Below, piece by piece: positions 1-64,000 of a DNA stretch of 64,000 bases. The first letter of the stretch is position 1. Each line of letters starts with the position of its first letter. The notes below the pieces were generated by a model. The model did no database searches and was not told the origin of the DNA. It worked only from the letters and a program-made list of their open reading frames with translations. The DNA is from a virus. The position numbers and the translations under genes are program-made. Where the stretch lies: IMG/VR virus record IMGVR_UViG_3300032456_000002, positions 1 through 64,000 of that record; one strand, given 5' to 3'.

Positions 1-104
1 GATTGATCCACTTGGGTTAGCTTGTCTAGGTTCCCGTCTCCGTAGAGTCTGACGAGGTTCTCAGCTTGGGCACAGCTTGTGAAATATCCGATTGGTTTGG
101 TCAT
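1..104 (-). CDS. Partial small protein, MTKPI family (5' part only)
   Basis: The gene runs leftward off the window edge; only about 34 residues are visible, starting at 104 after an AAAGGAA ribosome-binding site. It begins MTKPIGYFTSCAQ and closely resembles the start of the gene at 3337-3642 (MTKPIKHFTACPQ), so the two are paralogues about 3.5 kb apart. I do not recognise the family and see no motif that gives a function. It sits just downstream of the 154-672 gene on the same strand and may be co-transcribed with it. Confidence 0.6.
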   Translation of the reverse strand, partial: MTKPIGYFTSCAQAENLVRLYGDGNLDKLTQVDQ

Positions 105-153
105 TGTTCTTTTCCTTTGCAATGGTTGATTGAATGTTGATTGAACTCGAAAT

Positions 154-672
154 TTATTCCCAAAAATCCAAGCTTTTACCTTCAGGCTCCACTGTCCAAC
201 CTTTGACAATTCCCTCTAGAGCTTTGGCAACTTGCTCGTCGTTAGTTTGTCCAAAGGTGCCGAGGTTGGTCATTAATGAATTCACACCCGCATCAACCTC
301 AGCAGAGAAACGAGCTTGAAAACCCGCACTGTAAGCTTGACCCGCTGCGATCGCGTCAGAACTACTGAAGCCTTCCTTTGCCGCCTGCTGGATTAATTCC
401 ATGTTGAGTTGTGGCATCTTTGCCGCCTGCTCTTTCGCTTTGTCTTGAACAGGTGAGATCTTTGACTTACGACCTTTTGCCAATTTGTTGGGAGCGATAG
501 GAGTCGCTGGAACAATACCCCCGCCCTTCAATCGAGATGCGATCGCATAGACATGATTAGGAGTCACGTCCTCAACCTTGTAGCCCAGATCATTTAATGC
601 TGCCGATACAGTCGCTTCAGTTGCACTGACCTCTGACTCTTTTACCTTCGCCGTTAATTCCTGTAGATTCAT
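154..672 (-). CDS. Hypothetical protein, 172 residues
   Basis: Open frame starting at 672 next to a divergent regulatory region. The first 50 residues look like a small helical N-terminal domain (MNLQELTAKVKESEVSATEA), followed by a Lys/Pro-rich linker around residues 60-85 and a helical C-terminal half rich in Ala and Gln. There is no signal peptide, membrane segment or catalytic motif I can name. The layout, a DNA-binding-like head and a basic linker, would suit a nucleic-acid-associated protein, but this is only an inference. Confidence 0.6.
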   Translation of the reverse strand: MNLQELTAKVKESEVSATEATVSAALNDLGYKVEDVTPNHVYAIASRLKGGGIVPATPIAPNKLAKGRKSKISPVQDKAKEQAAKMPQLNMELIQQAAKEGFSSSDAIAAGQAYSAGFQARFSAEVDAGVNSLMTNLGTFGQTNDEQVAKALEGIVKGWTVEPEGKSLDFWE

Positions 673-698
673 TTGATTCCTATGTTTGAATTATGCAC

Positions 699-727
699 AA
701 ATCAAATATAGACTCTATGTTTGATTT
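699..727. promoter_or_regulatory. Inverted-repeat operator candidate between divergent genes
   Basis: AAATCAAATATAG and its near mirror CTATGTTTGATTT form an imperfect dyad between the divergent genes at 154-672 and 824-1333. The half-site TTTGATTT reappears in the perfect hairpin at 3008-3043, and a further ATCAAACA lies at 803-810. This looks like a binding site for a dimeric regulator; no experimental support. Confidence 0.45.
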
Positions 728-783
728 TGTCTACAAGTTTTACAAATGCTTTTCAATGTTGCCGATACGTCTTACTTTGGGGC

Positions 784-789
784 TATAAT
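784..789 (+). promoter_or_regulatory. -10 box (TATAAT) for the 824 gene
   Basis: A perfect TATAAT lies 34 bp upstream of the ATG at 824. The -35 is weak (TTGCCG at 759-764 with a 19 bp spacer), which would suit a promoter that needs help or is controlled through the nearby TTTGATTT sites. Confidence 0.45.
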
Positions 790-823
790 CCTGATATCAA
801 AAATCAAACACTAAAAGGCATCA

Positions 824-1333
824 ATGGCTTCTCTCTCAGAACTGGACAAAGAAACACCCCTAATTGAGTCAGGGGCGTTAAGAGCAACATTAGACAGCCC
901 CTCTAGTGAAAGGTGGGCTGTATTCCGATCAGCTATTGGAATGGGAGCGAACGATCGCAAGCGTAAGTTGACTCAGAGGGAAGCCGTTTTGTTGACTGTC
1001 CGAAGATACTGGAGGTCGATTTGTCTGCAAGTAGAAGAAGAATACAAATCGAACCCAGATATTTTTGACCTTGAAAGAGTGGCTAATAAATGGCTTTTGT
1101 CTTATGAGATCGATGGGGTCTATGGAGCGATCGCACGACTTGAGATATTGACAGAAGTCAAAGGTAAAAATTTGGCGGCTCTACTGGAGACTTGCCTGGG
1201 AAAGTCTGTATCGGAAAGGACGATCAGGCGAAAATGCGAGGCAAGGGGAATGCCAAAATACAGAAGGGAGGGGATCTACTCTCACAGACAAATCCAAAAG
1301 ATTCGCAACGCGATCGCCTCGTCAGCAGACTGA
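824..1333 (+). CDS. Putative DNA-binding protein, 169 residues
   Basis: Starts at 824 behind AAAGG. The C-terminal part (about residues 125-160) reads as two basic helices with a short turn, SERTIRRKCEARGMPKY then SHRQIQKIRNA, which resembles a helix-turn-helix. The N-terminal part is acidic and helical. I do not recognise a named family. A short open frame at 1234-1413 overlaps its end in another frame, and a strong terminator follows. A regulatory role is inferred from the HTH-like tail and from the operator-rich upstream region. Confidence 0.6.
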   Translation: MASLSELDKETPLIESGALRATLDSPSSERWAVFRSAIGMGANDRKRKLTQREAVLLTVRRYWRSICLQVEEEYKSNPDIFDLERVANKWLLSYEIDGVYGAIARLEILTEVKGKNLAALLETCLGKSVSERTIRRKCEARGMPKYRREGIYSHRQIQKIRNAIASSAD

Positions 1334-1413
1334 ATGACCTAGCCAAAATATCAACTAAGGAACAAGTCGAAGAAGCACTGAATTATCTGAAATACCTGAG
1401 AAGCAAAGAATAA
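1234..1413 (+). CDS. Small overlapping ORF, 59 residues
   Basis: Reads in a different frame from the 824-1333 gene, overlaps its last 100 bp and continues 80 bp further to the terminator. The part after the overlap (SRLNDLAKISTKEQVEEALNYL) looks like a genuine amphipathic helix. No strong ribosome-binding site precedes the ATG at 1234, so translation would depend on coupling, or a frameshift could append this tail to the upstream protein. The overlap makes coding status uncertain. Confidence 0.4.
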   Translation: MRGKGNAKIQKGGDLLSQTNPKDSQRDRLVSRLNDLAKISTKEQVEEALNYLKYLRSKE

Positions 1414-1448
1414 ACCCCTCAACCTGTCAGGTTGAGGGGTTCTGTTTT
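1413..1448. terminator. Bidirectional terminator
   Basis: AACCCCTCAACCTG (1413-1426) pairs with CAGGTTGAGGGGTT (1428-1441), and a T-rich tract follows on both strands. It separates the convergent genes ending at 1413 and 1464. Confidence 0.85.
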
Positions 1449-1463
1449 GTAGAAGATTTGTGT

Positions 1464-2528
1464 CTAGTCCTGAGCAGGCGGAAGCTGCTTAAACAGAGTT
1501 GATCGGTGTACCGATTCGCCTAGAGGATGTGAAGTTTGAGCCAAAAGCTCAGATACTTCAGCTCTCAATTCTTTGATGGTTAATCTGGCGTTGCGGAGTT
1601 CAGACTCCAGATCTTTGATCGTTTTAGCATCTTTGGCGGCTTTGCTTTTCGTATCTGGCGATAGCGTTTTATTCATGCCTTTACCATTCAGATTCTCCAG
1701 CTTTTCATTGGCAAGACTCAACTGGTACTTAAGGTCTACCGCAATTCTCGCCATTTCGTGCCTTCTAGTGCTTTCCTCCTTTAGATCTTTTTTGAGCTTT
1801 TCAATGGTCTTGATATTTTTGATCTTCTCTTGCTGCAATTCCGATATTTTGCCAGCGGCTTCACTGATAGCCTCTGAAAAATTCTCGAATATTTTTGCAT
1901 CCATGTTCGCCATCGTGGGCATTCTGTCCACAAACTTAAACAGCTTGTTCATTGCCAAGCCTTGACGGTTCAGATTTAGAAAAGCATCGTTAACCGTCTT
2001 CATGACGATCTCTGGAGGCAAGGAAAACTCAGCAGGCTTTGGGGTTTCTACTTCGACCGATTCAAGTTTGATGAACGGTAGCCCTTCCCACTCATACAGA
2101 TATTGAGCAGCGATCGGATGATTCCTTTTCAGAGGATTAAGTTGATTCTCTTGAAAATTGTAGGCAATGACATGATCGGCATTGATTTGGGGCTGCTGAG
2201 ATTTGAGCAGCTTCCATTCTTTTTCCATCTGCAAATAATAGCGACGAACTTCCTTGCCCCTTTCGGTGCGAACGCTCATTGCCCAGAGCTTGAAACAGTC
2301 CACCGTTAGGCAGTATTCAGTCAATGGTCTACCCCCTTGAGAACCGACAGACTGATTCCTCAAAACACCGTACTCAATACCTTCTAGGAAATTTTGGGCT
2401 TTTAGGCTATCCACTGCATCCGACTTTTGATTGAATCCTAGCCATTCCCAAACCTCTGACAGGTTGATTGGAAACTCTTCAGTAGAATCTAACTGAGCAA
2501 AAATCGCTTCTTTCGTTAAGCTAGTCAT
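1464..2528 (-). CDS. AntA/AntB- or MSV199-type antirepressor with coiled-coil tail
   Basis: 354 residues. Residues 20-110 resemble the AntA/AntB-MSV199 domain of phage antirepressors: INLSEVWEWLGF, then the GGRPLTEYCLTVDCFKLWAM stretch and a final RRYYLQMEKEW helix. In characterised phages such proteins bind and neutralise a repressor, or bind DNA themselves. Residues 215-330 are a long heptad-rich coiled coil that should oligomerise. The gene is divergent from the ribbon-helix-helix gene at 2639 and shares its AT-rich control region. Family call is from remembered motifs; the molecular target is unknown. Confidence 0.72.
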   Translation of the reverse strand: MTSLTKEAIFAQLDSTEEFPINLSEVWEWLGFNQKSDAVDSLKAQNFLEGIEYGVLRNQSVGSQGGRPLTEYCLTVDCFKLWAMSVRTERGKEVRRYYLQMEKEWKLLKSQQPQINADHVIAYNFQENQLNPLKRNHPIAAQYLYEWEGLPFIKLESVEVETPKPAEFSLPPEIVMKTVNDAFLNLNRQGLAMNKLFKFVDRMPTMANMDAKIFENFSEAISEAAGKISELQQEKIKNIKTIEKLKKDLKEESTRRHEMARIAVDLKYQLSLANEKLENLNGKGMNKTLSPDTKSKAAKDAKTIKDLESELRNARLTIKELRAEVSELLAQTSHPLGESVHRSTLFKQLPPAQD

Positions 2529-2638
2529 GTGGTGCCTCCAGTGGCATTACTCCCGATGGCAGCTAATGACTGCGCGATCGGGTTTTGTTTTGTACATTTC
2601 TATTATATACTATTTGTATAGTAATTGGTAGACAGAAC

Positions 2639-2812
2639 ATGAAGACTAAGCAAGTAAATATAAGGCTTTCAGAGAAAAGACTCGCAAAGGTTAGGGCTGT
2701 TGCTGCGGAGCGAGAAAAGACTATTACTGACTTGGTAGAAGATTGGATCGATCGCCTTCCGCAGCCCGAAAAAGAGGTTCTGGTAGACCCAGAGAACCCA
2801 GTCTCACTATGA
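2639..2812 (+). CDS. Ribbon-helix-helix (CopG/Arc-like) protein, 57 residues
   Basis: MKTKQVNIRLSEKRLAKVRA followed by a turn and ITDLVEDWIDRL fits the beta-alpha-alpha RHH fold: a basic strand with alternating polar residues, then two helices. The ATG at 2639 is chosen because the upstream in-frame extension is hydrophobic and unlike the family. Divergent from the antirepressor-like gene at 1464-2528, so a repressor-antirepressor or autoregulatory pair is plausible. Followed by about 500 bp without a gene. Confidence 0.7.
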   Translation: MKTKQVNIRLSEKRLAKVRAVAAEREKTITDLVEDWIDRLPQPEKEVLVDPENPVSL

Positions 2813-3007
2813 GTCTAGCCGTCTCTACCGTTTGTCACGAATGACAGCCGAACTTAAAAAGCCGTCAAACATAGAGAATTGGCATCAAAGCCAAGCCCAG
2901 CAAGAATAGTTGTTTTCCGTTAGGAAAATCATAAAGTCTAATTTAGCCTAATTCTCGCAAGGGCAAAACTCTGTAACCCGGATTCTTTATGTACTGAGTA
3001 TAAAACA

Positions 3008-3043
3008 AAATCAAACATCAACGTTTTTCATGATGTTTGATTT
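3008..3043. promoter_or_regulatory. 13 bp inverted repeat sharing the TTTGATTT half-site
   Basis: AAATCAAACATCA (3008-3020) and TGATGTTTGATTT (3031-3043) pair perfectly around a 10 bp loop. The sequence CATTTTT follows, so it could act as a terminator. It also carries the TTTGATTT half-site seen at 699-727, so an operator is equally possible. Confidence 0.5.
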
Positions 3044-3111
3044 CATTTTTGAATCGCTGTAACTAGCGTCAGGTATGGCTTACGACTGTCACGGCGTGTT
3101 TTGCGCGACTC

Positions 3112-3149
3112 GAAGTACTTCGAGGTTTGAAGTACTTCGGAAGTACTTC
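3112..3149. repeat. Three GAAGTACTTC palindromes
   Basis: The perfect 10 bp palindrome GAAGTACTTC occurs at 3112-3121, 3129-3138 and 3140-3149, with centre spacings of 17 and 11 bp. A repeated short palindrome in non-coding phage DNA usually means a protein-binding cluster. Which protein binds is unknown. Confidence 0.7.
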
Positions 3150-3280
3150 TAGGGGCTTTCAGGGCGTATTGTCGCTGTGTCTGTACTTAGACGCTGTTGT
3201 CTCATTATTGTGAGGGAAGGGGCGATCGCGAGATAGAATGGAAAAGTCCTGAACCGAAAACCCTGGACAAAACACTGGCA

Positions 3281-3317
3281 AAAAGCCCCATGCATTTCGA
3301 CGATGCATGGGGCTTTT
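3281..3317. terminator. Bidirectional terminator, 15 bp stem
   Basis: AAAAGCCCCATGCAT (3281-3295) pairs perfectly with ATGCATGGGGCTTTT (3303-3317) around a 7 nt loop, with T tracts on both sides. It lies just beyond the stop of the minus-strand gene at 3337. Confidence 0.85.
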
Positions 3318-3336
3318 CTTTTGGTGGGGCGATCGG

Positions 3337-3642
3337 CTAAAGCTGCACCAAATATTGAAGGATACCGAGCGCATCATATTGGTCGATGCCATTCAAAATA
3401 TCGATCGCCTCTGCAAAGCTGTCAGTCGTTCGATCTTCAGCGTAGGGTATCGCATCCAGCGCAGCATCAAGGATGGCTGGTGTTTCGCCATCTTCCGTAG
3501 AATTGTAGAGATGAAGCCCTAATGCTGCAATCAGCGCAGCCCGATCTACTTTGGGTATTCGCTCGGCGATCGCCTCACCAAAACGCTGGGCGAATGCCTG
3601 ACCTTGGGGGCAGGCTGTGAAATGTTTGATTGGTTTGGTCAT
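3337..3642 (-). CDS. Small acidic protein, MTKPI family
   Basis: 101 residues from the ATG at 3642, which has an AGAGGAAA ribosome-binding site; the longer in-frame extension is not supported. The start MTKPIKHFTACPQGQ matches the partial gene at 1-104. The rest is acidic and helical (about residues 55-100 contain AILDAALDAIPYAED and FAEAIDILNGI). No named domain seen. It heads a run of small minus-strand genes reaching back to about 5068. Confidence 0.65.
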   Translation of the reverse strand: MTKPIKHFTACPQGQAFAQRFGEAIAERIPKVDRAALIAALGLHLYNSTEDGETPAILDAALDAIPYAEDRTTDSFAEAIDILNGIDQYDALGILQYLVQL

Positions 3643-3712
3643 GGTTTCCTCTGGTTGAATTTGTGAATCTATCAAGGGCAGATGGACTGCCCAACACACT
3701 CTTAAAGCTTTT

Positions 3713-3985
3713 TCAGGGCAGACAATCTAGATCCTTAATCAGGTCATTGGCGAATCTGAGAATAGCCTTTCGAGCGAACGAACAATCCTGCTTTTTGGCG
3801 ATTATTCGCAGATCACTCAACTCTGCCCAAATATGCAAGGTTTCCCCGTCTGAAGAACGCTGCAAATCAAAATCCATCTCAAACTCTTTTGCCCACGCAT
3901 TAGCTAGTTTCGTCATATCGCTACAGGCTTGAATAGGGGTTGACTGCGTATTAACCAGTCTTTGGGAAAGAACTACAATCTTCAT
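3713..3985 (-). CDS. Hypothetical protein, 90 residues
   Basis: Start placed at 3985 (MKIVVLSQRLV) because AAGGAG lies at ideal spacing upstream; further upstream residues look untranslated. The sequence has one Trp-rich central helix (LANAWAKEFEMDFDLQ) and a basic C-terminal helix. No known family, signal or membrane segment. Part of the same minus-strand string of small accessory genes as its neighbours. Confidence 0.6.
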   Translation of the reverse strand: MKIVVLSQRLVNTQSTPIQACSDMTKLANAWAKEFEMDFDLQRSSDGETLHIWAELSDLRIIAKKQDCSFARKAILRFANDLIKDLDCLP

Positions 3986-4036
3986 AAAAACTCCTTGAAT
4001 TATTGAATCCATCAATATTGACAAGCACTTACCTAA

Positions 4037-4522
4037 TTACTGCGCATACCAATTCCATGTCCTACCGCGATCGCTGGCGGCAGCTTCACAAGATTTGGCG
4101 AAAACCGTGCCAGATCCGAACGATCGCCAAGGCGTGTCGTTAACAGTTCTTCTCTCCCCGCTAGCAGTATCCATGACTCTAACCCGATCGCTTGCCATCA
4201 TCCGTCCGCAATCAATCACGGTTAGGCTGCTCATGGTGCCAAACAAAACACCTCTTTCATAAAGTCGGGAAATAAAGATGCGCTCAACGTACAGATTCCC
4301 GTCGCTCTCTAGCGTGGAAAGGAATCCTAGAGTGCCGTGGGTGATCATAATATCTCCGTTTGAGCCTGTGGAAGTATCTAGCAATACTGGCTCTCTATCC
4401 ATGTCCTTTACCTCTTGAACAGTGGGAGAAGCCGGAGCCGATGAACTGTAAGTGGGCAACGCAGCAGCAGGTAAAGCTGTGGCAAGTGTGGCGATCGCAG
4501 CAATCATTAATTTGGAAAACAT
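4037..4522 (-). CDS. Secreted or periplasmic hypothetical protein
   Basis: 161 residues from the ATG at 4522. Residues 1-20 form a clear Sec signal peptide (basic start, then a run of Ala, Ile, Leu and Thr, then LPAAALP as the cleavage region). The mature part is rich in small polar residues and contains two cysteines (VIDCGRMMA and FAKSCEAAA) that could form a disulphide. An exported phage protein suggests envelope modification or superinfection exclusion, but nothing here proves that. Confidence 0.65.
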   Translation of the reverse strand: MFSKLMIAAIATLATALPAAALPTYSSSAPASPTVQEVKDMDREPVLLDTSTGSNGDIMITHGTLGFLSTLESDGNLYVERIFISRLYERGVLFGTMSSLTVIDCGRMMASDRVRVMDTASGERRTVNDTPWRSFGSGTVFAKSCEAAASDRGRTWNWYAQ

Positions 4523-4613
4523 GGCTTTATTTTGGTAAGAGTGATTTGTACAATTGACGTAGAAACTTTGGTAGACGCACAAACCCTGAACTAATCCGCG
4601 ATCGCACTTCGGG

Positions 4614-4823
4614 TCAGCGCCCAAATTTCTCTTTAAGATCCTTGACGCATCTACGAGAAAAATCCCGATTGAAGTTTACAAGCTCATCAAAATGAGCGGG
4701 CGTCATAGCAGCGGCAAGCATACCGATTAGGATCGCTGCCATCGCCTTCTCTTTTGGGTCGGAGCTTTTGTCAAGCCGACTAGCGATCGCCCGAATCTCT
4801 TTATCTGTCTGTTGGGAAATCAT
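4614..4823 (-). CDS. Hypothetical protein, 69 residues
   Basis: Start chosen at 4823 (MISQQTDKEIRAIASRL). The protein is helical with a hydrophobic middle (MAAILIGMLAAAM, residues about 27-39), too short and polar-flanked to be sure of a membrane segment. The tail ends with a basic helix (DLKEKFGR). Upstream DNA contains a short GTGAAT direct repeat. Function unknown. Confidence 0.5.
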   Translation of the reverse strand: MISQQTDKEIRAIASRLDKSSDPKEKAMAAILIGMLAAAMTPAHFDELVNFNRDFSRRCVKDLKEKFGR

Positions 4824-4867
4824 AGAAAAGTACCTGTGAATGTGTGAATGTGTGAACCTGAACCGAA

Positions 4868-5068
4868 CTAATCCGCGATCGCCTTCATCTCCGCCCGATA
4901 AGCAGACTTGTAAACCTTCGCCGCCCCAATGCCCCACCGACGAACTGATGGAGGATTGCAGGCTTCTCCCAGCGAGGCATGAAGACGACCCAAAGCTTTT
5001 GCCTTACCTAGATTGAATGACATTGGGTTAATGTCTGGGTTCCATTCGAGCGACTTCGTGTGTGACAT
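4868..5068 (-). CDS. Hypothetical protein, 66 residues
   Basis: Start at 5068 (MSHTKSLEWN). The product is small and basic, with an Arg-rich end (VRRWGIGAAKVYKSAYRAEM). I do not recognise it. It is the first gene of the minus-strand string and is divergent from the XRE regulator at 5235; the 5155-5195 operator lies between them and may control both. Confidence 0.5.
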   Translation of the reverse strand: MSHTKSLEWNPDINPMSFNLGKAKALGRLHASLGEACNPPSVRRWGIGAAKVYKSAYRAEMKAIAD

Positions 5069-5154
5069 AATTACTTGAATCCTTTTCGTGGGTTTTGGAG
5101 GAAGCGGTGAACTTGAGAGGTGAGCCGCTTTCCTTATGTCTAAGTTATAACATC

Positions 5155-5195
5155 TTACGTGAGGGATTGTCAAGCATCACGTTATGAGTTACTAT
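5155..5195 (+). promoter_or_regulatory. Promoter with overlapping operator for the XRE gene
   Basis: TTGTCA (5167-5172) and TACTAT (5190-5195) are spaced 17 bp, a good sigma-70 promoter. An inverted repeat, TTACGTGAGG (5155-5164) and CATCACGTTA (5175-5184), straddles the -35. This is the classical layout for autorepression by the XRE protein encoded next. Confidence 0.65.
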
Positions 5196-5234
5196 AGAGA
5201 GGTAAGGTTAGGTTCGGGAAACTAGGAGGTATTA

Positions 5235-5459
5235 ATGCGGGTCGTCAAATCAATCGAGATTGAATCGCCAGGGTTGGGACAAAGAATTAAGCAGGCAAGG
5301 GATGCCGATTCAAGGACGCTGGTATCTATATGTAAGGTTGTGGATATGTCTCCAGCTAATTGGTATCGGATTGAAGACGAAAGTCAAGTGCTACCAATAG
5401 AGACGTTGCGCAAGATTGAATCTGTTCTAAATATTGATTTTGGGGTGAAGTTTGATTAA
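5235..5459 (+). CDS. XRE-family helix-turn-helix regulator
   Basis: 74 residues behind a strong GGAGGT site. LGQRIKQARDADSRTLVSIC, then a recognition helix around SPANWYRIEDE and LPIETLRKIESVL, is a typical Cro/C1 HTH. Its last codons overlap the TTG start of the GIY-YIG gene, so the two form one operon. The promoter carries an inverted repeat on the -35, suggesting self-control. It could be a phage repressor or the control protein of the adjacent nuclease-like gene. Confidence 0.8.
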   Translation: MRVVKSIEIESPGLGQRIKQARDADSRTLVSICKVVDMSPANWYRIEDESQVLPIETLRKIESVLNIDFGVKFD

Positions 5460-6507
5460 TCCATCTGAACTCAACCTTTCATCACTCCCTTGGCTCCCAC
5501 TAGAGGCTAAGGCTGCATTCCCGCGCCAGCCTGCTATCTATTTTGCGATTGACTCTCAAGACAACGTTCAGTATATTGGGCGATCGGTTGATCCTAAATC
5601 CAGGTGGGCTGGGCACCACCGCTACGAGCAATTGGAGGCGATCGGTAGTATCCGCATTGCTTATCTGTTTATTGACCTGCCCAAATTGTTGCCAGAGATT
5701 GAAAAGGCTTTGATTGGTTGGTTTCAGCCGCCCTTGAATGTGGTGGGTCGGAGTATGGTGGGTCTTTTGCCTGTTGATAGGAAGCCCGTCAATGAGGAGC
5801 CTTGTGGAGACCGTTTGCGCGATCGCCTTAGGTTTGTGGCAGGTAAGGATTACAGAGTTTCTGCTAGTGGGCATTCCTCAGTTGCCTACAATTTTAATCA
5901 AGGCTATTACGAAGATGAATACAAAAGCCCAGCCGGAAAAGTTTTATACATTGCTCAAAATGAAATGAGCGATGAGGATCTACTGGCAGTGGGGCTAGAT
6001 CCTAGCCAGGTTGTTGATGGAAACTTTGGCGATCCTGAAAGCATTGACGCTATTGCTGACTACCTTGGTTTAATTAAAAATGCTTTTCTTGACGGATTGC
6101 ACCGCATTTGCCGCAACAGGATTGCTACAGAAAAAGGGTATCTTGCCGACCAAATGGAGACGGTAGCCATATTGCGGTCAATGCAGCAAAAGCGATTAAA
6201 CAGACGTATTGGGTTTGTGCGTGGCGTAGATTTTATTTGCGAGGACGAAGACCTAGACAATCCGTTGCGCTGGATATTGCCAATGCCAAGCAGAAGTAGT
6301 CCTCTAGTCGGATCGGGGAAGGTCGTGGCATTTTTAGAAGCATGGAAGCCAGATCTAGAGTGGAATCAAGTCGCTGCTTCCAATTTCTTCAGATTGGTTG
6401 CTGGAGAATATAAAGATCAAATAGCCGAATGGAATGGGCGATCGCCAACAAGCCTTGACTGGCACAAAGTTTCAGCACTTCACGATCAGGCTGCAAGCCT
6501 TGGTTAA
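5452..6507 (+). CDS. GIY-YIG domain protein
   Basis: 351 residues; the TTG start at 5452 overlaps the end of the XRE gene (translational coupling). Residues about 27-65 match the GIY-YIG core: AIYFAID as the first strand, VQYIGRS as the second element, then the basic RWAGHHRY helix. This core is used by homing endonucleases, UvrC and some restriction enzymes. The remaining 280 residues are unfamiliar; a central acidic segment (SDEDLLAVGLDPSQVVDG) and a basic segment (RSMQQKRLNRRIGF) are visible. Enzyme activity and target are unproven. Transcription should end in the left arm of the palindromic element at 6531. Confidence 0.7.
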   Translation: MINPSELNLSSLPWLPLEAKAAFPRQPAIYFAIDSQDNVQYIGRSVDPKSRWAGHHRYEQLEAIGSIRIAYLFIDLPKLLPEIEKALIGWFQPPLNVVGRSMVGLLPVDRKPVNEEPCGDRLRDRLRFVAGKDYRVSASGHSSVAYNFNQGYYEDEYKSPAGKVLYIAQNEMSDEDLLAVGLDPSQVVDGNFGDPESIDAIADYLGLIKNAFLDGLHRICRNRIATEKGYLADQMETVAILRSMQQKRLNRRIGFVRGVDFICEDEDLDNPLRWILPMPSRSSPLVGSGKVVAFLEAWKPDLEWNQVAASNFFRLVAGEYKDQIAEWNGRSPTSLDWHKVSALHDQAASLG

Positions 6508-6530
6508 ACAAAGTTAAAAGCAAAACCTAC

Positions 6531-6894
6531 ATGCCGTCTAGAAATAGGCGGCTTTTTAGTGCCCATTCCCAAGTGTCAATACGACAGCAGCATAACTATT
6601 GACACATTCAAAACTATACACAGTCAGTCTTTCACCATCTGTCGGAAGTGTCAGTAACCTCTAGAGTGTTAACTCTATTCTGGGGAATCCATTGAAGTCT
6701 ATTTTGGGGAGTCCACTGAAGCTTAATTTGGAGCTAGACAGCTAAATTCTTAGCCACTAGTCAAAAACCTATCGACAGGACTGACAGTATTGACACATCA
6801 CGCCCCATAAAGGTTCTAGCTGTCAATAGTTACCGTGCTGTCGTATTGACACTTGGGGAAAAGCACAAAAAAGCCGCCTATTTCTAGACGGCAT
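6531..6894. repeat. 364 bp imperfect palindromic element with 74 bp inverted ends
   Basis: The arms 6531-6604 and 6821-6894 are reverse complements at 66 of 74 positions by my count. Each outer end contains GCCGTC and GGCGGC followed by T5-T6, so each works as a terminator for the gene entering from its side (GIY-YIG from the left, portal from the right). Inside each arm is the smaller dyad TGTCAATAC-N13-TATTGACA. About 90 bp on each side (6569-6660 and 6767-6855) resembles segments of the primase-helicase gene (45471-45560 and 47068-47157) in the same order and orientation. No gene is present. It may be a miniature element, an origin or a decayed duplication. Confidence 0.75.
6674..6721. repeat. 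24 bp tandem repeat inside the palindrome loop
   Basis: Two adjacent 24 bp units, 6674-6697 and 6698-6721, begin TCTATT and share TGGGG, TCCA and TGAAG, with four differences. A degenerate third copy may follow (CTTAATTTGGAG). They occupy the centre of the 364 bp element. Confidence 0.7.
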
Positions 6895-6915
6895 CCTTCC
6901 AGCCCTAACTCAAAC

Positions 6916-8550
6916 TCATACCGACTTCATCGCCTCATCTATTTCTTCTTCCCCGACACTGGCGATCGCATCCCATTCTTCATTACTCAATTCCTCATCC
7001 AATCCCTCATCCAACCCCACATCTAATTCCTCATCCCCTCTCACTGGCTCTAGCAGCTTTGGGTCTTGCCCTGCTACCTGTGGCGGTTCTAGTGGTTCTA
7101 GCTGTGCCTGGATTAGTTCTGGGGGATTATCTACCAGTTCATTCATGCGATCGCTAATCCTGTCATCTAGGCTCAGGTTGTAATTAGCTTCGTCTCCAGC
7201 GAATGCTTGCCTCACTTCCACCGGGTCAAGGATTTTATTTGCAATGAGAATACTGACACTCTCAGCAAAAGTCTTCAGATTGGCTAGTTTATCGGTCTCA
7301 GAGCGCTTCAAGCCGCTGGGTATCTCTACGCCTAAGCCTTTAGGTAATCTGCCTCCTGTGGGGCTATCTTGGGCAAGGCAGGCTAGTTTACCAAGATAGA
7401 GATAATGGTCAGCCCAGTGGCGAGACTTCCAGGCAATCTTTTGATCGTCCCACTGCCGCTCCTCTACTCCTTCCTTGCCTTGGTTGCCTAAGCCCTTTTG
7501 ATTGGATGTACCGAACAGGACATGACGGGGAATATCGGTGTAAAAGCAGATTGAATCAGTGAGGCGATCGATCGCATCCCCTACCCCACCAAAGTTTCGG
7601 CTGACTGTCGACATGGATTCCTTTTCAGAATCTCGAATGAAGATCCGCAGCGCTGACAGAGCAAACATGACGCTTTGCATCCGTTTGGCGATCGCTTCTT
7701 CGTCCTCGCTGTCTCTGATGTCAGAAAAGCCATCTAGCCCATAGTCAAACACTGATGCCGTCTGAATGTAATAGTTGAGGGCATCAAGGCTCTGTGAGGC
7801 TCTAGAGAGTGCCCTGAACACGCCATCAATGATGCTGTAATCTTCCTCTGTCTCTAAGGAATGCAGATATCTTGGCTTGGCTTTGCCAGAGAACTTGATA
7901 ATCCTAGAACGATGGATAGTGCCATCAAACGGCATCTCCCTGGTATCAGAGCGGGCACGGGATAGTCTGTAGGCTCCGCGCTTATCTGGGTAGAGGTCAG
8001 TGTGATAGAGCGGTTCTAAATATTCGATGCTGCGAATGTTTTTAGAATCAATCGGTTCCCTGAAATCTCTGCCATCGTCTGCCCCAATGAGAATATAGGC
8101 TGTCCTAAAAACGTTCGCATTCTTGCTCTGCTCTCGAAAGAGCGATCGCACTGACGACAGAGATAGCTCTGGGTCAAGGTCTGAAGGCTCCACGCAGTTA
8201 TCTAGATAGTCCTCTAGTTGGGAGCCGTCTACCCCGTAGCCACGATAGGAAGTTTGGCGGGTGAATGTGTATTTCATCCAAGTGTCAGAGCATTCCACTG
8301 GATAAGCATCTACTATTTTCTGAACTATTCCATCTTGGTACAGGTCTGCTAGTTCGCGATCGGTAAGCCGTGCAGGGCGATTCACCACTACATGGGTAGT
8401 CGGATCGCGCCCAGTGCCAAAGCCCATGGAGGGATTAGCAAAAGCACTAGCGCTAGGATTCCCCGCACTCATGGCGATCCGCATTCCCGCGCCGTCGTCT
8501 TGCCTGCTGTCTGGTGTTCTGTCTGGTGTGGTGTTTGTAGGTTCAGTCAT
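6916..8550 (-). CDS. Phage portal protein (DUF1073/Acb1-like N-terminal family)
   Basis: 544 residues. The N-terminal part (RPARLTDRELADLYQDGIVQ, IVDAYPVECSDTWMKYTF) and the later DIPRHVLFGTSNQKGLGNQG stretch (about residues 340-360) match the DUF1073 portal family, whose Pfam name now refers to Acb1-like N-terminal regions. The portal forms the dodecameric DNA gate at a capsid vertex and docks the terminase. The C-terminal 80 residues are very acidic (EELDVGLDEGLDEELSNEEW), common in portals. The gene is downstream of the terminase genes on the same strand, with an orphan omega RNA element between them, and ends at the right arm of the 364 bp palindrome. Confidence 0.8.
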   Translation of the reverse strand: MTEPTNTTPDRTPDSRQDDGAGMRIAMSAGNPSASAFANPSMGFGTGRDPTTHVVVNRPARLTDRELADLYQDGIVQKIVDAYPVECSDTWMKYTFTRQTSYRGYGVDGSQLEDYLDNCVEPSDLDPELSLSSVRSLFREQSKNANVFRTAYILIGADDGRDFREPIDSKNIRSIEYLEPLYHTDLYPDKRGAYRLSRARSDTREMPFDGTIHRSRIIKFSGKAKPRYLHSLETEEDYSIIDGVFRALSRASQSLDALNYYIQTASVFDYGLDGFSDIRDSEDEEAIAKRMQSVMFALSALRIFIRDSEKESMSTVSRNFGGVGDAIDRLTDSICFYTDIPRHVLFGTSNQKGLGNQGKEGVEERQWDDQKIAWKSRHWADHYLYLGKLACLAQDSPTGGRLPKGLGVEIPSGLKRSETDKLANLKTFAESVSILIANKILDPVEVRQAFAGDEANYNLSLDDRISDRMNELVDNPPELIQAQLEPLEPPQVAGQDPKLLEPVRGDEELDVGLDEGLDEELSNEEWDAIASVGEEEIDEAMKSV

Positions 8551-8662
8551 GGATTTGTATGTTTAATTTTCTTTTAATTATGACCTATGACACTTGGGGC
8601 GATCGACATCTACAGGGTTGGCAAAATAAACGCTAAAAAGCCACCTATAAGGCTTCGCGTGA

Positions 8663-9055
8663 GAACCCCGGTCTTTTAAGCCGGGGATGAAACGCAGCAG
8701 CAGCCTTGAGGTTGCGAGTACTCTGGGTTACAATTGAATGGTGCAGAACAAGTAGGCGTATCAACTACGCGATGAATCGTCCTAGCACGGTGAAATACCA
8801 GCCAGTAAGACACTGCCAGCAATCAAATTGACTGAGTAAGACTAAGGCACAGGCAAGCAATGGCAGGATGATGAGCGTACCGAACTGGCTAGTGTTGAAA
8901 AGTGCGAACGAAAGCATAAAGTAAAAAAGTAGACGTAATGTTCACGGCGTAAGTCAGTGGATTTGAACGTGTAGCGGCGGTTTGACAGCGCCTTTAAGAA
9001 CAATCGCAAGGCTGTTTCTTAAGAATCTCCGTTCCTTTAGGTCGGAGAGTGTCAA
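8663..9055 (+). ncRNA. Orphan IscB-type (HEARO/omega RNA) element without nuclease gene
   Basis: This gene-free stretch starts right after GTGA (8659-8662) with GAACCCCGG, a stem CCCCGG (8666-8671)/CCGGGG (8681-8686), then ATGAAACGCAGCAGC and a series of further hairpins such as GCGTA/TACGC. It ends with a hairpin CTCCG (9027-9031)/CGGAG (9043-9047) followed by AGTGTCAA, the usual look of an IS200/IS605-type right end. From memory, HEARO RNAs (the guide RNAs of IscB) start this way and insert after ATGA or GTGA. No IscB or TnpB frame is inside, so it is a solo element that would need a nuclease in trans. The guide would be the DNA just left of GTGA. Not confirmed by covariance search. Confidence 0.6.
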
Positions 9056-9073
9056 CTCTAAGTGGCGATCGCG

Positions 9074-9280
9074 CTAATTTTCAGGGGCAATGTTTTTTGA
9101 TCGTTGCTTTCGTTTTCTTTCAGCCGCGCTCATTGCGGTTCCTTCGATTGGTCTTACTCCTCTTTTCTTAGGGCTGTCTACAAACCGCCTGCCACAGATC
9201 GAACATTTGTAGGTTTGTTCTCCTGTTTTGCTCTTTCCATTTTTGATTGACGATGCGTCACAGTGCTTGGGGTTAGTCAT
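9074..9280 (-). CDS. Small zinc-ribbon protein, InsA-like
   Basis: 68 residues from the ATG at 9280. KNGKSKTGEQTYKCSICGRRF strongly resembles the zinc ribbon at the start of IS1 InsA-type proteins: a CxxC knuckle (C38, C41 in the longer reading) followed by GRRFVDSP. The usual first CxxC pair is reduced to a single Cys next to a His (KHCDASS), so metal binding may use HC plus CxxC. The basic C-terminus could bind DNA. No transposase follows, so it is a stand-alone domain. A strong hairpin lies immediately upstream (9300-9326). Confidence 0.55.
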   Translation of the reverse strand: MTNPKHCDASSIKNGKSKTGEQTYKCSICGRRFVDSPKKRGVRPIEGTAMSAAERKRKQRSKNIAPEN

Positions 9281-9299
9281 GATTCTTTTTTTTTTATTC

Positions 9300-9326
9300 C
9301 CTCCCCGACTCACATAGTCGGGGAGG
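9300..9326. terminator. Strong hairpin between two minus-strand genes
   Basis: CCTCCCCGACT (9300-9310) pairs perfectly with AGTCGGGGAGG (9316-9326). There is no U tract after it on the minus strand, so it may act by stalling, or as an RNA processing or stability element rather than a standard terminator. Confidence 0.6.
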
Positions 9327-9336
9327 CTTAATCAAT

Positions 9337-9648
9337 TTACCGAGATAGGAATACTTCTTTAACGCCTTTCAAGTTATGAGCTTCCCAGCCAGCCTTGGGA
9401 GAGTTGCATTTTCTGTCGTAGTCTGTGAGGCTCTGAATCTCTGAATCTATAGCCTTTACGATTTCTTCTACGGTTGCGAACTTGCAGATGATGTGAGTTC
9501 TAGAATGTCCCACCTTTGCCCATTTTCTAGCTTGTCTTTGAGCGCCTTCTTTCGAATCGAATATACACGTGATGCAATTATGCATCCCTGCAACTGCGTA
9601 TTTTTCTTGGTTCGATTCTTGCATTAGGACGGTGGTTTGAACGTACAT
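9337..9648 (-). CDS. Hypothetical protein, 103 residues
   Basis: Starts at 9648 behind AGGAACCC. It has a compact alpha/beta look: strands VQTTVLM and CITCIFD, a basic helix (GAQRQARKWAKVG), then HIICKFATVEEIVKAIDSEI. Three cysteines are scattered, not in a zinc pattern. No family recognised. Lies just downstream of the large terminase gene on the same strand and may be co-transcribed with it. Confidence 0.6.
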   Translation of the reverse strand: MYVQTTVLMQESNQEKYAVAGMHNCITCIFDSKEGAQRQARKWAKVGHSRTHIICKFATVEEIVKAIDSEIQSLTDYDRKCNSPKAGWEAHNLKGVKEVFLSR

Positions 9649-9717
9649 GTCGGGTTCCTGTGTTTGCTCTACTTCTATAGCATGTCACAAATTAAACGTG
9701 GCGTCAACACGATCGCT

Positions 9718-11028
9718 TTACTCCCTCCGCATCCAACTAAGATCCCTTTTCCTCAACGTCTTCAATTCTTCGATCGCCTCTCCAATCATGGCGAACCCGA
9801 CAGCCCAACTCATGACGGCATCATCCTTCTCGCCATCGATTGCCTGCCTCTGCACACGGCTAAACTTTTTCATCTGAGGAATGCCATGCCAGTCAGCAGG
9901 GTAGACAACATCGCCATCGCTAAGGGCTAGGGTGATGCGATCGGTATTGATGAGTTTGGATGTGGCAGATGTGTTGACAATTTCTACCCGCAATTTAGGA
10001 CGCGCCTCGATAAAGTTTTCAGCTTGGCTTAGTCCACCATTATTTTTCTCAATAACCAACATCACCACCTTGCCAGTGCGATCGTATTGATCCAAAGTCT
10101 TCAGACATTCGGCACGACAATAGCTAGGCAGTCGATTGTTCTCATGCCACGATGCCACTAGCTGCAATGGATGGCTGGTGATATCCCAAATCTGAAAGTC
10201 CCAGTCATCAGCACCTCCCTGGTTAGGGTCAATCATGGCAAGGTAGAAATGTTTGCGCTCTGGCTTAGTCCATTGCCCTGTAGCTTGTCTATCTATTGCT
10301 GCAATGTTGAATAAAGAATTTTTCTCGCTGGCAGGTTTGCAGAATAGTTCCTCGTCTGCATCGTCGCCATATTCTAGGATGATTTGCGATCGCCACAGGT
10401 CTTGTTTTTCCTGACTCCATTCTTCCCCATTGACCAGGCAGATGCGTTGATAAAGTCCATCGGCTAGGGCGTCATCAAAGGTGATGGTATGCAGACTGTA
10501 GCCGCGCTGTGGGGCTATCTTGTAGCAGAGTTCTTCAAAGTGGCTGCATAGACTATTGACGGATGAGATAATGTCAATCCTTGCACCCCAGATTAGCAGA
10601 GCGATCGCGGCTTTTAATAGTTCTTCCGGCTTGTCATGAAATGCGTATTCATCTAGAATGACCCTGCCTTTTCTACTCCTTAAGTTCCTAGGATTAGATG
10701 ACAAAGCAGTGATATTGAAGCCACTGGCAAAGCGAATTCTGAAGGCAAGGATATCCTCGTCCTCATTTTTTATAACGAGTTCTTCGATGTCAGTGGCGAC
10801 TAAGCTATAAGCCCGAGCCCAACTTGCAGCGTCAGAGATGAACTGCAAAGCCATCTCTTTTGAGTACCCCAAATAAGTGGTAGATATTCCGTTGATTCGA
10901 CTAGCCTCTAAAGCACAATCCCCAGCGATGCTCCAGCTAATCCCGACGCGTCTACTCTTGCGGAATATCCGCACCCTCGCTGAGTCTTCCAGCCCGATCG
11001 CTTGATATGGGAGTAGAACTTTGGGCAT
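9718..11028 (-). CDS. Terminase large subunit (Mu gp28-like)
   Basis: 436 residues when started at 11028, where GGGAG sits 4 nt before the ATG; a longer frame to 11190 lacks this. Walker A is the variant RKSRRVGIS (about residues 23-31) and Walker B is GRVILDEYAF (about 121-130), giving the ATPase motor. The RNase H-like nuclease half starts with MIDPNQGGADDWDFQIWDI, whose aspartates are the expected metal ligands. It cuts and pumps phage DNA through the portal. It overlaps the small-subunit gene by 77 bp, suggesting translational coupling. The motif style matches the Mu gp28-like group that typically travels with DUF1073-type portals. Confidence 0.88.
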   Translation of the reverse strand: MPKVLLPYQAIGLEDSARVRIFRKSRRVGISWSIAGDCALEASRINGISTTYLGYSKEMALQFISDAASWARAYSLVATDIEELVIKNEDEDILAFRIRFASGFNITALSSNPRNLRSRKGRVILDEYAFHDKPEELLKAAIALLIWGARIDIISSVNSLCSHFEELCYKIAPQRGYSLHTITFDDALADGLYQRICLVNGEEWSQEKQDLWRSQIILEYGDDADEELFCKPASEKNSLFNIAAIDRQATGQWTKPERKHFYLAMIDPNQGGADDWDFQIWDITSHPLQLVASWHENNRLPSYCRAECLKTLDQYDRTGKVVMLVIEKNNGGLSQAENFIEARPKLRVEIVNTSATSKLINTDRITLALSDGDVVYPADWHGIPQMKKFSRVQRQAIDGEKDDAVMSWAVGFAMIGEAIEELKTLRKRDLSWMRRE

Positions 11029-11758
11029 TGACTCCCATGATTTCCGCTCGGATTCTTCCAAACGTTTCTTCTGAGAGTCCCCCAGAGTGTTCCCTCTCTT
11101 GGCTAAGTTGGTAGAGGAGCGGTTCTGGGAGTTCTCCTTGCAATAGCGCTGTAACTTCTTCTGTGGCGCGGTTATAAATTTTGTTGGCACAGTCAGCTAC
11201 CCAAGATGGAACAATGTTCATATCAGTCATTTTATCCAACACATCCCCTTCGGTCACTGACTCCTCTTTCGGATAAAGCTTTAATTTCTTAATGAGTTTC
11301 TCCAGTGCTGCAAGTTTGTCATGCAACGTCACCTCCCATTCAATCGTTACATCTACCTCTTGCACTTCTCCTATGGTTCGTGTCGTAGTCTTCTTTTTGC
11401 ACTTGACAGTTTTAATGGCACTCTTGCCTCGATGGGTCAGCCTGCTGCTAGGTATGACCTCAACGCCTTCCTCATCCCACGCCATAGCATCGGTGATGTT
11501 GGCAAATGCGATCGCCACGGTCTCATGAATCACCGATACCTCTGTCAGGTTCAAAACTTCGCCCAAATAGGCGCTTACCTTAGGATTCCCTAGGAGCTGA
11601 GAAGACGATACCCATGCAACTTTATCATTTTTGCATAAGTACCCAGCATCCTTATAAGACTGTGTAGCATTAAGCGATCGCGCATAATGCTGACAAAATC
11701 TAAACTGCTGATCTGTCAGTCCGTGCGGGTTTTGATGCTTGGGTACAGTCTTTGCCAT
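10952..11758 (-). CDS. Terminase small subunit (Terminase_2-like)
   Basis: 268 residues. The N-terminal 60 residues carry the typical small-terminase HTH region: LTDQQFRFCQHYARSLNA then TQSYKDAGY and VSSSQLLGNPKVSAYL. The middle region (ETVAIAFANITDAM) is helical and should oligomerise, and a coiled segment around residues 150-165 (HDKLAALEKLIKKLKLY) follows. The small subunit recognises the packaging site and loads the large subunit. The C-terminal 60 residues overlap the start of the large-subunit gene and are Ser/Glu-rich. Transcription probably starts near 11770, divergent from the small gene at 11875. Confidence 0.85.
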   Translation of the reverse strand: MAKTVPKHQNPHGLTDQQFRFCQHYARSLNATQSYKDAGYLCKNDKVAWVSSSQLLGNPKVSAYLGEVLNLTEVSVIHETVAIAFANITDAMAWDEEGVEVIPSSRLTHRGKSAIKTVKCKKKTTTRTIGEVQEVDVTIEWEVTLHDKLAALEKLIKKLKLYPKEESVTEGDVLDKMTDMNIVPSWVADCANKIYNRATEEVTALLQGELPEPLLYQLSQEREHSGGLSEETFGRIRAEIMGVNAQSSTPISSDRAGRLSEGADIPQE

Positions 11759-11828
11759 TTCGATATTCTAGCCAACATTCATTGACAGTGAATCTTTACA
11801 CAATGTACTATCCCTGTACTTTCGCATT

Positions 11829-11858
11829 CTCGCTAAAAATGCGATAATTAGCATATAC
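11829..11858 (+). promoter_or_regulatory. Early-type promoter with CTCGCTAAAA motif
   Basis: CTCGCTAAAA (11829-11838) is followed by TGC and GATAAT (11843-11848), an extended -10, and then TAGCATA. The same arrangement occurs before the genes at 47495, 48114 and 53006. TCGCATT and AATGCGA also form a dyad around the motif here. Drives the small gene at 11875. Confidence 0.65.
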
Positions 11859-11874
11859 ACGAAACGAGAGAGTC

Positions 11875-12045
11875 ATGGAAGCCACCGTCACCGTTCAAGC
11901 CTTTTCCAACAGAGAGCAAGTGAATAAGCAATTTACTTTAACGTTGCCATTGGCGATCGCAAACTGCATGGCTGGAGAGGCTCAGGCGAAGCGGATTCGG
12001 AAGGCTGTGGGTGGTGATTGGACTGTGATTCATTTCTTGGGTTAA
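11875..12045 (+). CDS. Small protein, 56 residues
   Basis: Begins MEATVTVQAFSNREQ at 11875, 27 bp after a good extended -10 promoter and behind a GAGAGA-type ribosome-binding site. The sequence looks like a short beta-rich then helical protein ending KAVGGDWTVIHFLG. Size, promoter type and location between terminase and the Gp3-like gene suggest an early phage protein. Function unknown. Confidence 0.6.
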   Translation: MEATVTVQAFSNREQVNKQFTLTLPLAIANCMAGEAQAKRIRKAVGGDWTVIHFLG

Positions 12046-12141
12046 TCAACTTTAGGAGGGGTGCAATTCCCCGCGATCGCGTTCCTTGTCGGTGGGATTA
12101 ATGGTTAAACCGTCCTGAATAATTGCAATGGAGAATAAGTC

Positions 12142-13530
12142 ATGCCTATTTGCGGATTAACAAACCGAGCTGCCGAAGGTCGGATGACAACGATCGGTAT
12201 TTTGCGTAAAGGTGCACCCCGTCCGGCAAACGGTAAGTTGCCTGGGGTGGAGTTACCCTATTTTCGTTTTGACACAAAAGACGATCGCGCGGCTGCTGTA
12301 TTCCTTGAGTCTTATGGTGCGGAGCCTCAAGAGATTCGAGTTTTAATGCCATACAAAACAACCGACCAATGTTTTCCAACTGCCAAAGAATCCTATGTTG
12401 CATCAGGGCTAAGGAGCCGTTGTGATGGTGAGTTTGTATCTGCTATGCGGTTAGAGAACGGCAAAATTCAGCGTCAATTCATTTCGCCCGCAGCTTGCCC
12501 CGGTGCGAAGTTCTGCGAGTCCTGCAAGCCCGTTGGTCGCCTTCAATGCATTATTCCAGAATTGAATCGTTTTGCATTGGTAAACGCAGAGACTCACTCG
12601 ATTCATGACATCGTGAACCTAGATGAGCAGCTAAGAGCGATCGAAGCTACGTTTGGACGGCTTGACTCTATTCCTCTGGTATTGCGGAAGACCCAAAAGA
12701 AAATCTCTATTCCAAGGGATAACGGCGATCGCCAACGGGTTAACAAGTGGTTACTCAGCATCGAAGTCAACCCGGAATGGGCAGCGCTACAACTAGCGGC
12801 AGCGCGATCGGCTCAACTTGCCGCTGCAACCGTTTATTCAATTGGGGGGAATGTCCCTAATGTAATGCCACGGCTACCCGCATCCAATGCAATGCGATCG
12901 GCTCAAACCCCGAACCATCGGGATACGAATGAATGGGTTTGGTTCGAGGGCGAACTAGCTAAGGCAATTCAATCGGGAGAGATGGGGCAAATAGAGCAGG
13001 TGGTGAGCAACGCCTACGAATGGGCGCGGATGGCTCCTCAGTTCACTGGCTTACATCAGGCGATCGCCAATGAACACGATCGCGCCATTAGTGCCTCGTC
13101 TGCTGTTGCAGTGGAAGTCATGCCGATGGCAGATGTAGAGATTCCCGAAGTTTCATCTACCGTCAACTTCGATCGCATTGCTGCACTGCTCAAGCTTTTA
13201 GGCACAGCGCTACCGCAAGCCAAGCTTATTCGTCAAGGACTGCTCGGTAAAAAGCAACCCAAAGACTACAGCCAAGATGAGATGAGCCAACTACAGGATG
13301 CCTTGTTGATTGATTGGGCAACTCAGTTCCCTTGTTGGCAGCATGACTCCCACCGTGTGAACAGCTACCACAAATTTGTCGAAGGGCTTGATGGAGTCCC
13401 CACAGATGAAGAGCTATTCACTTTATGGAAAGAGGAGTGTGAGATTCGGGTAGAAGGTGAAACTACTGTAGAGGTTGACAGTCAGGTTGATAGTCAGGAC
13501 GAGGGCTTCCCTGATGTAGAAGCGGGTTAG
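12142..13530 (+). CDS. Phage Gp3-like (recombination directionality factor-like) protein
   Basis: 462 residues. The first 190 match my memory of the Gp3-like RDF family: GVELPYFRFDTKDDRAA, YGAEPQEIRVLMP, then LRSRCDGEFV, the cysteine cluster CPGAKFCESC, and GRLQCIIPELNR followed by LRKTQKKIS. In phiC31 the family founder directs the serine integrase toward excision; many lytic phages carry homologues whose role is unknown. The cysteines may bind zinc. The last 250 residues are a lineage-specific extension that includes an acidic tail. GGAG precedes the start. No integrase is visible in this window, so the RDF role cannot be assumed. Confidence 0.7.
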   Translation: MPICGLTNRAAEGRMTTIGILRKGAPRPANGKLPGVELPYFRFDTKDDRAAAVFLESYGAEPQEIRVLMPYKTTDQCFPTAKESYVASGLRSRCDGEFVSAMRLENGKIQRQFISPAACPGAKFCESCKPVGRLQCIIPELNRFALVNAETHSIHDIVNLDEQLRAIEATFGRLDSIPLVLRKTQKKISIPRDNGDRQRVNKWLLSIEVNPEWAALQLAAARSAQLAAATVYSIGGNVPNVMPRLPASNAMRSAQTPNHRDTNEWVWFEGELAKAIQSGEMGQIEQVVSNAYEWARMAPQFTGLHQAIANEHDRAISASSAVAVEVMPMADVEIPEVSSTVNFDRIAALLKLLGTALPQAKLIRQGLLGKKQPKDYSQDEMSQLQDALLIDWATQFPCWQHDSHRVNSYHKFVEGLDGVPTDEELFTLWKEECEIRVEGETTVEVDSQVDSQDEGFPDVEAG

Positions 13531-13581
13531 GTAGTCCCAGCCCTGGGCATGGCTTAAACTGCCCAACTCTTGACAAGAATA

Positions 13582-13611
13582 AAGCGCAGCTCCGGCAAGG
13601 AAACTGCGCTT
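13582..13611 (+). terminator. Hairpin after the Gp3-like gene
   Basis: AAGCGCAG (13582-13589) pairs with CTGCGCTT (13604-13611). No U tract follows, so it is a weak terminator or an RNA stabiliser. Confidence 0.5.
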
Positions 13612-13642
13612 CGTACCCAACATCAACCATAGGTAAACCATC

Positions 13643-13945
13643 ATGCCAGTTTTTAAGATTTTGTCAATAACGTCCGTTCTTTTAGTGACCATCCTCTCTC
13701 CTGGTGCGATCGCGCATCACATTTGTTTTGTCAACACCACGGGTTCACAATGCGAAGTCCATCAGGAAGATATACAGCCCGATCGCAAAGCGAGCGAGAA
13801 TCCCAACATGGAAGGTCGTGAGGGTGTCCCCCCTAGCGCTGCTACTGGGTCACGCGCAATAGATAGCGCAAAACGTTGGTGCAAGTGGGGAGAAGATCCC
13901 AAAACGGCAGGGTGCGACAATCTGGGCAGTGGGGTCGGTGGTTAA
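13643..13945 (+). CDS. Exported hypothetical protein
   Basis: 100 residues. The first 25 form a signal peptide: MPVFKILSITSVLLVTILSP then AIAHH as a likely cleavage site. The mature part is polar with four cysteines (HHICFVN, SQCEVH, RWCKWG, AGCDNL), which may form two disulphides in the periplasm. The end overlaps the convergent gene at 13942 by 4 bp. It may be an envelope or lysis-associated factor, but no family is recognised. Confidence 0.6.
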   Translation: MPVFKILSITSVLLVTILSPGAIAHHICFVNTTGSQCEVHQEDIQPDRKASENPNMEGREGVPPSAATGSRAIDSAKRWCKWGEDPKTAGCDNLGSGVGG

Positions 13946-14160
13946 CTTACCGAAAGCCCATACATCCATTCAACTTGCAACTCTGCTGCCACTTCGCCGA
14001 ATGGGCGCTGATAGCTACCGATAGAGGGTTTCACATTGGCAGGATATCGATCGCTTCCTTCTATGTTTGTTTTGTCAGACTGCAGCAAAAGCCAATGGAA
14101 GGTTCCAGACAAGCCAGGGCGAACGGCTAAAATATCGGATAAAAAATACCATCCTTTCAT
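13942..14160 (-). CDS. Hypothetical protein, 72 residues
   Basis: Starts at 14160 behind AGGAG with good spacing. MKGWYFLSDILAVRP begins the chain; the middle has a hydrophobic stretch (FHWLLLQS) and the end is aromatic (EVEWMYGLSVS-like). It converges with the exported protein gene at 13643. The clear ribosome-binding site is the main evidence that it is real. Function unknown. Confidence 0.5.
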   Translation of the reverse strand: MKGWYFLSDILAVRPGLSGTFHWLLLQSDKTNIEGSDRYPANVKPSIGSYQRPFGEVAAELQVEWMYGLSVS

Positions 14161-14229
14161 GGGGATTCTCCTAAAACTTCATTCTGACATTCTCACAGAA
14201 CTGAAGCAACACTAATATTCTGAGAATAC

Positions 14230-14295
14230 TCTGATATAGATAATTCAGGTTATCTATATCAGAAAAGGAGCCGATCCTTGCGATCGGCTCCTTTT
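14230..14295. terminator. Tandem hairpins: 14 bp dyad plus terminator
   Basis: TCTGATATAGATAA (14230-14243) pairs perfectly with its mirror at 14250-14263. Directly next, AAAAGGAGCCGATC (14263-14276) pairs with GATCGGCTCCTTTT (14282-14295). The second is a standard bidirectional terminator for the minus-strand gene at 14308. The AT-rich first dyad may be an operator for the gene at 13942. Confidence 0.75.
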
Positions 14296-14307
14296 GTTTG
14301 GGTGAAT

Positions 14308-15132
14308 CTATTCCCCGATCAGCTTTTGGCGATCGCCAAATCGTTGCGCGAACTTTTGTTTTAGCGTTGCCATCGCAGAACGATCAATCTTTGCTGTCTC
14401 CAGAGCAGTAAACTCTTTTTGCCAATGTCCAGACTCTTTTCCATAGCCAATAGATTCTAGCCAGTCCCACGCAGACTTCGTTGTTTTGAACCCGAATTGT
14501 TTCTGCAAAGCTGTAATACCAAAACCGTCTAGCTGAGAAACTACTCGACCATTGCGATCGATGATGACGGTTCGATCAACGTGCTCCACTTTTTCGATCA
14601 CTGTTATCCCTGGCAGCATAATTGCTTCTACTACAGCAGGTGCGGTGATTGACATCATCCCTGCAATAGATAGTGTTTTTTGGGTGGACTCCTGAACTTT
14701 TAGCTGCAACTCCATATTTTTGTTTTGCAACTCTAGTTTGCGGATTTCTTCCGACATTGCGGGAATAACGGTTTCAGCTTCTCTGGTTTTGACTGCGAAG
14801 TAGTGCTTGGCTTGCTTTACCATCGGCTTGCCTCGGCTGTCGCAAGCCAAAACCGTGTGATAGCAAGCCAAACGAGTCAAGCGATAATCAACAGCAGGTC
14901 TGCCATTACTTTTTATCTCTACGGGTAAGAAGTGACTGGAAGTGCTGGGAATAGAGACTTCTAGGTTCTCTTGTGCAATGTCAATGACATCCTTGAACTT
15001 TTGCCATTTCACATAAGTCAGCAATTCCATCAAATCTCTAGCGCTCCAAAATTCCACCCCGGTTCCATCAATCTGTCTGATTGAATCAAATGGGCTTGCT
15101 TGGGCTGTGGATTCAAAAGGTACAATACTCAT
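14308..15132 (-). CDS. BRO/DinD-like antirepressor
   Basis: 274 residues from the ATG at 15132. Residues about 15-115 resemble the BRO-N/DinD region: FDSIRQIDGTGVEFWSARDL, then LLTYVKWQKFKDVIDIAQ, and RLTRLACYHTVLACDS with KHYFAVKTREAE. In phages such proteins act as antirepressors or DNA-binding regulators. Residues 120-150 are a coiled coil and the C-terminal domain ends GDRQKLIGE. That same C-terminal end occurs as an orphan fragment at 56415-56524. The gene forms a single-gene cassette with its own leader (15133-15233) and terminator (14263-14295). Its first codons, MSIVPF, and the leader are nearly identical to those of the 59163 gene. Confidence 0.75.
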   Translation of the reverse strand: MSIVPFESTAQASPFDSIRQIDGTGVEFWSARDLMELLTYVKWQKFKDVIDIAQENLEVSIPSTSSHFLPVEIKSNGRPAVDYRLTRLACYHTVLACDSRGKPMVKQAKHYFAVKTREAETVIPAMSEEIRKLELQNKNMELQLKVQESTQKTLSIAGMMSITAPAVVEAIMLPGITVIEKVEHVDRTVIIDRNGRVVSQLDGFGITALQKQFGFKTTKSAWDWLESIGYGKESGHWQKEFTALETAKIDRSAMATLKQKFAQRFGDRQKLIGE

Positions 15133-15233
15133 AGCCGATTCCTAGAATAGTAGGTCTGTGGTCAGCGATCGCCAAACCTCTGATAAAGGATGCGATCGCG
15201 CTCCCATAATTCTACCGCACGTTCTCGCCAAAA
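15133..15233 (-). promoter_or_regulatory. Cassette leader (-10, hairpin, TGACCACA tract)
   Basis: Reading the minus strand: TTTTGGCGAG (15233-15224), -10 TAGAAT (15214-15209), hairpin arms GCGATCGC (15199-15192 and 15172-15165), then TGACCACAGACCTA (15164-15151), CTAGGAAT and the ATG. The layout is shared with seven other leaders in the window. Likely transcription starts near the GGG before the hairpin. Confidence 0.7.
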
Positions 15234-15257
15234 TAGTCTGTATTCGCATTGACAGGA

Positions 15258-16454
15258 TTAAAGCTGCCAACGTCTGTTAGCCCCTGTATCCAAATGGGAG
15301 ATACCGTTGGCATAAAATCCCAGCCCTCCGTCCCATATAGGATCTAGCAGTCGATAAGCCTCAACACTGGATAGCGGATCAACCCAGAAGTCGATCGCCC
15401 CTCCAGACAAGTGAGTGGAATTAGATACGCCGCCTGCATAGCTATTCCAAGGTTCAGGGCGATACCATGACGTGATCTGGATTTGCTGTTTAGTGCGCTT
15501 CTGTAACAGTGGCTTAACTTCTTGCTCAAACCGTCTTGCAATCTCCATGATGTTGCCAACATGACTACCGCCTGGAATGCGAGTGCCGTTGTGCGTTGCC
15601 ATCCCCCATGTGAGGAAACCGCCACTACCCATGATGGGAATGATAAGGGTGTCAGTTGTGACTTTGCCGATGCGAGGGATAAATACTTCCTTGCCAGTGA
15701 CAGCCCCCACCGAATCTACTGGATTATTGGCGTAGAGCTTACCGCCCTTGGATATCTCCACGTCTTTGCCAAACACCCACAAAGTATTCCTGCCCAAGTA
15801 TTCCAGTTGCTTACCATTGACTTGACCTAGGGTAATCAAGTGATGACCTGCTTCTTTTTCTAGGGCGATCGCCGCGATATTCAGGATTGCACCTTTGCTG
15901 AATGCAATCATTTCTGCTGCTGATAAATCTTTTGAGGATGCAGGGCGTGACTTGAGGAAGCTTGAAAACTTGAACGTGAGGGTAAAGTTTGCGGTTGTCG
16001 TCATGGGGTTTGCTCGTTTTAGGAATAAATCTCTTTCGGCTGCACGTCGCCTTTCCAACCCTGGCAAGATTTTGTCATCGCCACGCACCCACATCAAAAA
16101 AGCGGTACTAGCGGCAGCGCGATTGCCTGCGATCAATTCATTGGCAACAGTAGAACCCGCAAATGCACCCATCCCAATATTGAAGGCGAGGGAAACCAAT
16201 GCAGCAAATTCATTTTCATTCAGCGATACGCTCATACTCATAGCCCAAAAAGCGATCGCATCCTCAAAATACTTCAAGTCTTTTTGCAGCAAGGAATAGG
16301 CTTCAGCTTGGGTGATACGTTGCCCCAGCATTACTCCGTTGGTATGCCCATAGCCAATGGTGGGCACTCCTACCGGATCTGTGTAGGCAATCAGCAGACA
16401 CCCTTCAAAGTGTTTTATTAACTCTAGTCCGGCTTGATTGATTTGAATTGCCAT
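15258..16454 (-). CDS. Two-domain endolysin: GH24 lysozyme plus M15 peptidase
   Basis: 398 residues from 16454 (MAIQINQAGLELI). Residues 8-150 are a T4-type lysozyme: HFEGCLLIAYTDPVGVPTIG carries the catalytic Glu and the downstream Asp and Thr of the E-8-D-5-T pattern, and it ends with GLERRRAAERDLFL. The C-terminal 130 residues are an M15/VanY-like zinc peptidase: ITSWYRPEPWN, then THLSGGAIDFWV (His and Asp ligands) and SHLDTG with the last His. Together they cut both sugar and peptide bonds of peptidoglycan for host lysis. No signal peptide, so a holin is needed; the holin-like gene at 16540 is divergent and next to it. The middle region links the domains and is unfamiliar. Confidence 0.88.
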   Translation of the reverse strand: MAIQINQAGLELIKHFEGCLLIAYTDPVGVPTIGYGHTNGVMLGQRITQAEAYSLLQKDLKYFEDAIAFWAMSMSVSLNENEFAALVSLAFNIGMGAFAGSTVANELIAGNRAAASTAFLMWVRGDDKILPGLERRRAAERDLFLKRANPMTTTANFTLTFKFSSFLKSRPASSKDLSAAEMIAFSKGAILNIAAIALEKEAGHHLITLGQVNGKQLEYLGRNTLWVFGKDVEISKGGKLYANNPVDSVGAVTGKEVFIPRIGKVTTDTLIIPIMGSGGFLTWGMATHNGTRIPGGSHVGNIMEIARRFEQEVKPLLQKRTKQQIQITSWYRPEPWNSYAGGVSNSTHLSGGAIDFWVDPLSSVEAYRLLDPIWDGGLGFYANGISHLDTGANRRWQL

Positions 16455-16482
16455 AGCTTCACACAAATAGGAATGCTTATAT

Positions 16483-16492
16483 TTTTAGCGAG
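16483..16492. promoter_or_regulatory. TTTTAGCGAG motif between endolysin and holin genes
   Basis: TTTTAGCGAG on the plus strand (CTCGCTAAAA on the minus strand) lies between the divergent lysis genes. TATGAT (16495-16500) is a possible -10 for the plus strand and TATAAG (16481-16476) for the minus strand. It may co-regulate both lysis genes. Confidence 0.5.
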
Positions 16493-16539
16493 GGTATGAT
16501 TGAATTGTAGGTTCTATTTTTCGCCATTGGTCTTTTCTC

Positions 16540-17145
16540 ATGCCTGAAGCCACAGATCAACCCATAGATAAACAGCTTGATAACATCGAAGGCTTATCCA
16601 AAAAGATTGACTTCAGCACCGCAGACCTCAAACCTTATATTGACGATTTCCACAGCAGGCTAGACCAACAGGCTCAGTCGCTTGCAGATCTGTCTTTAAG
16701 GCAAATCGAAACCTCAAGGCAAATTGCGACCCTTTACGAACAGTCGAATCGAATGCAATCGGTATCAGACAATAGCCAACAGGCGATCGATAATGTGGCG
16801 GCAATTCGGCTACATCTTGAAAGCACTGATGAAGCTGTGGCGAATACCCTGCCTGAGATTGGCAAGAAGGTCGAACGGAATGCCCGCTTGGTTGACCTGT
16901 TGAATGATAGGAATATCAATTTGTTTAAGTGGCTAGGGGGAATTGTCGTCGTCTCTTTTGTATCAAGTATCCTATGGCAATCCCTCCCCCAAGAAGATCG
17001 AACGGATTTAGCTAGACGTTTTTTTGTTCCTTTGGCGACGGTCGCTGGGGGTAGCCTGGTTGGTTATTATTTCCTGAACAGCGGCTCTACGAATAACAAT
17101 TCTTTGGAAGATTCCAATACTGGGAAATCAGATGACACAAAGTAG
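16540..17145 (+). CDS. Holin-like membrane protein
   Basis: 201 residues. Residues 1-125 are polar and heptad-rich, a long soluble or coiled segment. Two hydrophobic segments follow: FKWLGGIVVVSFVSSILW (about 128-146) and FFVPLATVAGGSLVGYYFL (about 160-178), separated by a charged loop. The tail is polar. Two membrane helices next to an endolysin without signal peptide suggest a holin, which opens the inner membrane at lysis time. The large N-terminal domain is unusual for a holin and may sense or regulate. It overlaps the next gene by 14 bp. Confidence 0.6.
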   Translation: MPEATDQPIDKQLDNIEGLSKKIDFSTADLKPYIDDFHSRLDQQAQSLADLSLRQIETSRQIATLYEQSNRMQSVSDNSQQAIDNVAAIRLHLESTDEAVANTLPEIGKKVERNARLVDLLNDRNINLFKWLGGIVVVSFVSSILWQSLPQEDRTDLARRFFVPLATVAGGSLVGYYFLNSGSTNNNSLEDSNTGKSDDTK

Positions 17146-17701
17146 GACAGGTAAGGCGGTGGCGATCGCCCTATTAGGTTCCACGGTCATCAGTGGCGGT
17201 AGCTATGTCACGGGCAGCAACGTAGGCACAACTGATCAAGCCGCCCAGAACTGGCAAGGGACAGACCAAATCGTTATCCCCACTGACATTGACGCGATCG
17301 CGAAAAGGCTTCTAACCAATCGAAAAGCCCACAAGCTAATAATTTACGCCTATGACTATCGCGTTCCCTTCCTCCAGGGCGTTGTAGCTTACGAAGCGTC
17401 ACCCAACAAGGATGTGACAACGCCAGTAAAATCAATCCCTCCTAGGCTTTTCGTTTCAGTAATCGCTGATCCGTGGAACAATGATCTACGTCAAAAAGTT
17501 ACGGTCGAAGTTAGGAAGGATGAAGACGACCCAGAGAAAATATACACCACCATCTCTGCACCAATTGAGATTGATTCCTTGATACTCCCAGCCGGACGTG
17601 TGGTGATCGTTTTCGACCGTGGGCATCTGAGTGACTACGAAGTAACGGATATTTCAGATCAAATTAGAGGCTTTGCAAGATTCCTTAAGAAAATCGATTG
17701 A
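17132..17701 (+). CDS. Exported or membrane-anchored protein, possible lysis accessory
   Basis: 189 residues, starting inside the end of the holin-like gene. Residues 8-30 (VAIALLGSTVISGGSYVTGS) form a signal peptide or anchor. The rest looks like a beta-rich extracytoplasmic domain (LIIYAYDYRVPFL, LFVSVIADPW, VTVEVRKDEDDPEK, RVVIVFDRGHLSDYEV). Its position suggests an antiholin or spanin-like role, but no spanin signature (lipobox or coiled coil) is visible. Function uncertain. Confidence 0.5.
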   Translation: MTQSRTGKAVAIALLGSTVISGGSYVTGSNVGTTDQAAQNWQGTDQIVIPTDIDAIAKRLLTNRKAHKLIIYAYDYRVPFLQGVVAYEASPNKDVTTPVKSIPPRLFVSVIADPWNNDLRQKVTVEVRKDEDDPEKIYTTISAPIEIDSLILPAGRVVIVFDRGHLSDYEVTDISDQIRGFARFLKKID

Positions 17702-18149
17702 AGCGATATAGCATTTTGTTTTAACCAAATTCAAATTCAAAGCCCTTGCAGATAAACCAATTTCTACCACGGGCGATCGCGCTCAATCTGGCACAAACTA
17801 AAGTGGGACGGGCGATCGATAGGATGATTCCAGCTTCCTTAATGCTGGCAAATTTTTGATTAGTATCAAGACACAAAAGTGCTATTTTGGGGTTGCTCAT
17901 CTTGAATAAGTCCCGGTAGTTGGATTGTCCAGTAGCCTGTTGTTGAGACGACTACAATCCATCCTGCCACGGCTGAAGCTTGATAGAGTCGATTTGCGAG
18001 AGGCGCAGTGGTACGTTTGTCTTTCATACCCCGATCGTCACTTTCTTTTAAGCATAAAAACTCAGGCAGGGGGTTGGGTTCCCCCACCCATTTGTGTAAA
18101 CCGATGGGCTGGAGTGCTTTGTCCTATGGGTGTGTGGTATGCATACAAA
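17702..18149. other. Mostly non-coding interval with one possible small membrane ORF
   Basis: The only candidate gene is at 17866-18027 on the minus strand: 53 residues starting MKDKRTTAPLANRLYQ with a hydrophobic centre (AGWIVVVSTTGYWTI) that could be a membrane helix; its ribosome-binding site is weak. A GGGGG/CCCCC hairpin lies near 18066-18086. Otherwise I see nothing definite. Confidence 0.4.
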
Positions 18150-18186
18150 AACCCCACAGAGTAGCGAGGCGTTACTCTGTGGGGTT
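18150..18186. terminator. Bidirectional terminator, 14 bp stem
   Basis: AACCCCACAGAGTA (18150-18163) pairs perfectly with TACTCTGTGGGGTT (18173-18186), with an A tract on the left that becomes a U tract for minus-strand transcripts. It closes the cassette gene at 18204. Confidence 0.85.
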
Positions 18187-18203
18187 GGGTAGAGAGTTTG
18201 TCT

Positions 18204-18968
18204 CTAGTCGAATTCAAAACCCATTTGACCTGGGCTAGATTGATCTCGTTTGCCTGTTCTGCAATTTTGCCGCATCCGTTGGTATCGGAAGTACTCCACA
18301 GACTCTACCTTGATTATCTCTGGGCACAGCTCAACCTTTGCTCCACTAGCAGATCTAAAGCTGAGAATCAAAATTGAGAATGCAGCCAGTGTCATCCATA
18401 GTTGATCGTCGTCATCCTTCACCCAGTGCTCAAACTCGTTAAAGTTTCTCAGCAGTGCCTCTCTGACCTGAGATTTTTTGACGATGCCGGATGCCTCGTG
18501 CAAATAGTTCAGAGGAATTTGAAAGTGAGAAGCAGGGCGATCGCCTTCTTTGGGTTCGGGCTTGGCTCCAAACTTGGCTTGATAGTCGGCAGCTAGGAGG
18601 GCAGCAGATGAACGGCGTAATTCCTGCGAGAATCGACTGCGACCCATGTAAGCCAAATAAATCAATCCAGCCATCCCGCTTGAAGGGGTTTCCTGAAAAC
18701 CGTCCCTCCCATCTACACGGGTATACTTCGTTACTTCCGTAAAACGGAGGATACCAGAATCAACTTCTATCAAGTCTTTCCAGGTTTGGGTGGTGTTTTT
18801 ATTTCCAAAGAACATCTTCAAGAAATCATAGACAGAATGCTTCCCGTCTTGACTTCTAATACTGCCATCCGCGATCGCATCTTCAATTTGCCCAATCAGC
18901 TGCTTCAGAACTGCTTGATGCAGTGAAACGCCAAACTCTTGAACTTGTGAGAAAATAGTTTCAGCCAC
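18204..18968 (-). CDS. Phage regulator cassette protein with DFDFE-like tail
   Basis: 254 residues from a GTG at 18968. Residues 40-105 (YDFLKMFFGNKNTTQTWKDL, then TEVTKYTRVDGRDGFQETP and SGMAGLIYLAYMG) resemble the BRO/KilA-like phage regulator pattern in which a small domain with a conserved glycine-rich turn binds DNA. The end, QMGFEFD, resembles the tails of the genes at 34937, 40720 and 51701 (DFDFD, DFDFE). It has its own leader and terminator, like the other cassettes. Exact family not certain. Confidence 0.55.
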   Translation of the reverse strand: MAETIFSQVQEFGVSLHQAVLKQLIGQIEDAIADGSIRSQDGKHSVYDFLKMFFGNKNTTQTWKDLIEVDSGILRFTEVTKYTRVDGRDGFQETPSSGMAGLIYLAYMGRSRFSQELRRSSAALLAADYQAKFGAKPEPKEGDRPASHFQIPLNYLHEASGIVKKSQVREALLRNFNEFEHWVKDDDDQLWMTLAAFSILILSFRSASGAKVELCPEIIKVESVEYFRYQRMRQNCRTGKRDQSSPGQMGFEFD

Positions 18969-19066
18969 TTCATTACCTGCGTAGTGATTTTGGTCAGCAG
19001 TCGTCTGAGGAGTAAACTCGTTCGGCTGCGTCTTTGTGCTATTTTACAATGTTTTCCTCACTAAAA
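18969..19066 (-). promoter_or_regulatory. Cassette leader of the 18204 gene
   Basis: Minus strand: TTTTAGTGAG (19066-19057), -10 TAAAAT (19046-19041), a hairpin with outer GCAG/CTGC and inner GAGT/ACTC arms (19029-18997), then CTGACCAAAATCACTA and the GTG start. It is the most divergent of the eight leaders but keeps the order of elements. Confidence 0.55.
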
Positions 19067-19147
19067 CCTACTGCAATCGCAAGAATATTAACGCCTTCAA
19101 CGAAACGGTTTAGAATAGCGATGTTGATGTTTTTGCGAGATACACAC

Positions 19148-22100
19148 ATGGAAAGCCGCCAATTATCTGAAGATCTACAATCCTTGGGTGTGAATATTAC
19201 CGAGGATGAGATCAAAGAATTAGCGGCTTTCCATTTCTATCTAAAAACTCAGAACCAATCACGCCTTGCAGAAACCCCGATCGCCTTTGACCCCGACGAC
19301 ATTGAGGGCGGCAAAACATTAGGCAGCATCATTGGTGGTGTAATTGGTATCGGCTTATCATTTGTTTTGCCAGGGATAGGACTAGCAGCGGGTTTGGCGA
19401 TCGGTAGTGCGATCGGGGGATTAGCTGGGGCTGCATTTGCCAAGCCACCCAAAGGGGCAGAGCCGGACGATCAATCAGCCAATCGACGCAGCGCCAAAAG
19501 CTATGGCATCACGGCATCTAAGGGATTAGTAGAGGTAGGGAATCCTGTCCCTTTTATTTTCTGCAACCGCGATCGCAATGTAAATGGTGGGGTGCGATTC
19601 AGCGGGCAGCTAATAGCATCTTGGATTGATACCCTCAAGGGTGTGCAGCATCTTCACGAACTATATGTGGCGTGTCTAGGCAAGGTGGGTGGGATTAGCT
19701 CGGCAGAGACGTTGTTGGACGGGCAAGCCTTAGATAATTTTCTTTTTAATGAGGTCGTGATTGACCAGCGGTTGGGCACTGCCGCGCAGACCGCGATGGC
19801 GAACTTTCCGTTTTATACGCAGGTTGTATCGCCATCGCTGAAGAATCAGCTCGGGTTGGACATGCGATCGATTGTTGCCGAAGTGAAGGTGAAGCGGAAG
19901 GAAACTATCGCAGATAAGCTTGTGTCGAGAAGCATGATTGTGACTCGCACCCCAGATAATTGTCGGGTAAAAAAGTCGGGAGCAGCAAACGCATCGTTCA
20001 TAAGTAAGGACAGGATTAGACCAAATAAAGACGGCTTTGTTCAGGCGCAAATTCTTAGGGGTAGCTGGCTGCAATATATTGGCATCACTAACGACATTGT
20101 GGCGAGTGCATTTCCTCAAGCCTATCCGTTTGTATTCCAGTTTGTGAATGCTCAGTTTGCCTGTCGTGTCAATAATGTTGCCGTCACCACCGCCGCAGCC
20201 TATATCAAAGAAGATATCTTTACCATTGAATACATCAGTGGTGTCGTGGTGTTTAGGCGCAACAGAGCGATCGTTCATACTTCTTTTGCTGCGAGAGTGT
20301 ACCCAGCAAGGTTGGCAGTACATATTCTTGATAATGCCAATGATGCCGATGGGGTAGAAATTAATGATTTGCGAGTGGGCAATAATATCAGTTTCTCTAA
20401 GGGCGGCACGAAGCCTGGAATTGGCACGGTGTTAGAGCTGCAAGCACCAGAGTTTGACGAAGAAGAAGATCTTACCGAGGCTGAATTATTAGAATCAGCC
20501 CGCAACGAAACCGATCAATTCAGCCCTGCTGAAGTATATTTTGCGGCAGGGCAACAGTTTAGGGTTATCGCTAAAAATTACAACGCTGCAACCATTCAAG
20601 CCGATACAGTGCTAAATCTTGGGGAAGGTGACAAAATCTATGCCCAATGGACTCCTACTTACGAAACCACAAAAAAAGTTACTGAGATTCATGTAAACCT
20701 TGTCTGTCGCCTGTTTGCCAGAGATGAAAAGAATAGACTTATTAAGCATGGCGTTTTATTCGACTGCTACATTCGCTCTTCTACAATCGGCTGGACGTTT
20801 GCCTTCAGAGGGCTTATCTCTAACTCCAGCGAGGGAGAAGTCAGACGATATTTTAAGCTTAAGAATCTGCCCTATTCCCGCTACAAGATTGAACTTAGAC
20901 CGCTTAGAGTCGCGAACGCGCAAGCCGTGATCTGGCGATTTAATGACACTGGTGCGAGGGATACCCGCGACACATCGGCTATTGTAGGCGGCAAAGTAAT
21001 CCGGTTCGAGACGCAGATTGATGGGCAATCTACCGTAGCAGATGCTAACAAGATTATTCTTTATGATGAAGCCCTGAAGCCCGCTGTCTCCACTCAACAA
21101 GGGGCACCGATCGCCATTACCTCTATCAATGAAGTTGTCACAACTGCAACGCCTCCCACATATCCAGACTTTGCATTAACCGGAATTAGCTACTTGGCAT
21201 CAGAGCGAATCCAAACAGCACCTACTCCTAATTTCCTGATGCAGCTAGGTGGTGAGACGAGGGCACATATCTCGGCTGGGGTGATTACAAGCGTTAGTGC
21301 CTTGGATTATGGGGTTAGTGCTCCACCGATGGGGACAGCCGATCCCGTTCGGTATTTCGATGTCTTCAGGAACCTAGACAAGCACGTTGAATCAGCAGTC
21401 TCTGCCACCAACTCAACTCAGATCTCTACGTTTGTCACAGTGCAGGCAGAAGTAGGCGATCGCTACCTTGTCTATCGCATCGAATCTATCAACTATCTTC
21501 CCGATGCTTATGCTTATGTGTTGGGCGATCCTGATGGTGGTTTAGGGGCAAGGATAGACCGTGATGAATGGCTAGATTATCCGAGCATTGTTAATTCGCG
21601 GCAGTATTGCATTGCTAATGCTAACTACTGGGATGGTGTGATTGCAACGCTCACTAATTGGCGGCAATGGGCAGCACAAGAGGCGATCGGCTCTAGGGTT
21701 TTGCCTTGTCGCATTGATGGCAGATTTGGGATGATTCCCGAAACCGAGACCCCTGTCACATTCCTCTTCAACGCTTCCAACGTCTTCAATTACAAAGAAG
21801 AATTCCTTGATTGGAGCATGAGCCGTTGCAATAGTTTGATTGTCAGCTACACCGATGGCAGAGACGAATATAAGACGAAGACCGTCCGCATCCAATCACC
21901 TGAAGCCGCGAATGGATTAGAGCCGTTGGAAGAAAAGGCATTACAGTTGCCCGCTGTCACTAATCGAGGTCAAGCGATTTGGGCGGGTGCATTAGTTTTC
22001 AAATCGCCCAGAATTCAAACGCGATCGGTTAGCTTCACGACTGGGCAGATGGCGTGCTATATGAAACCTGGTGATTTAATCCAAGGGCAACACGTCACGA

Positions 22101-25100
22101 CAGAATGGCAGTTTGAGAAATCTGGCACTGTAATTCAAAGCCTATCTTTTGTCGGTGGAACTCAAACCGTAAGGCTATCTGTCCCAATAACTACCACCGT
22201 TACTGCTGCGAATCTAAGAGCCGCTATTCAATATAAAGATAATGGGGAAACTAGAACAAACCTTTTAAGTTCTATGGCATCTAGCAATCAAGTGGCGATC
22301 GCCGGACTCGCCCGACCATTAGCCCTTGGCGATACTGTCATCATTGGAACCGAGCTAGAAGATCGTCGCACCTATCGGGTTTCTTCTGTGCGACCGACAG
22401 AAGAAGGGGCGATCGATGTTGTCGCAATCTACTGGAATAGATCGATGTTGACCCTTGATGGGCTAGTGATTGATGGGGAATGCAGCAGCGCCACCCCGAC
22501 TTATACTTTTGATAAAAATGAATTACTGACCTGGCTAAGTGGTTCTGATTCGTTCTTAACGACTTACACCAGAAACACTATGCCCATGCTGGCAAACAGC
22601 GACTTCTTGCTCGTCAATGCATTCCAGGATGTCTTGGGTAGAGGTGGGTATTTCCCCTCGCAAGCTGGAACCAGCGAAGGGCAATTTATCATGTCCAAAG
22701 CCAGCTCTCTAGCTTTTGAAGCCACTGGGAATGCGAGTTGGCTAAACCGCGCTACCAACTTTGGACAAGCTGCACTAAATTTTCTGTACCGGGGTCAAGC
22801 CGTCCCGGTAAACCCTAATACCCCATTCGCTCCACACTGGCTCTTCATCGTCAAAGCTACATCTAAGTCAAAGGGACTAACAAACGCAGACCCATTAGCT
22901 TATGGTCACTTTGATGTTTCTGTCTCGTTTGCCAGTGGTGTGGGGACAATCTCCAACGGCAATAGCGGCAACCTTCTAGCAGATTTATACAGCGCTCGAC
23001 TGCCTAGCTCTAGACTTCTGTGGCGGAACGTCTACAGCCCGGTCATCCCTACTTCGTCTAATCTGACTATTAATTATTGGGTCGCCCAGATTGGTGGCGT
23101 GGGTGGAAACTTCAGGATCTTCCCGACTACCGCAGCTTCTAATGGCACACCCCCGGTTGCTACGGGTGAACCTGTTGGTAGAGTGGTTTTGACCAACACT
23201 GGGTATAACGGCAACGCGCTTTTAACTTACTCTTCTTACACCGGGCCCGACTTACTTAAGAACGCCATGTTTGAGGCTTACCCAATGTGGCGGGCATTGC
23301 TCAATACTGAAGTCAACTGCGCGACAGATTCACTTCCTTGGGCTTATGAAACCTACGATCGCCTATTCGCCCTGACTGGGAATGTGCAATGGCAACGGGC
23401 TAGGGATGCCAGCGGATTCACAGCGGGGTTGGCTGCCACGATTGAGAATCTTAGCCACTTCTGGAAGAAAAGCACGGCTTCAGATCCATTAGCCTATCCT
23501 GGCTCCCAGATTGTGCAAGTCAACAACACGGCAGGGTTTACCCTAAGTCGAGTTACGACAGCAGGGGACAAACAAAATTGGGTAAGGCTAATTGTCAATA
23601 ATGGGGCTGAAGCATTCCCTTCGATTGAGTTCCAAAACTATGCCGTCCAAACTTTGTTCAATGATAATAATGTCGATCTTTTTGTAGAGTTTGCCGCATC
23701 GGTATCAAGTCAATTGATGGAAATGTATGTTTCCACAACTGCCGATCCGTTTGATGACTCAGCTATCTATCGAGCCTTCTTCCTAGCCCCCGCCACAGCA
23801 CAGCAGAATTCATCCAAAACATTAAACTCTAGGGACTTAATTCGATGGAATACCACTAAGAGTGCCCTAGGTCATTTCCTGTGGCATCCTGCTGTTGTGG
23901 ATAGCCCAATGTATACCTACAGCGGCAGCGGTGGGACGGCTACTGTCACCCGGATCGATACCGTGATTGGGCAGTTCTCCCCAATGGTATGGCGGGTAGT
24001 TCTTACTAAGGGTGCGGGCTTTGCTGGGGCTGGCTTCGTCATCAGTGAAGGAGCCACAACATCCAACCCTCCATCTATCTATTTCAAGTGTTCTGGCAAT
24101 GTGACCTATAGAGTGCAGGATGCCTCTAATGCATGGTTTTCAATCACCTTGCCTCAAACAGATGGCAAATGGCAACGGTTTAGCCCTGACTGGGCTGACT
24201 TGTCTGGTGTGGGAACTCCCAACGCAGCGGGCAATATTACCAACGTAGACTTGGAAGCCGTGGGGACTGCCACCATTGATGTTTTCTACTTGGCAGTCAA
24301 TGACACAGTGGAGCCGGAAAGATTGCCACTACCTTCTATTGGCTTCAAGAGTGCTGTTGTTTGTCGCAACACAGGAGCATTCACAATCTGGCTTGGCACT
24401 TTTAGACCGCGCAATAATCCGCTTGATGAAATCCCCTATGATGGGGCGTTCGTCTTCACCTACAACCAACTAAACGGGCTGCCCTTGGCATGGAAAGGCT
24501 TGTTTTATATGGGCTATCAATCGCCTTTGATTTGGCTGATTCTAAGCGATCGCACTCGTGCTAATAATGTGTTGCAAATGCTGCGAGATTCGATGGATGA
24601 TTACGCCCTAACTCATTCAGATGGCGGCATGACTCCAACGTTTGCCCCACCTGTATGGGATTCTGGCGATTATCTATCAGCCAATCGACCTATCAATACT
24701 TTTGGATGGCAGGGCCCAGATCCAAATACAGGCTGGGGCGGCTATTATGTGCGACCCTTACTGGAGACCGCAAAGCTATTACAGCTAGAACCACAAAACC
24801 CTTACGCCATTGGCATCCTAACCCGTGCCTTTGTCTTCCTCAAAACATTCTACGAAGTCAATGGCAGATTTCCAACTAACTTTCAACAGGTCGGGGAAGC
24901 TACTGCCACTTATCACGAACCACACGTAGCATCAATCATCATGGAGTCTGCTATCTATGCCAATATTGCCGGGCTTGACCCTGACGTTTCGTTCCCATTG
25001 ATTCGATATGGCTATGAATATCTAAGAAGTCAGTATGTTTCGACCGGGGCAATGGCGGGAAGTTTTACCAGTGGGCAGCCTGTATTCAATACTACCTTCA

Positions 25101-25189
25101 GAGAAAACTTTGGGTTCTGGGTAGCGAATGAAGTGGAAGCGATCGCCACTTTGGTCAAATACCTAGATCTGTTGAGATACCCTTGCTAG
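19148..25189 (+). CDS. Giant tail-tip/host-specificity protein
   Basis: 2,013 residues from the ATG at 19148 (MESRQLSEDLQSLG). The Gly/Ala-rich hydrophobic segment at about residues 55-100 (GSIIGGVIGIGLSFVLPGIG) and the following region with YGITASKGLVEVGNPVPFIF resemble gpJ-like tail-tip proteins, which close the tail and contact the host. Fibronectin-like and beta-rich stretches follow. From about residue 1130 the character changes to helical segments with YFPSQAGTSEGQF, LARATNFGQ-like and WAYETYDRLFALTGN motifs, repeated again near the end (GYYVRPLLETAKLLQL, FGFWVANEVEAIATLV). This looks like an alpha/alpha-toroid glycosidase-like domain split around inserted lectin-like modules. Such a domain could degrade cell-surface polysaccharide. 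It is the largest gene here and the only plus-strand member of the tail module in this part. Confidence 0.75.
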   Translation: MESRQLSEDLQSLGVNITEDEIKELAAFHFYLKTQNQSRLAETPIAFDPDDIEGGKTLGSIIGGVIGIGLSFVLPGIGLAAGLAIGSAIGGLAGAAFAKPPKGAEPDDQSANRRSAKSYGITASKGLVEVGNPVPFIFCNRDRNVNGGVRFSGQLIASWIDTLKGVQHLHELYVACLGKVGGISSAETLLDGQALDNFLFNEVVIDQRLGTAAQTAMANFPFYTQVVSPSLKNQLGLDMRSIVAEVKVKRKETIADKLVSRSMIVTRTPDNCRVKKSGAANASFISKDRIRPNKDGFVQAQILRGSWLQYIGITNDIVASAFPQAYPFVFQFVNAQFACRVNNVAVTTAAAYIKEDIFTIEYISGVVVFRRNRAIVHTSFAARVYPARLAVHILDNANDADGVEINDLRVGNNISFSKGGTKPGIGTVLELQAPEFDEEEDLTEAELLESARNETDQFSPAEVYFAAGQQFRVIAKNYNAATIQADTVLNLGEGDKIYAQWTPTYETTKKVTEIHVNLVCRLFARDEKNRLIKHGVLFDCYIRSSTIGWTFAFRGLISNSSEGEVRRYFKLKNLPYSRYKIELRPLRVANAQAVIWRFNDTGARDTRDTSAIVGGKVIRFETQIDGQSTVADANKIILYDEALKPAVSTQQGAPIAITSINEVVTTATPPTYPDFALTGISYLASERIQTAPTPNFLMQLGGETRAHISAGVITSVSALDYGVSAPPMGTADPVRYFDVFRNLDKHVESAVSATNSTQISTFVTVQAEVGDRYLVYRIESINYLPDAYAYVLGDPDGGLGARIDRDEWLDYPSIVNSRQYCIANANYWDGVIATLTNWRQWAAQEAIGSRVLPCRIDGRFGMIPETETPVTFLFNASNVFNYKEEFLDWSMSRCNSLIVSYTDGRDEYKTKTVRIQSPEAANGLEPLEEKALQLPAVTNRGQAIWAGALVFKSPRIQTRSVSFTTGQMACYMKPGDLIQGQHVTTEWQFEKSGTVIQSLSFVGGTQTVRLSVPITTTVTAANLRAAIQYKDNGETRTNLLSSMASSNQVAIAGLARPLALGDTVIIGTELEDRRTYRVSSVRPTEEGAIDVVAIYWNRSMLTLDGLVIDGECSSATPTYTFDKNELLTWLSGSDSFLTTYTRNTMPMLANSDFLLVNAFQDVLGRGGYFPSQAGTSEGQFIMSKASSLAFEATGNASWLNRATNFGQAALNFLYRGQAVPVNPNTPFAPHWLFIVKATSKSKGLTNADPLAYGHFDVSVSFASGVGTISNGNSGNLLADLYSARLPSSRLLWRNVYSPVIPTSSNLTINYWVAQIGGVGGNFRIFPTTAASNGTPPVATGEPVGRVVLTNTGYNGNALLTYSSYTGPDLLKNAMFEAYPMWRALLNTEVNCATDSLPWAYETYDRLFALTGNVQWQRARDASGFTAGLAATIENLSHFWKKSTASDPLAYPGSQIVQVNNTAGFTLSRVTTAGDKQNWVRLIVNNGAEAFPSIEFQNYAVQTLFNDNNVDLFVEFAASVSSQLMEMYVSTTADPFDDSAIYRAFFLAPATAQQNSSKTLNSRDLIRWNTTKSALGHFLWHPAVVDSPMYTYSGSGGTATVTRIDTVIGQFSPMVWRVVLTKGAGFAGAGFVISEGATTSNPPSIYFKCSGNVTYRVQDASNAWFSITLPQTDGKWQRFSPDWADLSGVGTPNAAGNITNVDLEAVGTATIDVFYLAVNDTVEPERLPLPSIGFKSAVVCRNTGAFTIWLGTFRPRNNPLDEIPYDGAFVFTYNQLNGLPLAWKGLFYMGYQSPLIWLILSDRTRANNVLQMLRDSMDDYALTHSDGGMTPTFAPPVWDSGDYLSANRPINTFGWQGPDPNTGWGGYYVRPLLETAKLLQLEPQNPYAIGILTRAFVFLKTFYEVNGRFPTNFQQVGEATATYHEPHVASIIMESAIYANIAGLDPDVSFPLIRYGYEYLRSQYVSTGAMAGSFTSGQPVFNTTFRENFGFWVANEVEAIATLVKYLDLLRYPC

Positions 25190-25216
25190 ATCTTTCAAAT
25201 CTCCAAGGTGGAGCTA

Positions 25217-26035
25217 TCAAAGGTAAAAACCTGTTTGATTCGATTCGATCTCTGTAAGTCTAGCTGCTGTCGGGACTGAATTAAAGCTTATTAGTTCTTG
25301 CCAGAAGCCCACCATTTTTCTTTCGGGGTCGATAACCCTATCTCTGGCAATCGTATTAAAAAAAGCAGTTCCATTCATAGCAAGATTAACTACTGTAGTC
25401 ACGTTAACTTGCCTAGCTACCCCTGTGGTAGCACTAGTAGTACCATTTACTCTTAAAATCCCAGTAGCTACTGAAGCTAACGCAAATTCCGGGTGAAACC
25501 AACCCTGAACCATATTTGAATGGGGTATAAAACTAGGGCTGACTGAATCCGCCAAAATAAGACCAGCAAAACCGGTTGCGGCAGTATTATCTCTCCTTAG
25601 TACCATCAGGATATTGGTTACAGCAGTTTGTCTTGTCAGACTAAAAAACGCCTCAACATCGCCTCCGGCTATGACATTAGTTTGAGCAATAGCCGCTTTA
25701 CCGTTGTTTGTAACTAAAGTTCCGCTGCTAATTAATATCGATCTATTAGCCGTGGAATTAGTAGCGTTGACACCATTACCATTTTGGCTATACATAATTG
25801 TGACAAATCCGCTACCTGAACCGATAAACGTCACAGCCTCCGCAACGGAATTACAATCTTGTGTCGAACCGCCAGCGTTAGCAATCCTAAACAAAAAGCC
25901 TGAATACCCACCCGATCGCCTCAAAGAATAGGCTACCCCAGACCCTGTAGCAAAATCAAAAGCTGTGGAAATAATAGGTCTTGCGGTTAGCCCTGACAAC
26001 CCTCTTAAACCAGACAATCCCGATAATCCTCCCAT
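25217..26035 (-). CDS. Tail fibre/receptor-binding protein
   Basis: 272 residues from the ATG at 26035, which overlaps the stop of the upstream gene as TAATG, so translation is coupled. The start has a collagen-like repeat (GGLSGLSGLRGLSGL). The rest is Ser/Thr/Asn/Gly-rich and beta-sheet-like (SGSGFVTIMYSQNG, VARQVNVTTVVNLAMNG) and ends FWQELISFNSVPTAARLTEI, a pattern of phage fibre tips that contain a lectin-like fold. Last gene of the minus-strand fibre cluster and the probable host-contact tip. Confidence 0.65.
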   Translation of the reverse strand: MGGLSGLSGLRGLSGLTARPIISTAFDFATGSGVAYSLRRSGGYSGFLFRIANAGGSTQDCNSVAEAVTFIGSGSGFVTIMYSQNGNGVNATNSTANRSILISSGTLVTNNGKAAIAQTNVIAGGDVEAFFSLTRQTAVTNILMVLRRDNTAATGFAGLILADSVSPSFIPHSNMVQGWFHPEFALASVATGILRVNGTTSATTGVARQVNVTTVVNLAMNGTAFFNTIARDRVIDPERKMVGFWQELISFNSVPTAARLTEIESNQTGFYL

Positions 26036-26643
26036 TAAACTAACCCCGCATCCCAAGCTTGTTTAAGATCGAATGCTAGTTTTTCTGCATCCGTAGCTAA
26101 TGCAGCATATTGAGCTAAAATCTGACCTCGCAACCTTTCAGTTTGAGTTAGAAAATAAATATGATTCATCTGTTGCGATCGCAAACTCTGACAAACTTCC
26201 CTACATTCTGCCAAAGTAATTTCATTGAACGCTTTGCCAGTTTGAGCAGATAGATACCCAACGATATTAGGGAGATGTACTAACTGAATCGCGTCCTGTT
26301 TGTCAGCTTCAATTCTCATATCATTCCCCAATCGATCCCAGAGTTCATCCACAGAAGCTTGACCCCATTGGCTTTTATAATCCTGGATAGCTTGCGATCG
26401 ATAGCTGTCTACTTCACTCATTACCTGCTGAGACGTTTTAGGTTCTGGCGTGGGAGGTGGTGTGATTACGGGGGATGGTGTCGCATTGGGATCGGTAAAG
26501 TCTACCCCATCAAATTCCCATCCAGTCGAAACTTCAAAGTTATTCAGTGTCTCAAATTGATAATCAAAAGATTCTTGCAGGGCGATTAAATTGCCCTCAA
26601 AGATATCAACTACAACTCCATCTTTTATAGCAGCGTATCTCAT
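26035..26643 (-). CDS. Tail-fibre assembly-like protein
   Basis: 202 residues. MRYAAIKDGVVVDIFEGN followed by a Pro-rich linker (TPSPVITPPPTPEPKTSQQV, about residues 53-72) and a helical C-terminal half with QAIQDYKSQWGQAS, is the layout of small fibre-associated or chaperone proteins in many phages. It is translationally coupled to the fibre gene below it and follows two other fibre genes. A chaperone for folding the adjacent fibre is the simplest reading. Confidence 0.55.
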   Translation of the reverse strand: MRYAAIKDGVVVDIFEGNLIALQESFDYQFETLNNFEVSTGWEFDGVDFTDPNATPSPVITPPPTPEPKTSQQVMSEVDSYRSQAIQDYKSQWGQASVDELWDRLGNDMRIEADKQDAIQLVHLPNIVGYLSAQTGKAFNEITLAECREVCQSLRSQQMNHIYFLTQTERLRGQILAQYAALATDAEKLAFDLKQAWDAGLV

Positions 26644-27420
26644 TTATAAAATCCTCGAAACACAAGAAACAGATCCACGATATCCAGCAACAGCACTTAA
26701 GGTTAACACCACAGCTTTATTAAGACCGCACAAAATTGGAGCAATGAATGGGGCTGCACCGTTGCTAGTTACATACGAATGATGCAACACTGTTGCGCCT
26801 GCATCTGTGGTAATTGTGAACGAGCCATTGATAGCTGTGGCAGCGCTGGCATCATAGGAGAATGACACACCACTGAGGACAGTTTGAAGGCTTGCCCCTG
26901 GTGATGCGATCGTGATTGTAGCTGCCGTGTTTACAGGAGCGGGTACGTTCGTGGCTGCTATTCCGTTCATTTCTAGCCTGTTTTGTAGTGCTGTGTCATT
27001 AGAGAAGAAAACCGACCATCGACTAACGCCATCGCTGACACAATACACAGCACCGTTGGGGAACGTGATTGCATCCAGGGAAGTAACCCCATTAATTAAA
27101 TCAGAACCCGATCGCGCCAAAATGATTTTATTGGTGGGACTAGACGTTCCAGACTCACCGACAATATCAATCCTAAAGCCTGATGTTTTAGAATTCGCTA
27201 GTGGTAACGTAACCGTCCTAGGAGCGGTTAAAGTGCCAGTCTGAGCTAGTTGAGTGGTAGTGGCGCCTACCGTTACATTAACATTGCTGAATGTCTGCCG
27301 TGAAAGTATGTCAACATCCAGGGCGATCGCGCCGCTTTTGTCGGGCAGTGTAATAATTCTGTCGCCAGTGAACACCCCAGATCTAAGTTGTGTTGCAAAG
27401 CTATTGAATCTAAATCTCAT
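26644..27420 (-). CDS. Tail fibre protein sharing an N-terminal module
   Basis: 258 residues. The first 32 residues (MRFRFNSFATQLRSGVFTG then ITLPDKSG) match the gene at 28281 almost residue for residue in pattern, so both probably attach to the same baseplate partner. Residues 35-258 are Ala/Thr/Ser-rich beta structure (TVTLPLANSKTSGFRIDIVG, FPNGAVYCVSDGVSRW) typical of fibre shafts. No enzymatic motif seen. Confidence 0.6.
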   Translation of the reverse strand: MRFRFNSFATQLRSGVFTGDRIITLPDKSGAIALDVDILSRQTFSNVNVTVGATTTQLAQTGTLTAPRTVTLPLANSKTSGFRIDIVGESGTSSPTNKIILARSGSDLINGVTSLDAITFPNGAVYCVSDGVSRWSVFFSNDTALQNRLEMNGIAATNVPAPVNTAATITIASPGASLQTVLSGVSFSYDASAATAINGSFTITTDAGATVLHHSYVTSNGAAPFIAPILCGLNKAVVLTLSAVAGYRGSVSCVSRIL

Positions 27421-27434
27421 TAATAAGCTCCTTG

Positions 27435-28280
27435 CTAGACTTGCCGACCGAGGGCTGTTTGTAGTGTTTGCACTCTGGCATAGTGCAAAGCTTCTTCTGA
27501 CGCTGTTAGGCTAGAACCGACATAAATGTAAGAAGTCACAGACCGAGAGTAAAAGGAAAAATCAGAGACGAAACACCCAATGAGGTTGATGGTGCTATTA
27601 GGTACGCCCTGATCTGATGCACCTGAGTGGCTAATTACTAAAGCCCCATTGCGGTAGAGAGCCTGTCCACTAGCGGATCTAGCCCCTGTGATGAAGCCCG
27701 TGTTGCCACTCAGGGTTGCACCAATTCTGCCCGCATCGGTAATAAACGTAAAAGCGTCAAACTCGGTAACGCCGTTTTCCCACGGAGCATGAAACTGGAG
27801 ACGATTAAACACATCCGTGCCATTGATTGTGTTTACAACAGCATCCCTAGCAACCCTATGGACTCTCCGATAAATAGAACAATGACAGCTAGTTGCAGTA
27901 AAAATACTCTGGGCATTGATGTTGGTAGTAATCCGTTTTGGATCGTTATTTGCGCTGCCCGGATCGATGCCTGCTGCTAATGAGTAATCAGCAGCAGTTA
28001 ATAATGTAGCTGTGAAGGTTGCTCCATTGGGGGCGATGAGCGGAACTAAAGCCCCGTCCCAATTATTAGAAGCAAACGGCATGATCAAGCCGCTACTCAT
28101 CTTTGAGAAGATGCCATCAGATTTTATGCCTTTTACATAAGCATCGATCGCGTTTCGAGTTGCTGTTGCTACAGATCCGCCCGCCGTAACGGTGCGCGAT
28201 ACCCAATCAGTTACGATCGCATCTTCACCTGATGCGATCGTAACTGTTGATAACCAAGCTAACGAGCCGCCTATGCCCAT
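27435..28280 (-). CDS. Tail fibre/adhesin-like protein
   Basis: 281 residues. The sequence is Ala/Ser/Thr-rich. FHAPWENGVTEFDAFTFITD, then GNTGFITGARSASGQALYRN and the final DFSFYSRSVTSYIYVGSSL and EEALHYARVQTLQTALG look like a concanavalin-like lectin sandwich, the kind often found at the end of phage fibres and also at the end of the 25217 protein. It abuts the 28281 gene, whose ATG-proximal module may serve as its trimerising base. Confidence 0.6.
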   Translation of the reverse strand: MGIGGSLAWLSTVTIASGEDAIVTDWVSRTVTAGGSVATATRNAIDAYVKGIKSDGIFSKMSSGLIMPFASNNWDGALVPLIAPNGATFTATLLTAADYSLAAGIDPGSANNDPKRITTNINAQSIFTATSCHCSIYRRVHRVARDAVVNTINGTDVFNRLQFHAPWENGVTEFDAFTFITDAGRIGATLSGNTGFITGARSASGQALYRNGALVISHSGASDQGVPNSTINLIGCFVSDFSFYSRSVTSYIYVGSSLTASEEALHYARVQTLQTALGRQV

Positions 28281-28685
28281 TTAGACTCCTCCGTACCAAC
28301 GAATTGCAGAACTATTGCGAAATTTCAAGTACCCACCGCGCCCCGCTGCTACCACAACCGAAGTAGCAGCTCCATTTATGGTGACTCCAGCGCCAGCCGC
28401 GATCGTCACTGTGCCCGTAGAATCTGACGCTACTTCCACCTCGTCGTCAAGAGTAAAAGTAGCAGCTTGAATAGTCAGAGTGAGGTTAGAGCCTGATGTT
28501 GAGTAAAGCTGTCTTAGGTTGTCTGTGGCTACCAGGTTTCGAGAGGTTGTAATCAATAAAGATTCTCGTTTTAACTGAGAAGCCACAGCTAAAGAACCGC
28601 TAATGTCAGGCAGTGTAATTGTCCTGTTGCCTGTTAAAGCGCCAGATCTAAATTGTGTTACGAATTCATTAAATCTAAATCGCAC
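28281..28685 (-). CDS. Short tail-fibre base protein
   Basis: 134 residues with the shared start MRFRFNEFVTQFRSGALTG then ITLPDISG. The rest (LTLTIQAATFTLDDEVEVAS, TVTIAAGAGVTINGAATSV, ending SSAIRWYGGV) is a beta-prism-like fibre segment common in structural proteins. It looks like a minimal version of the 26644 protein, giving a base without the distal part. It is immediately followed by the 27435 gene, possibly together forming one fibre. Confidence 0.6.
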   Translation of the reverse strand: MRFRFNEFVTQFRSGALTGNRTITLPDISGSLAVASQLKRESLLITTSRNLVATDNLRQLYSTSGSNLTLTIQAATFTLDDEVEVASDSTGTVTIAAGAGVTINGAATSVVVAAGRGGYLKFRNSSAIRWYGGV

Positions 28686-28702
28686 TTTATGACCTCTACA
28701 GC

Positions 28703-30085
28703 CTAGCCCGTCACAACGCAGTTAAAAGTAGATGGGATATTCCCAAAGCTTGTTAGATCAACAGTAAGCGCTGAGCTTGTAGTTAGAGTGATGTCGTCGG
28801 GGTGGATCATCTTGTTTACTTCGTCGTAGACCTGAACATTCACAATCAGAGATCCGAGGTTATGAGTGACGGTCAGAATCCCTGCGGTCAGACTCGCATT
28901 GGTGAAACTTTGCCTAAAGACCCCAGCGGCAACTAAAGCGGCTCTAGCTGCTGCTGGGGTTGCCGAACCTGTTCCACCATTGGAAACCGGAATAGGAGTG
29001 CCGTTCCAAACTCCAGTTCCGATCGTGCCTACTGTGGTAATGGTTGCCTGACCTACGTAGCTCGGAGAAATATCAATACTGTCGGCTGCAACTGCGATCC
29101 GGTTTGTTGTGCCAATGACATCAATGGAGTTGCCAGTTTTTGTCAGACCTGTCCCAGCTAAAACCTGCCCAGCGCCACTGGTCTGCGTGAAGACTAAAGC
29201 AGTAGTCCCCAAGGTGATTGGATCGTTAGTCGTCAGCGTAAATCCGTTGTCTGAGTTGGCAGTACCCTCTGTGACAAAGACGAACATTCCCGATCGCACT
29301 TCAGCCGATGTATCAGCATTAGTTGCGCGGGTCATTGCAACCGCAGCCCCGTTCCAAACATACAAGCCGTTCTGAGATCCGGTTGTTTGATCTTTGAGTA
29401 AAACTAATTCGCCAGCGGATAGGGTTACGCCATCGATCACCCCACCTGGAGAAGCGATCGTGACGTTAGCTGTTGATGCAACTCGCGCCGTCCCTTTATT
29501 ACCATCTCCAGCGGCGATCGCATCAACGTATTGCTTCGTCGCTGCATCCTGCGAACCAGTGGGATCTAATAGCCCAATGATGCGCTGGGAGTTGAGACTC
29601 AGCGTTGCAGTCGGAGCCGCCATTTGATCAAGACGACTAACCCTGACCTGCGTATCAAAATCAGATATCCTTGCAGCCAATAGGGTGGGAATATCAAGCG
29701 CAGCTAATGCCCGGTAAGATGGTGCGCCATTGGCACCATTAGGAGCGCCCAGAAAAGTGTTGGCAGTTTGCGAGGTTCGAGCTAAGGTGATCGTTCCCGA
29801 CGTGGTGATTGGACTTCCTGCCACGGACAAATCGGCAGGAGTAGCGATCGCCACACTGGTGACACTGCCGCCGCCCGACGCTGGGGTTCTGCCTAGTTGC
29901 CCAGTGTTGCTAATGGTCACGATCTCCGTACCACTGGCGGGTAGAGACGCGGGCATGGTCAGAATGACGTTACCCGATAGGGTTGCTGGCGATCGCAGTT
30001 CTACATAATTGGCGGCACCAGCATCAGGGCGTAATCGAATGCCCCGTAGCGCTGCTGCCATTACCTCAATTAATCCAAACTTCAT
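28703..30085 (-). CDS. Long tail fibre protein
   Basis: 460 residues. Repetitive beta-rich sequence: LSGNVILTMPASLPASGTEI, VTSVAIATPADLSVAG, then the classic fibre segments DAATKQYVDAIAAGDGNKG and PIPVSNGGTGSATPAAARAAL that recur in phage fibres of many families. A C-terminal domain (VTHNLGSLIVNVQVYDEVNK) resembles the end of the 30114 protein (PNHGLGVYPSAIAIYDETGN), suggesting a shared small distal domain. Trimeric fibre expected. Confidence 0.75.
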   Translation of the reverse strand: MKFGLIEVMAAALRGIRLRPDAGAANYVELRSPATLSGNVILTMPASLPASGTEIVTISNTGQLGRTPASGGGSVTSVAIATPADLSVAGSPITTSGTITLARTSQTANTFLGAPNGANGAPSYRALAALDIPTLLAARISDFDTQVRVSRLDQMAAPTATLSLNSQRIIGLLDPTGSQDAATKQYVDAIAAGDGNKGTARVASTANVTIASPGGVIDGVTLSAGELVLLKDQTTGSQNGLYVWNGAAVAMTRATNADTSAEVRSGMFVFVTEGTANSDNGFTLTTNDPITLGTTALVFTQTSGAGQVLAGTGLTKTGNSIDVIGTTNRIAVAADSIDISPSYVGQATITTVGTIGTGVWNGTPIPVSNGGTGSATPAAARAALVAAGVFRQSFTNASLTAGILTVTHNLGSLIVNVQVYDEVNKMIHPDDITLTTSSALTVDLTSFGNIPSTFNCVVTG

Positions 30086-30113
30086 AGCTCACTCCTCAGA
30101 TAATAAACTTTGC

Positions 30114-30878
30114 TTATGCCGTGATAGAGAGAATCCATGTCCCAGTTATCGGGGCGTAACTCTCTAGTCCTATTTCCAAAGAGTTCAAGGTCAAGGCTCT
30201 CCAATGGTCGGGCGTGATTTGGTTCCCAGTCTCGTCATAGATGGCGATCGCGCTCGGATAAACTCCTAGTCCGTGATTAGGGACTGGCAAAATACTGGCA
30301 ACCGTCAAACTGGCTTGCGTGAAACTAATGTCAGGAGTAGCCCCAGATCCACCGCCTCCACCCCCTAATCCAGGGGCAAGCTTAGCCAGTGTGACCGCGC
30401 CATCCAGGATCAACGCAGTGCTAATGCCTGCCAGTGGAATATGAGCGCCCAGCCCATAGTTGTCAGCATGGTTAGCTATCCTTACGTCCACCTCGGTCAA
30501 GAGATCGCCATAGTCAGGCGTTCCAACAGGCTCTCCGAATTCGCCCGAAATTCCCTCAACGATATAAAACTCGTTAGCCTCTAGTGCCGTAACTTCCGCA
30601 CCATCGGTAACAGTGCCACTCCACAGAAACCGCCCCACCCTATTCGCCGTTTGAGCGGATGTGAGTCTTAGCCTGATTTGCCCTGGTGTGGGTAAAATAT
30701 CGGCTGTAAAGGAAGCTACAAAATAATCAAGGCGCGTTCTAACGACAAAGCTAGCTACTGCTGACAACGAAAATAGGTAAGGACTCCCATTGCGATTTAG
30801 TAAGGTAAAAATGCGATCGAATGTTGATCCTTCAGTATGTTCAACTCTGGGTAATTGATTGGTATCGCAGGTCTGCAT
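30114..30878 (-). CDS. Tail baseplate/fibre adaptor protein
   Basis: 254 residues. The N-terminal half (RVEHTEGSTFDRIFTLLNRN, VRTRLDYFVASFTADIL, RLRLTSAQTANR) resembles phage upper-baseplate or fibre-adaptor domains. A Gly-rich linker (GLGGGGGGSGA, about residues 172-182) leads to a C-terminal domain ending YDETGNQITPDHWRALTLNS, similar to the end of the 28703 protein. It is the most head-proximal gene of the fibre cluster, so it may link fibres to the tail tip. Confidence 0.55.
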   Translation of the reverse strand: MQTCDTNQLPRVEHTEGSTFDRIFTLLNRNGSPYLFSLSAVASFVVRTRLDYFVASFTADILPTPGQIRLRLTSAQTANRVGRFLWSGTVTDGAEVTALEANEFYIVEGISGEFGEPVGTPDYGDLLTEVDVRIANHADNYGLGAHIPLAGISTALILDGAVTLAKLAPGLGGGGGGSGATPDISFTQASLTVASILPVPNHGLGVYPSAIAIYDETGNQITPDHWRALTLNSLEIGLESYAPITGTWILSITA

Positions 30879-30886
30879 TAATCCCC

Positions 30887-31321
30887 CTAAACAATCATCA
30901 AACTGATCAAAGCCCGACCCTTAATCCCTTCATCCTCACAGCCATCGCCACCATAGCTAGGAGGGATTAAGAACTCAATCTGCCCAGACTCAATCAACTT
31001 ATCAATCTCTGCCCACGCTTGCTCCCCAGCCTTTTGTACTCCCTCACGATAGCCATAGCCCTCATCTAGATAATCCCTAGCAATATCGCAGCACCATTCC
31101 TCAAAAGCAGGATGATAGCTACTCAGTTGAGCGGGGATTGAGGGAGGGACGATCGCCACTCTGCCGCAAATGCGATTGGTGGCTTTCACCAAATTGGCTT
31201 GTAATTTATCAGGACGCACTGTCATCCTGCCCGGATCGTCAAGGTCGCTAAGTTGAACGACCTCCATATCTGGGTAACGACTATAGAACAATTCCCGATC
31301 GGCAAAAGGGACTGTAGGCAT
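30887..31321 (-). CDS. Head-tail connector protein, DUF1320/Mu gp36-like
   Basis: 144 residues. FADRELFYSRYPDMEVVQLS, then DKLQANLVKATNRICGRV and HPAFEEWCCDIARDYLDEG match the helical DUF1320 pattern of Mu-like phages, a small head-completion or connector protein. The start overlaps the stop of the previous gene as TAATG. It follows the major capsid gene, the normal place for a connector. Confidence 0.6.
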   Translation of the reverse strand: MPTVPFADRELFYSRYPDMEVVQLSDLDDPGRMTVRPDKLQANLVKATNRICGRVAIVPPSIPAQLSSYHPAFEEWCCDIARDYLDEGYGYREGVQKAGEQAWAEIDKLIESGQIEFLIPPSYGGDGCEDEGIKGRALISLMIV

Positions 31322-31551
31322 TAGCTTGAAGGCGAAACGACAGGAGCTTTGGTGGTGACTGCCTTGGCTTTTTTGGCATGCTCTTGAGGAATCAAAACGC
31401 GCTCCTCAACTAGATTCTCAATGGTGGGATGATCTGCAATTTCATCCCAATCGTCGTCAGACATCTCCCCAGCGCCAGGGGTCAATGTCACTCGCACAGT
31501 GGGGGATGCGAGAATGGTTAGATTATTTCGTAGATTACTTGTGTAAAGCAT
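31321..31551 (-). CDS. Small head-module protein
   Basis: 76 residues from the ATG at 31551 (MLYTSNLRNNLTILAS), chosen for its GAGGAA site and typical start. VRVTLTPGAGEMSDDDWDEI resembles the short proteins encoded between capsid and gp36-like genes in Mu-type and DUF2184-type phages. Terminates in a TAATG overlap with the next gene. Specific role unknown. Confidence 0.55.
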   Translation of the reverse strand: MLYTSNLRNNLTILASPTVRVTLTPGAGEMSDDDWDEIADHPTIENLVEERVLIPQEHAKKAKAVTTKAPVVSPSS

Positions 31552-31608
31552 GATGATTAATTCCTCAAGATATACAGAAGGGCGCGGCGTGCTTGTATAA
31601 AACACACC

Positions 31609-32637
31609 TTAGACCTTCCGTAGAATGTACAAACGAGCGCGGAATGGTTGGGTGAAGATTACTTCAGATGTGGCGGTGATGCCGATCTGGCGATAGGTCA
31701 TGCCGTCATCTAGCATGAATGGTGCCATCGTTTCAATGTCAGCAAAGTTGCGTTTGATAGAAGATGCTGCGGAGTTCTCGGAGAACAGCATCAAGTCGAA
31801 TGCGCTTGCCCCACCAGCCGTGCCGGGAAGTGTGACACCGCTGATAGTAGTGAGATTCCCGACATCGGGATTCCGCACGTCAGCCCCATCAAACTCGTTC
31901 ACTTCAATGACATCTGAGACGATTGGGGAATTACCTTCTGCCAATAGGGAGTAAGGCGTACCATCACCGCCCACATCTGTAAAACGAGCATTCAGGCTTG
32001 TTCGCACATCAACCGAGGTCAAGACTCCAATCATGCCGCTGGTGAGTCTGGAAACTTTCTTGAAAGAGCTAGTCTCAGTCAAGAACCAGTTATAGCGATC
32101 GCCTGCTGTCGGTGTACCCGTTCCAGTGAATGGGTTCGCAGCGGCGGCAACATCAATCACTTCCACGAAAGGATTAGTAATTAGTCCAGTGAAGGCAACA
32201 GTACCATCGCCAAAAATGGTGCGATAGTGCATCCATTCTCTTAGACCTCGTTCCATCGCTTCACGGTAAGAGGCGACAATATTGACGGCAGGTTGATAGG
32301 GATTCGCGACCGCCGCTTCTTCAGTTCGCAATTCTTCCCAAGTCCAATCTGCTGCAAGAATCCCTTTTAGATTCTTGTACCGATCCATCGTGATACCGAA
32401 GTTCGCCAGCGGCAACGTGGTAGCCTTGCCGCCATAATTGACAGCCTTACCTGTAAAATCACGCCGCGCTGTCGTCAACCCTTGGGAGCCAAAGGCTAGA
32501 CCTGCCTTGGCTTCGTGGTATTTTCCTTCGTATGCCCAATATTCGGGATAGATAGTATCGATTAGTTCGGGTTCATATTGGGTCAAAGATTCACTGAGGA
32601 ACTTTTGAGCCAAGACCATTTCTTGTGCAATGGGCAT
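31609..32637 (-). CDS. Major capsid protein (DUF2184-like)
   Basis: 342 residues behind GGAGAT. AQKFLSESLTQYEPELIDT, then FGITMDRYKNLKGILAADWTW and YREAMERGLREWMHYRTIFG fit the DUF2184 group of HK97-fold capsid proteins, with an N-terminal arm and an A-domain end (FMLDDGMTYRQIGITATSEV, FRARLYILRKV). No long N-terminal delta domain is visible, which fits the separate scaffold encoded upstream. It assembles the icosahedral shell. Confidence 0.8.
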   Translation of the reverse strand: MPIAQEMVLAQKFLSESLTQYEPELIDTIYPEYWAYEGKYHEAKAGLAFGSQGLTTARRDFTGKAVNYGGKATTLPLANFGITMDRYKNLKGILAADWTWEELRTEEAAVANPYQPAVNIVASYREAMERGLREWMHYRTIFGDGTVAFTGLITNPFVEVIDVAAAANPFTGTGTPTAGDRYNWFLTETSSFKKVSRLTSGMIGVLTSVDVRTSLNARFTDVGGDGTPYSLLAEGNSPIVSDVIEVNEFDGADVRNPDVGNLTTISGVTLPGTAGGASAFDLMLFSENSAASSIKRNFADIETMAPFMLDDGMTYRQIGITATSEVIFTQPFRARLYILRKV

Positions 32638-32701
32638 TTGTTTTTATCTCCAGAGTTACAGGTTAATTACAGACTCGTTCGCAGACTCGCTTAGAGGCTG
32701 A

Positions 32702-33232
32702 TTAGAGACTTACGGAAGTCATGATGCGAACTGCAATCAAGCCTGCACCCGCTTTTGTTTCGGCAAATCTGATAGTTGTGGCGGTGGCTGTGTTGACACC
32801 ATCGGCAGCATTCCGAACGCGACCGACTTTGTTATTGGGAGCCGTGCCAGCCGTGATCCGATAATGAACCGCGCCATTAAGCTGACCACCATTCTCTGAC
32901 CACATCACCATGTCGCCCTCTGTGATGTATTCCACCATCGAGCCTGTGGGATATCCCAAGTCAGGGGCAACAGCGGCAAACGCATCAGTCATCGTCATGC
33001 CATAGCGATCAACCATGATGGGGACAATCAAAATTGAACCCGCAGCAGGGGCACCGCTTAAAGCTGTGACTACATTGGTGAGAGGATTTAGAACGGCAAC
33101 CCGACCATAGGCAATAAAGCCACTAGCGATCGCCTCTTCCACCGCGCCATCTACCGACCGAGCGCGGGTAGTGGCGTACTGCCCTTCGCCCAACCACTGG
33201 GGCTGACGGTTACTTACTGTTGTTTGTGGCAT
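32702..33232 (-). CDS. Capsid cement/decoration protein
   Basis: 176 residues behind AAAGGAAC. AVEEAIASGFIAYGRVAVLN, DLGYPTGSMVEYITEGDMVM and a beta-rich end are the pattern of the structural cement proteins found with DUF2184-type capsids. They bind the outside of the shell and stabilise it. Position between the scaffold gene and the capsid gene supports the call. Confidence 0.7.
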   Translation of the reverse strand: MPQTTVSNRQPQWLGEGQYATTRARSVDGAVEEAIASGFIAYGRVAVLNPLTNVVTALSGAPAAGSILIVPIMVDRYGMTMTDAFAAVAPDLGYPTGSMVEYITEGDMVMWSENGGQLNGAVHYRITAGTAPNNKVGRVRNAADGVNTATATTIRFAETKAGAGLIAVRIMTSVSL

Positions 33233-33247
33233 TATTTTGTTCCTTTA

Positions 33248-33949
33248 TTACTTCTTGTTAGCAGTAGCGATTCTGTCAGCCCGTCTTTTACGAGCTTCCT
33301 CTAAATCCTTCTCTGCCTGCATTTCGCCCTTGCCATAAGAACTCTTGGCAAAAGGATTCTTGGTCGCAGCATCAAGCCGACTACTGCGGATCGTTTCTAG
33401 CAACGAATCGGCATTAGCTCGGGTGACAGACTTAGTAGAAAATTGCTTGGCATTCAGCCCCGCATACAAACCCTTAACAAAGCCAGAATTCTCAGAGTCA
33501 GCTAGATCCAAGCCATCAAGGTGATCCTTCAATTCAGGATTAGCGACCTTGACCGCCTCCGCCATGATCTCTAGTGGCGACAAAGTGTAATCAGGTTCAA
33601 AATCAGGCGAATCACTGCGGATGAATGGTAGGACTTCAGACCAAAGTTTCATGCGATCGCCAATCAAGGAGGAAATCGCCTCGCCATCCATTGCTTCAGA
33701 CTTAGTAGTTTCGGCAGTGGCGATCGCTTCATCAAGGGCTGTCTTTTGGGTAACAACCGTGGCTTTGATTGTTCCAAGTTCGCTCTTAGCTTCATCTAGT
33801 GCCACTGTTTTAGAGTCAAGCTTCTCAGTTAGGGATGCAGAGTCAGAGCGCAATTTGCCTAGCTCCTTTTCGATTCCCTTGACGTGCTTGGCTTCATCCA
33901 TTGTGGGGAACTCAAGTTCAATCCCATCTAGTGTTGCCTTGAATGGCAT
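33248..33949 (-). CDS. Internal in-frame scaffold gene
   Basis: An ATG at 33949 inside the protease-scaffold gene is preceded on the minus strand by AAAGGAGATAATT, a near-perfect ribosome-binding site at proper spacing. The 233-residue product MPFKATLDGIELEFP... would be the scaffold domain without the protease. Nested scaffold genes are established in lambda-like phages (C/Nu3). The strength of the site inside coding sequence makes chance less likely. Confidence 0.65.
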   Translation of the reverse strand: MPFKATLDGIELEFPTMDEAKHVKGIEKELGKLRSDSASLTEKLDSKTVALDEAKSELGTIKATVVTQKTALDEAIATAETTKSEAMDGEAISSLIGDRMKLWSEVLPFIRSDSPDFEPDYTLSPLEIMAEAVKVANPELKDHLDGLDLADSENSGFVKGLYAGLNAKQFSTKSVTRANADSLLETIRSSRLDAATKNPFAKSSYGKGEMQAEKDLEEARKRRADRIATANKK

Positions 33950-34570
33950 AATTATCTCCTTTGTTATTTCTGTAACTTTTTGCGCGGGTGTTGATTTTAT
34001 GGCATCCGCTATCTCGCTTTCGCTCAACTCAGCGCCAATTGAATCTAGAGAAAATAAGGTTCCATCCTCCAGCCCGTCAAGCTTGAACTCAGCACCTTCC
34101 GCCCTCGCTTTTCTAACAGGGGATAAATGATTGTGATAGCGAGAGATTTGGTCAAAACCCTGACCATCTGCACGAGCCATCGTCTCAACCCCATACCCCA
34201 AAGACAACTCATAGGTTTCCCCAGCCTCAATTGAATCAATAGTTTTCCCGTCAAAGACAGCCCCATTAATCCAAAGCCAATCCGAATTCATCCAAGTCGT
34301 ATTGCCCGTACTACCAGCAATGTGAGGTTGAACAGAATCCCGATCTAGAAGCGTTGCAGGATGACCCGGTGTCGTCACGGGTTTGATTTTTAATGATTTG
34401 GCGCTATCTTTCAATACTTTTTCGGAAACATACTCACGGCGAATAGTTCCGTCTGCATTGGCATAGCGCAGCCAACCAACTTTACCCACAGGGGCTGTGA
34501 ACTGAAGAAAGCCTTCCGGTGTCTTCTCCCAATGCTTAATAGTGGCGCGATCGCATCTAAAATCTTGCAT
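33248..34570 (-). CDS. Prohead protease-scaffold fusion (DUF2213-like)
   Basis: 440 residues from the ATG at 34570. Residues 20-150 resemble DUF2213 head-maturation proteases: GFLQFTAPVGKVGWLRYAN, TTPGHPATLLDRDSVQPHI, then DWLWINGAVFDGKTIDSIEA and YELSLGYG with a candidate catalytic His and Ser. Residues 210-440 are helical and heptad-rich (KELGKLRSDSASLTEKLD), ending in a basic tail (EEARKRRADRIATANKK), typical of scaffold. Protease and scaffold in one chain is like lambda C. An internal start with an excellent ribosome-binding site (see 33248-33949) would make scaffold alone, as lambda Nu3. Confidence 0.72.
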   Translation of the reverse strand: MQDFRCDRATIKHWEKTPEGFLQFTAPVGKVGWLRYANADGTIRREYVSEKVLKDSAKSLKIKPVTTPGHPATLLDRDSVQPHIAGSTGNTTWMNSDWLWINGAVFDGKTIDSIEAGETYELSLGYGVETMARADGQGFDQISRYHNHLSPVRKARAEGAEFKLDGLEDGTLFSLDSIGAELSESEIADAIKSTPAQKVTEITKEIIMPFKATLDGIELEFPTMDEAKHVKGIEKELGKLRSDSASLTEKLDSKTVALDEAKSELGTIKATVVTQKTALDEAIATAETTKSEAMDGEAISSLIGDRMKLWSEVLPFIRSDSPDFEPDYTLSPLEIMAEAVKVANPELKDHLDGLDLADSENSGFVKGLYAGLNAKQFSTKSVTRANADSLLETIRSSRLDAATKNPFAKSSYGKGEMQAEKDLEEARKRRADRIATANKK

Positions 34571-34644
34571 TGACACAATCTAGCTAAACTACAATTGAAT
34601 GCAGCACTTATGCCCCTATTAATCCCACCCTCAAAGCACATGCC

Positions 34645-34866
34645 ATGCAGCAACGTCCCCTTCACCCACTCCTTAAAAAAACATTTGGGCAAAAACTTAC
34701 AGCATTAAGGAACGCACGAAACTACACCCAACAGCAAGTAGGCGATCGGATTCATGTCTCCAGGTCGCTAATCAGCAAATGGGAAATAGACGAACAATCA
34801 CCAAACGTTCGCTATGTGCAGGCGTTGGCAAAGTTGTTTGATGTGTCTTTGAGCTATTGGGATTAG
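34645..34866 (+). CDS. XRE/Cro-C1 family regulator, single domain
   Basis: 73 residues. FGQKLTALRNARNYTQQQVG, then SRSLISKWEIDEQSPNVRYV and LAKLFDVSLSYW are a complete Cro/C1 HTH domain with the recognition helix at about residues 38-50. No oligomerisation domain, so Cro-like. It is a single plus-strand gene between the head module and the P63C cassette, followed by a bidirectional terminator. It could be the DNA-binding partner acted on by the antirepressor-like cassettes. Confidence 0.85.
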   Translation: MQQRPLHPLLKKTFGQKLTALRNARNYTQQQVGDRIHVSRSLISKWEIDEQSPNVRYVQALAKLFDVSLSYWD

Positions 34867-34885
34867 TTCTGTGTCTGCACAAACA

Positions 34886-34920
34886 AAAAACCGCTGGGGT
34901 GGGATGCCCTAGCGGTTTTT
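34886..34920. terminator. Bidirectional terminator
   Basis: AAAAACCGCT (34886-34895) pairs with AGCGGTTTTT (34911-34920), extended by GGGG/CCCT inside. It separates the convergent XRE (34645) and P63C (34937) genes. Confidence 0.85.
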
Positions 34921-34936
34921 GTTTTATGGATTGGGG

Positions 34937-35743
34937 TTAAGCTGCGGTTTCGTAATCAAAATCAAAATCCATTTGATCGAAACCTTCGTATCGGTTGATA
35001 GAGTCCTCCCATTCAGTTAGCGATCGCGCTTGCTTCATCAAGACAAACATCGCCTGCACATTTTTCTGCATCCGCTCTTTTGCTTCAGCCGATAGAAACT
35101 GATGCAGCTTATATTTCCTTCTGCCATTGGGTTGAACTGGATTGTCGATATCCATTTGAACTCTCTCAGATGGCTTGACCCAGCGATAAAAGAATTTCCA
35201 GTAGAGTTTTCCATTGCGAATATCAAGCTTGTGCAGTCCTGACAGACGCTCTAGATGAAACTCCAATTCCTTATCAAACATTTCAGACCACGGCTCAGGA
35301 ATAGACAGGAACCGATAATCACGCTCCTGCCTAGCTTCCTTGCTTCTGCTTTCGCCCCAAGCCTGATCACAGCGATCGGCTAGGGAGTCTTGCATCAGTA
35401 GTTTGGTGTATTGCGCAGCGGTGGCATTACCCCATACTGTTTCACAGAACCAAAGAATTGCAACATCTGACAACGAAAGGGTCAAGGCTGTTCTGTATTG
35501 CTTCCCATCATGGAATTTGACGGGGACTGTAACCCAGGTAAAGCCGTTGTCTGTAAGGGTTTGAGCCTTGTCGGGAGTCCTGGACTTCATCGCAGATAAC
35601 TGGCTTCGGTGTTTCCCAATCAGATCCAACGCTTGCGACTGCGAGAACCGATACTCTTTCGACTCTTTCAATCTAATCGAGTCAAGATTCAGCCCGCCCA
35701 ATGGCATCTTCGTACTCGTTCCAAGTAAAATATCTACAGCCAT
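34937..35743 (-). CDS. P63C-domain antirepressor-like protein, copy 1
   Basis: 268 residues. A paralogue of the 51701 gene over its whole length (both contain LDSIRL, ESKEYRFS, GFTWV, VKFHDG and RVQMDIDNPV). Residues 155-250 fit the P63C domain of phage antirepressor-like proteins: MFDKELEFHLERLSGLHK, YWKFFYRW, then GRRKYKLHQFLSAEAKERM. The chain ends DQMDFDFDYETAA, a tail shared with three other cassette proteins. It has its own leader (35744-35836) and terminator. Likely acts on a phage or host regulator; target unknown. Confidence 0.7.
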   Translation of the reverse strand: MAVDILLGTSTKMPLGGLNLDSIRLKESKEYRFSQSQALDLIGKHRSQLSAMKSRTPDKAQTLTDNGFTWVTVPVKFHDGKQYRTALTLSLSDVAILWFCETVWGNATAAQYTKLLMQDSLADRCDQAWGESRSKEARQERDYRFLSIPEPWSEMFDKELEFHLERLSGLHKLDIRNGKLYWKFFYRWVKPSERVQMDIDNPVQPNGRRKYKLHQFLSAEAKERMQKNVQAMFVLMKQARSLTEWEDSINRYEGFDQMDFDFDYETAA

Positions 35744-35836
35744 GAGTCTAAGTCCTGTTTAGGTTTGTGGTCAGCGATCGCTCTTCCTGGAAGAATTGTG
35801 ATCGCGCCCCTAAATATTATCACGCTCTCACTAAAG
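35744..35836 (-). promoter_or_regulatory. Cassette leader of the 34937 gene
   Basis: Minus strand: CTTTAGTGAG (35836-35827), -10 TAATAT (35819-35814), hairpin arms GCGATCAC (35805-35798) and GCGATCGC (35781-35774) with an inner TCTTCC/GGAAGA stem, then TGACCACAAACCTA (35773-35760) and the start codon. The motif side faces the divergent gene at 35857, which may share it. Confidence 0.7.
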
Positions 35837-35856
35837 CATTCAGTTTTTGCCTAAGC

Positions 35857-36051
35857 ATGGAAACACTCGCCCCCATCATTGCCACACTACTAAAAGATGA
35901 CCTAATCACCACGACGGATCAGCTTGATCTTAAGTCTGCACTGATGCCCCTACAGCCCCCAATGGATTTACTGCTATGGGTGATGTGTCGCAATCGTCGG
36001 AAGATGTCGGGGCGATCGTTTGTTGTGGAGTTGTGTCAAAGGCTGGGCTAA
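35857..36051 (+). CDS. Hypothetical protein, 64 residues
   Basis: Starts at 35857, 21 bp after the CTCACTAAAG motif that it shares with the divergent leader. METLAPIIATLLKDDLITTT continues into a helical, Leu-rich middle (PMDLLLWVMCRNRRKMSG) and a basic end. Overlaps the convergent gene at 36048 by 4 bp. It may be a small early regulator, but no family is recognised. Confidence 0.5.
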   Translation: METLAPIIATLLKDDLITTTDQLDLKSALMPLQPPMDLLLWVMCRNRRKMSGRSFVVELCQRLG

Positions 36052-36350
36052 TCAAAAGACATTCTCTCTGTCGGGTTTTGCCATGTTTCATCTTGGCGAA
36101 GGTCTTCAAGGATTCCAGGATCAATGCGACTTGCCTTCACCCTGGTCTGAAGTTTGACTATCTCGCATTGTGCTCTAGACAGTCGATGCTCTAAATCTGC
36201 CAAGCGCCCCAACAGCGGACTAATGGGCTGCACACCCTCCTCTTCCCAGGCTGCACCAATCTTGTGTTCAATCTGCGTCAAGACATATTCTGCTGCTGCC
36301 AGTCTGACTTCTAATTCCCGGCATATCTTTTGAATTTGGCTTGATTCCAT
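36048..36350 (-). CDS. Coiled-coil protein, 100 residues
   Basis: MESSQIQKICRELEVRLAAA followed by EYVLTQIEHKIG and a second heptad segment (RLADLEHRLSRAQCEIVKLQ, about residues 47-66) shows a helical hairpin or coiled coil. It lies immediately downstream of the direct repeat at 36376-36398 and would have been directly next to the 37532 gene before the presumed insertion. Function unknown; possibly a tail-module helper. Confidence 0.55.
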   Translation of the reverse strand: MESSQIQKICRELEVRLAAAEYVLTQIEHKIGAAWEEEGVQPISPLLGRLADLEHRLSRAQCEIVKLQTRVKASRIDPGILEDLRQDETWQNPTERMSFD

Positions 36351-36375
36351 AGAGCCTCGATTGTATATTTGCTAC

Positions 36376-36398
36376 TCAAAATACCATTGGCAGATTAG
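36376..36398. repeat. 23 bp direct repeat, copy 1 (boundary of two-gene insert)
   Basis: A 23 bp sequence beginning TCAAAATACCATTGG is repeated exactly at 37532-37554, where it encodes the last codons (NLPMVF, stop) of the tail-chaperone extension. The two copies bracket 1,133 bp with two genes, as expected of a site duplication by an inserted cassette. Confidence 0.85.
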
Positions 36399-36409
36399 GG
36401 CTTTCGAGC

Positions 36410-37216
36410 CTAACGTCTCATGAATTTATATTTTTTAATCTTGCGATCGTAAATTTTCTCCTGTGTCTGGCTTTCGCTTACAGGATAGTTTTGAATACTG
36501 TTCATTGGGTTTATTCGGCAACCTATTTTATTTGTTCCATTATGGCGCGCTTTTATCCTGAGAGATGCGAATCTAATGTATTTCTTGACCAATGACATCT
36601 CATGATGTTCATCAATATATTCTCCAATAGAACGCCTATAAATGATTGTGAATGCTGCCCTCATCATGCGATCCATTTTTTCGTCTTCAATATCGGCTCT
36701 ATTGTTTTTATGATCGGTTGATATTAGATGAATGTATTTTGAAACGATGGCGAACGCTTCAGCAGGATAAGGATCTGCATTGGGTGGATACTTAGGCTTT
36801 GTTCCTAGCCTCTTTGTTAGCCCTCGCCTACGCGCGCAGCCACAAGAAATAATGCCCCTAGTCTTCTCAACATCGTACCTCTGTCTTTCAATCACGTTGC
36901 CGCAACTGCAAAGCAGTATCCAAAGCGTACCGTGATCAGCCTTTTTGAGCGATCGCTTAATTACTGTGAGTTGTCCAAACACTTCACCATTGCGATCGGG
37001 TAGTCGCTTTTTATAGGTGTTCCCGAACTTGGCGCAACCACAGGACGCAATTAATGACCTGACGAAACCAGAACGCGATCGCTCTATTTCTTTGCCACAA
37101 TCACAAAGACATTTGTAAAGCTGCTTAGAGGTTTTGCCGTCAGGTAATCTGCCTGCTTTCGACAGCACGGTAAGCCTTCCAAACCTTTGTCCGATAGGGC
37201 ATGGCTTAGCTTTCAT
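36410..37216 (-). CDS. Tandem zinc-binding-like protein, probable mobile gene
   Basis: 268 residues. Two similar units of about 60 residues: IGQRFGRLTVLSKAG...CLCDCGKEIERS...ASCGC (residues 7-61) and FGQLTVIKRSL...LCSCGNVIERQ...ISCGC (residues 80-127). Each has a CxCxCG or CSCG plus SCGC set, a likely metal site. From memory such units occur in phage proteins linked to HNH or homing nucleases and bind DNA. The C-terminal half (RRRGLTKRLGTKPKYPPNAD and beyond) is basic, with no visible HNH core. It lies inside the segment bracketed by the exact 23 bp repeat and is likely the mobile component. Confidence 0.6.
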   Translation of the reverse strand: MKAKPCPIGQRFGRLTVLSKAGRLPDGKTSKQLYKCLCDCGKEIERSRSGFVRSLIASCGCAKFGNTYKKRLPDRNGEVFGQLTVIKRSLKKADHGTLWILLCSCGNVIERQRYDVEKTRGIISCGCARRRGLTKRLGTKPKYPPNADPYPAEAFAIVSKYIHLISTDHKNNRADIEDEKMDRMMRAAFTIIYRRSIGEYIDEHHEMSLVKKYIRFASLRIKARHNGTNKIGCRINPMNSIQNYPVSESQTQEKIYDRKIKKYKFMRR

Positions 37217-37535
37217 CTATTGCAAAATATCCTGGAATAGTTGAATCAAAACGCAATCCAAACAAACGGCAGCCACAAGGAAAGAAACTCAGCAATGCTA
37301 TAACTTTCCTGAATACTAAAATGCCTTCTATCGATTTAGGATACAGAAGCCATTCGTCGGCACGACACAAAACATTCAATGGTCGCAAGTCGTCTTTGTC
37401 GTCGTTAACATCCTGAGTTAGCCAGTCGAAATCCTGCTGATTCAGCCCACCCCTCGCAGCGATCGCCTCAATCTCTGCGGGAACACTAGACCTCAAAAAG
37501 CCGACGATCGCTGGGGATTCAAGTATTTCCATCAA
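37206..37535 (-). CDS. Hypothetical protein carried with the 36410 gene
   Basis: 109 residues (MMEILESPAIVGFLRSS). It overlaps the 36410 gene by 11 bp and starts inside the second 23 bp repeat, so it is part of the inserted segment. The chain is acidic in the middle (LTQDVNDDKDDLRPL) and ends with a Cys-rich aromatic piece (SFFPCGCRLFGLRF). No family recognised. Because its start codons lie in the repeat, the gene may borrow translation signals from the host gene. Confidence 0.5.
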   Translation of the reverse strand: MMEILESPAIVGFLRSSVPAEIEAIAARGGLNQQDFDWLTQDVNDDKDDLRPLNVLCRADEWLLYPKSIEGILVFRKVIALLSFFPCGCRLFGLRFDSTIPGYFAIDES

Positions 37536-37554
37536 AATACCATTGGCAGATTAG
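37532..37554. repeat. 23 bp direct repeat, copy 2
   Basis: Exact duplicate of 36376-36398. It covers the stop and last codons of the frameshifted tail-chaperone reading frame, so the insertion left that gene intact by repeating its 3' end. Confidence 0.85.
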
Positions 37555-38502
37555 AAACCGCATAAAAACTATCCATCTTTTTCCGTAACTCCTCTTGTGT
37601 GGGCAGATTCACTTTGCGCTTAACCCTAGCGTCCTCATAGCCCGCCCGCTTCTTGGTTTCACTCAGATACTCTTTACGAGAATCCTTATCACCCCAAGAC
37701 CCCACAGAAATGACCTGGTAGAGTTCAAGCATTTGCCGTGATTGATACTTGGATGCAAACCCTACCTTTGCCTTAAATTCCCATGACGGCAGGGCTAAAG
37801 CTGCTTTGCTACTTAGCCCATACACTATGCCCAGTAGCGGCACATCTTCTAGGATGCAGCGACGGATGTACGCTTCAGCCCTTTCGAGTTCCGATCCACT
37901 GCCGTTTCCTCTGTCACTGGCAGCATGGGCACTATTATCGCCGGATTGTTGCTGAGGTTGCGGCGGTTCGACTTCACATTCTCCGTAATCGCTTCCTGGA
38001 AGTTTTTTTCCTGATCATCCAATGCTGTGCGGATTAGTTGCGAGGTTCGAGCTACCAAAATGGCAATGATAGAATCCTTGCGATCGCCCTCAGCTCTGCC
38101 ATCCAAAGCCCGCTCAATCATCTCGACTAGCTTGCCCTTCTCAAGTTGCGCCATCGCCTCTATGTATTGCACATTGGCATCTAGCAAAGCCCTTGATGCT
38201 CCTATCAACTTCATGGCAATGTTCACGGCTGACTCTGAAGCTTCAGACTGATAAGCCGCCCGTTGGGTAGTGGAGAGCGTTTCGTCGTCTAGCTTGGCGG
38301 TAATGCTTTCCTGTTCTCGCAAAACGGCAGAATAATAATCTTGCAATTCAGCCTGCGCTCTTGCTAGTTTTAATCTGAAATGTTGCGGCAATGATTCAGC
38401 CTCGCAGACACTCAAAGTTTCACCCGCAAACTCTAACTCAATCACATTTTGGGTACGCTCTTCAATCAAGCCGAGCAATTTGTCTAAACTAAAATGAGTC
38501 AT
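37532..38502 (-). CDS. Tail assembly chaperone, -1 frameshift product (GT-like)
   Basis: If ribosomes slip -1 on A AAA AAC at 38008-38002, translation continues as LPGSDYGECEVEPPQPQQ through GNGSGSELERAEAYIRRC and into the frame that ends at 37532, giving about 323 residues. The -1 frame has no stop over this whole stretch and reads like protein: a Pro/Gln linker then a compact domain (LPSWEFKAKVGFASKY, KKRAGYEDARVKRKVNLP). This T-like domain is expected to bind the tail tube protein. Known siphoviruses make the long form in a fixed minority ratio. The C-terminal domain alone could also start at a GTG at 37843. Confidence 0.65.
37849..38502 (-). CDS. Tail assembly chaperone, zero-frame product (G-like)
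   Basis: 217 residues from 38502. THFSLDKLLGLIEERTQNVI then a long helical body; placed between head and tail-tube genes. A slippery A AAA AAC lies at 38008-38002, and the -1 frame is open past the stop of this product, as in the G/GT chaperones of siphoviruses. After the slippery point the zero-frame tail (KNFQEAITENVKSNRRNLSN) is weakly structured. The chaperone coats the tape measure and recruits tail-tube subunits during tail assembly. Confidence 0.65.
   Translation of the reverse strand: MTHFSLDKLLGLIEERTQNVIELEFAGETLSVCEAESLPQHFRLKLARAQAELQDYYSAVLREQESITAKLDDETLSTTQRAAYQSEASESAVNIAMKLIGASRALLDANVQYIEAMAQLEKGKLVEMIERALDGRAEGDRKDSIIAILVARTSQLIRTALDDQEKNFQEAITENVKSNRRNLSNNPAIIVPMLPVTEETAVDRNSKGLKRTSVAAS
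38002..38008 (-). promoter_or_regulatory. -1 ribosomal frameshift site A AAA AAC
   Basis: The minus strand reads CAG GAA AAA AAC TTC; the heptamer A AAA AAC fits X XXY YYZ exactly and is one of the most efficient -1 slippery sequences known. The -1 frame then stays open for 157 codons. Confidence 0.75.
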
Positions 38503-38534
38503 TATTATTCCCTAAGATTCCTTCCCGTACAATT

Positions 38535-38876
38535 ATGGCAAAATTTAGCTTGAACAAGACAGGCTACAACGAACTTAAGAAAACCCTACTAGATAAGCTT
38601 GTTGTGGCAGTGGTAAGGCATGGCGTTCCTGAAGCCCAATCTCATACCCCAATTTGGTCGGAACGGCTCCACAATTCAGCTAGGGCAGAGAATCCAGAGA
38701 TAGGCAGCAATAGAGTATCGGTGGATCTAGTCTTTGGTGGTGTGGCATTACCAGGGGAACTAAAAGAGGTTGGGATTATCAAGGATGTGGATTATGCCTT
38801 GACACAGGAAGTGGAGAAGGGATTTTTGACTAATAATATTGGGGCGATCGGGATGGCTATTGTGGGTGGGCTGTAA
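38535..38876 (+). CDS. Possible head-tail or tail-completion protein
   Basis: 113 residues. SLNKTGYNELKKTLLDKLVVAVVRHG then SHTPIWSERLHNSARAEN and a beta-rich part ending EVGIIKDVDYALTQEVEKG resemble HK97 gp10-like tail-completion proteins, in which a helix is followed by small strands and a conserved Y/W region. Divergent from the tail-chaperone gene and followed by a terminator. Tentative family assignment. Confidence 0.45.
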   Translation: MAKFSLNKTGYNELKKTLLDKLVVAVVRHGVPEAQSHTPIWSERLHNSARAENPEIGSNRVSVDLVFGGVALPGELKEVGIIKDVDYALTQEVEKGFLTNNIGAIGMAIVGGL

Positions 38877-38886
38877 TGAGCGCGTG

Positions 38887-38921
38887 AAAAATCCCTCAAT
38901 ATTCATAACTGAGGGATTTTT
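38887..38921 (+). terminator. Terminator after the 38535 gene
   Basis: AAAAATCCCTCA (38887-38898) pairs with TGAGGGATTTTT (38910-38921), ending in a T tract. Confidence 0.85.
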
Positions 38922-38979
38922 ATATTGCCCCTTGCTGCCAAAGCCAGGACTCGCCCATTGTAATACTCCTCTTGCCAAA

Positions 38980-39198
38980 ATGAAAACTTCCATCACCCAA
39001 TGCTTCGATCGCAATCAATCCATCCTCACTGATGCAGACTGTTGGGAACGAGATCTAGTTGTCGTCGAAGCACCGCATGACTTCAGGCTGCTGAAATGCT
39101 CTGGCTCTGGAGACGATATCGAATGGCTAATGCAAGTTCAGTTGAGCGATCGCCCTGGTGATGTGGCATTCCAATGGACTCGCAGAGACAGGATTTGA
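38980..39198 (+). CDS. Hypothetical protein, 72 residues
   Basis: Start at 38980 (MKTSITQCFDRNQSILTDAD), chosen because the longer frame runs through the preceding terminator. RDLVVVEAPHDFRLLKCSGS then DDIEWLMQVQLSDRPGDVA looks like a small beta-barrel or sandwich. A TAATAC (38961-38966) may be the -10 box. Terminated by the palindrome at 39205. Function unknown. Confidence 0.5.
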   Translation: MKTSITQCFDRNQSILTDADCWERDLVVVEAPHDFRLLKCSGSGDDIEWLMQVQLSDRPGDVAFQWTRRDRI

Positions 39199-39204
39199 CT
39201 CCCC

Positions 39205-39242
39205 AAAACAAAACCCCGATCGCGCGATCGGGGTTTTGTTTT
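39205..39242. terminator. Perfect 18 bp palindromic terminator
   Basis: AAAACAAAACCCCGATCG and CGATCGGGGTTTTGTTTT form a complete palindrome with only CG between the arms. It serves both the 38980 gene and the convergent 39289 gene. Confidence 0.9.
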
Positions 39243-39288
39243 CTAGCGCCACCGCCCTAGTCCGCAGCCGCGCTAATTCATAATAGCT

Positions 39289-39762
39289 CTAACCTTCCAC
39301 CACAGCGGCTTCAGCTTCAGCTTCAGTCAAAGGATTCGCAGGGGAATCTACCACTTCCTCAACCACGCTCTCAACGGCTGGGGGGATCACTACCGGGGTA
39401 GTAACAATTTCAGACACGCTCACAGCGGCAGCGGCGATCGCATCACTCAAGGCTGTAATCTGTGCCAAGTTCTCAGGGGTAGGCTGAAATCCCGCTGTCA
39501 CTAAAGCTTGAAGCTCAGCAATCTTTGCATCCAAAGTAGCAACAGCCGACATAACTTCAGCCTTCTCCTGAGCGATCGCAGAAACCAAACCAGCCACACC
39601 AGCTTCTAGGGTCGAGAGATTCAACATGACTAACTCCTTTAATGTTTGTACTTGACGTTCCAACCGACCAAACCGACGCTCTAACGTTGCCTCGATTGTA
39701 TTCAGTAGCACCTTAGCCACTTCCTCTGAAATGATAGCGATAATCTTGTCAATAATACCCAC
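39289..39762 (-). CDS. Coiled-coil protein with internal start
   Basis: 157 residues from a GTG at 39762. Residues 1-45 (GIIDKIIAIISEEVAKVLLN, LERRFGRLERQVQTLKEL) form a coil; residues 46-110 (LEAGVAGLVSAIAQEKAEVM, LDAKIAELQALV) form a second. An ATG at 39627 has the excellent AAAGGAG site, so a 112-residue short form is likely made as well. The C-terminal 30 residues are acidic (EEVVDSPANPLTEAEAEAAV). Between the tail-completion and NlpC-like genes; structural or chaperone role is inferred. Confidence 0.6.
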   Translation of the reverse strand: MGIIDKIIAIISEEVAKVLLNTIEATLERRFGRLERQVQTLKELVMLNLSTLEAGVAGLVSAIAQEKAEVMSAVATLDAKIAELQALVTAGFQPTPENLAQITALSDAIAAAAVSVSEIVTTPVVIPPAVESVVEEVVDSPANPLTEAEAEAAVVEG

Positions 39763-39973
39763 GGTTTTCGCTCCAGCATTACAAATAGTCTAACGTCATC
39801 ACACCCCTACTAATAAAATAAATCGTTAGTTCCTGCTTTTGAAAACCATGCCTCGCACTTGCACAAAAAGCCCATGACTTCATATCTTCACAGAAGTCAA
39901 ATTGATCGATGAATCGATTAAGGTAGGATCTAAAGACTTTCCTGTTGATGTCACTAAATGAGTTGTTTGTTTT

Positions 39974-40285
39974 ATGCCTATATCAACCCCAGATTCCTTT
40001 CCAGCCCATCGCTATAAATGGGTATTATCAGCATGCATACGGATAGATGAGGACGTATTGCATGTATATTATGAGACTATTGCAAGCTGCAAAGAAGCGT
40101 TAGAGAATCCCTACGAATTAGCGCAACGTGCCAACAATGAAGGCTGTAAAGAAATGTTTTTGTATGTAGTGGGATGTGAGAAACCGCACATCAAACTGGT
40201 GACTGCCAACATTATAACTTTAGGCAGGAAGCTAGGCTTCATTGGGCATCCAAGCAGTCACACCAGCAATCGGAAGGCGGGATAA
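39974..40285 (+). CDS. Hypothetical protein, 103 residues
   Basis: MPISTPDSFPAHRYKWVLSA then a mixed alpha/beta chain (RIDEDVLHVYYETIASCKEA, QRANNEGCKEMFLYVVGCEK). Resembles a small sensor or adaptor fold but no family is recognised. Overlaps the convergent NlpC-like gene by 54 bp, so the last 18 residues are antisense to it; either the stop is late or the overlap is tolerated. Confidence 0.4.
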   Translation: MPISTPDSFPAHRYKWVLSACIRIDEDVLHVYYETIASCKEALENPYELAQRANNEGCKEMFLYVVGCEKPHIKLVTANIITLGRKLGFIGHPSSHTSNRKAG

Positions 40286-40636
40286 TGGAACACAGTGAGC
40301 ATGTGCTGTGCCCATCAAAACGCACCATAGACTGCTGTTGGTATTGATGTTAATAGCGATCGCCGTTCCCAGACAAAACTCTTCACCTTCTGATTCAATT
40401 AATACAATGCTAAAAGGAATAATGCCTTGCTGTTGAATCCCTATCTTTGGGACGATTGACAGCAAGGCATTCTTATGAAAGGAATCCTGAGTGGGATGTA
40501 AATCGTACACCCATTGGGCATTGATGGTAGGTAGGTTGTACTCTGCCCTAATCCAATTGACTAGCGTGAAACAGTCCCATGATTGCCATTGGAAGGGGGT
40601 AGTGGGGAGCGGTTTAGCGAGGATGTGATTAAACAC
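40232..40636 (-). CDS. NlpC/P60-like tail assembly protein
   Basis: 134 residues from a GTG at 40636. FQWQSWDCFTLVNWIRAEYN places a Cys in the WDC context used by phage NlpC/P60-like tail-tip proteins; a possible catalytic His is in GTAHAHCVPL near the end. In phage tails such proteins cut peptidoglycan cross-links at entry or process tail parts. It starts almost at the divergent CTCGC-type motif, so the mRNA may have almost no leader. Confidence 0.55.
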   Translation of the reverse strand: MFNHILAKPLPTTPFQWQSWDCFTLVNWIRAEYNLPTINAQWVYDLHPTQDSFHKNALLSIVPKIGIQQQGIIPFSIVLIESEGEEFCLGTAIAININTNSSLWCVLMGTAHAHCVPLSRLPIAGVTAWMPNEA

Positions 40637-40638
40637 TG

Positions 40639-40719
40639 TTTTAGTGCGAGAGTGGTAAGATTGTGGGAGCGGATCGGTTGACAGCCGATCCTGATCAAAA
40701 CTCTAAAAGGACTAGAATC
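40639..40719 (+). promoter_or_regulatory. Cassette leader of the 40720 gene
   Basis: TTTTAGTGCGAG (40639-40650), -10 TAAGAT (40656-40661), hairpin GGATCGG (40671-40677)/CCGATCC (40685-40691), then CTGATCAAAACTCTA and AAAAGGACTAGAATC before the TTG start. The arms differ in sequence from the HIP1-based leaders but pair perfectly. Confidence 0.65.
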
Positions 40720-41499
40720 TTGACTACCACTATTAAAGCAGTTCGAGGATTGGTTGCGTTGGGCGATATTCCACTGAATGTCTATATGTTGCCCAATGGA
40801 GAATATAAATTGGCAGGGCGCAATGTAACGGATGCGATCAAAGAGCACGCCATGAGCCTATCACGCCTAATGGGTGTTAAAAGCCTGAAAGACTTGCCCC
40901 ATGCAGATTTAAGCCTGTCACAAATTAAGGCAAAAACAGGAGAAACGTTCATCCCTGTTTCGCTATTAGACGCTTCTGAGTATTGGCTTAGGGCTGCGAT
41001 TGAAGGCAATCCAATGGCAAAGGCTATTTCGATGGCTTGCATGGTGGAATCAATCGAAAGGAGAGCCGATGCATTCTTTGGTGTGAATCGAAGTGAAGGC
41101 GATCGCAACCGTCGCGTCAAGACTCTAATCGATTCAATCCTTTCAGATCCAAAACCTTGGACAATGCACTTTAACCCAAGATGGCAGAGAGAGGCTTGCA
41201 GAGTGACTGGGTATCGGTGGGAAGCCTCTAGACCAATGGCGCAATTCATCAGCACCTACATCTACAAAGCTCTCCCATCTGATGTCTACGAAAAGCTAAT
41301 GGAGATCAACGCCGAACGAAAGCAACGCCATCACCAGTTTTTTGATGAACTAGCAGACGAGATTATTCTGAAGGAACATATCCAACAGGTTGGCGGGCTG
41401 CTGAGAGTCTCCAAAAATAAGCCACATTTTAAGCAATTATTCTCCGATGCTTTTAGCGATGGGATTCAATGTGATTTCGACTTTGAGCAAACAGCTTAA
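40720..41499 (+). CDS. P63C-domain antirepressor-like protein, divergent copy
   Basis: 259 residues from TTG at 40720 (MTTTIKAVRGLVALGDIPLN if read as Met). The N-terminal half has YMLPNGEYKLAGRNVTDAIK; residues 160-250 fit P63C: HFNPRWQREACRVTGYRWEA, STYIYKALPSDVYEKLMEIN, then KQRHHQFFDELADEI. The end, IQCDFDFEQTA, shares the DFDFE tail. Not a close paralogue of 34937 or 51701, but the same architecture, leader and terminator. Confidence 0.7.
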   Translation: MTTTIKAVRGLVALGDIPLNVYMLPNGEYKLAGRNVTDAIKEHAMSLSRLMGVKSLKDLPHADLSLSQIKAKTGETFIPVSLLDASEYWLRAAIEGNPMAKAISMACMVESIERRADAFFGVNRSEGDRNRRVKTLIDSILSDPKPWTMHFNPRWQREACRVTGYRWEASRPMAQFISTYIYKALPSDVYEKLMEINAERKQRHHQFFDELADEIILKEHIQQVGGLLRVSKNKPHFKQLFSDAFSDGIQCDFDFEQTA

Positions 41500-41520
41500 G
41501 CCCTAACTCCACCCAAAAAA

Positions 41521-41556
41521 ACAAAGCCCGATCGCCATAAGGTGGTCGGGCTTTGT
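41521..41556. terminator. Terminator between 40720 and tail-tube genes
   Basis: ACAAAGCCCGA (41521-41531) pairs perfectly with TCGGGCTTTGT (41546-41556). The genes on both sides converge here. Confidence 0.8.
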
Positions 41557-41582
41557 GGAAGGAATAGAAGGGACAAGAGATA

Positions 41583-42488
41583 TTAAGTGATCGTGGTCGT
41601 GACGGTTGTGCCTGCTCCTAGGGTTGCATTGGTTGGAGTGCCCAAGGTGATGATAATCGTTTCGCCTGGATCTGCGACTCCATCTGCAACCGACGTAATC
41701 ACGATTGGTGCTGTCGTTTGTCCAGCCGCGATGGTAATAGGTGAAGCCGTGATTGTAAAGTCGGTCGTCGGGGTTGCCGTTCCTGTCAGCGTGTAAGGAA
41801 CAGAAACCGCAAGGGTGTGAACCTGTGACAACGTAACTTGAACAGTTCGAGTCCCGCCAGCCTCGGCAATAGATAGACCCGTTGTTGGTGATAGGTTGAC
41901 GGTTCTCACCAATGGAAGGATCGCGCTAATGTCGCCTCTGAGTGCCTTGTACGGGAAGAATTGACTTGAAGGTTCAGGGTCAAACGCAGATAGGGTGACG
42001 GTGTAGCTGGTTTGGTCGCTATTCGAGAATGAGAAGCTAGTGTCACTGGTGAAGAGCGCGGCAGAGGGCAGATAGAACCAATCTAGCGGGTCTATTGATT
42101 CGCCCTCGCAGCTTGCCAGCTTAATCATGGTGGGGCGTTTAACCACAGGGCAACCAGGTCGTGAGGCAATCCCTGTAAGTTCCTTAAGCGTTCCACCTGA
42201 GCCAGTGTTGAGGACATCGGAACCTTGAAAGATTGAGTTGAACAATGCCAGGTTTCCAACGTCAGCGATCGAAATACTAGCCTCAACGTTGAAGCCAGAC
42301 ACCACAGCATCAGCTCGACTCTGGGAGGCTTGACTCATCTGGTCACTGAACATTTCGGTAAAGGTCAAAGTCATAGCATCCATCTGATCGGCTGGCGTAA
42401 TCAGGATTTCGCCAGGGTCGGAACCCGATGGAGCAGCGCCAAAGTTAAAGCGGATATAAGCCGGAGCCGTTACATATTTACGAGGCAT
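41583..42488 (-). CDS. Major tail (tube) protein with Calx-beta domain
   Basis: 301 residues. Residues 1-195 show a tail-tube type beta barrel (YIRFNFGAAPSGSDPGEILI, NVEASISIADVGNLALFNSI, SSQFFPYKALRGDISAIL). Residues 197-301 are a Calx-beta immunoglobulin-like domain: LSPTTGLSIAEAGGTRTVQV, then YTLTGTATPTTDFTITASP and VADPGETIIITLGTPTNATL. Such extra domains decorate the outside of the tail and may bind the host surface. The tail tube conducts DNA into the cell. Confidence 0.75.
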   Translation of the reverse strand: MPRKYVTAPAYIRFNFGAAPSGSDPGEILITPADQMDAMTLTFTEMFSDQMSQASQSRADAVVSGFNVEASISIADVGNLALFNSIFQGSDVLNTGSGGTLKELTGIASRPGCPVVKRPTMIKLASCEGESIDPLDWFYLPSAALFTSDTSFSFSNSDQTSYTVTLSAFDPEPSSQFFPYKALRGDISAILPLVRTVNLSPTTGLSIAEAGGTRTVQVTLSQVHTLAVSVPYTLTGTATPTTDFTITASPITIAAGQTTAPIVITSVADGVADPGETIIITLGTPTNATLGAGTTVTTTIT

Positions 42489-42583
42489 AAGGGGTTTACT
42501 TTGTTACGTTCGCCCCATCATGGAACTTACTCGTAATCACGGCTACGCTAAAATCATCAGTAAATGCCAAAGTAAGAATAAAA

Positions 42584-42916
42584 ATGGAAGAAGAGACCGC
42601 AATAGTACGGGCACAATCCGCAAAATCTTTAGAGCAAAGGCGGCAAATCTTTGATGCGATTCGATATGAAGGGCTAACTCGAAAGCAAATTATGAGGAAG
42701 TTGGGGGTCTCTCGTCAAACGGTGGACTATCATCTCCAATTTAGAAACCCTAAAAAGTGGGAAGATTGGTCAGAGCTAACCCAACTGCAAAACGACTTCG
42801 CAGATGCCCTCACCCGCGAAAAGTTTCATTTAGATTTAATTGGCAGATTGTCTAGACGGCTCCTTTGGAAAAGTGAGCTGAGGCTACCTTCTCCAGTGGT
42901 AAGGAGCAAGCCTTAA
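42584..42916 (+). CDS. Helix-turn-helix regulator, 110 residues
   Basis: MEEETAIVRAQSAKSLEQRR then FDAIRYEGLTRKQIMRKLGV and SRQTVDYHLQFRN, a standard resolvase- or MarR-like HTH (about residues 30-55) in which SRQTVDYHL is the recognition helix. The rest is helical (LTQLQNDFADALTREK). An ACGCTAAAA version of the 10 bp motif lies about 40 bp upstream. Convergent with the Acb2-like gene with a 4 bp overlap. Likely a phage transcription factor; target unknown. Confidence 0.7.
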   Translation: MEEETAIVRAQSAKSLEQRRQIFDAIRYEGLTRKQIMRKLGVSRQTVDYHLQFRNPKKWEDWSELTQLQNDFADALTREKFHLDLIGRLSRRLLWKSELRLPSPVVRSKP

Positions 42917-43230
42917 TCTCTGCTCTTGTCTGGTATGTGGGTTCCCAAAGTGCCTTCAGCCTTTCGTCGGTTACTGCGACTTTCAAGGGCTTCAATGGCA
43001 ATCGTCAAGTGCTCACGGGCGATCGCATTTTCTTTGGAAGCAAAAATGCTTTCCTGATAGTAATTCAATTGAATTAGGCAAGAATGCAAAACTTCAAGCA
43101 AGAAGGCTCCGTTGCGCCCCTCGGTTATTAATGCCCCGCGCTGCCATGCGATCGTATAGCCGATGCCAGTGCTGATACCTCCATCACGTCTGCCTCTGTC
43201 GTTTGTCCAGTCCCTGTTGATTGGCTCCAT
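42913..43230 (-). CDS. Acb2/Tad1-hairpin-like protein, candidate anti-CBASS sponge
   Basis: 105 residues. The core AWQRGALITEGRNGAFLLEV, then ESIFASKENAIAREHLTIAI and EALESRSNRRKAEGTLGTH fits the pattern I remember for Acb2/Tad1-type hairpin proteins: a WQ-x-G start, an NG turn, REN/KEN, then an A-x-x-L helix, a basic R..R and a terminal G-x-x-GT. Acb2 binds cyclic nucleotides that CBASS and Thoeris use as alarm signals, which protects the phage. Position in an accessory gene group fits. Recognition is by eye only; hexamer formation and ligand binding are untested. Confidence 0.55.
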   Translation of the reverse strand: MEPINRDWTNDRGRRDGGISTGIGYTIAWQRGALITEGRNGAFLLEVLHSCLIQLNYYQESIFASKENAIAREHLTIAIEALESRSNRRKAEGTLGTHIPDKSRD

Positions 43231-44022
43231 TTATTTCCTTTTGACTTCCTTCAAATAGCTCTTGATCAAACTTTTATCCATCAATGGAGCAAAGAATTCA
43301 CAGCTTCGGGTTTTGCCGTCAAGGTCTTGTATCTTGTCCGCTAATTGGATCAGCAGGCGGCTATCAGATTTTGCTCTAACTTCTTCCCAATGTCCAGCAA
43401 TGATCGCCTTAATCCATTCCACAGGAACATCGGCAGAGTCAGCTAAAACGTTAAGACTACCACCGCGACTCTCAACCGACTCCCTCACTAATTCTTGAAT
43501 CACCTCAAGGTCGTCAGTCATATTGACAAACTTGGTGTCACGGGCGATCGCCCCAAGCATTCCATGCATTGCCGCGATGCGATCATTCCACGACAATGCC
43601 TCGTAGACAGCGATCGCATATTCAGGAGTGGGGGATATGTCTACCTTCTGAGGTTTGACTGAAATGGCGCGATCGGTTGGGTCAATTGAATCAGCATCCG
43701 AACCGAGCTTCTCCATCCACATTGAATAGTATCCGTCCGCAGCCGCCAATAGCGGATCATAAACACCAATATCAGCCCCAGAACGTTCAAGCAGAATGCC
43801 TGCTAATACAGCCATCTGAACGCTCGGTGCGCGTTGCCCATTCTGCCATTGATAGAGTGCGTTTTGTTCCAAGAGTCCCAGCCCAAACTTTTCGCACCAC
43901 TGAATAGGGTTAGTCCCCTTGTATCCTGGAATCCCATGATCCAACATGTCCTTAATGAAAGTCGCGAATGCCCTCATTTCCGGTAAAAACTTTTTTGACC
44001 CCAACCTAGCCCCACTTACCAT
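43231..44022 (-). CDS. Repressor-like DNA-binding protein A
   Basis: 263 residues from the ATG at 44022, selected for its GGGAGAGG site; a longer frame to 44163 overlaps the upstream gene. LGLLEQNALYQWQNGQRAPSV (residues about 49-69) is an HTH with a Q-W-x-x-G-x-R-x-P turn as in XRE proteins. Later SWNDRIAAMHGMLGAIARD matches ANDRIAVLTWFLGLMSRG in the upstream gene, so the two are related. The C-terminus is helical. Likely phage repressor or chromatin-like regulator; promoter and operator at 44674-44704. Confidence 0.6.
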   Translation of the reverse strand: MVSGARLGSKKFLPEMRAFATFIKDMLDHGIPGYKGTNPIQWCEKFGLGLLEQNALYQWQNGQRAPSVQMAVLAGILLERSGADIGVYDPLLAAADGYYSMWMEKLGSDADSIDPTDRAISVKPQKVDISPTPEYAIAVYEALSWNDRIAAMHGMLGAIARDTKFVNMTDDLEVIQELVRESVESRGGSLNVLADSADVPVEWIKAIIAGHWEEVRAKSDSRLLIQLADKIQDLDGKTRSCEFFAPLMDKSLIKSYLKEVKRK

Positions 44023-44131
44023 ATAGACCTCTCCCGTAATTAAATCGAAATATAGCAGCTTGTGCCACACAACGAAATGATGCAAATCCCTACGTAGTAT
44101 CGTAGCGGAAAAGGGCAGTTTTTGCGTGTCA

Positions 44132-44626
44132 TTACTGATGACTTTGGCTAGGTAATTCTTCATCGTCCACTCGGAAGCCGCGACTCATTAGCCCCAAGAA
44201 CCAAGTCAGAACCGCGATTCGGTCATTCGCGGGCAGCCCTGAAAGCTGTTTCTTAATCCATGACACATTAGTAGATGCGTCGACTGGCTTTTCCTCTGGG
44301 AACTTGGGGAACGCTTTGTAGCGCCCATTTACCAAAACCAGCAAGAAGTAATCTGCGGGCATAGTCCTTTTGTCCTCATCCCTGCCTACCGTCACACCGT
44401 AAGCTCTAAATATTTGAGCCAGATTTAGTAAGGAATCAACCGTCCAACGCTGCCCAACAGTCGAAAACCATCTATTCAGGTCTGGGGCTTTATATCCATC
44501 AGCCCTAACCAACGTTTGCCACTGAAGAATATTGGTCTCGCCCTTTTCTGCGATTCCCGCCGATCGCCCATGCTGCTGGATAGCCTTCCAAACCGCAGCC
44601 TTTAATTCCTTCTCGTAAACGTCCAT
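44132..44626 (-). CDS. Repressor-like DNA-binding protein B
   Basis: 164 residues. ILQWQTLVRADGYKAPDLNR and RWTVDSLLNLAQIFRAYGVTV resemble the HTH and adjacent helices of protein A, and the NDRIAVL segment near the end is shared. It is the first gene after the palindromic operator at 44674-44704 and is divergent from the primase-helicase operon, a position where lysis-lysogeny or replication switches sit. Family not recognised beyond this. Confidence 0.55.
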   Translation of the reverse strand: MDVYEKELKAAVWKAIQQHGRSAGIAEKGETNILQWQTLVRADGYKAPDLNRWFSTVGQRWTVDSLLNLAQIFRAYGVTVGRDEDKRTMPADYFLLVLVNGRYKAFPKFPEEKPVDASTNVSWIKKQLSGLPANDRIAVLTWFLGLMSRGFRVDDEELPSQSHQ

Positions 44627-44673
44627 AAATATTCCTCAAACAATAAGCAAAGTCTAACCCTCTTTTCGTATTC

Positions 44674-44704
44674 ATGCAAATATTAGGCTAATATGTATTT
44701 GCAT
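44674..44704. promoter_or_regulatory. Nested palindromic operator
   Basis: ATGCAAATA (44674-44682) and TATTTGCAT (44696-44704) are a 9 bp dyad, and TATTAG (44681-44686)/CTAATA (44688-44693) is a second dyad offset inside it. It sits between the repressor-like gene B and the primase-helicase gene. A good candidate operator for proteins A or B. Confidence 0.6.
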
Positions 44705-44797
44705 TAGTCGTTCTCTTACTTCAAATTGCCACTTTAGCGCGGTTGTGATTTTGGGGCGCAGGTCGCACAATGGGAAAACGACTATTTTGGAAGCGCC

Positions 44798-44920
44798 ATG
44801 AAAAGGATAGAAGAATCAAGGCAAAAAAATAAAGACCCCGTGCCCGCAAAGCAGAAGTCTTTATCTGTCCAGAGTTCCAGCAACGAAACTACAAGGGAAA
44901 CAAATTATGTCTCAGTATAA
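44798..44920 (+). CDS. Possible leader peptide, 40 residues
   Basis: ATG at 44798 behind GGAAG; basic peptide (MKRIEESRQKNKDPVPAKQ) whose stop overlaps the ATG of the primase-helicase gene at 44907. The overlap would couple translation. A hairpin, AAAGAC/GTCTTT, lies inside. It could be a real small gene or an untranslated leader. Confidence 0.35.
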   Translation: MKRIEESRQKNKDPVPAKQKSLSVQSSSNETTRETNYVSV

Positions 44921-47390
44921 CGGAAACGGTACGGGTTCGTCTAGTCTCACAGAGAATAAGTTCCCTCCATTCTCGGAGTTGATTGAGGAATACTGCGATC
45001 GCAACCCCAAGGAGCGGACTAAGTTTATCTGCCCAGAGTGCGGCGGCGGCAACCTGTCAGTGAATATGAAGACGGGTAAGTGGGATTGCATGAGTGAGCA
45101 GTCTGCGGATCATCGTCAAGCGATTTGTAATGCTCTCAATGGACTATATAAGGCTGAACATCCCGAATTGTCCAATGGAAGCAACGGGCGGAATGGCGGC
45201 GGCAAGCCTAAGACTGCAAGACAAGAGTTTGCGGCTAAGGCTAAGGCGGCTGACTTTGATGCAGAGATGGGGCGGTCTGCGGTTGAAATGAAGGTGGAAG
45301 AGTTGTCGCATCAGTTTGACCCATCAACCAAGCGCGGCACATTGGCAGCCCTAACGGTTGAGATTGCAGCATGGGCTAAGGCTGGTGGGCATGATGTCTT
45401 TGCCACCAAGATGATGCTGAAAGAGGCGATCGAGAGGGTTGTTGGCGATGGGGTTTTGGCTATCAAAAAGCCAAGTGTCAATACGACAGGACAGGAAGTA
45501 TTGACACATTCAAACGATGACATGGTAAGCGTTTCGGCATCTGTCGAAAGTGTCAGTAGGATCTTAAGTGATAAGCTTGCTGCTTTTATGGAACAGCATG
45601 AACTAGAACTGCTCCAATCTAGATCGGAGATGACAAAGGGCGGCTTTTGGTCGCTAGTGTCAGAGCTTCGAGGTAAAGACGAAGTAGAAGATGAAATTGA
45701 GATAGAAAACCTGGTCAAGTTTGCAGAGTGGAAAGCTGCCGTTTTTGACCTTAAGGATGTTTTACCTGGCGGGTTGGCTCGGTCGATGATTAGCGATGCA
45801 AAGTCGTTAGGCATTGAGCCAATGATGCTCTGGCAGTATTTGTTTGTAGCAGTGTTGTCGCTACTCCCCAAAGATGCAGGCTTGATGATGCACAGCCATC
45901 TCACCCCAGCGATCGCTTACACCGCAATCATTGCTGAGACGGGAGCAGGTAAGACACGGGCAGAGAATTTAATAATGAAACCATTAGTCAAGCTGCAAAT
46001 TGAAGCGTCTGCACTGCGAAAGTCTCAGGTGGATCAATACAACCGGGATGTTAAGGCAGCAACGAAAAATCAAGAGGATGCCGAAGAGATCCCCAAGCCT
46101 CCATCGGAAGAGAAGTATGTCCTTACAGTGGCAACCATTCAGGCTGTATGGAGCAAGCTGTCAGAACAAACAGAGCACGGCACGGTGTGGACTAGAGACG
46201 AGCTTGCTGGATTGTTTAAATCCTTTGGTCAGTTCTCCAAAGGTGGTGACAACGAATCACTAGAGTTAATCCTTCAGAGTTGGGATGGAGCCACTCAGTT
46301 TATTGATCGTATGGATGAGGCTAGATCCTTTGTTCTGGAGAATCCAAGGCTGTTGATCGCTGGAGGATTACAGCCTGCGGTCTATCGCCAAATCTTCAAA
46401 GACCCTGAGGACTCGCAAGGGTTAGCCGCTCGGTTCTGCATGTTCCACGGCAAACCCACACCAGTCAAAGACATTGGGCGCAAAACTCAACTAAGCGAAT
46501 CCCTACCATCTATCTATCAGGCGATCCAAGATCTAAAACTGGGAATTGTCGAACCAACAGAAGAAACCTATAAGCTTTGGAACGACGAGAGATATACCGC
46601 AGAGATGGAAGCAAAGGATCATCCTATTGCCTCTGTTAAGGCTTGGCTACGCAAGTTCTCTGGGCACGTTAGCCGCATCGCCCTAGCTCTTCATGCGATC
46701 GAGTGTATTTACGACACAAAAAAAGATAAGGCAGTTCTGACAGAAGAGACGATGACCAAGGCGTTAAAGTTTGCCCACTTCTATCGCCAACAGTTTGAAA
46801 TCATTCAAGCTCAATCGGTAGAGCCATCTAATCTCAGTGGTTACCTTATCAAGATTTGGGACATGGCAAACAATAAAAACAACGGAGTCACATGCCGAGA
46901 TGTCCTAAGAAACTTTCCAGCCTTAAACAAAACCGCCAAAGATGCAAAGCGTAAGTCATCAGACATAGTACTAGATTTATTTGCTCAACTCAGCGAACGA
47001 GGGAAAGGACGGGTAGAAGAAACTGGGAAAACTCGTAAATTCTTCTCTTCCTTCGGCATTACCCCAGAACCTATCGACAGGTTCGACACTTCCGACACTT
47101 CTACCCCAGTAACGGTTCTAGCTGTCAATACTTCCTGTCCTGTCGTATTGACACTTGATAAAACAGAGCAAAATGACACCCCCATCAAAGTAGGTGACAC
47201 AGTAGAAATCCTTGACGGCTCCCTTAAAGGTCAACAACCAACTGTCACTGCCATCAAAGAAGTAGACGGAGAGACTACCTATATCCTCTCAGGACGTCAC
47301 ACAAGCAAGATTAAGGGGTCTATCAACTTTGACAATCACGAACTCCCTGCCAGCCGAATTAGGCTTCTCTCATCCAACGGCAAATCCTGA
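44907..47390 (+). CDS. Primase-helicase (zinc primase domain plus DUF3987-like ATPase)
   Basis: 827 residues. Residues 25-75 hold a zinc ribbon (KFICPECGGGNLSVNMKTGK, MSEQSADHRQA) like the primase zinc-binding domain. Residues 300-600 fit DUF3987-type ATPases: Walker A AETGAGKTRAEN, later TVWTRDELAGLFKSFG (Walker B like, DE) and LLIAGGLQPAVYRQI. The C-terminus (KVGDTVEILDGSLKGQQPTV) resembles a KOW/SH3 nucleic-acid-binding segment. Two blocks, PSVNTTGQEVLTHSN (about 189-203) and VLAVNTSCPVVLTLDK (about 738-753), are encoded by the two arms of a perfect 34 bp inverted repeat and look inserted. Replicative role expected; first gene of the early plus-strand operon. Confidence 0.75.
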   Translation: MSQYNGNGTGSSSLTENKFPPFSELIEEYCDRNPKERTKFICPECGGGNLSVNMKTGKWDCMSEQSADHRQAICNALNGLYKAEHPELSNGSNGRNGGGKPKTARQEFAAKAKAADFDAEMGRSAVEMKVEELSHQFDPSTKRGTLAALTVEIAAWAKAGGHDVFATKMMLKEAIERVVGDGVLAIKKPSVNTTGQEVLTHSNDDMVSVSASVESVSRILSDKLAAFMEQHELELLQSRSEMTKGGFWSLVSELRGKDEVEDEIEIENLVKFAEWKAAVFDLKDVLPGGLARSMISDAKSLGIEPMMLWQYLFVAVLSLLPKDAGLMMHSHLTPAIAYTAIIAETGAGKTRAENLIMKPLVKLQIEASALRKSQVDQYNRDVKAATKNQEDAEEIPKPPSEEKYVLTVATIQAVWSKLSEQTEHGTVWTRDELAGLFKSFGQFSKGGDNESLELILQSWDGATQFIDRMDEARSFVLENPRLLIAGGLQPAVYRQIFKDPEDSQGLAARFCMFHGKPTPVKDIGRKTQLSESLPSIYQAIQDLKLGIVEPTEETYKLWNDERYTAEMEAKDHPIASVKAWLRKFSGHVSRIALALHAIECIYDTKKDKAVLTEETMTKALKFAHFYRQQFEIIQAQSVEPSNLSGYLIKIWDMANNKNNGVTCRDVLRNFPALNKTAKDAKRKSSDIVLDLFAQLSERGKGRVEETGKTRKFFSSFGITPEPIDRFDTSDTSTPVTVLAVNTSCPVVLTLDKTEQNDTPIKVGDTVEILDGSLKGQQPTVTAIKEVDGETTYILSGRHTSKIKGSINFDNHELPASRIRLLSSNGKS
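45473..45506 (+). repeat. 34 bp inverted repeat, left arm (in coding sequence)
   Basis: Begins AAGTGTCAATACGACAGG and is the exact reverse complement of 47123-47156. The arm is itself a dyad (TGTCAATAC-N13-GTATTGACA). It encodes the block SVNTTGQEVLT in the primase-helicase. The same dyad occurs in both arms of the 6531-6894 palindrome with a different 13 bp centre. Confidence 0.9.
47123..47156 (-). repeat. 34 bp inverted repeat, right arm (in coding sequence)
   Basis: Exact inverse of 45473-45506, 1,616 bp away, encoding AVNTSCPVVLTL in the plus frame. The reverse strand here reads the SVNTTGQEVLT peptide again. Confidence 0.9.
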
Positions 47391-47405
47391 AGATAGCGAT
47401 ATCGC

Positions 47406-47440
47406 CATTCTTATTGCTAGGCAGTCTGGCAATAAGAATG
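47406..47440 (+). terminator. Terminator-like hairpin after primase-helicase
   Basis: CATTCTTATTGC (47406-47417) pairs perfectly with GCAATAAGAATG (47429-47440); ATTTG follows. It closes the primase-helicase transcript just before a new promoter. Confidence 0.7.
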
Positions 47441-47449
47441 ATTTGTGTT

Positions 47450-47491
47450 CTCGCTAAAAATGCTATAATTTGCATATACGCTAATAGGAGG
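47450..47491 (+). promoter_or_regulatory. Early-type promoter with CTCGCTAAAA and AGGAGG
   Basis: CTCGCTAAAA (47450-47459), then TGC and TATAAT (47464-47469), a perfect extended -10, followed by TTGCATA and AGGAGG (47486-47491). Motif to -10 distance is 14 bp, the same as at 11829. Confidence 0.75.
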
Positions 47492-47494
47492 GCT

Positions 47495-47713
47495 GTGAAT
47501 AGTTGTTTTGTTATTGAGCTTAGGTTTGGCGATTGTAGTGAGTTCCTATGCGTTCGATCTGACTTGAGTGAGGCGATCGAATGGTGCGAGGCTTTTGATA
47601 TATCCAAAGAGGATACGGAATGGGAGTCAATTGCCATCTTGAATGTTTTCTTGAATCCCGATCAAGACTCAGTTAATACCGCATCTCGGATCATCTGGAA
47701 AAAGGAATATTAG
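47495..47713 (+). CDS. Small early protein, 72 residues
   Basis: Starts with GTG at 47495, 3 bp after AGGAGG and 25 bp after a perfect extended -10. NSCFVIELRFGDCSEFLCVR then EAIEWCEAFDISKEDTEW and a short C-terminal strand. Acidic, four cysteines, no zinc pattern. Followed by more small plus-strand early genes. Early anti-host or anti-defence function is typical for such phage genes but not shown. Confidence 0.6.
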   Translation: MNSCFVIELRFGDCSEFLCVRSDLSEAIEWCEAFDISKEDTEWESIAILNVFLNPDQDSVNTASRIIWKKEY

Positions 47714-47722
47714 GGAGAAATT

Positions 47723-48052
47723 ATGGCACCTAAGAAACATTGGGAGAAGCGTGTCTCTAGCAAGGATGCGGCGATCGCCCTAATTGAGGAACGCTTTGCC
47801 GCTATGGATAATAGCAGTCTGACTATTGATTCCAGGGTGAAGATTAAAAAGTCTCCTAAGTTATTCGTCGTTCCACTAATACCAGAGCAAGCCCTTGAAG
47901 TGGGGATGCTTGTAGCGGTGCATCATAACCCCGCTAATGCTGCCAAAGTGATCGTCATTGATGGAGACAGCATCACGGTACAACGAGGGCATCAAGAGCC
48001 TGTCACAGTGGACAGAGCAAGGCTTAAACCATTGGTTCCCTTAGCGGTTTGA
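47723..48052 (+). CDS. Hypothetical protein with barrel-like domain, 109 residues
   Basis: Strong AGGGAG site. HWEKRVSSKDAAIALIEERF forms an N-terminal helix; PEQALEVGMLVAVHHNPANA then KVIVIDGDSITVQRGHQEPV looks like a small beta barrel of the KOW/Tudor kind, comparable to the end of the primase-helicase. A nucleic-acid or protein binding accessory is plausible. Probably co-transcribed with the 47495 gene. Confidence 0.55.
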   Translation: MAPKKHWEKRVSSKDAAIALIEERFAAMDNSSLTIDSRVKIKKSPKLFVVPLIPEQALEVGMLVAVHHNPANAAKVIVIDGDSITVQRGHQEPVTVDRARLKPLVPLAV

Positions 48053-48053
48053 T

Positions 48054-48081
48054 TTTCGCATTCTCGCTAAAAGTGTAGTAT
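48054..48081 (+). promoter_or_regulatory. Early-type promoter with CTCGCTAAAA motif
   Basis: TTTCGCATTCTCGCTAAAA (48054-48072) is identical over 19 bp to the sequence ahead of the 11875 gene. TG and TAGTAT (48076-48081) follow as an extended -10. Confidence 0.7.
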
Positions 48082-48113
48082 TATGTATGAACGAGAAACT
48101 TATAAGGGCAGCG

Positions 48114-48365
48114 ATGAAATTCAACTCAAGATATGAAGAGGCAAGCAGGAAAAGAGACGAGACGCTGCCTTTCGACTGGGAAGTTTACGCAGTGGAGTGT
48201 CTACCGCGAGTGGCTAGTGTGGCAACTCATTTGAGGGTAGTTGGTGCGGTTCCGAGGCTCCTTAAGACTGGGAAGAACAAGGGGCGCAAAACATGGCGAG
48301 AAGGGGTGTTCAGGCGAGAGTTTGTTTTTGACGTTAAAGAATTTGAGAAGAGCGAAGTCGGATGA
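48114..48365 (+). CDS. Hypothetical early protein, 83 residues
   Basis: Start at 48114 (MKFNSRYEEASRKRDETLPF) behind AAGGG, favoured over the ATG at 48087 because the -10 at 48076 would place transcription start near 48085. The chain is basic: HLRVVGAVPRLLKTGKNKGR then KTWREGVFRREFVFDVKEF, compatible with nucleic-acid binding. Its end overlaps the next start (ATGA). Confidence 0.55.
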   Translation: MKFNSRYEEASRKRDETLPFDWEVYAVECLPRVASVATHLRVVGAVPRLLKTGKNKGRKTWREGVFRREFVFDVKEFEKSEVG

Positions 48366-48766
48366 GAACGATAAGCAAGTGGGATCAAAGCTTTGGATTT
48401 GCGGATGGTTTGATCGCTTACGAATGCGATCAAACCATTGTTGATGAGGTTGTATTCACCAGTGGCGTTAGGTTTGGGATTGTGTCTCAGACTCGTAGTG
48501 TTGTTACTGGTGATGGTGCGAGTGGGTTCTTTTTGAGTCGTTTGGTTGGGGCTAATGCCATTGATGATTCTCTTCAGTTGACCGATCGCAATTTAGGCGA
48601 ACTTAACTTCAGGTGCAGGGTCGTTAGTTTTGCTGAGTTGGGGACTGTGAGGGTCTTGGTTGGGTATGGCTTGGCAAGGTTTGAGCGGCGTAGTCGGGGT
48701 AGTTCATTGGCATTTCTGCAAAGGTTTGGTCGGGAGATTGGGGTAGATCTGGAGAGGGGAGAATGA
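48362..48766 (+). CDS. Hypothetical protein, 134 residues
   Basis: Coupled to the 48114 gene by a 4 bp overlap, and to the methylase gene at 48763 by another, so the three form one operon. Beta-rich N-terminal part (GFADGLIAYECDQTIVDEVV, SGVRFGIVSQTRSVVTGDG) and a C-terminal basic helix (FERRSRGSSLAFLQRFG). Two cysteines. Unknown function, possibly linked to DNA methylation through the operon. Confidence 0.55.
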   Translation: MRTISKWDQSFGFADGLIAYECDQTIVDEVVFTSGVRFGIVSQTRSVVTGDGASGFFLSRLVGANAIDDSLQLTDRNLGELNFRCRVVSFAELGTVRVLVGYGLARFERRSRGSSLAFLQRFGREIGVDLERGE

Positions 48767-49680
48767 TGATCACTGCAACTAAGAAGCTCAGTCCTCTATT
48801 GCGTTGGGCTGGCGGGAAGTACAACCAGCCAAAGATAATCAAGCGGCTTCTCGAACTTTATGAGCCGTACCGAGACAGTCATGTTTGGGTCGAACCGTTC
48901 TGCGGTGCTTTAGGGGCAACATTTCGAGTGATGCCATACCGCGCCATCCTCTCCGATAGCAACAAATGGTTGATTCGATTCTATGAAACGATTAAAGATG
49001 GGAACAACCTCAACCCTGAGTATTTTGATAAAGACTATTACGATCTTCGGAAAATCCTTCGGGGTGAAATGGCGCGGGATGGATATGGCGACTGCCTTTC
49101 TCGACCTGACTTCGCGTCTGTTTTCTACGCTGTCAATCGCAAGGGCTTCAATGGCGTGTGGCGTGTGAATGCCAGCGGAGAGTACAACGTTCCTGCGGGG
49201 AAGGATTCTCAAGGTCGCCTCTTAACTTGCAAGATGCCTTCTGATTACGATCAATATTTTGCCGCGATGGATAAGTGGAGCTTTGACGCACAGCCCTGGC
49301 AGATGCAGCTAACACTGAAGTCGAACTTGATGGGATTCAACCGATCGCCCAAGTTCATCTATATCGATCCACCCTATGACAATGGCTTCGTAGGCTATCA
49401 AGCTGGCGGCTTCACTTGGGACGATCAAAAGGAATTGGCAGAGTGGGCGGCGTTGTCTCCTCATCCCGTTGTGATGTCGAATCTAGCAACGCCTAGAATT
49501 ATGGAACTCTACTCTAGCCTTGGCTTCGACGTCGAAGAAGTGTCAGCCCGTCGCTCGGTCAGTCGCAATGGGGATCGGGAGAAGGTTGTTGAAATTTTGG
49601 CAACAAAAAACGTTATGACTGCCGCTAAGTTTGTTGAACGTGAATTGGGCGGCATGGTTATGGAGGTGCGATCGCGATGA
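48763..49680 (+). CDS. dam: DNA adenine methyltransferase (Dam, D12 class)
   Basis: 305 residues. PLLRWAGGKYNQPKII carries the AdoMet-binding FxGxG-like region, VEPFCGALGATFRV follows, and KFIYIDPPYDNGFVGYQ (about residues 198-214) has the catalytic DPPY. NRKGFNGVWRVNASGEYNVP is the typical conserved block of the D12/Dam family, which methylates adenine in GATC. HIP1 (GCGATCGC) contains GATC, so the enzyme should modify these frequent sites. It may protect phage DNA from host restriction or match the host Dam-like methylation. Located in the replication operon. Confidence 0.85.
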   Translation: MMITATKKLSPLLRWAGGKYNQPKIIKRLLELYEPYRDSHVWVEPFCGALGATFRVMPYRAILSDSNKWLIRFYETIKDGNNLNPEYFDKDYYDLRKILRGEMARDGYGDCLSRPDFASVFYAVNRKGFNGVWRVNASGEYNVPAGKDSQGRLLTCKMPSDYDQYFAAMDKWSFDAQPWQMQLTLKSNLMGFNRSPKFIYIDPPYDNGFVGYQAGGFTWDDQKELAEWAALSPHPVVMSNLATPRIMELYSSLGFDVEEVSARRSVSRNGDREKVVEILATKNVMTAAKFVERELGGMVMEVRSR

Positions 49681-51584
49681 GCCAGCTTACTTTATTGACC
49701 ACACCACAAGCGATCGCCATTCCCACACATCCAAGGGCAAAAGATTCTGCCGATTTTCTACCCAAGTCAGCAGGCAGGAAGCAAGAGCTATTCTCGTTTC
49801 AATCCAAAATGGTGCGAGAAACATACGACCTGATTCGTGCTAATGAGAAGCGCATCCTGTGGGTAGCAGCGCCATCTGCGGGAAAGACGCGAATCTCTGG
49901 ACAAGTGATGATTGACGCTACCCAGCGGGCTAAGAAGCCGATGCGGTGTGCGTTTGTAGTGGAGATGGATGTATTGGGGCAGCAGACCTTAGAGACTTAC
50001 GAAAAGTTAGGGTTAAACGCCACTCTTTATAAGGCTGACAAAAAGTTTGATATGTCTGCCCAAGTGGTAGTGATTAGCTCCCAAACCCTAGAGCAGAGGG
50101 TAAAGAAGGGGCAAAGCGTCACTGAACTATTGGGCAACTTTGGGCTGATATTGGGCGATGAGATTCATACTCTTTCTCAGCGGGTAGGCTGGCGGCTGCT
50201 GAATGAAGCTTATGCTCCATCCTCCACAATATTCATTGGGATGACGGGCACCCCTTGGAATGAGGGCGATCGCTCTTTATTCCATTGGTTCGACAAGGCT
50301 GTATGTGCTCCACAACCCCCAGAGTTAGTAAAGCTAGGACGGCTTGTGATTGTGCGAGGATTTAGCCCTGATGATATTTTTGCCGCCACTGACTTGAAGT
50401 GGAGTGCCAAGGATGGCGATTTTGATTTGACGGCTCAAGAGGATGCTGCAATAAGCGATCAGAAATTACAGTTGGTAGTTGAGAAATATTTAGAGCGGGG
50501 CGAAGGAAGGACAGCGATCGCTTATTGCTCTGGGATTCTTCATGCCAAAATGCTAACCCGCACATTCCTAGCAGCAGGGGTAGCAGCAGAATATCAGACT
50601 GGTGACACCCCTGCTGGATGGACAAAAAACAAAGATGGGCGAAACGACCAACACGACCGAATGGAGTCAGGCGAAACTAAAGTACTGTGCAGTATTGGCA
50701 CTTGCACTAAAGGCTATGATGCCCCATTTGTGAGTTGCATAATTCTGGCTAGGGCAGTGGGCAATAAGAATTTGTATCATCAGATGTCGTGCCGTGGCAA
50801 CCGCGCCCATGCTTACCCTGATGGCAATATCAAAGGGGACTGTCTGCTGATAGATTTGGGTGGAAACTGCGATCGCTTTGGGCATCTACCCACTGACTAT
50901 CAGGATTACTCTGCCGCATTGATGCCGCCAAAGCGCAAACAGGAAAAGACCGACGACTATTACAAGACTTGCCCAGAGTGTGGGATGGAAAAGATTCTAT
51001 CGTTTGCTAAGCTCTGCCCTGGTTGTGGCTATGAATTTGGCAAGGGCAAAGACGATGAAGACACTCTATTCAATTTGGCAGACTTCCAACTCAAGGAATA
51101 TTTCACTCCACTGGGCAGTCAGCAAGTCCAATTTGTTCGGAGTCATAAGGCTCGGTACTTTGCCGAGAATATTAATCCTGATAATGTGGCGAAAGAGTTT
51201 GCCGCCGAGTTTGGTTTTCAACCGCCATTGGACTGGCATCTCTGGGCAGTGTTTGGACGCAGATCTAGTAAGGAGCAAAAGGCTAGATATCATACCTACC
51301 TTCAAGGATTCGCCCCGCATGATTACTGGCTTGATAGACACATGCGGCTAGAGTTTGGGGGTGAGGCTAAGAAGATTCCTGAGTTCCTGGCTAAGTGGCG
51401 AGATAAATGGTGGGACATTTTGGGGATAGATAAGACTGCAACAATGGAGCAGGTCAAGTTGGCATACTTGGCTGGGGCAAAGCATTGGCACCCTGATGTT
51501 TGCAGTGACTTAAAGCATGGGACAGAGCAAATGCAGATGTTGAACGTGGCGTATGAGGAAGCTAAAAAGCTGCTTTGTGTTTAG
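49677..51584 (+). CDS. SF2 helicase fused to zinc finger and J domain
   Basis: 635 residues, coupled to dam by 4 bp. Residues 60-400 are an SF2 DEAD/H-type core: Walker A APSAGKTRI, later LGDEIHTLSQRV (DEIH box), MTGTPWNEGDRS (motif III-like), and CTKGYDAP with QMSCRGNRAHAYPDG (motifs V and VI). Residues 435-460 hold a four-Cys zinc ribbon (TCPECGMEKILSF, KLCPGCGYEF). The last 65 residues form a J domain: WWDILGIDKTATMEQVKLAY, KHWHPDV with the HPD triad, and EQMQMLNVAYEEAKKLL. A J domain would recruit a host DnaK chaperone. The combination in a phage helicase is unusual. Role in replication or recombination inferred from the operon. Confidence 0.82.
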   Translation: MSQLTLLTTPQAIAIPTHPRAKDSADFLPKSAGRKQELFSFQSKMVRETYDLIRANEKRILWVAAPSAGKTRISGQVMIDATQRAKKPMRCAFVVEMDVLGQQTLETYEKLGLNATLYKADKKFDMSAQVVVISSQTLEQRVKKGQSVTELLGNFGLILGDEIHTLSQRVGWRLLNEAYAPSSTIFIGMTGTPWNEGDRSLFHWFDKAVCAPQPPELVKLGRLVIVRGFSPDDIFAATDLKWSAKDGDFDLTAQEDAAISDQKLQLVVEKYLERGEGRTAIAYCSGILHAKMLTRTFLAAGVAAEYQTGDTPAGWTKNKDGRNDQHDRMESGETKVLCSIGTCTKGYDAPFVSCIILARAVGNKNLYHQMSCRGNRAHAYPDGNIKGDCLLIDLGGNCDRFGHLPTDYQDYSAALMPPKRKQEKTDDYYKTCPECGMEKILSFAKLCPGCGYEFGKGKDDEDTLFNLADFQLKEYFTPLGSQQVQFVRSHKARYFAENINPDNVAKEFAAEFGFQPPLDWHLWAVFGRRSSKEQKARYHTYLQGFAPHDYWLDRHMRLEFGGEAKKIPEFLAKWRDKWWDILGIDKTATMEQVKLAYLAGAKHWHPDVCSDLKHGTEQMQMLNVAYEEAKKLLCV

Positions 51585-51605
51585 CGTTCTTGCGGAAATT
51601 GAAAG

Positions 51606-51700
51606 CTTTAGCTTGAACGATGATAAGATTTAGGAGCGCGATCGCAGTTCTTGGGAGAGAAGAGCGATCGCTGACCACAGTACTTTAGAGAACAAAGCAA
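51606..51700 (+). promoter_or_regulatory. Cassette leader of the 51701 gene
   Basis: CTTTAG (51606-51611) upstream, -10 TAAGAT (51624-51629), hairpin arms GCGATCGC (51638-51645 and 51664-51671), then TGACCACAGTACTT and the GTG start. Same layout as seven other cassettes. Confidence 0.65.
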
Positions 51701-52504
51701 GTGACTAACGAAATTTTAACCGGAACTAGCGTCAAACTGCGGTTCCTTGATATGGAGCTTGATTCTATTCGGTTGACAGAATCAAAGGAGTACCGCTTTT
51801 CTAAATCGCAAACGTTGGCGGCAATTGGGAGAAACAGAGACTATCTAGCCGTGTTGGCGAAAAAATCCCCTAACAAGGTTCAAACCCTTACCAGCAAAGG
51901 CTTTACCTGGGTTGGCGTTAAGGTGAAATTCCATGACGGACTCCAGTATCGTCATGCTGAAACCCTTTCGCTTGCTGACGTTCGCATCTTTTGGCGTTGT
52001 GAAGATCGGTGGGGCAATCCGACCGCAGCAGATCTAATCGATATTCTTTCAGAAGATTCGTTATCCGATCGCTGCGATCAGGTATGGGGCGAAACCCGAA
52101 GTGAAGAGTCTCGGCATGAGCGCGATCGTCGGATGTTTGACACGCCAGAAGTTTGGAGCCTGATGTTTGACCGTGAAGTTGAGTATCATCTTGCTCGGCT
52201 GTCTGGGCTTCACAAGAGAGACATTCGCAACGGGAAAATATATTGGCAATTCTTCTATCGTTGGATGACTCCCGACGAACGAGTTCAAATGGATATAGAC
52301 AATCCCGTTTTATCCTGCGGACGGCGTAAATACAAGATCCATCAGTTCTTAACCCCTGAGACAAAAGCCAGGATGCAAGTTCACATTCGTGCAGTCTTTA
52401 CCTTGATGAAAACCGCTAGGGATATGACCGACTGGCGACGGTTGATGATGTGCTACGAAGGTTTTGATCAAGGCGATTTTGATTTTGAATACGAAGCCGT
52501 TTAA
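51701..52504 (+). CDS. P63C-domain antirepressor-like protein, copy 2
   Basis: 267 residues from GTG at 51701. Paralogue of the 34937 gene: LDSIRLTESKEYRFSKSQTL, GFTWVGVKVKFHDGLQYRHA, and the shared LARLSGLHKRDIRNGKIYWQ. P63C signature GRRKYKIHQFLTPETKARMQ is at about residues 207-226. Ends DFDFEYEAV. Its leader, GTG start and downstream hairpin at 52515 make a complete single-gene cassette inside the replication region. Acts presumably on the same kind of target as copy 1. Confidence 0.7.
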   Translation: MTNEILTGTSVKLRFLDMELDSIRLTESKEYRFSKSQTLAAIGRNRDYLAVLAKKSPNKVQTLTSKGFTWVGVKVKFHDGLQYRHAETLSLADVRIFWRCEDRWGNPTAADLIDILSEDSLSDRCDQVWGETRSEESRHERDRRMFDTPEVWSLMFDREVEYHLARLSGLHKRDIRNGKIYWQFFYRWMTPDERVQMDIDNPVLSCGRRKYKIHQFLTPETKARMQVHIRAVFTLMKTARDMTDWRRLMMCYEGFDQGDFDFEYEAV

Positions 52505-52514
52505 CTAACAACAT

Positions 52515-52541
52515 GGCGCTGTCACTTTCGGCAGCGCCTTT
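52515..52541 (+). terminator. Terminator of the 51701 cassette
   Basis: GGCGCTG (52515-52521) pairs with CAGCGCC (52532-52538), followed by TTTCCC. It lies inside the in-frame extension of the RusA gene, so RusA is more likely to start later, at 52564. Confidence 0.65.
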
Positions 52542-52563
52542 CCCTTCCACCCCTTCACCAATC

Positions 52564-52953
52564 ATGCAATCCACCCAAACTAAAACCATATCAATCTGCT
52601 TCTGGGGAAATGTACCATCCAAAAAGAATAATAAGCGCATCCTGAAGCGCGGCAAACGAACAACAATCCTGCCCAGCTTGGCTTATTGCAATTGGGAAAA
52701 GTGCGAAGTAGCAAGGCTTAAGGCTGTCTATGGATGCCCAAAACTTGTAGGCTACTCCCTTGAACTTTCCATCTACTACCCCGACAACAGGGTTAGGGAT
52801 GAAGACAATACCCTAACCTCTATCAAAGACTGCCTCAAGACCGCAGGCATCACCAAAGACGACAACTGGCAAGGGCAATCCATACCACCCGTCCTTAAGT
52901 TCGTGGGCATCGATCGCCTCAACCCACGGGTAGAAGTCCAGATTAGCTATTGA
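52564..52953 (+). CDS. rusA: RusA-family Holliday junction resolvase
   Basis: 129 residues from the ATG at 52564, after the terminator. CFWGNVPSKKNNKRIL, then LELSIYYPDNRVRDEDNTL and TSIKDCLKTAGITKDDNWQG are the RusA blocks: the conserved PSKKNN start, aspartates of the NRVRDEDN motif and the DD near the end are active-site residues. It resolves branched DNA during recombination and packaging of concatemers. Ends near the promoter at 52950. No clear ribosome-binding site before the start. Confidence 0.85.
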   Translation: MQSTQTKTISICFWGNVPSKKNNKRILKRGKRTTILPSLAYCNWEKCEVARLKAVYGCPKLVGYSLELSIYYPDNRVRDEDNTLTSIKDCLKTAGITKDDNWQGQSIPPVLKFVGIDRLNPRVEVQISY

Positions 52954-52978
52954 CGTATACACGCTAAAAGTGTAGAAT
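52950..52978 (+). promoter_or_regulatory. Early-type promoter with CGCTAAAA motif
   Basis: TTGACG (52950-52955) and TAGAAT (52973-52978) have a 17 bp spacer, with ACGCTAAAA (52961-52969) between them and GCATAG after. It overlaps the last codons of RusA. Confidence 0.7.
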
Positions 52979-53005
52979 TTTGCATAGATGCGTTAGAGAG
53001 AATTT

Positions 53006-53212
53006 ATGTTGCAAGAATATTTTATATCTTATGAAATGAGGACTTTCCTTGACGGCAGTGTTATGGGTACTGGTTCTTGCCTTTTTTCTTTTGAGGATGG
53101 CTGTTCTGTCCATGATTCAATAAATCAGAAGTTAGAAGCATTAACAGATAGGGTAAACGAAGCATCCACAGTCAAGCTGGTTGTACATATTGTAGTTTTT
53201 ACAAAACTTTAG
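53006..53212 (+). CDS. Small early protein, 68 residues
   Basis: Start ATG at 53006 behind AGAGAGAA. LQEYFISYEMRTFLDGSVMG then SCLFSFEDGCSVHDSINQKL and a beta strand end (LVVHIVVFTK). Compact alpha/beta fold without known signature. First gene of the run 53006-54499. Confidence 0.55.
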   Translation: MLQEYFISYEMRTFLDGSVMGTGSCLFSFEDGCSVHDSINQKLEALTDRVNEASTVKLVVHIVVFTKL

Positions 53213-53222
53213 GAGTTGTTTC

Positions 53223-53465
53223 ATGTTACCCACCGAGTTGTTAGAGAGATTAAAGACAGGCGATCACCCCAGCTACAAGAGGAAAGTTAATCTCAAAGCT
53301 TTATTGAATGCTGCTAAGTGTTACGGCTATGCCCCAAAGGGGTTGCGGGGTTTTGGTAATGACGTGAACATTCGAGAGAAGACGATTGACAGGCTTGACG
53401 TAGAACATCCTGGCTGGAGAGGCTACCCTGTGCCAGAGACAGAGGGTAAGTGCCATGCTCACTGA
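53223..53465 (+). CDS. Hypothetical protein, 80 residues
   Basis: AGGAG at good distance before 53223. LERLKTGDHPSYKRKVNLKAL and NVREKTIDRL-like helices suggest a small helical, basic protein (NIREKTIDRLDVEHPGW). Its stop overlaps the following start by 11 bp. Function unknown. Confidence 0.55.
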   Translation: MLPTELLERLKTGDHPSYKRKVNLKALLNAAKCYGYAPKGLRGFGNDVNIREKTIDRLDVEHPGWRGYPVPETEGKCHAH

Positions 53466-53784
53466 TACAGAGTTTTCACTGCTTTTGGGACAGGAGAAGG
53501 AAGCGCTGGTGTCGCTGGTGATTCAATTGGTGTCTAGGGTTGAGGCGTTGGAGAAGCCCCTAAGCTTACCTGAACTGCCGCCCGCTGGGCAGTATGTAAT
53601 TCGGGATTCTAGTGGTGCGGTGCGGTTGATGGGGGACGAAAATAAGTTTTTGATTCGACAGGTGGAAGCGATCGCAATTCTGTTGTCATTAAGCGATCGA
53701 TATGTGACGATTCAATTTTACTTGAACAATCAAAGTCGATTGATGAGTGAGTGGAGCCGTGGGAAGATGGTAGTGAGATGCTAA
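53455..53784 (+). CDS. Hypothetical protein, 109 residues
   Basis: LTDTEFSLLLGQEKEALVSL then VIQLVSRVEALEKPL: one or two heptad helices, a Pro-rich linker, then QYVIRDSSGAVRLMGDENK as beta strands. Coupled on both sides by overlaps (11 bp upstream, ATGCTAA with the 53778 gene). No family recognised. Confidence 0.5.
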   Translation: MLTDTEFSLLLGQEKEALVSLVIQLVSRVEALEKPLSLPELPPAGQYVIRDSSGAVRLMGDENKFLIRQVEAIAILLSLSDRYVTIQFYLNNQSRLMSEWSRGKMVVRC

Positions 53785-54014
53785 AAACTCCTCAAGCGCT
53801 CTACCGACAAATGAAGCCTGACATCTTAAAGGCACTGGAAACCCATAGCGGCATCGCTGAGATACAGGAATGTGTTGGCTATGGCACAAAGAAACGTGTG
53901 ACGATGGCGTTAGTGGAACTGGAGTGGGAAGGGAAGGTTTATAGCAGTGGTAGACGGAATCAACCGTCTGTTTGGAAATTGGTGGAAATAGTGGAGAGAG
54001 GGGCGATCGGCTAA
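53778..54014 (+). CDS. Winged-helix-like protein, 78 residues
   Basis: Start at 53778 (MLKTPQALYRQMKPDILKAL), overlapping the previous stop. HSGIAEIQECVGYGTKKRVTM is HTH-like, followed by ALVELEWEGKVYSSGRRNQP and SVWKLVEI, the beta hairpin wing. This is the usual shape of small winged-helix DNA-binding proteins, so a phage transcription factor is likely. Target not known. Confidence 0.55.
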   Translation: MLKTPQALYRQMKPDILKALETHSGIAEIQECVGYGTKKRVTMALVELEWEGKVYSSGRRNQPSVWKLVEIVERGAIG

Positions 54015-54031
54015 ACTGAAAAGAAACCACC

Positions 54032-54499
54032 ATGCCTCCCCAGCTATCCCCACCATGCGGCTTCCATCCTAAAGTTTCTACCCTAGCCCTAGCCCTTGAG
54101 AAATACCTCACGACGCAGCCTACCATCCGCAAGGCTGCGTTTTATGTGGCATCAGATAAGCCGGGGCAAGAGCAACGCCATGATCATAATCCTTTGGGTT
54201 GGTGGACGATGCAAGTCGTCAATGGGGATACAAAGTCAGGGTTTGATTACATTTCTAATCAGTTTGTCGATGTGCAGTTTAGATTCACTGCCAATAATGT
54301 GAACCCCATTAAGGCTCTGGCATTACTGGAGACGATTGATGAGGCGCTGCTGACAATGAGTTGCGAATGCTTGGCTTGTGATGGGCAATATGTGACGGCA
54401 ATAAGGCGATCGAGTATTACCTTGCCGGTGGTGTTCCGTCCGCAGATTCAAAGGAATAGCGCGGTGGCGTTCTATGAGTTTGCGTTGAAGCGGGGTTAG
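54032..54499 (+). CDS. Minor capsid/tail terminator-like protein
   Basis: 155 residues. STLALALEKYLTTQPTIRKA then FVDVQFRFTANNVNPIKALA and LLETIDEALLTMSC fit the small tail-terminator or minor capsid pattern: an N-terminal helix, a strand with QFRF, a helix that names an inward domain and a final beta part. It stands alone among early genes, so the call rests on the motif look. Ends 25 bp before the CRISPR array. Confidence 0.4.
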   Translation: MPPQLSPPCGFHPKVSTLALALEKYLTTQPTIRKAAFYVASDKPGQEQRHDHNPLGWWTMQVVNGDTKSGFDYISNQFVDVQFRFTANNVNPIKALALLETIDEALLTMSCECLACDGQYVTAIRRSSITLPVVFRPQIQRNSAVAFYEFALKRG

Positions 54500-54524
54500 T
54501 GGGAAGCTGGTTTTGGTGGTGGTG

Positions 54525-54784
54525 GTGCCACTTCGCTTTATATCTCAGACCTTCTGCAACTTTTAAGAAGGAGTTGACTACGAGCGACCATCTGCCTCGC
54601 AGTGCCACTTAACTTTACATCTCCTGACTTCTGCAACCATCTTATCTTGAAAGTCGGGGAAAGAAATATTAGGGTGCCACTTAACTTTACATCTCCTACC
54701 TTCTGCAACCAAAAAGCTCGATAGCCTTGCGAACGATCTCACCCTGGGTGCCACTTCGATCAGAGCCTCCGACCTTCTGCAACC
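54525..54784 (-). CRISPR. Miniature CRISPR array, four repeats and three spacers
   Basis: Four repeats of 36-37 bp: 54525-54560, 54602-54638, 54674-54710 and 54748-54784, separated by unique spacers of 41, 35 and 37 bp. Read on the minus strand, each repeat starts GTTGCAGAAG and ends AAGTGGCAC; the centre varies between copies (TAGGAGATG, CAGGAGATG, TCTGAGATA, TCGGAGGCT). The GAAGTGGCAC end recalls type V-B (Cas12b) repeats that lie directly before the spacer, which supports minus-strand orientation. A degenerate repeat may follow near 54809-54840, after a 24 bp gap. No cas1/cas2 adaptation genes are in the window. Regular spacing with unrelated spacers argues for CRISPR rather than simple repeats; targets unknown. 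Confidence 0.85.
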
Positions 54785-54996
54785 GCATGAGCCTGATGGT
54801 AGACCGGGGTGCTACATCTCAACACGAAGGTTCAATCGCTTTGTGGTAGCTAGAATAAGTACTCTAAGGTTTGCGAGGTTCGGAGGATGAAAAAGAAGTA
54901 GAGAGGCAACGCCCCTAAGCCATGACTGCTGCATTCCCGAAGGTGCGACGCTATCGTTATCCTGCTCGGCTCACAAAAGCAGTTGTCAACATTGTA
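54785..54996 (-). ncRNA. Candidate tracrRNA with anti-repeat
   Basis: On the plus strand, 54868-54886 reads GGTTTGCGAGGTTCGGAGG, a gapped match to the start of the repeat at 54748-54784 (GGTTGCAGAAGGTCGGAGG). A minus-strand transcript from here would therefore pair with the crRNA repeat, with small bulges. Gene, tracrRNA and array in this order on one strand is the layout of type V-K and related small type V systems. The 200 bp between effector stop and array hold no gene. A degenerate repeat (54809-54840; GAGATGTAGCAC on the minus strand) may be part of the RNA. RNA ends cannot be set from sequence alone. Confidence 0.6.
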
Positions 54997-56316
54997 TCAA
55001 GGTTCTGCCAAAATGCGATCGCCATCCGCAGCTTTTTGTTTGAGCAATGCCCTCAATCTACCAGTCCTCAACCTTGTTACTTTTTTGTTGAATCTGGCAA
55101 CCCTTTCGGCTCCATTGGGTGCATAAACAGCAGGCTCAACATCAATAGGTATCGGTTCTGGCTTGGGGATGGGCTTAGTTTTGGCGGGTTGCAGTTCAAT
55201 TTCTCCATAGGTGCGAACGATGAATGTAGATAACTTGTGAGCGTGTTGGTCTGCACCTTTCGCAATTTTCCATTCAACACGTTTGATTTGTTTTCGTAAC
55301 TCTAGTTCATTCTTTGACTGCGGAATGTGCAACCCTAATTTATTGGAACGATTCTGTCTAACGCTTTGCTTCTCCGCTAGTTTTAGTTGCAGTTTCTCCA
55401 ATTGCTTCGAGAGCTTCAAATTTTCAAAGGGCTTCACCTCTTTACCTTTGTCATCCCGATAAAGCAGATTCTCAACCCTTGGAAACTCTAAAGAACATTT
55501 ACGATCGCTTGGTTTGAGTTCAACTTTAGGCAATTCCCCGGTTAGCTGAAGTTGCCAAAAACCAGGAAGGTTACAAACTTTCAAAACGCAGATCTCTACG
55601 TCTGTCCAAACTTTTGCCGACTCAGGCATGACAATCAGTCCCAGACCAGGAACCCTGATTTGTCCATCTTTGACTTTAATACTTTTAGCGTCGTTACTGA
55701 CTAGCGTAGACAGTCCGTTACGAATGCCCTTAAATCTGGGTTCTCCCATTCGCCCCGACTTATGTTCCTTCCATGCGATCGCCAATGATGCCAGCGTTCC
55801 CCGGACGAAAACACTGGGTACTTTCTGTAGTTCCGCCCACTCTGGGTTCGCCTTTTGGGAGAACATCGCAGACAGGCTAAACGCTGAAGGTCTATCTAAG
55901 CGCGGCTCAACGTATGGCAGCGGCAACGGACAGCAAGGGCGATAAGGGCGGCGGTAACTATCGAATGATGTGCATGGAGTATATGGAACGGGCACCCATT
56001 TAATTTTTGCGGCTGGCTCCACTGGCTCAAGAGGTTTATCAGTTTTCTTCTTCGCCTTTTTGCTTTTCGTTGCGCCGTTGGCAGGAATGAAACGATACTT
56101 CCAAGGAGCAATCACTATACCATCCTTATCAACCCCTCCAAAAATCGGCATTGATGGATATCTAGTTTTGTCGTACTTGTTCCAAGTGGAATAGCGATCG
56201 CACTCTAGAATAAGTTCTAGAGCCTGATTCCAAACTCTACGCAGCGCCTCAAACCATTGTTCTGTAAGTGCTAACTGAGCAGGATCTAATTTGATTGTGT
56301 AAGTTATAGTTTTCAT
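54997..56316 (-). CDS. RuvC-degenerate Cas12/TnpB-like effector
   Basis: 439 residues from the ATG at 56316. The N-terminal half is TnpB/OrfB-like: TITYTIKLDPAQLALTEQWF then EALRRVWNQALELILE, and later PSVFVRGTLASLAIAWKEHK with SGRMGEPRFKG. In TnpB the RuvC-I box is GIDxG; here the matching place reads CSLEFPRVENLLY, with Glu for Asp and no Gly. The RuvC-II region is degraded (YGEIELQPAK) and the chain stops after LRALLKQKAADGDRILAEP, before the zinc finger and the third Asp. So DNA cleavage is unlikely, while guide-RNA and DNA binding may remain, as in TldR or Cas12k. The next element is a tracrRNA candidate and CRISPR array. Its leader is that of the antirepressor cassettes, so it is regulated with them. 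Confidence 0.78.
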   Translation of the reverse strand: MKTITYTIKLDPAQLALTEQWFEALRRVWNQALELILECDRYSTWNKYDKTRYPSMPIFGGVDKDGIVIAPWKYRFIPANGATKSKKAKKKTDKPLEPVEPAAKIKWVPVPYTPCTSFDSYRRPYRPCCPLPLPYVEPRLDRPSAFSLSAMFSQKANPEWAELQKVPSVFVRGTLASLAIAWKEHKSGRMGEPRFKGIRNGLSTLVSNDAKSIKVKDGQIRVPGLGLIVMPESAKVWTDVEICVLKVCNLPGFWQLQLTGELPKVELKPSDRKCSLEFPRVENLLYRDDKGKEVKPFENLKLSKQLEKLQLKLAEKQSVRQNRSNKLGLHIPQSKNELELRKQIKRVEWKIAKGADQHAHKLSTFIVRTYGEIELQPAKTKPIPKPEPIPIDVEPAVYAPNGAERVARFNKKVTRLRTGRLRALLKQKAADGDRILAEP

Positions 56317-56384
56317 ATCCATCGCCTAGTAATAATAGGTTAGTGGTTAGCATAGCTGAGTAGATTGAAGTCTATCAGCTATGC
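56317..56384 (-). promoter_or_regulatory. Cassette leader of the CRISPR effector
   Basis: Minus strand: long hairpin with arms GCATAGCTGA (56384-56375) and TCAGCTATGC (56359-56350) plus inner pairs, then TAACCACTAACCTA (56349-56336), CTAGG and the ATG 8 nt later. The arm sequence differs from the other leaders but pairs perfectly. The -10 is not obvious. Confidence 0.65.
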
Positions 56385-56414
56385 GTTTGAGATTCACTGC
56401 GAAATGGGCTGGAT

Positions 56415-56524
56415 CTATTCTCCGATCAGCTTTTGGCGATCGCCATTGGTCAATAATCGATAGGCTTCATCTAGGAATTCTTTGGGGACATATTCAGCCG
56501 TTACGGTTCGAGGCGTTTGAGCGA
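56415..56524 (-). pseudogene. Orphan C-terminal fragment of an antirepressor-like gene
   Basis: The minus strand reads TVTAEYVPKEFLDEAYRLLT then NGDRQKLIGE and a stop at 56415, in a frame different from the 56525 gene that ends beside it. GDRQKLIGE and its DNA match the end of the BRO-like gene at 14308. No start codon lies before it. It looks like a leftover of a C-terminal domain after the 56525 gene acquired a new end. Confidence 0.65.
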
Positions 56525-57118
56525 TTAAGTCGCCACATAATGAGTCATCTTGATATGAAGAGGTTTGCAGTGCTTTTCGATCAAGAGAAGAGAATCACTA
56601 TGACAATCACCAAAAAGATGAATTCTTTTCTTATGGCTGGGGTAATACAGGGAATAAACCAAAACCTGTCCAATTGCGGCTTTCCATGAGTCAATACGCT
56701 TTACCTCTATCACCTCTGTTGATGTAAGCAGGTCTATGTTTCCAGCGGGTGTCAAAACTTCCCTTTGTCCTCCCACCTCTCTCTTCAGTTCGTTTGTCAC
56801 GACTGATTCAGTTAGCCTACCCTTTGGGCGATCGCCTTTGTGTCGAGAGACGGAGGTAAGATAGTCTACCTGCTCCTGTGTGAGTAAGACAAAAGTCGTC
56901 TCATTGACCGCCCCTACTGAGTTTGTGACAGTTCCGATATTAAATCTTAGGTTCCCAAACCTTTGCTCTACTCGCTCTCGATGCTTGCGAATCGTTTTAA
57001 TAAAGGACTCGTGCTGAATCCCTAAGCGATCGGCAATTAGCCTGGAGTCTACAAGCAGAGTCCCATCTTGTTCAACAATGGATAGAGCGGTCGAACTTGG
57101 TACAATGTTAGAAGTCAT
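56525..57118 (-). CDS. Rha-like regulator with nuclease-like C-terminal domain
   Basis: 197 residues from the ATG at 57118. Residues 10-95 resemble the Rha regulatory domain: LVDSRLIADRLGIQHESFIK, FGNLRFNIG, then TFVLLTQEQVDYLTSVSRH. Residues 115-190 (LTPAGNIDLLTSTEVIEVKR, DSWKAAIGQVLVYSLYYP) show D-x-n-EVK, the PD-(D/E)XK arrangement, followed by GQ-x-L-x-Y, as in the 59163 protein. The fusion may bind and cut, or only bind, DNA. Leader type and single-gene setting match the antirepressor cassettes. Confidence 0.68.
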   Translation of the reverse strand: MTSNIVPSSTALSIVEQDGTLLVDSRLIADRLGIQHESFIKTIRKHRERVEQRFGNLRFNIGTVTNSVGAVNETTFVLLTQEQVDYLTSVSRHKGDRPKGRLTESVVTNELKREVGGQREVLTPAGNIDLLTSTEVIEVKRIDSWKAAIGQVLVYSLYYPSHKKRIHLFGDCHSDSLLLIEKHCKPLHIKMTHYVAT

Positions 57119-57182
57119 GATTCTAGTTCTCTTAGATTTGTGGTTAGCCCCAGGTTCCCGCCTGGGCACTCCAGTAATATTA
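57119..57182 (-). promoter_or_regulatory. Cassette leader of the 56525 gene
   Basis: Minus strand: -10 TAATAT (57182-57177), hairpin CCCAGG (57166-57161)/CCTGGG (57154-57149), then TAACCACAAATCTA (57146-57133), ACTAGAATC and the ATG. ACTAGAATC directly before the start is shared with the 40720 leader. Confidence 0.65.
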
Positions 57183-57215
57183 ACGCAAATACCCACAGCA
57201 AAAGCACGAACAAGA

Positions 57216-57623
57216 ATGCCCACCTTCCCCGCCATCAAACCCGACTATTTCTCAGATATCCAGATGCCCGAATACAAGGGCAAGGATTTGGAATTTGATG
57301 ATGGCGGGGTGCAGACAGTGCAGACGCAGTTCCGACCATCAAGGATTTCCTTCTCACTGAAGTATGATTACTTGGTTGTGGCTGAAGTGGAAAGCCTAAT
57401 GAGTTTCTGGCGATCGGTCTTTGGCACCAATGGACGGTTTGACTTGCCTGACATTGTGTTGAGAATGCCATCGCCCATCGTTACGCAATTCAACCTAAGC
57501 AATGCTGGGGGCAATGTGTGGCGGTTCTCCAGTGCTTATACTTTTACTCCAGTGGTAGCAGATAGGGGTAATGAATGCAGTCGGTATAGCACGATGATTA
57601 ATATCAGAGGGGAGTTGAGTTGA
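57216..57623 (+). CDS. Minor tail protein, gpM-like
   Basis: 135 residues from 57216 (MPTFPAIKPDYFSDIQMPEY). KDLEFDDGGVQTVQTQFRPS, then LKYDYLVVAEVESLMSFWRS and NGRFDLPDIVLRMPSPIV match the short minor tail proteins of siphoviruses (gpM-like) that start the tail-tip complex. Translationally coupled to the next gene (TGATG). First of three plus-strand tail-tip genes. Confidence 0.65.
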   Translation: MPTFPAIKPDYFSDIQMPEYKGKDLEFDDGGVQTVQTQFRPSRISFSLKYDYLVVAEVESLMSFWRSVFGTNGRFDLPDIVLRMPSPIVTQFNLSNAGGNVWRFSSAYTFTPVVADRGNECSRYSTMINIRGELS

Positions 57624-57886
57624 TGGCACTAGAATTTACGATGATTGATCTGAATCTAGAGATATCGGAAAAGGACAATGCAGGGTTAGCAGAAATTTTG
57701 AACGAGGCGCAAAACAAAAACCTTTTACCCACAAGGAATCTTATAGGGTTCTGTTGTCGCAGGGTTGGATGGTATGGTCTTTCGGAAGGATATGGAGATT
57801 GGAACTATCCTCACTGTCTTACCACGAAAGGTGGGGTGATTCCCTATTCTTTTCGCGGTTTGATCAATGCACTGAAGGGGAGTTGA
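57623..57886 (+). CDS. Small tail-tip-associated protein
   Basis: 87 residues from the ATG at 57623, overlapping the previous stop. ALEFTMIDLNLEISEKDNAG then FCCRRVGWYGLSEGYGDWNY with CC and aromatic residues. No family recognised; location between gpM- and gpL-like genes implies a tail-tip role. Confidence 0.5.
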   Translation: MALEFTMIDLNLEISEKDNAGLAEILNEAQNKNLLPTRNLIGFCCRRVGWYGLSEGYGDWNYPHCLTTKGGVIPYSFRGLINALKGS

Positions 57887-57890
57887 TCTA

Positions 57891-58361
57891 ATGTCTATCA
57901 ACCAATCCTCTCTAGTCAAAATAGGCTTGCGCATCGAGCTAAGATTCCCATCTGGCTCCAAACTTTACTACCAGAATTACAACCCCACAGCCTTACTCAT
58001 TGGTGGCAAAACCCATCAACCGCTATCAATGGACTATGCTGGGGTGCCAAACTTTTTAGAGCTAGACAATACAGGTATCACCGCCACACTGCCTAACTCT
58101 CCAATAATTCGAGACTTATTCCAATCTAATAATGGACTCAGGAAAACTATCGTCATCTTGACCCAAATATTCATTGACCAACCGGGGGCTGTCCCTATCC
58201 GTAGCCTGCTACAAGTGCGGGCTTCGAGTGTGGACTATCCTAGTATCTCGCTGGAACTGGAGAGTCCTTTGGATGCGATCGGTGGGCAGATTCCGAATAA
58301 ATACTTTGTAGAGAAAGACTTCCCAGAGTTGCCGACTAGAGTGGATGCGAATATCCGCTAA
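57891..58361 (+). CDS. Minor tail protein, gpL-like
   Basis: 156 residues. SLVKIGLRIELRFPSGSKLY, MDYAGVPNFLELDNTGITAT and SVDYPSISLELESPLDAIGG resemble the N-terminal part of gpL-type minor tail proteins. The end (KYFVEKDFPELPTRVD) lacks the iron-sulphur cysteines of lambda gpL, so it is a shorter variant. Overlaps the convergent 58358 gene by 4 bp. Confidence 0.55.
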   Translation: MSINQSSLVKIGLRIELRFPSGSKLYYQNYNPTALLIGGKTHQPLSMDYAGVPNFLELDNTGITATLPNSPIIRDLFQSNNGLRKTIVILTQIFIDQPGAVPIRSLLQVRASSVDYPSISLELESPLDAIGGQIPNKYFVEKDFPELPTRVDANIR

Positions 58362-59038
58362 TCCTCAAACTCAATCACACAAAGGCAATTCCCACGGCAG
58401 CTACAAGCCACCCCAATGGGAATAATATCACTCAGGTTCACCACGCCCCGGGATGCATAAGTGACGCACTCACTGCAATGATCTCCACCGATCGCCAATA
58501 CCCTTTTTCCCCGCCTCACCCCGCGCTTTTTGGCTTCATTCAATTCGGCAGTGGAATACGAAATCACTCCGCTTTGGGCATAAAGTCCTAGCCTAGCTTT
58601 TAGTTGCGCTGGAGACACTTTACCTGCCTTCCATTCGGCTGCTAGATGTTTGATGCCGAATGGTTTGCCATCTTCACCCCGACCTTTGTAGAGTTGCCGC
58701 TTGATAGTTTCCTGCACTTTATCCCAATCGCTCTGGGTCATTTTATCGCGCCCACCCTTACCCAACACTGCACTCGCAATATGGATACGCCTCAAATTAT
58801 TGCCCGCTTCCCTTTGGAACTCTGGCAGGGTAATAGAGCGAGTAGAAAGGCGATCGCCCAATGTCCCTAACTCTACCTTTTGGCGATCGAGGTAAAGGCG
58901 AGTTTGATTCAGTACCGCAGCTCTGGAAATGAAAGAACCTTTGCCCGCACCAGTGGCTACTCGGAAGCGCCCTGATTTTGGGTCAAAAGAGAAGTCGTCG
59001 GTGTCGAGGTGGAGAGTGTTGGGGAGGGTGGTGAGCAT
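58358..59038 (-). CDS. Minor head protein, Mu gpF/SPP1 gp7-like
   Basis: 226 residues from the ATG at 59038; the longer frame to 59107 would cover the CTCGCTAAAA motif. Helical body (FISRAAVLNQTRLYLDRQKV, KMTQSDWDKVQETIKRQLYK) and the C-terminal block DHCSECVTYASRGVVNLSDI with PIGVACSCRGNCLCVIEF, the typical cysteine-rich end of gpF-like head morphogenesis proteins. It is found in a few copies per virion near the portal. Located far from the other head genes. Confidence 0.7.
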   Translation of the reverse strand: MLTTLPNTLHLDTDDFSFDPKSGRFRVATGAGKGSFISRAAVLNQTRLYLDRQKVELGTLGDRLSTRSITLPEFQREAGNNLRRIHIASAVLGKGGRDKMTQSDWDKVQETIKRQLYKGRGEDGKPFGIKHLAAEWKAGKVSPAQLKARLGLYAQSGVISYSTAELNEAKKRGVRRGKRVLAIGGDHCSECVTYASRGVVNLSDIIPIGVACSCRGNCLCVIEFED

Positions 59039-59065
59039 GTTTGACGTTAACGCAAAAAATGAGTG

Positions 59066-59162
59066 TTTTAGCGAGGGAGTGGTAAGATTTAAGGGCGCGA
59101 TCGCCATTCCTTAGAAGAAGAGCGATCGCTGACCACAGACCTATTATTGCTAGGAATTGGCT
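59066..59162 (+). promoter_or_regulatory. Cassette leader of the 59163 gene
   Basis: TTTTAGCGAG (59066-59075), -10 TAAGAT (59083-59088), hairpin GCGATCGC (59097-59104 and 59122-59129), TGACCACAGACCTA (59130-59143), then CTAGGAATTGGCT and the ATG. The reversed motif faces the divergent 58358 gene and may drive it as well. Confidence 0.75.
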
Positions 59163-59915
59163 ATGAGTATTGTACCTTTTGATTTCAATGGTTTTGAGCT
59201 TCGGACTTTAGGAACATGGGATGCACCGCTTTTTGTGGCTGCGGATGTTTGTAAGATTCTGGAGATTAAGAATGTTTCGATGGCTTGTGAGTGCTTGGAT
59301 GAAGATGAAAAGGGCATCTATAGCGTCAAGACTCATGGAGGGGGGCAAGACGCGCTCTGTGTTACAGAGCCTGGGCTGTACCGCCTTGTATTTAAATCTC
59401 GCAAGCCGATAGCAAAGGTTTTCCAAAAATGGGTGTTCTCCAAATTGCTGCCATCTATTAGAACCCAATCTCTTTCGGGTGATTGGGTCATCAAAAAGCT
59501 CAACGAGATACAAGAGTCGCAGTCTGAATTAATAGAGATTGCATCAGCCTCAATGGAGTCAGTGTACAGAGACCGTTTAGCCGATCTACTAGCCGGAGCT
59601 ACTGAGGTGCAATCGTATATCAGCGCTTTTGCCACGCTAGAAGAGAGTGATGTTGCTGTTGCTGTCTTCGCTGACGTCGTGACGGACGTTGCAGTGATTG
59701 AAGTGAAATCGTTTGCCTTGTGGAAACAAGCACTAGGACAAGCCCTGGTTTACAAGAAATGCATCAAGTTTTCGGAGAAAGAACCGGGGGTATATTTATT
59801 TAACTGCCCCAAAGACAATCGGTTGCGAGACGTGTTTTCTATTTTTGATGAGTATGAAATCGAGTTTTGCTATTACACGTTCACTGGAGAATCTGAAATC
59901 AGAAGGATGCTATAA
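59163..59915 (+). CDS. BRO-N antirepressor-like protein with nuclease-like tail domain
   Basis: 250 residues from the ATG at 59163 (a TTG at 59157 is less likely). Residues 1-105 are a BRO-N domain: FELRTLGTWDAPLFVAADVC, LDEDEKGIYSVKTHGGGQD, then VTEPGLYRLVFKSRKPIAKV and FQKWVFSKLLPSIR. Residues 165-245 (DVVTDVAVIEVKSFALWKQA, LGQALVYKKCI) repeat the D-x-n-EVK and GQ-x-L-x-Y pattern of the 56525 protein, so both carry the same PD-(D/E)XK-like domain. Leader and first codons are almost identical to the 14308 gene. Confidence 0.75.
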   Translation: MSIVPFDFNGFELRTLGTWDAPLFVAADVCKILEIKNVSMACECLDEDEKGIYSVKTHGGGQDALCVTEPGLYRLVFKSRKPIAKVFQKWVFSKLLPSIRTQSLSGDWVIKKLNEIQESQSELIEIASASMESVYRDRLADLLAGATEVQSYISAFATLEESDVAVAVFADVVTDVAVIEVKSFALWKQALGQALVYKKCIKFSEKEPGVYLFNCPKDNRLRDVFSIFDEYEIEFCYYTFTGESEIRRML

Positions 59916-59916
59916 G

Positions 59917-60012
59917 ATGTACCGCGATCGCTATGACAAAGAACCCGTAAATGATCCGCGATGGGGCACAGTCAACACTTACCCCGATTCGATATTGATG
60001 GAGGTTGTTTAG
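59917..60012 (+). CDS. Possible tiny ORF, 31 residues
   Basis: MYRDRYDKEPVNDPRWGTVN and on to TAG at 60010-60012. It follows the 59163 stop by one base and could be coupled to it. The start has only a weak AAGGA upstream. Highly charged and Pro-rich; no family. Low certainty. Confidence 0.3.
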   Translation: MYRDRYDKEPVNDPRWGTVNTYPDSILMEVV

Positions 60013-60043
60013 TATGGCTTGATAGTCCCTAGCCCTCACCATT

Positions 60044-60081
60044 AAAACAGAACCCTCAGAGCATTTTGAGGGTTCTGTTTT
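60044..60081. terminator. Bidirectional terminator
   Basis: AAAACAGAACCCTCA (60044-60058) pairs perfectly with TGAGGGTTCTGTTTT (60067-60081), with A and T runs. It separates the 59163 cassette from the convergent tape-measure gene. Confidence 0.9.
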
Positions 60082-60085
60082 TGGG

Positions 60086-63000
60086 CTAAATCCCTATTCC
60101 TCCTCGGTAGCTGGGGCTGTTGCGCATGGAACGATTCATGCGCTTTTCTGTTTCTTGCGATGTCGCAGTAAGTGATCGACGTAGCTGCTCTTCTGTTACG
60201 AAATTTTGCTCGTTGATCCGAGTCACCTCGTACTCAACCTTGATAGGTTCCCGACTGCCGCCGCTCTCTGACTTGCTGGAGTAGTCCTTATATGTGGCGC
60301 GATCGCTGCCAACCATTCCACCCTTATCGAATGACCCCATATTGATTGAACGCATCGTTGCAGATCCGTATTTTTGAACGGACGATCGCTGCATAATGTA
60401 CTCTCCGGGATTGACCCTAGCAATATGCTGATCGGGCTTTCCACTGAACCTACCTGGAATCATTCCGCCGTTGTCGAAACCTCCAAGGGAACCAAACAAT
60501 GAAACCCCAGTGGAAAGAATAGATCCAATAGTATCGCCACCGCTTCTGCCAGTCCCTCCACCTAAGATGGCTTCCATAATTCCACCGCCGCCGCTTCTCC
60601 CCGATCCTTGGAATGAACTGAAAAGCTCACTGGATGCCCACTGAAGCCCCATATTCACAAGCTGATTAATGACGGTAGATGAGAAGCTATCAAACGCATC
60701 CTCTAGGCTTCCTGTGCCCATGACTAGAGAAGATATGGAGCTACCCAAGCCTTGAAAAGCTTGGAAGGCGGTGTCATTGATAGTTTGCGCTAAGTCGGGG
60801 AACTGCTGGGCTAGGTTCTGGAAACTCACCTCAGACAAGGATATGGCTTCTTCTCTCATCTTGGTAAAGACGCTTGGATCAAAGCCAGCGGTACCCAACT
60901 GCTGCTGCTCTAGTTGATTGATGCTAGTGAGTCTAGTTTGCAGTTCACTAACGAGTTCAAGCTTACCTTGAAGGAACTGCAACTGATTCGCTCCAAAGAC
61001 ATCGCCCTGAGTATTCAGGCTCTCCAGTTGCGCCCCCGTCAAAGCTTGCTCTGACTCTTTATTAAATTGCCTTAGTAGTTCAATCTGTTCAACGTCAATC
61101 AGTTGCAGTTTGAGATCTCGATTGACAGACAAAGCATCAAGCCTGTCTTTGAGATTATCGAGTTGCCCAGTCGCCACTTCCAATTGCAGTGGATCTATCA
61201 CCGAGCCAGCCGCCAGAGCTTCAGACTTCAGCCTTTCAATACCTCCAGAGATTTTAGCTATCTCACTAACGATCGCTCCTGACTCACTCTCGAAGGAACG
61301 GCTCACTTCCATCCGTTGCGATCGCCCTTGCAACATTGCCGCCAACTGTGGATCTTTGACTAGTCCAGCTTGTTGCTGAATCTGCAAATCTTCAGTCTGC
61401 TGACTAAGTGCTTTTAGTTGTTCTCTACCAGTGGCTTCTAAGTTTTCAATAATGGCATTGCGGCGATCGCTTAGGATGCGTTGTTCTCTATCTCTTGCCA
61501 CTCCAATTTGATCGATCTGAGATTCGTATTGAGCGATCGCTGCATCCATGCCAGGGACAAGTTCTTTCAATGGAGCAAGGCTAGGATCATCAAGGATTGT
61601 TTGTCTAGTTGCCTTCAAGTTATCCAGACTATTAGTGGCATCATTGATTGTCAGACTCATTGCTCTGGTGGTAGATTCAACGTCTCTTGAATCTGTGGTG
61701 AGTTGTTGAAGTGCGGACGCGATCGGGCTATCTCCAAACGCCGCTAGGATTGAATCTTGATAGCGTTCGTTGTACTGCCGAGTTTCATCAATCAAAGTCC
61801 TTTGAGCTTCTTCTAACTTTTGACGGCTGGCTTGCATCCTTTGACGCAAGGCGATCGTGCTGCCCTCGTTCTGAGCCTCCATTCGACTCATGATTGAATC
61901 GGTTTGCTGGGCAATGGCAGCACCATATTGAGTTAAGGCTGGATCGATGGCGCTAGTGTTTGCCCCTGGCGTATTGATAGCCGTTCCGCCTGCACCACCA
62001 CCGCTAAGCCTACCCGCTAATTCAGCACTCATTCCTTCCCACTTAGCATAAGCGTCAGGATGCCCCGATCGCTGCGTAGCTTGGGCTGCTTGAGTTACTG
62101 ACATTGAGCCTCTATTCTGAATATCAAGTAATCCTGGGTTAGTGCCCGCCCCTTGGAAGAATGACCTGGCAGAATGTTCAGGATTCATGATTTGGGCATT
62201 GGTGCCCCAATCCATTGAGGAGCGCTGTTGGAATAACCCAACAGAATCGCGATCGCCCCCAGTCAGATTTACTAGGCTGGATTCTTGCATTGCTGTGGCG
62301 ATCGCAATTTGAATATCCCGTGGCGATACTCCTAAATCCCGTCCTACTTTGGCAATGATGGCAGCGTTGCGCACTTGTTCTTCATTCAGCGTCACACCGC
62401 CATAGTTTCCGGCACCGATAGCTGCGGAGGAAGCACTCATGGATGTGGCGGGTGGTGTTGATGCATTGCCCACATTTCCACCCGCTGCCGCAAAAGCATT
62501 AGGTCGAACAGCGACGAACCCAGTCATGTCAAAAGTGTCTAGCGGTCGATGGCGAACTGGGGCGCTTGAAGTAGAACGATCTATCATCATGCCGTTGCCC
62601 GTATAGATGCCAGTGTGGGTGATGGCATCAGCGCCCCAATCGCCTTGATAGGTATTGCGGAATCCAACGATGTCACCCGCCACTAACTTCAACGGGTCTG
62701 TAATGATCTCCCCAATGTCTCGTCCGAATAGGCTATTAGCAAAGCCTGCACTTGTGGCAATCCCATCAACAGGAGCATTCGTCACCCCTAATTCAATTCC
62801 CGCCTGACTAAACACATCTCTAACAAAATTGGCACACTGGGCGGCTACTCCTTCCCTAAATTCTGTACCTTCCCGACCTAGAGCTAATTCTGCAACACTG
62901 CCACCCAACGCACTACCACCCATCCCCGGCACAAAACCATTCCCACCGCTGGCACTATTCCGAATCAGGTCAGACCCTTGCCTACCCGTCTGGGCAAGCT

Positions 63001-64000
63001 GTTGATTCATTCCCGCGATCGTGCCTTTCGCTTCAGTCATTCTCCGCAACGGTTCATGGATGAGGTCAATCATTTCATCCAAACCGCCAATGAAATCTCC
63101 AAAGAATCTATCAGAGAATCCTGATAGATTGCGTTGAATATCATTCTTAGTATTTTGTATCTGCGTATCTAGATCTTGAGCCTCAATAGTTCTGCCAATC
63201 TCAGCTATGCTCTCCCCAATCCCTTTGACAAAATCACTAATCTCTCTAGTGGTTTGCTTGATAGATTCTTGCGCTTGCTGCTGTGACTCTGCCAATTGCG
63301 TAGAGGCTTGAGCCGATTGGGTTTGTAATTGCTCTAGCTGTGCCTTTTGGGTCTGAGCCTGCTGCAGAATCTTAAATTCTTCTGAATCGCGATCGCCCGA
63401 AAAGTCTGCAATGTATTGTCCAATCTCACTGGAGTTTGAACCACTCGATAAGCCTGATATTCCGAATGCTCTAGATGTGGCGGGACTTTGCAGCAGATTG
63501 TTGAGTTGCAGCATTGTGGCATTGAGCGTTTCAATGCTTTGAATCTGTGTGGCTTGGTCGCTAAGGTTTGACGCGGATTGAGCTTGCCCTGGTGTGAGTT
63601 GTCCATTGGTTTGGGCAATGGCGATCGCCCCTTGCCTTTGGGCAGAACCTAATGCGTTTTGATTGGAGCGAAACTCTGAAGTGGTATTGATGGCTTGCAG
63701 TTGCGACTCTAATCTTGCCGCACCAGAGATAGCCGTGTTGATGGCTTTGGCGTAACCCTGTAGCCCCTTCTCTCCTTCTGCAATTTTGGCGTTGTTGATA
63801 TTGAGTTGCGACTGTAATTGCTTTAAATCAGAAGGGTTAAGGTTCCCCTGACTCATGAGCGCTTCTATTTGCTTATTAGAAGCTTTGTAGCCTTCCACCG
63901 CTCTTTTGATTTGAGCAGGCAACGCATTGACTTCAGCCGCCAATTGTTCCCGCTCCTTAGTCATGGCTTGGTATTGCTTGTCAATTTCAGCTCTACCCGC
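60086..64000 (-). CDS. Tape-measure protein with NlpC/P60- and lytic-transglycosylase-like domains (partial)
   Basis: At least 1,304 residues; the frame stays open to the right edge (AEIDKQYQAMTKEREQLAAE), so the true start lies outside. Long heptad-rich coils make up most of the protein. In the middle, ALGREGTEFREGVAAQCANF then GDWGADAITHTGIYTGNG is an NlpC/P60-like (CHAP-like) block with the Cys and His in order, followed by a lysozyme-like block (IAIATAMQESSLVNLTGGDR, DSVGLFQQRSSMDWG) with the catalytic-type Glu. The C-terminal end holds GGMIPGRFSGKPDQHIARVN. The protein sets tail length and is ejected into the host envelope, where the two domains may open the peptidoglycan. Confidence 0.82.
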   Translation of the reverse strand, partial: AGRAEIDKQYQAMTKEREQLAAEVNALPAQIKRAVEGYKASNKQIEALMSQGNLNPSDLKQLQSQLNINNAKIAEGEKGLQGYAKAINTAISGAARLESQLQAINTTSEFRSNQNALGSAQRQGAIAIAQTNGQLTPGQAQSASNLSDQATQIQSIETLNATMLQLNNLLQSPATSRAFGISGLSSGSNSSEIGQYIADFSGDRDSEEFKILQQAQTQKAQLEQLQTQSAQASTQLAESQQQAQESIKQTTREISDFVKGIGESIAEIGRTIEAQDLDTQIQNTKNDIQRNLSGFSDRFFGDFIGGLDEMIDLIHEPLRRMTEAKGTIAGMNQQLAQTGRQGSDLIRNSASGGNGFVPGMGGSALGGSVAELALGREGTEFREGVAAQCANFVRDVFSQAGIELGVTNAPVDGIATSAGFANSLFGRDIGEIITDPLKLVAGDIVGFRNTYQGDWGADAITHTGIYTGNGMMIDRSTSSAPVRHRPLDTFDMTGFVAVRPNAFAAAGGNVGNASTPPATSMSASSAAIGAGNYGGVTLNEEQVRNAAIIAKVGRDLGVSPRDIQIAIATAMQESSLVNLTGGDRDSVGLFQQRSSMDWGTNAQIMNPEHSARSFFQGAGTNPGLLDIQNRGSMSVTQAAQATQRSGHPDAYAKWEGMSAELAGRLSGGGAGGTAINTPGANTSAIDPALTQYGAAIAQQTDSIMSRMEAQNEGSTIALRQRMQASRQKLEEAQRTLIDETRQYNERYQDSILAAFGDSPIASALQQLTTDSRDVESTTRAMSLTINDATNSLDNLKATRQTILDDPSLAPLKELVPGMDAAIAQYESQIDQIGVARDREQRILSDRRNAIIENLEATGREQLKALSQQTEDLQIQQQAGLVKDPQLAAMLQGRSQRMEVSRSFESESGAIVSEIAKISGGIERLKSEALAAGSVIDPLQLEVATGQLDNLKDRLDALSVNRDLKLQLIDVEQIELLRQFNKESEQALTGAQLESLNTQGDVFGANQLQFLQGKLELVSELQTRLTSINQLEQQQLGTAGFDPSVFTKMREEAISLSEVSFQNLAQQFPDLAQTINDTAFQAFQGLGSSISSLVMGTGSLEDAFDSFSSTVINQLVNMGLQWASSELFSSFQGSGRSGGGGIMEAILGGGTGRSGGDTIGSILSTGVSLFGSLGGFDNGGMIPGRFSGKPDQHIARVNPGEYIMQRSSVQKYGSATMRSINMGSFDKGGMVGSDRATYKDYSSKSESGGSREPIKVEYEVTRINEQNFVTEEQLRRSLTATSQETEKRMNRSMRNSPSYRGGIGI

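Follow-up and report, generated by a model that had tools for sequence, protein, structure and literature searches.

Bacillus phage SPP1 has one replication origin within its initiator gene, gene 38, and a second between structural genes (oriL and oriR, gp38), with the same kind of repeats at both and transcription signals bracketing them (PMC6316719). The ori iterons of lambda, which contain internal dyads, lie midway along gene O, which encodes the initiator (PMC6022878). SaPI Rep and SCCmec Cch2 are initiator helicases that bind, through the C-terminal domain, iterons located immediately past the 3' end of the gene (PMC7581432). P4 alpha and ORF904 of pRN1 are primase-helicases with a C-terminal winged helix; P4 alpha binds its origin repeats by this domain, and the pRN1 origin is found just 3' of its gene (PMC4234260). 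For cyanobacterial plasmids, the Rep proteins CyRepA and CyRepX were found by AR-seq; they are of the DUF3854/DEXDc type, and iterons are unmentioned in either account (PMC10079941, PMC10899382). The DUF3987 family has been predicted to act as a helicase in mobile-element replication (PMC5862659). Our literature search returned no replication, binding or footprint data on any DUF3987 protein and, in the open literature, nothing on DUF3987 iterons, an absence that is weak evidence as subscription papers were outside its scope.

We analyzed the first 64,000 nucleotides (the window) of the 69,725-bp virus record IMGVR_UViG_3300032456_000002, which encodes portal, terminase, capsid and tail genes and belongs to a cyanobacterial siphophage. 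Its DUF3987 gene resembles the in-gene origins of lambda and SPP1 in that putative initiator-type sites repeat inside the coding sequence of the putative initiator and fall in interdomain linkers predicted to be disordered. As in SPP1, a second set of the same repeats lies between structural genes and is bracketed by transcription signals, but SPP1 uses arrays of direct repeats together with an AT-rich region and its initiator is not a helicase, whereas the phage gene has a mirrored array on either side of the helicase domain. Lambda differs in having a single array of four iterons and an unrelated O protein that recruits DnaB through P and is not itself the helicase. The SaPI Rep and Cch2 origins are downstream of the coding sequence, without split arms, and the proteins belong to a different helicase family; the sites of P4 alpha and pRN1 are likewise not within the gene, and pRN1 has a stem-loop without iterons and an SF3 helicase. 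As described, none of lambda O, SPP1, SaPI Rep, pRN1 and P4 alpha has mirrored arrays flanking a helicase domain, and we found no earlier report of a split, mirror-symmetric origin around such a domain in coding DNA.

Mirrored half-site arrays within the DUF3987 gene

The gene (44907-47390, + strand) encodes an 827-residue protein that scores 113.9 bits against Pfam PF13148 (E = 1.3e-32), well above the curated cutoff of 27, placing it in DUF3987. An N-terminal Zn-ribbon-like region is followed by the helicase core, a winged helix and a C-terminal beta domain. The AF2 model, of moderate confidence (mean pLDDT 64), has an alpha-beta AAA+ ATPase core, a winged helix at residues 643-714 and a small C-terminal beta domain, and its best PDB matches in Foldseek are MCM/CMG helicase chains, although with low TM-scores; the protein is a predicted MCM-like AAA+ helicase. 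The conserved helicase and winged-helix core (45555-47069, + strand) shares 34-41% identity with its counterparts in plasmid and genome homologues. Plasmid homologues match the phage protein mainly at residues ~219-712, and homology begins and stops near the two arms described below. Protein scans of viral contigs yielded no other relative, and an exact 16-mer scan of the same kind of contigs matched only two unrelated phages (L010 and L011), by chance.

The first-pass annotation had reported a perfect 34-bp inverted repeat inside this gene. The repeat is real and perfect but one base pair longer, with arms of 35 bp at 45472-45506 and 47123-47157 separated by 1616 bp. When the whole window was shuffled 30 times with dinucleotides preserved, the longest exact inverted repeat measured 14-20 bp. 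Each arm consists of the dyad TGTCAATAC-13 bp-GTATTGACA, which occurs only these two times against an expectation of 0. The upstream outer palindrome, with TGTCAATAC at 45476 (forward) and GTATTGACA at 45498 (reverse), corresponds to residues ~189-200, within a linker predicted to be disordered; its exact reverse complement at 47123-47157 encodes residues of the disordered linker 717-776. In the AF2 model the arm-encoded stretches fall in low-confidence linkers (176-203 and 717-776; pLDDT below 50). A hairpin of -7 to -14 kcal/mol is predicted for each arm.

The two arms form the outer portions of larger arrays of TGTC half-sites that are mirror images of each other. Nearer the core, and absent from the first-pass annotation, are tandem half-sites: a pair of TGTC words at 45542 and 45551, 9 bp apart (45542-45559, + strand), at a position where nearly all homologues also have a tandem pair, and, mirroring it on the 3' side, three GACA words at 47076, 47085 and 47094, again 9 bp apart (47071-47097, - strand). 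On both sides, the tandem half-sites point toward the conserved core in 9-bp steps.

A compact copy between structural genes

Non-coding DNA at 6570-6856 repeats both gene arms in order, but ~110 bp separate them where the gene has its core. Ungapped alignment of 45471-45574 with 6569-6672 gave 79 identities in 104 positions, and that of 47068-47157 with 6766-6855 gave 72 in 90, which bears out the earlier observation that some 90 bp around each arm align in order with an intergenic element; the start assigned to that element, 6531, corresponds to a terminator hairpin, and the sites themselves occupy 6570-6856. The left arm (6570-6657) has TGTCAATAC at 6574 (forward), GACA at 6601 (reverse) and tandem TGTC words at 6640 and 6649. 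The spacer (6658-6769) replaces the ~1.5-kb helicase core, and the right arm (6770-6856) has tandem GACA words at 6774, 6783 and 6792, followed by TGTCAATAG at 6821 (forward) and GTATTGACA at 6843 (reverse). Read in the frame of the gene, the intergenic copy contains a stop codon. A record-wide search showed that the 9-mer TGTCAATAC/GTATTGACA occurs seven times in the 69.7-kb record, always within the gene arms or the intergenic element.

The element is bordered on the left by the intrinsic terminator of a + strand GIY-YIG-like ORF (6533-6552, + strand) and on the right by that of the portal gene (6916-8550, - strand; terminator at 6873-6892, - strand). These terminators are near-identical to each other, and the flanking genes are convergent. 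No promoter-like site was found within the element, nor any DNA match to it in phage or plasmid collections. The identity of the two 35-bp gene arms extends to their non-site center, and the centers of the intergenic arms are similar to one another, which suggests that arm-to-arm conversion may have occurred recently within each element. A comparison of site and non-site conservation between gene and intergenic arms is not relied on here because its significance depends on which copy defines the sites (p = 6e-4 with intergenic-defined sites, p = 0.17 with gene-defined sites). By eye, the spacer also contains, at 6658-6735, two imperfect direct copies of TCTATTYTGGGGARTCCAYTGAAG that are missing from the gene copy.

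Half-site arrays in other DUF3987 genes

We compared 34 distinct complete genes, including that of the window, drawn from cyanobacterial plasmids and genomes (core 34-41% identical); 28 further loci from a bacterial genome scan were added to the plasmid homologues, and a cut locus (L037) and a duplicate (L048) were left out. Mirrored half-site arrays are present in the same two core-flanking linkers in all 33 complete homologous genes, although in L044 the reading frame ends before the last 3' sites. At positions corresponding to the phage arms there are palindromes of CTGTCACCGGTGACA in Gloeothece, ATTGTCTACGTAGACAAT in Tolypothrix and CTATTGTCAGTACTGACAATAG in Nostoc. The 5' sites are near-fixed relative to the core (-90, -84, -67, -55, -12, -3 or -78, -72, -54, -12, -3), with a forward tandem pair at -12 and -3 in nearly all homologues; the 3' arrays mirror them at a variable distance from the core. 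The same split mirrored layout is seen in the more distant L074, whose half-site is GTCCCC. In homologues, the mirrored stretches common to both arms span 12-20 bp. The DUF3987 core carries varying N-terminal domains (Prim-Pol with or without PriCT_2, a DnaB N-terminal domain or a Zn-ribbon-like region; L012-L018, L024-L051), and the junction between the variable domain and the core falls close to the 5' arm.

Because the homologues have linkers with sites of their own at these positions, the arms are not insertions, and the first-pass impression that the encoded blocks look like inserts does not hold; among the 33 homologues there was no empty homologous site. The proposed analogy to palindromic elements tolerated in coding DNA, such as Rickettsia RPE, is not supported for the same reason: dispersed copies in many unrelated genes and homologues lacking the insert would be expected of such elements, yet the record has just this gene and one intergenic copy, and every homologue (33/33) has sites in the same place. 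What would have spoken against a DNA-level element, namely the same peptides encoded by unrelated DNA with no second copy elsewhere, is the opposite of what we observed, since the DNA architecture is kept and the peptides differ.

The half-site itself varies by lineage (GTCACC, GTCAGT, GTCTAC, GTCAAC or GTCAAT), both arms of one gene being alike. On the core tree it changed at least four times, six by parsimony, always in both arms together, the switches coinciding with blocks of the DUF3987 gene tree. We counted 38.9 half-sites per kb in the 5' arms, 9.9 in the 3' arms and 0.44 in the core and N-terminal part; since the arms were also the source of the word, this ratio is descriptive. In the 5' arms most forward sites are in frame 0, whereas in the 3' arms frame 2 is more frequent, so the same DNA encodes different peptides. 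When 7-mers common to the 5' arm and the reverse-complemented 3' arm were compared with synonymous-codon resampling, 28 of 35 genes exceeded the null (p < 0.05), and 16 of these reached the lowest attainable value, p = 0.002. The differing frames, the excess over the synonymous null in most genes and the near absence of the word from the rest of the gene show that the arms are under selection at the DNA level. In eight complete plasmids, among them the 7.6-kb Oscillatoria plasmid described below, the densest half-site cluster falls in the DUF3987 gene.

In distant DUF3987 genes (about 25% identity) the gene's 3' end carries both arms together in a compact arrangement of 9-bp direct iterons, spacer and inverted array, the arrangement also seen in the phage's intergenic element. 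Such genes resemble SaPI Rep in having arrays at the 3' end. Planktothrix p2 has seven and then six copies of a GTCTACA word within 300 bp, and similar 3'-end arrays occur in Crinalium, Calothrix, Scytonema and Oscillatoria, including a 7.6-kb Oscillatoria plasmid in which the DUF3987 gene is accompanied by no other recognizable replication gene. In a repeat-word scan, 24 of 27 distant genes, several of them mutually near relatives, reached five copies and 21 reached seven. Some controls were contaminated, either because CGATCGC, the HIP1 word of cyanobacteria, was counted or because they were DUF3987 genes themselves; with those cases removed, about 3 of 25 reached five copies and one reached seven. 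AT content per 30 bp showed no marked peak in the distant 3' arrays.

Outside this set, Salinibacter and Rhodovastum plasmids appear, by eye, to have mirrored repeats where the DUF3987 gene ends. In Salinibacter pSR11 (L107, 11500-11534 and 1-200), mirrored TTGCACTT-type repeats flanking an AT-rich center lie just 3' of the DUF3987 stop codon, and in RHOAph, a linear alphaproteobacterial plasmid record (L108, 2400-3000) that also encodes a capsid fusion gene, TGTCGACA palindromes surround the 3' end of the DUF3987 gene.

A proposed split in-gene origin and its alternatives

Taken together, the half-site arrays, their family-wide architecture and their lineage-specific sequence support the suggestion, among those in the first-pass annotation, of origin iterons inside the gene. 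We consider it likely that the arms are the initiator-binding arrays of an origin embedded in the initiator gene, with a compact second copy elsewhere in the genome. The 9-bp-spaced iterons and palindromic pairs would be the initiator-binding sites, and the origin would be split into mirror-image halves in two disordered linkers. With the core separating its halves by ~1.5 kb, such an origin would require looping or two independent loadings. Most likely the DUF3987 protein would load two helicase rings in opposite orientation, one per arm, to give bidirectional replication, and the mirrored layout makes two-ring loading testable. The copy at 6.57-6.86 kb may serve as a compact second origin, insulated by terminators between structural genes. 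GC skew of the whole record gave no origin position (minimum at 40.0 kb, maximum at 60.0 kb, p = 0.08).

The DUF3987 protein most likely binds the half-sites itself, through its C-terminal winged helix. Columns 671 and 674 of this domain perfectly separate genes whose half-site ends in C from those ending in T, but the correlation is not significant under clade permutation (10/165, about 6%), and for this reason we leave winged-helix binding as an inference; the site in question cannot be aligned in distant relatives.

Centromere-like partition sites (parS/parC-like) or incompatibility sites, bound by a partition or copy-control protein for segregation or handcuffing, typically have inverted iteron arrays too, and ParA/ParB or ParM is encoded on many of the plasmids. 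The arrays nevertheless track the DUF3987 gene and not the partition type (ParAB, ParM or, in the 7.6-kb plasmid, none annotated), their half-site switches go with blocks of the DUF3987 gene tree, and they also occur in a phage, all of which makes this explanation unlikely. Autoregulation, with the arrays as operators or roadblocks repressing transcription of the gene, is frequent among initiators and would fit sites in cis, but the arrays lie 0.5 kb inside the gene and near its end, with none at the promoter, and the genes on either side of the non-coding copy converge on it and end in terminators, with no promoter-like site that we could find there; we regard autoregulation as very unlikely. 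We give a shade less credence again to recombination sites that allow inversion of the core or swapping between different N-terminal domains. Homologues do differ in their N-terminal domain, which joins the core close to the 5' arm, and the perfect 35-bp identity in the phage suggests arm-to-arm conversion. Against this, the half-sites are lineage-specific, the arms of most homologues (12-20 bp mirrored stretches) are too little alike for efficient homologous recombination, flipping would disrupt the helicase domain, and no inverted core was seen in any locus examined. The inversion sites raised as a possibility in the first-pass annotation thus find no support.

If the arms were transposon or MITE terminal inverted repeats and the intergenic copy a deletion derivative, this could account for the mirror symmetry, for several sub-terminal TGTC sites resembling Tn7/Mu-type ends and for the missing middle of the intergenic copy. 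Every homologue, however, has in-frame sites of lineage-specific sequence in the same linkers, with neither an empty homologous site nor a target duplication among them; there is no transposase between the arms and no further copy in the record, and the intergenic element has no DNA match in phage or plasmid collections, so that mobile ends seem highly improbable. Least probable of all is a role in RNA, as mRNA hairpins or long-range pairing: each arm could form a hairpin (-7 to -14 kcal/mol), but many homologous sites are tandem and hairpin-less, the compact copy is outside the gene and 3' of a terminator, and both-strand orientation with direct 9-bp repeats fits DNA binding.

A wider proposal, which we hold with somewhat less confidence but still favor, concerns the whole helicase family. 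DUF3987 genes would each contain an origin, either within the coding sequence or at its end, as mirrored 9-bp iterons, split around the helicase domain in one subfamily; initiator, specificity and origin would then co-evolve as one gene, and by switching its half-site a plasmid or phage could diverge in compatibility from others within the same cell. Were this true, the origins of at least one phage, and of cyanobacterial plasmids that form a large uncharacterized group, could be read from one gene, and compatibility groups would be predictable from a 6-bp half-site. DUF3987 would gain a function as an origin-binding initiator helicase, its genes would offer candidate minimal replicons for cyanobacterial vectors, and the lineages would form a natural series of coupled switches in protein and site specificity.

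Several other features of the window are recorded here. A repeat around TGTGGTCAGCGATCGCTCTTC is found at 35766-35786, 51659-51679 and 59117-59137, possibly as shared promoter or regulatory elements, and a longer inverted pair (15113-15172 and 59122-59182) belongs with it. The phage also carries an IS605 OrfB/TnpB-like gene (54997-56322, - strand) and, at 49677-51584 (+ strand), an unusual fusion of a ResIII/DEAD helicase to a C-terminal DnaJ domain.
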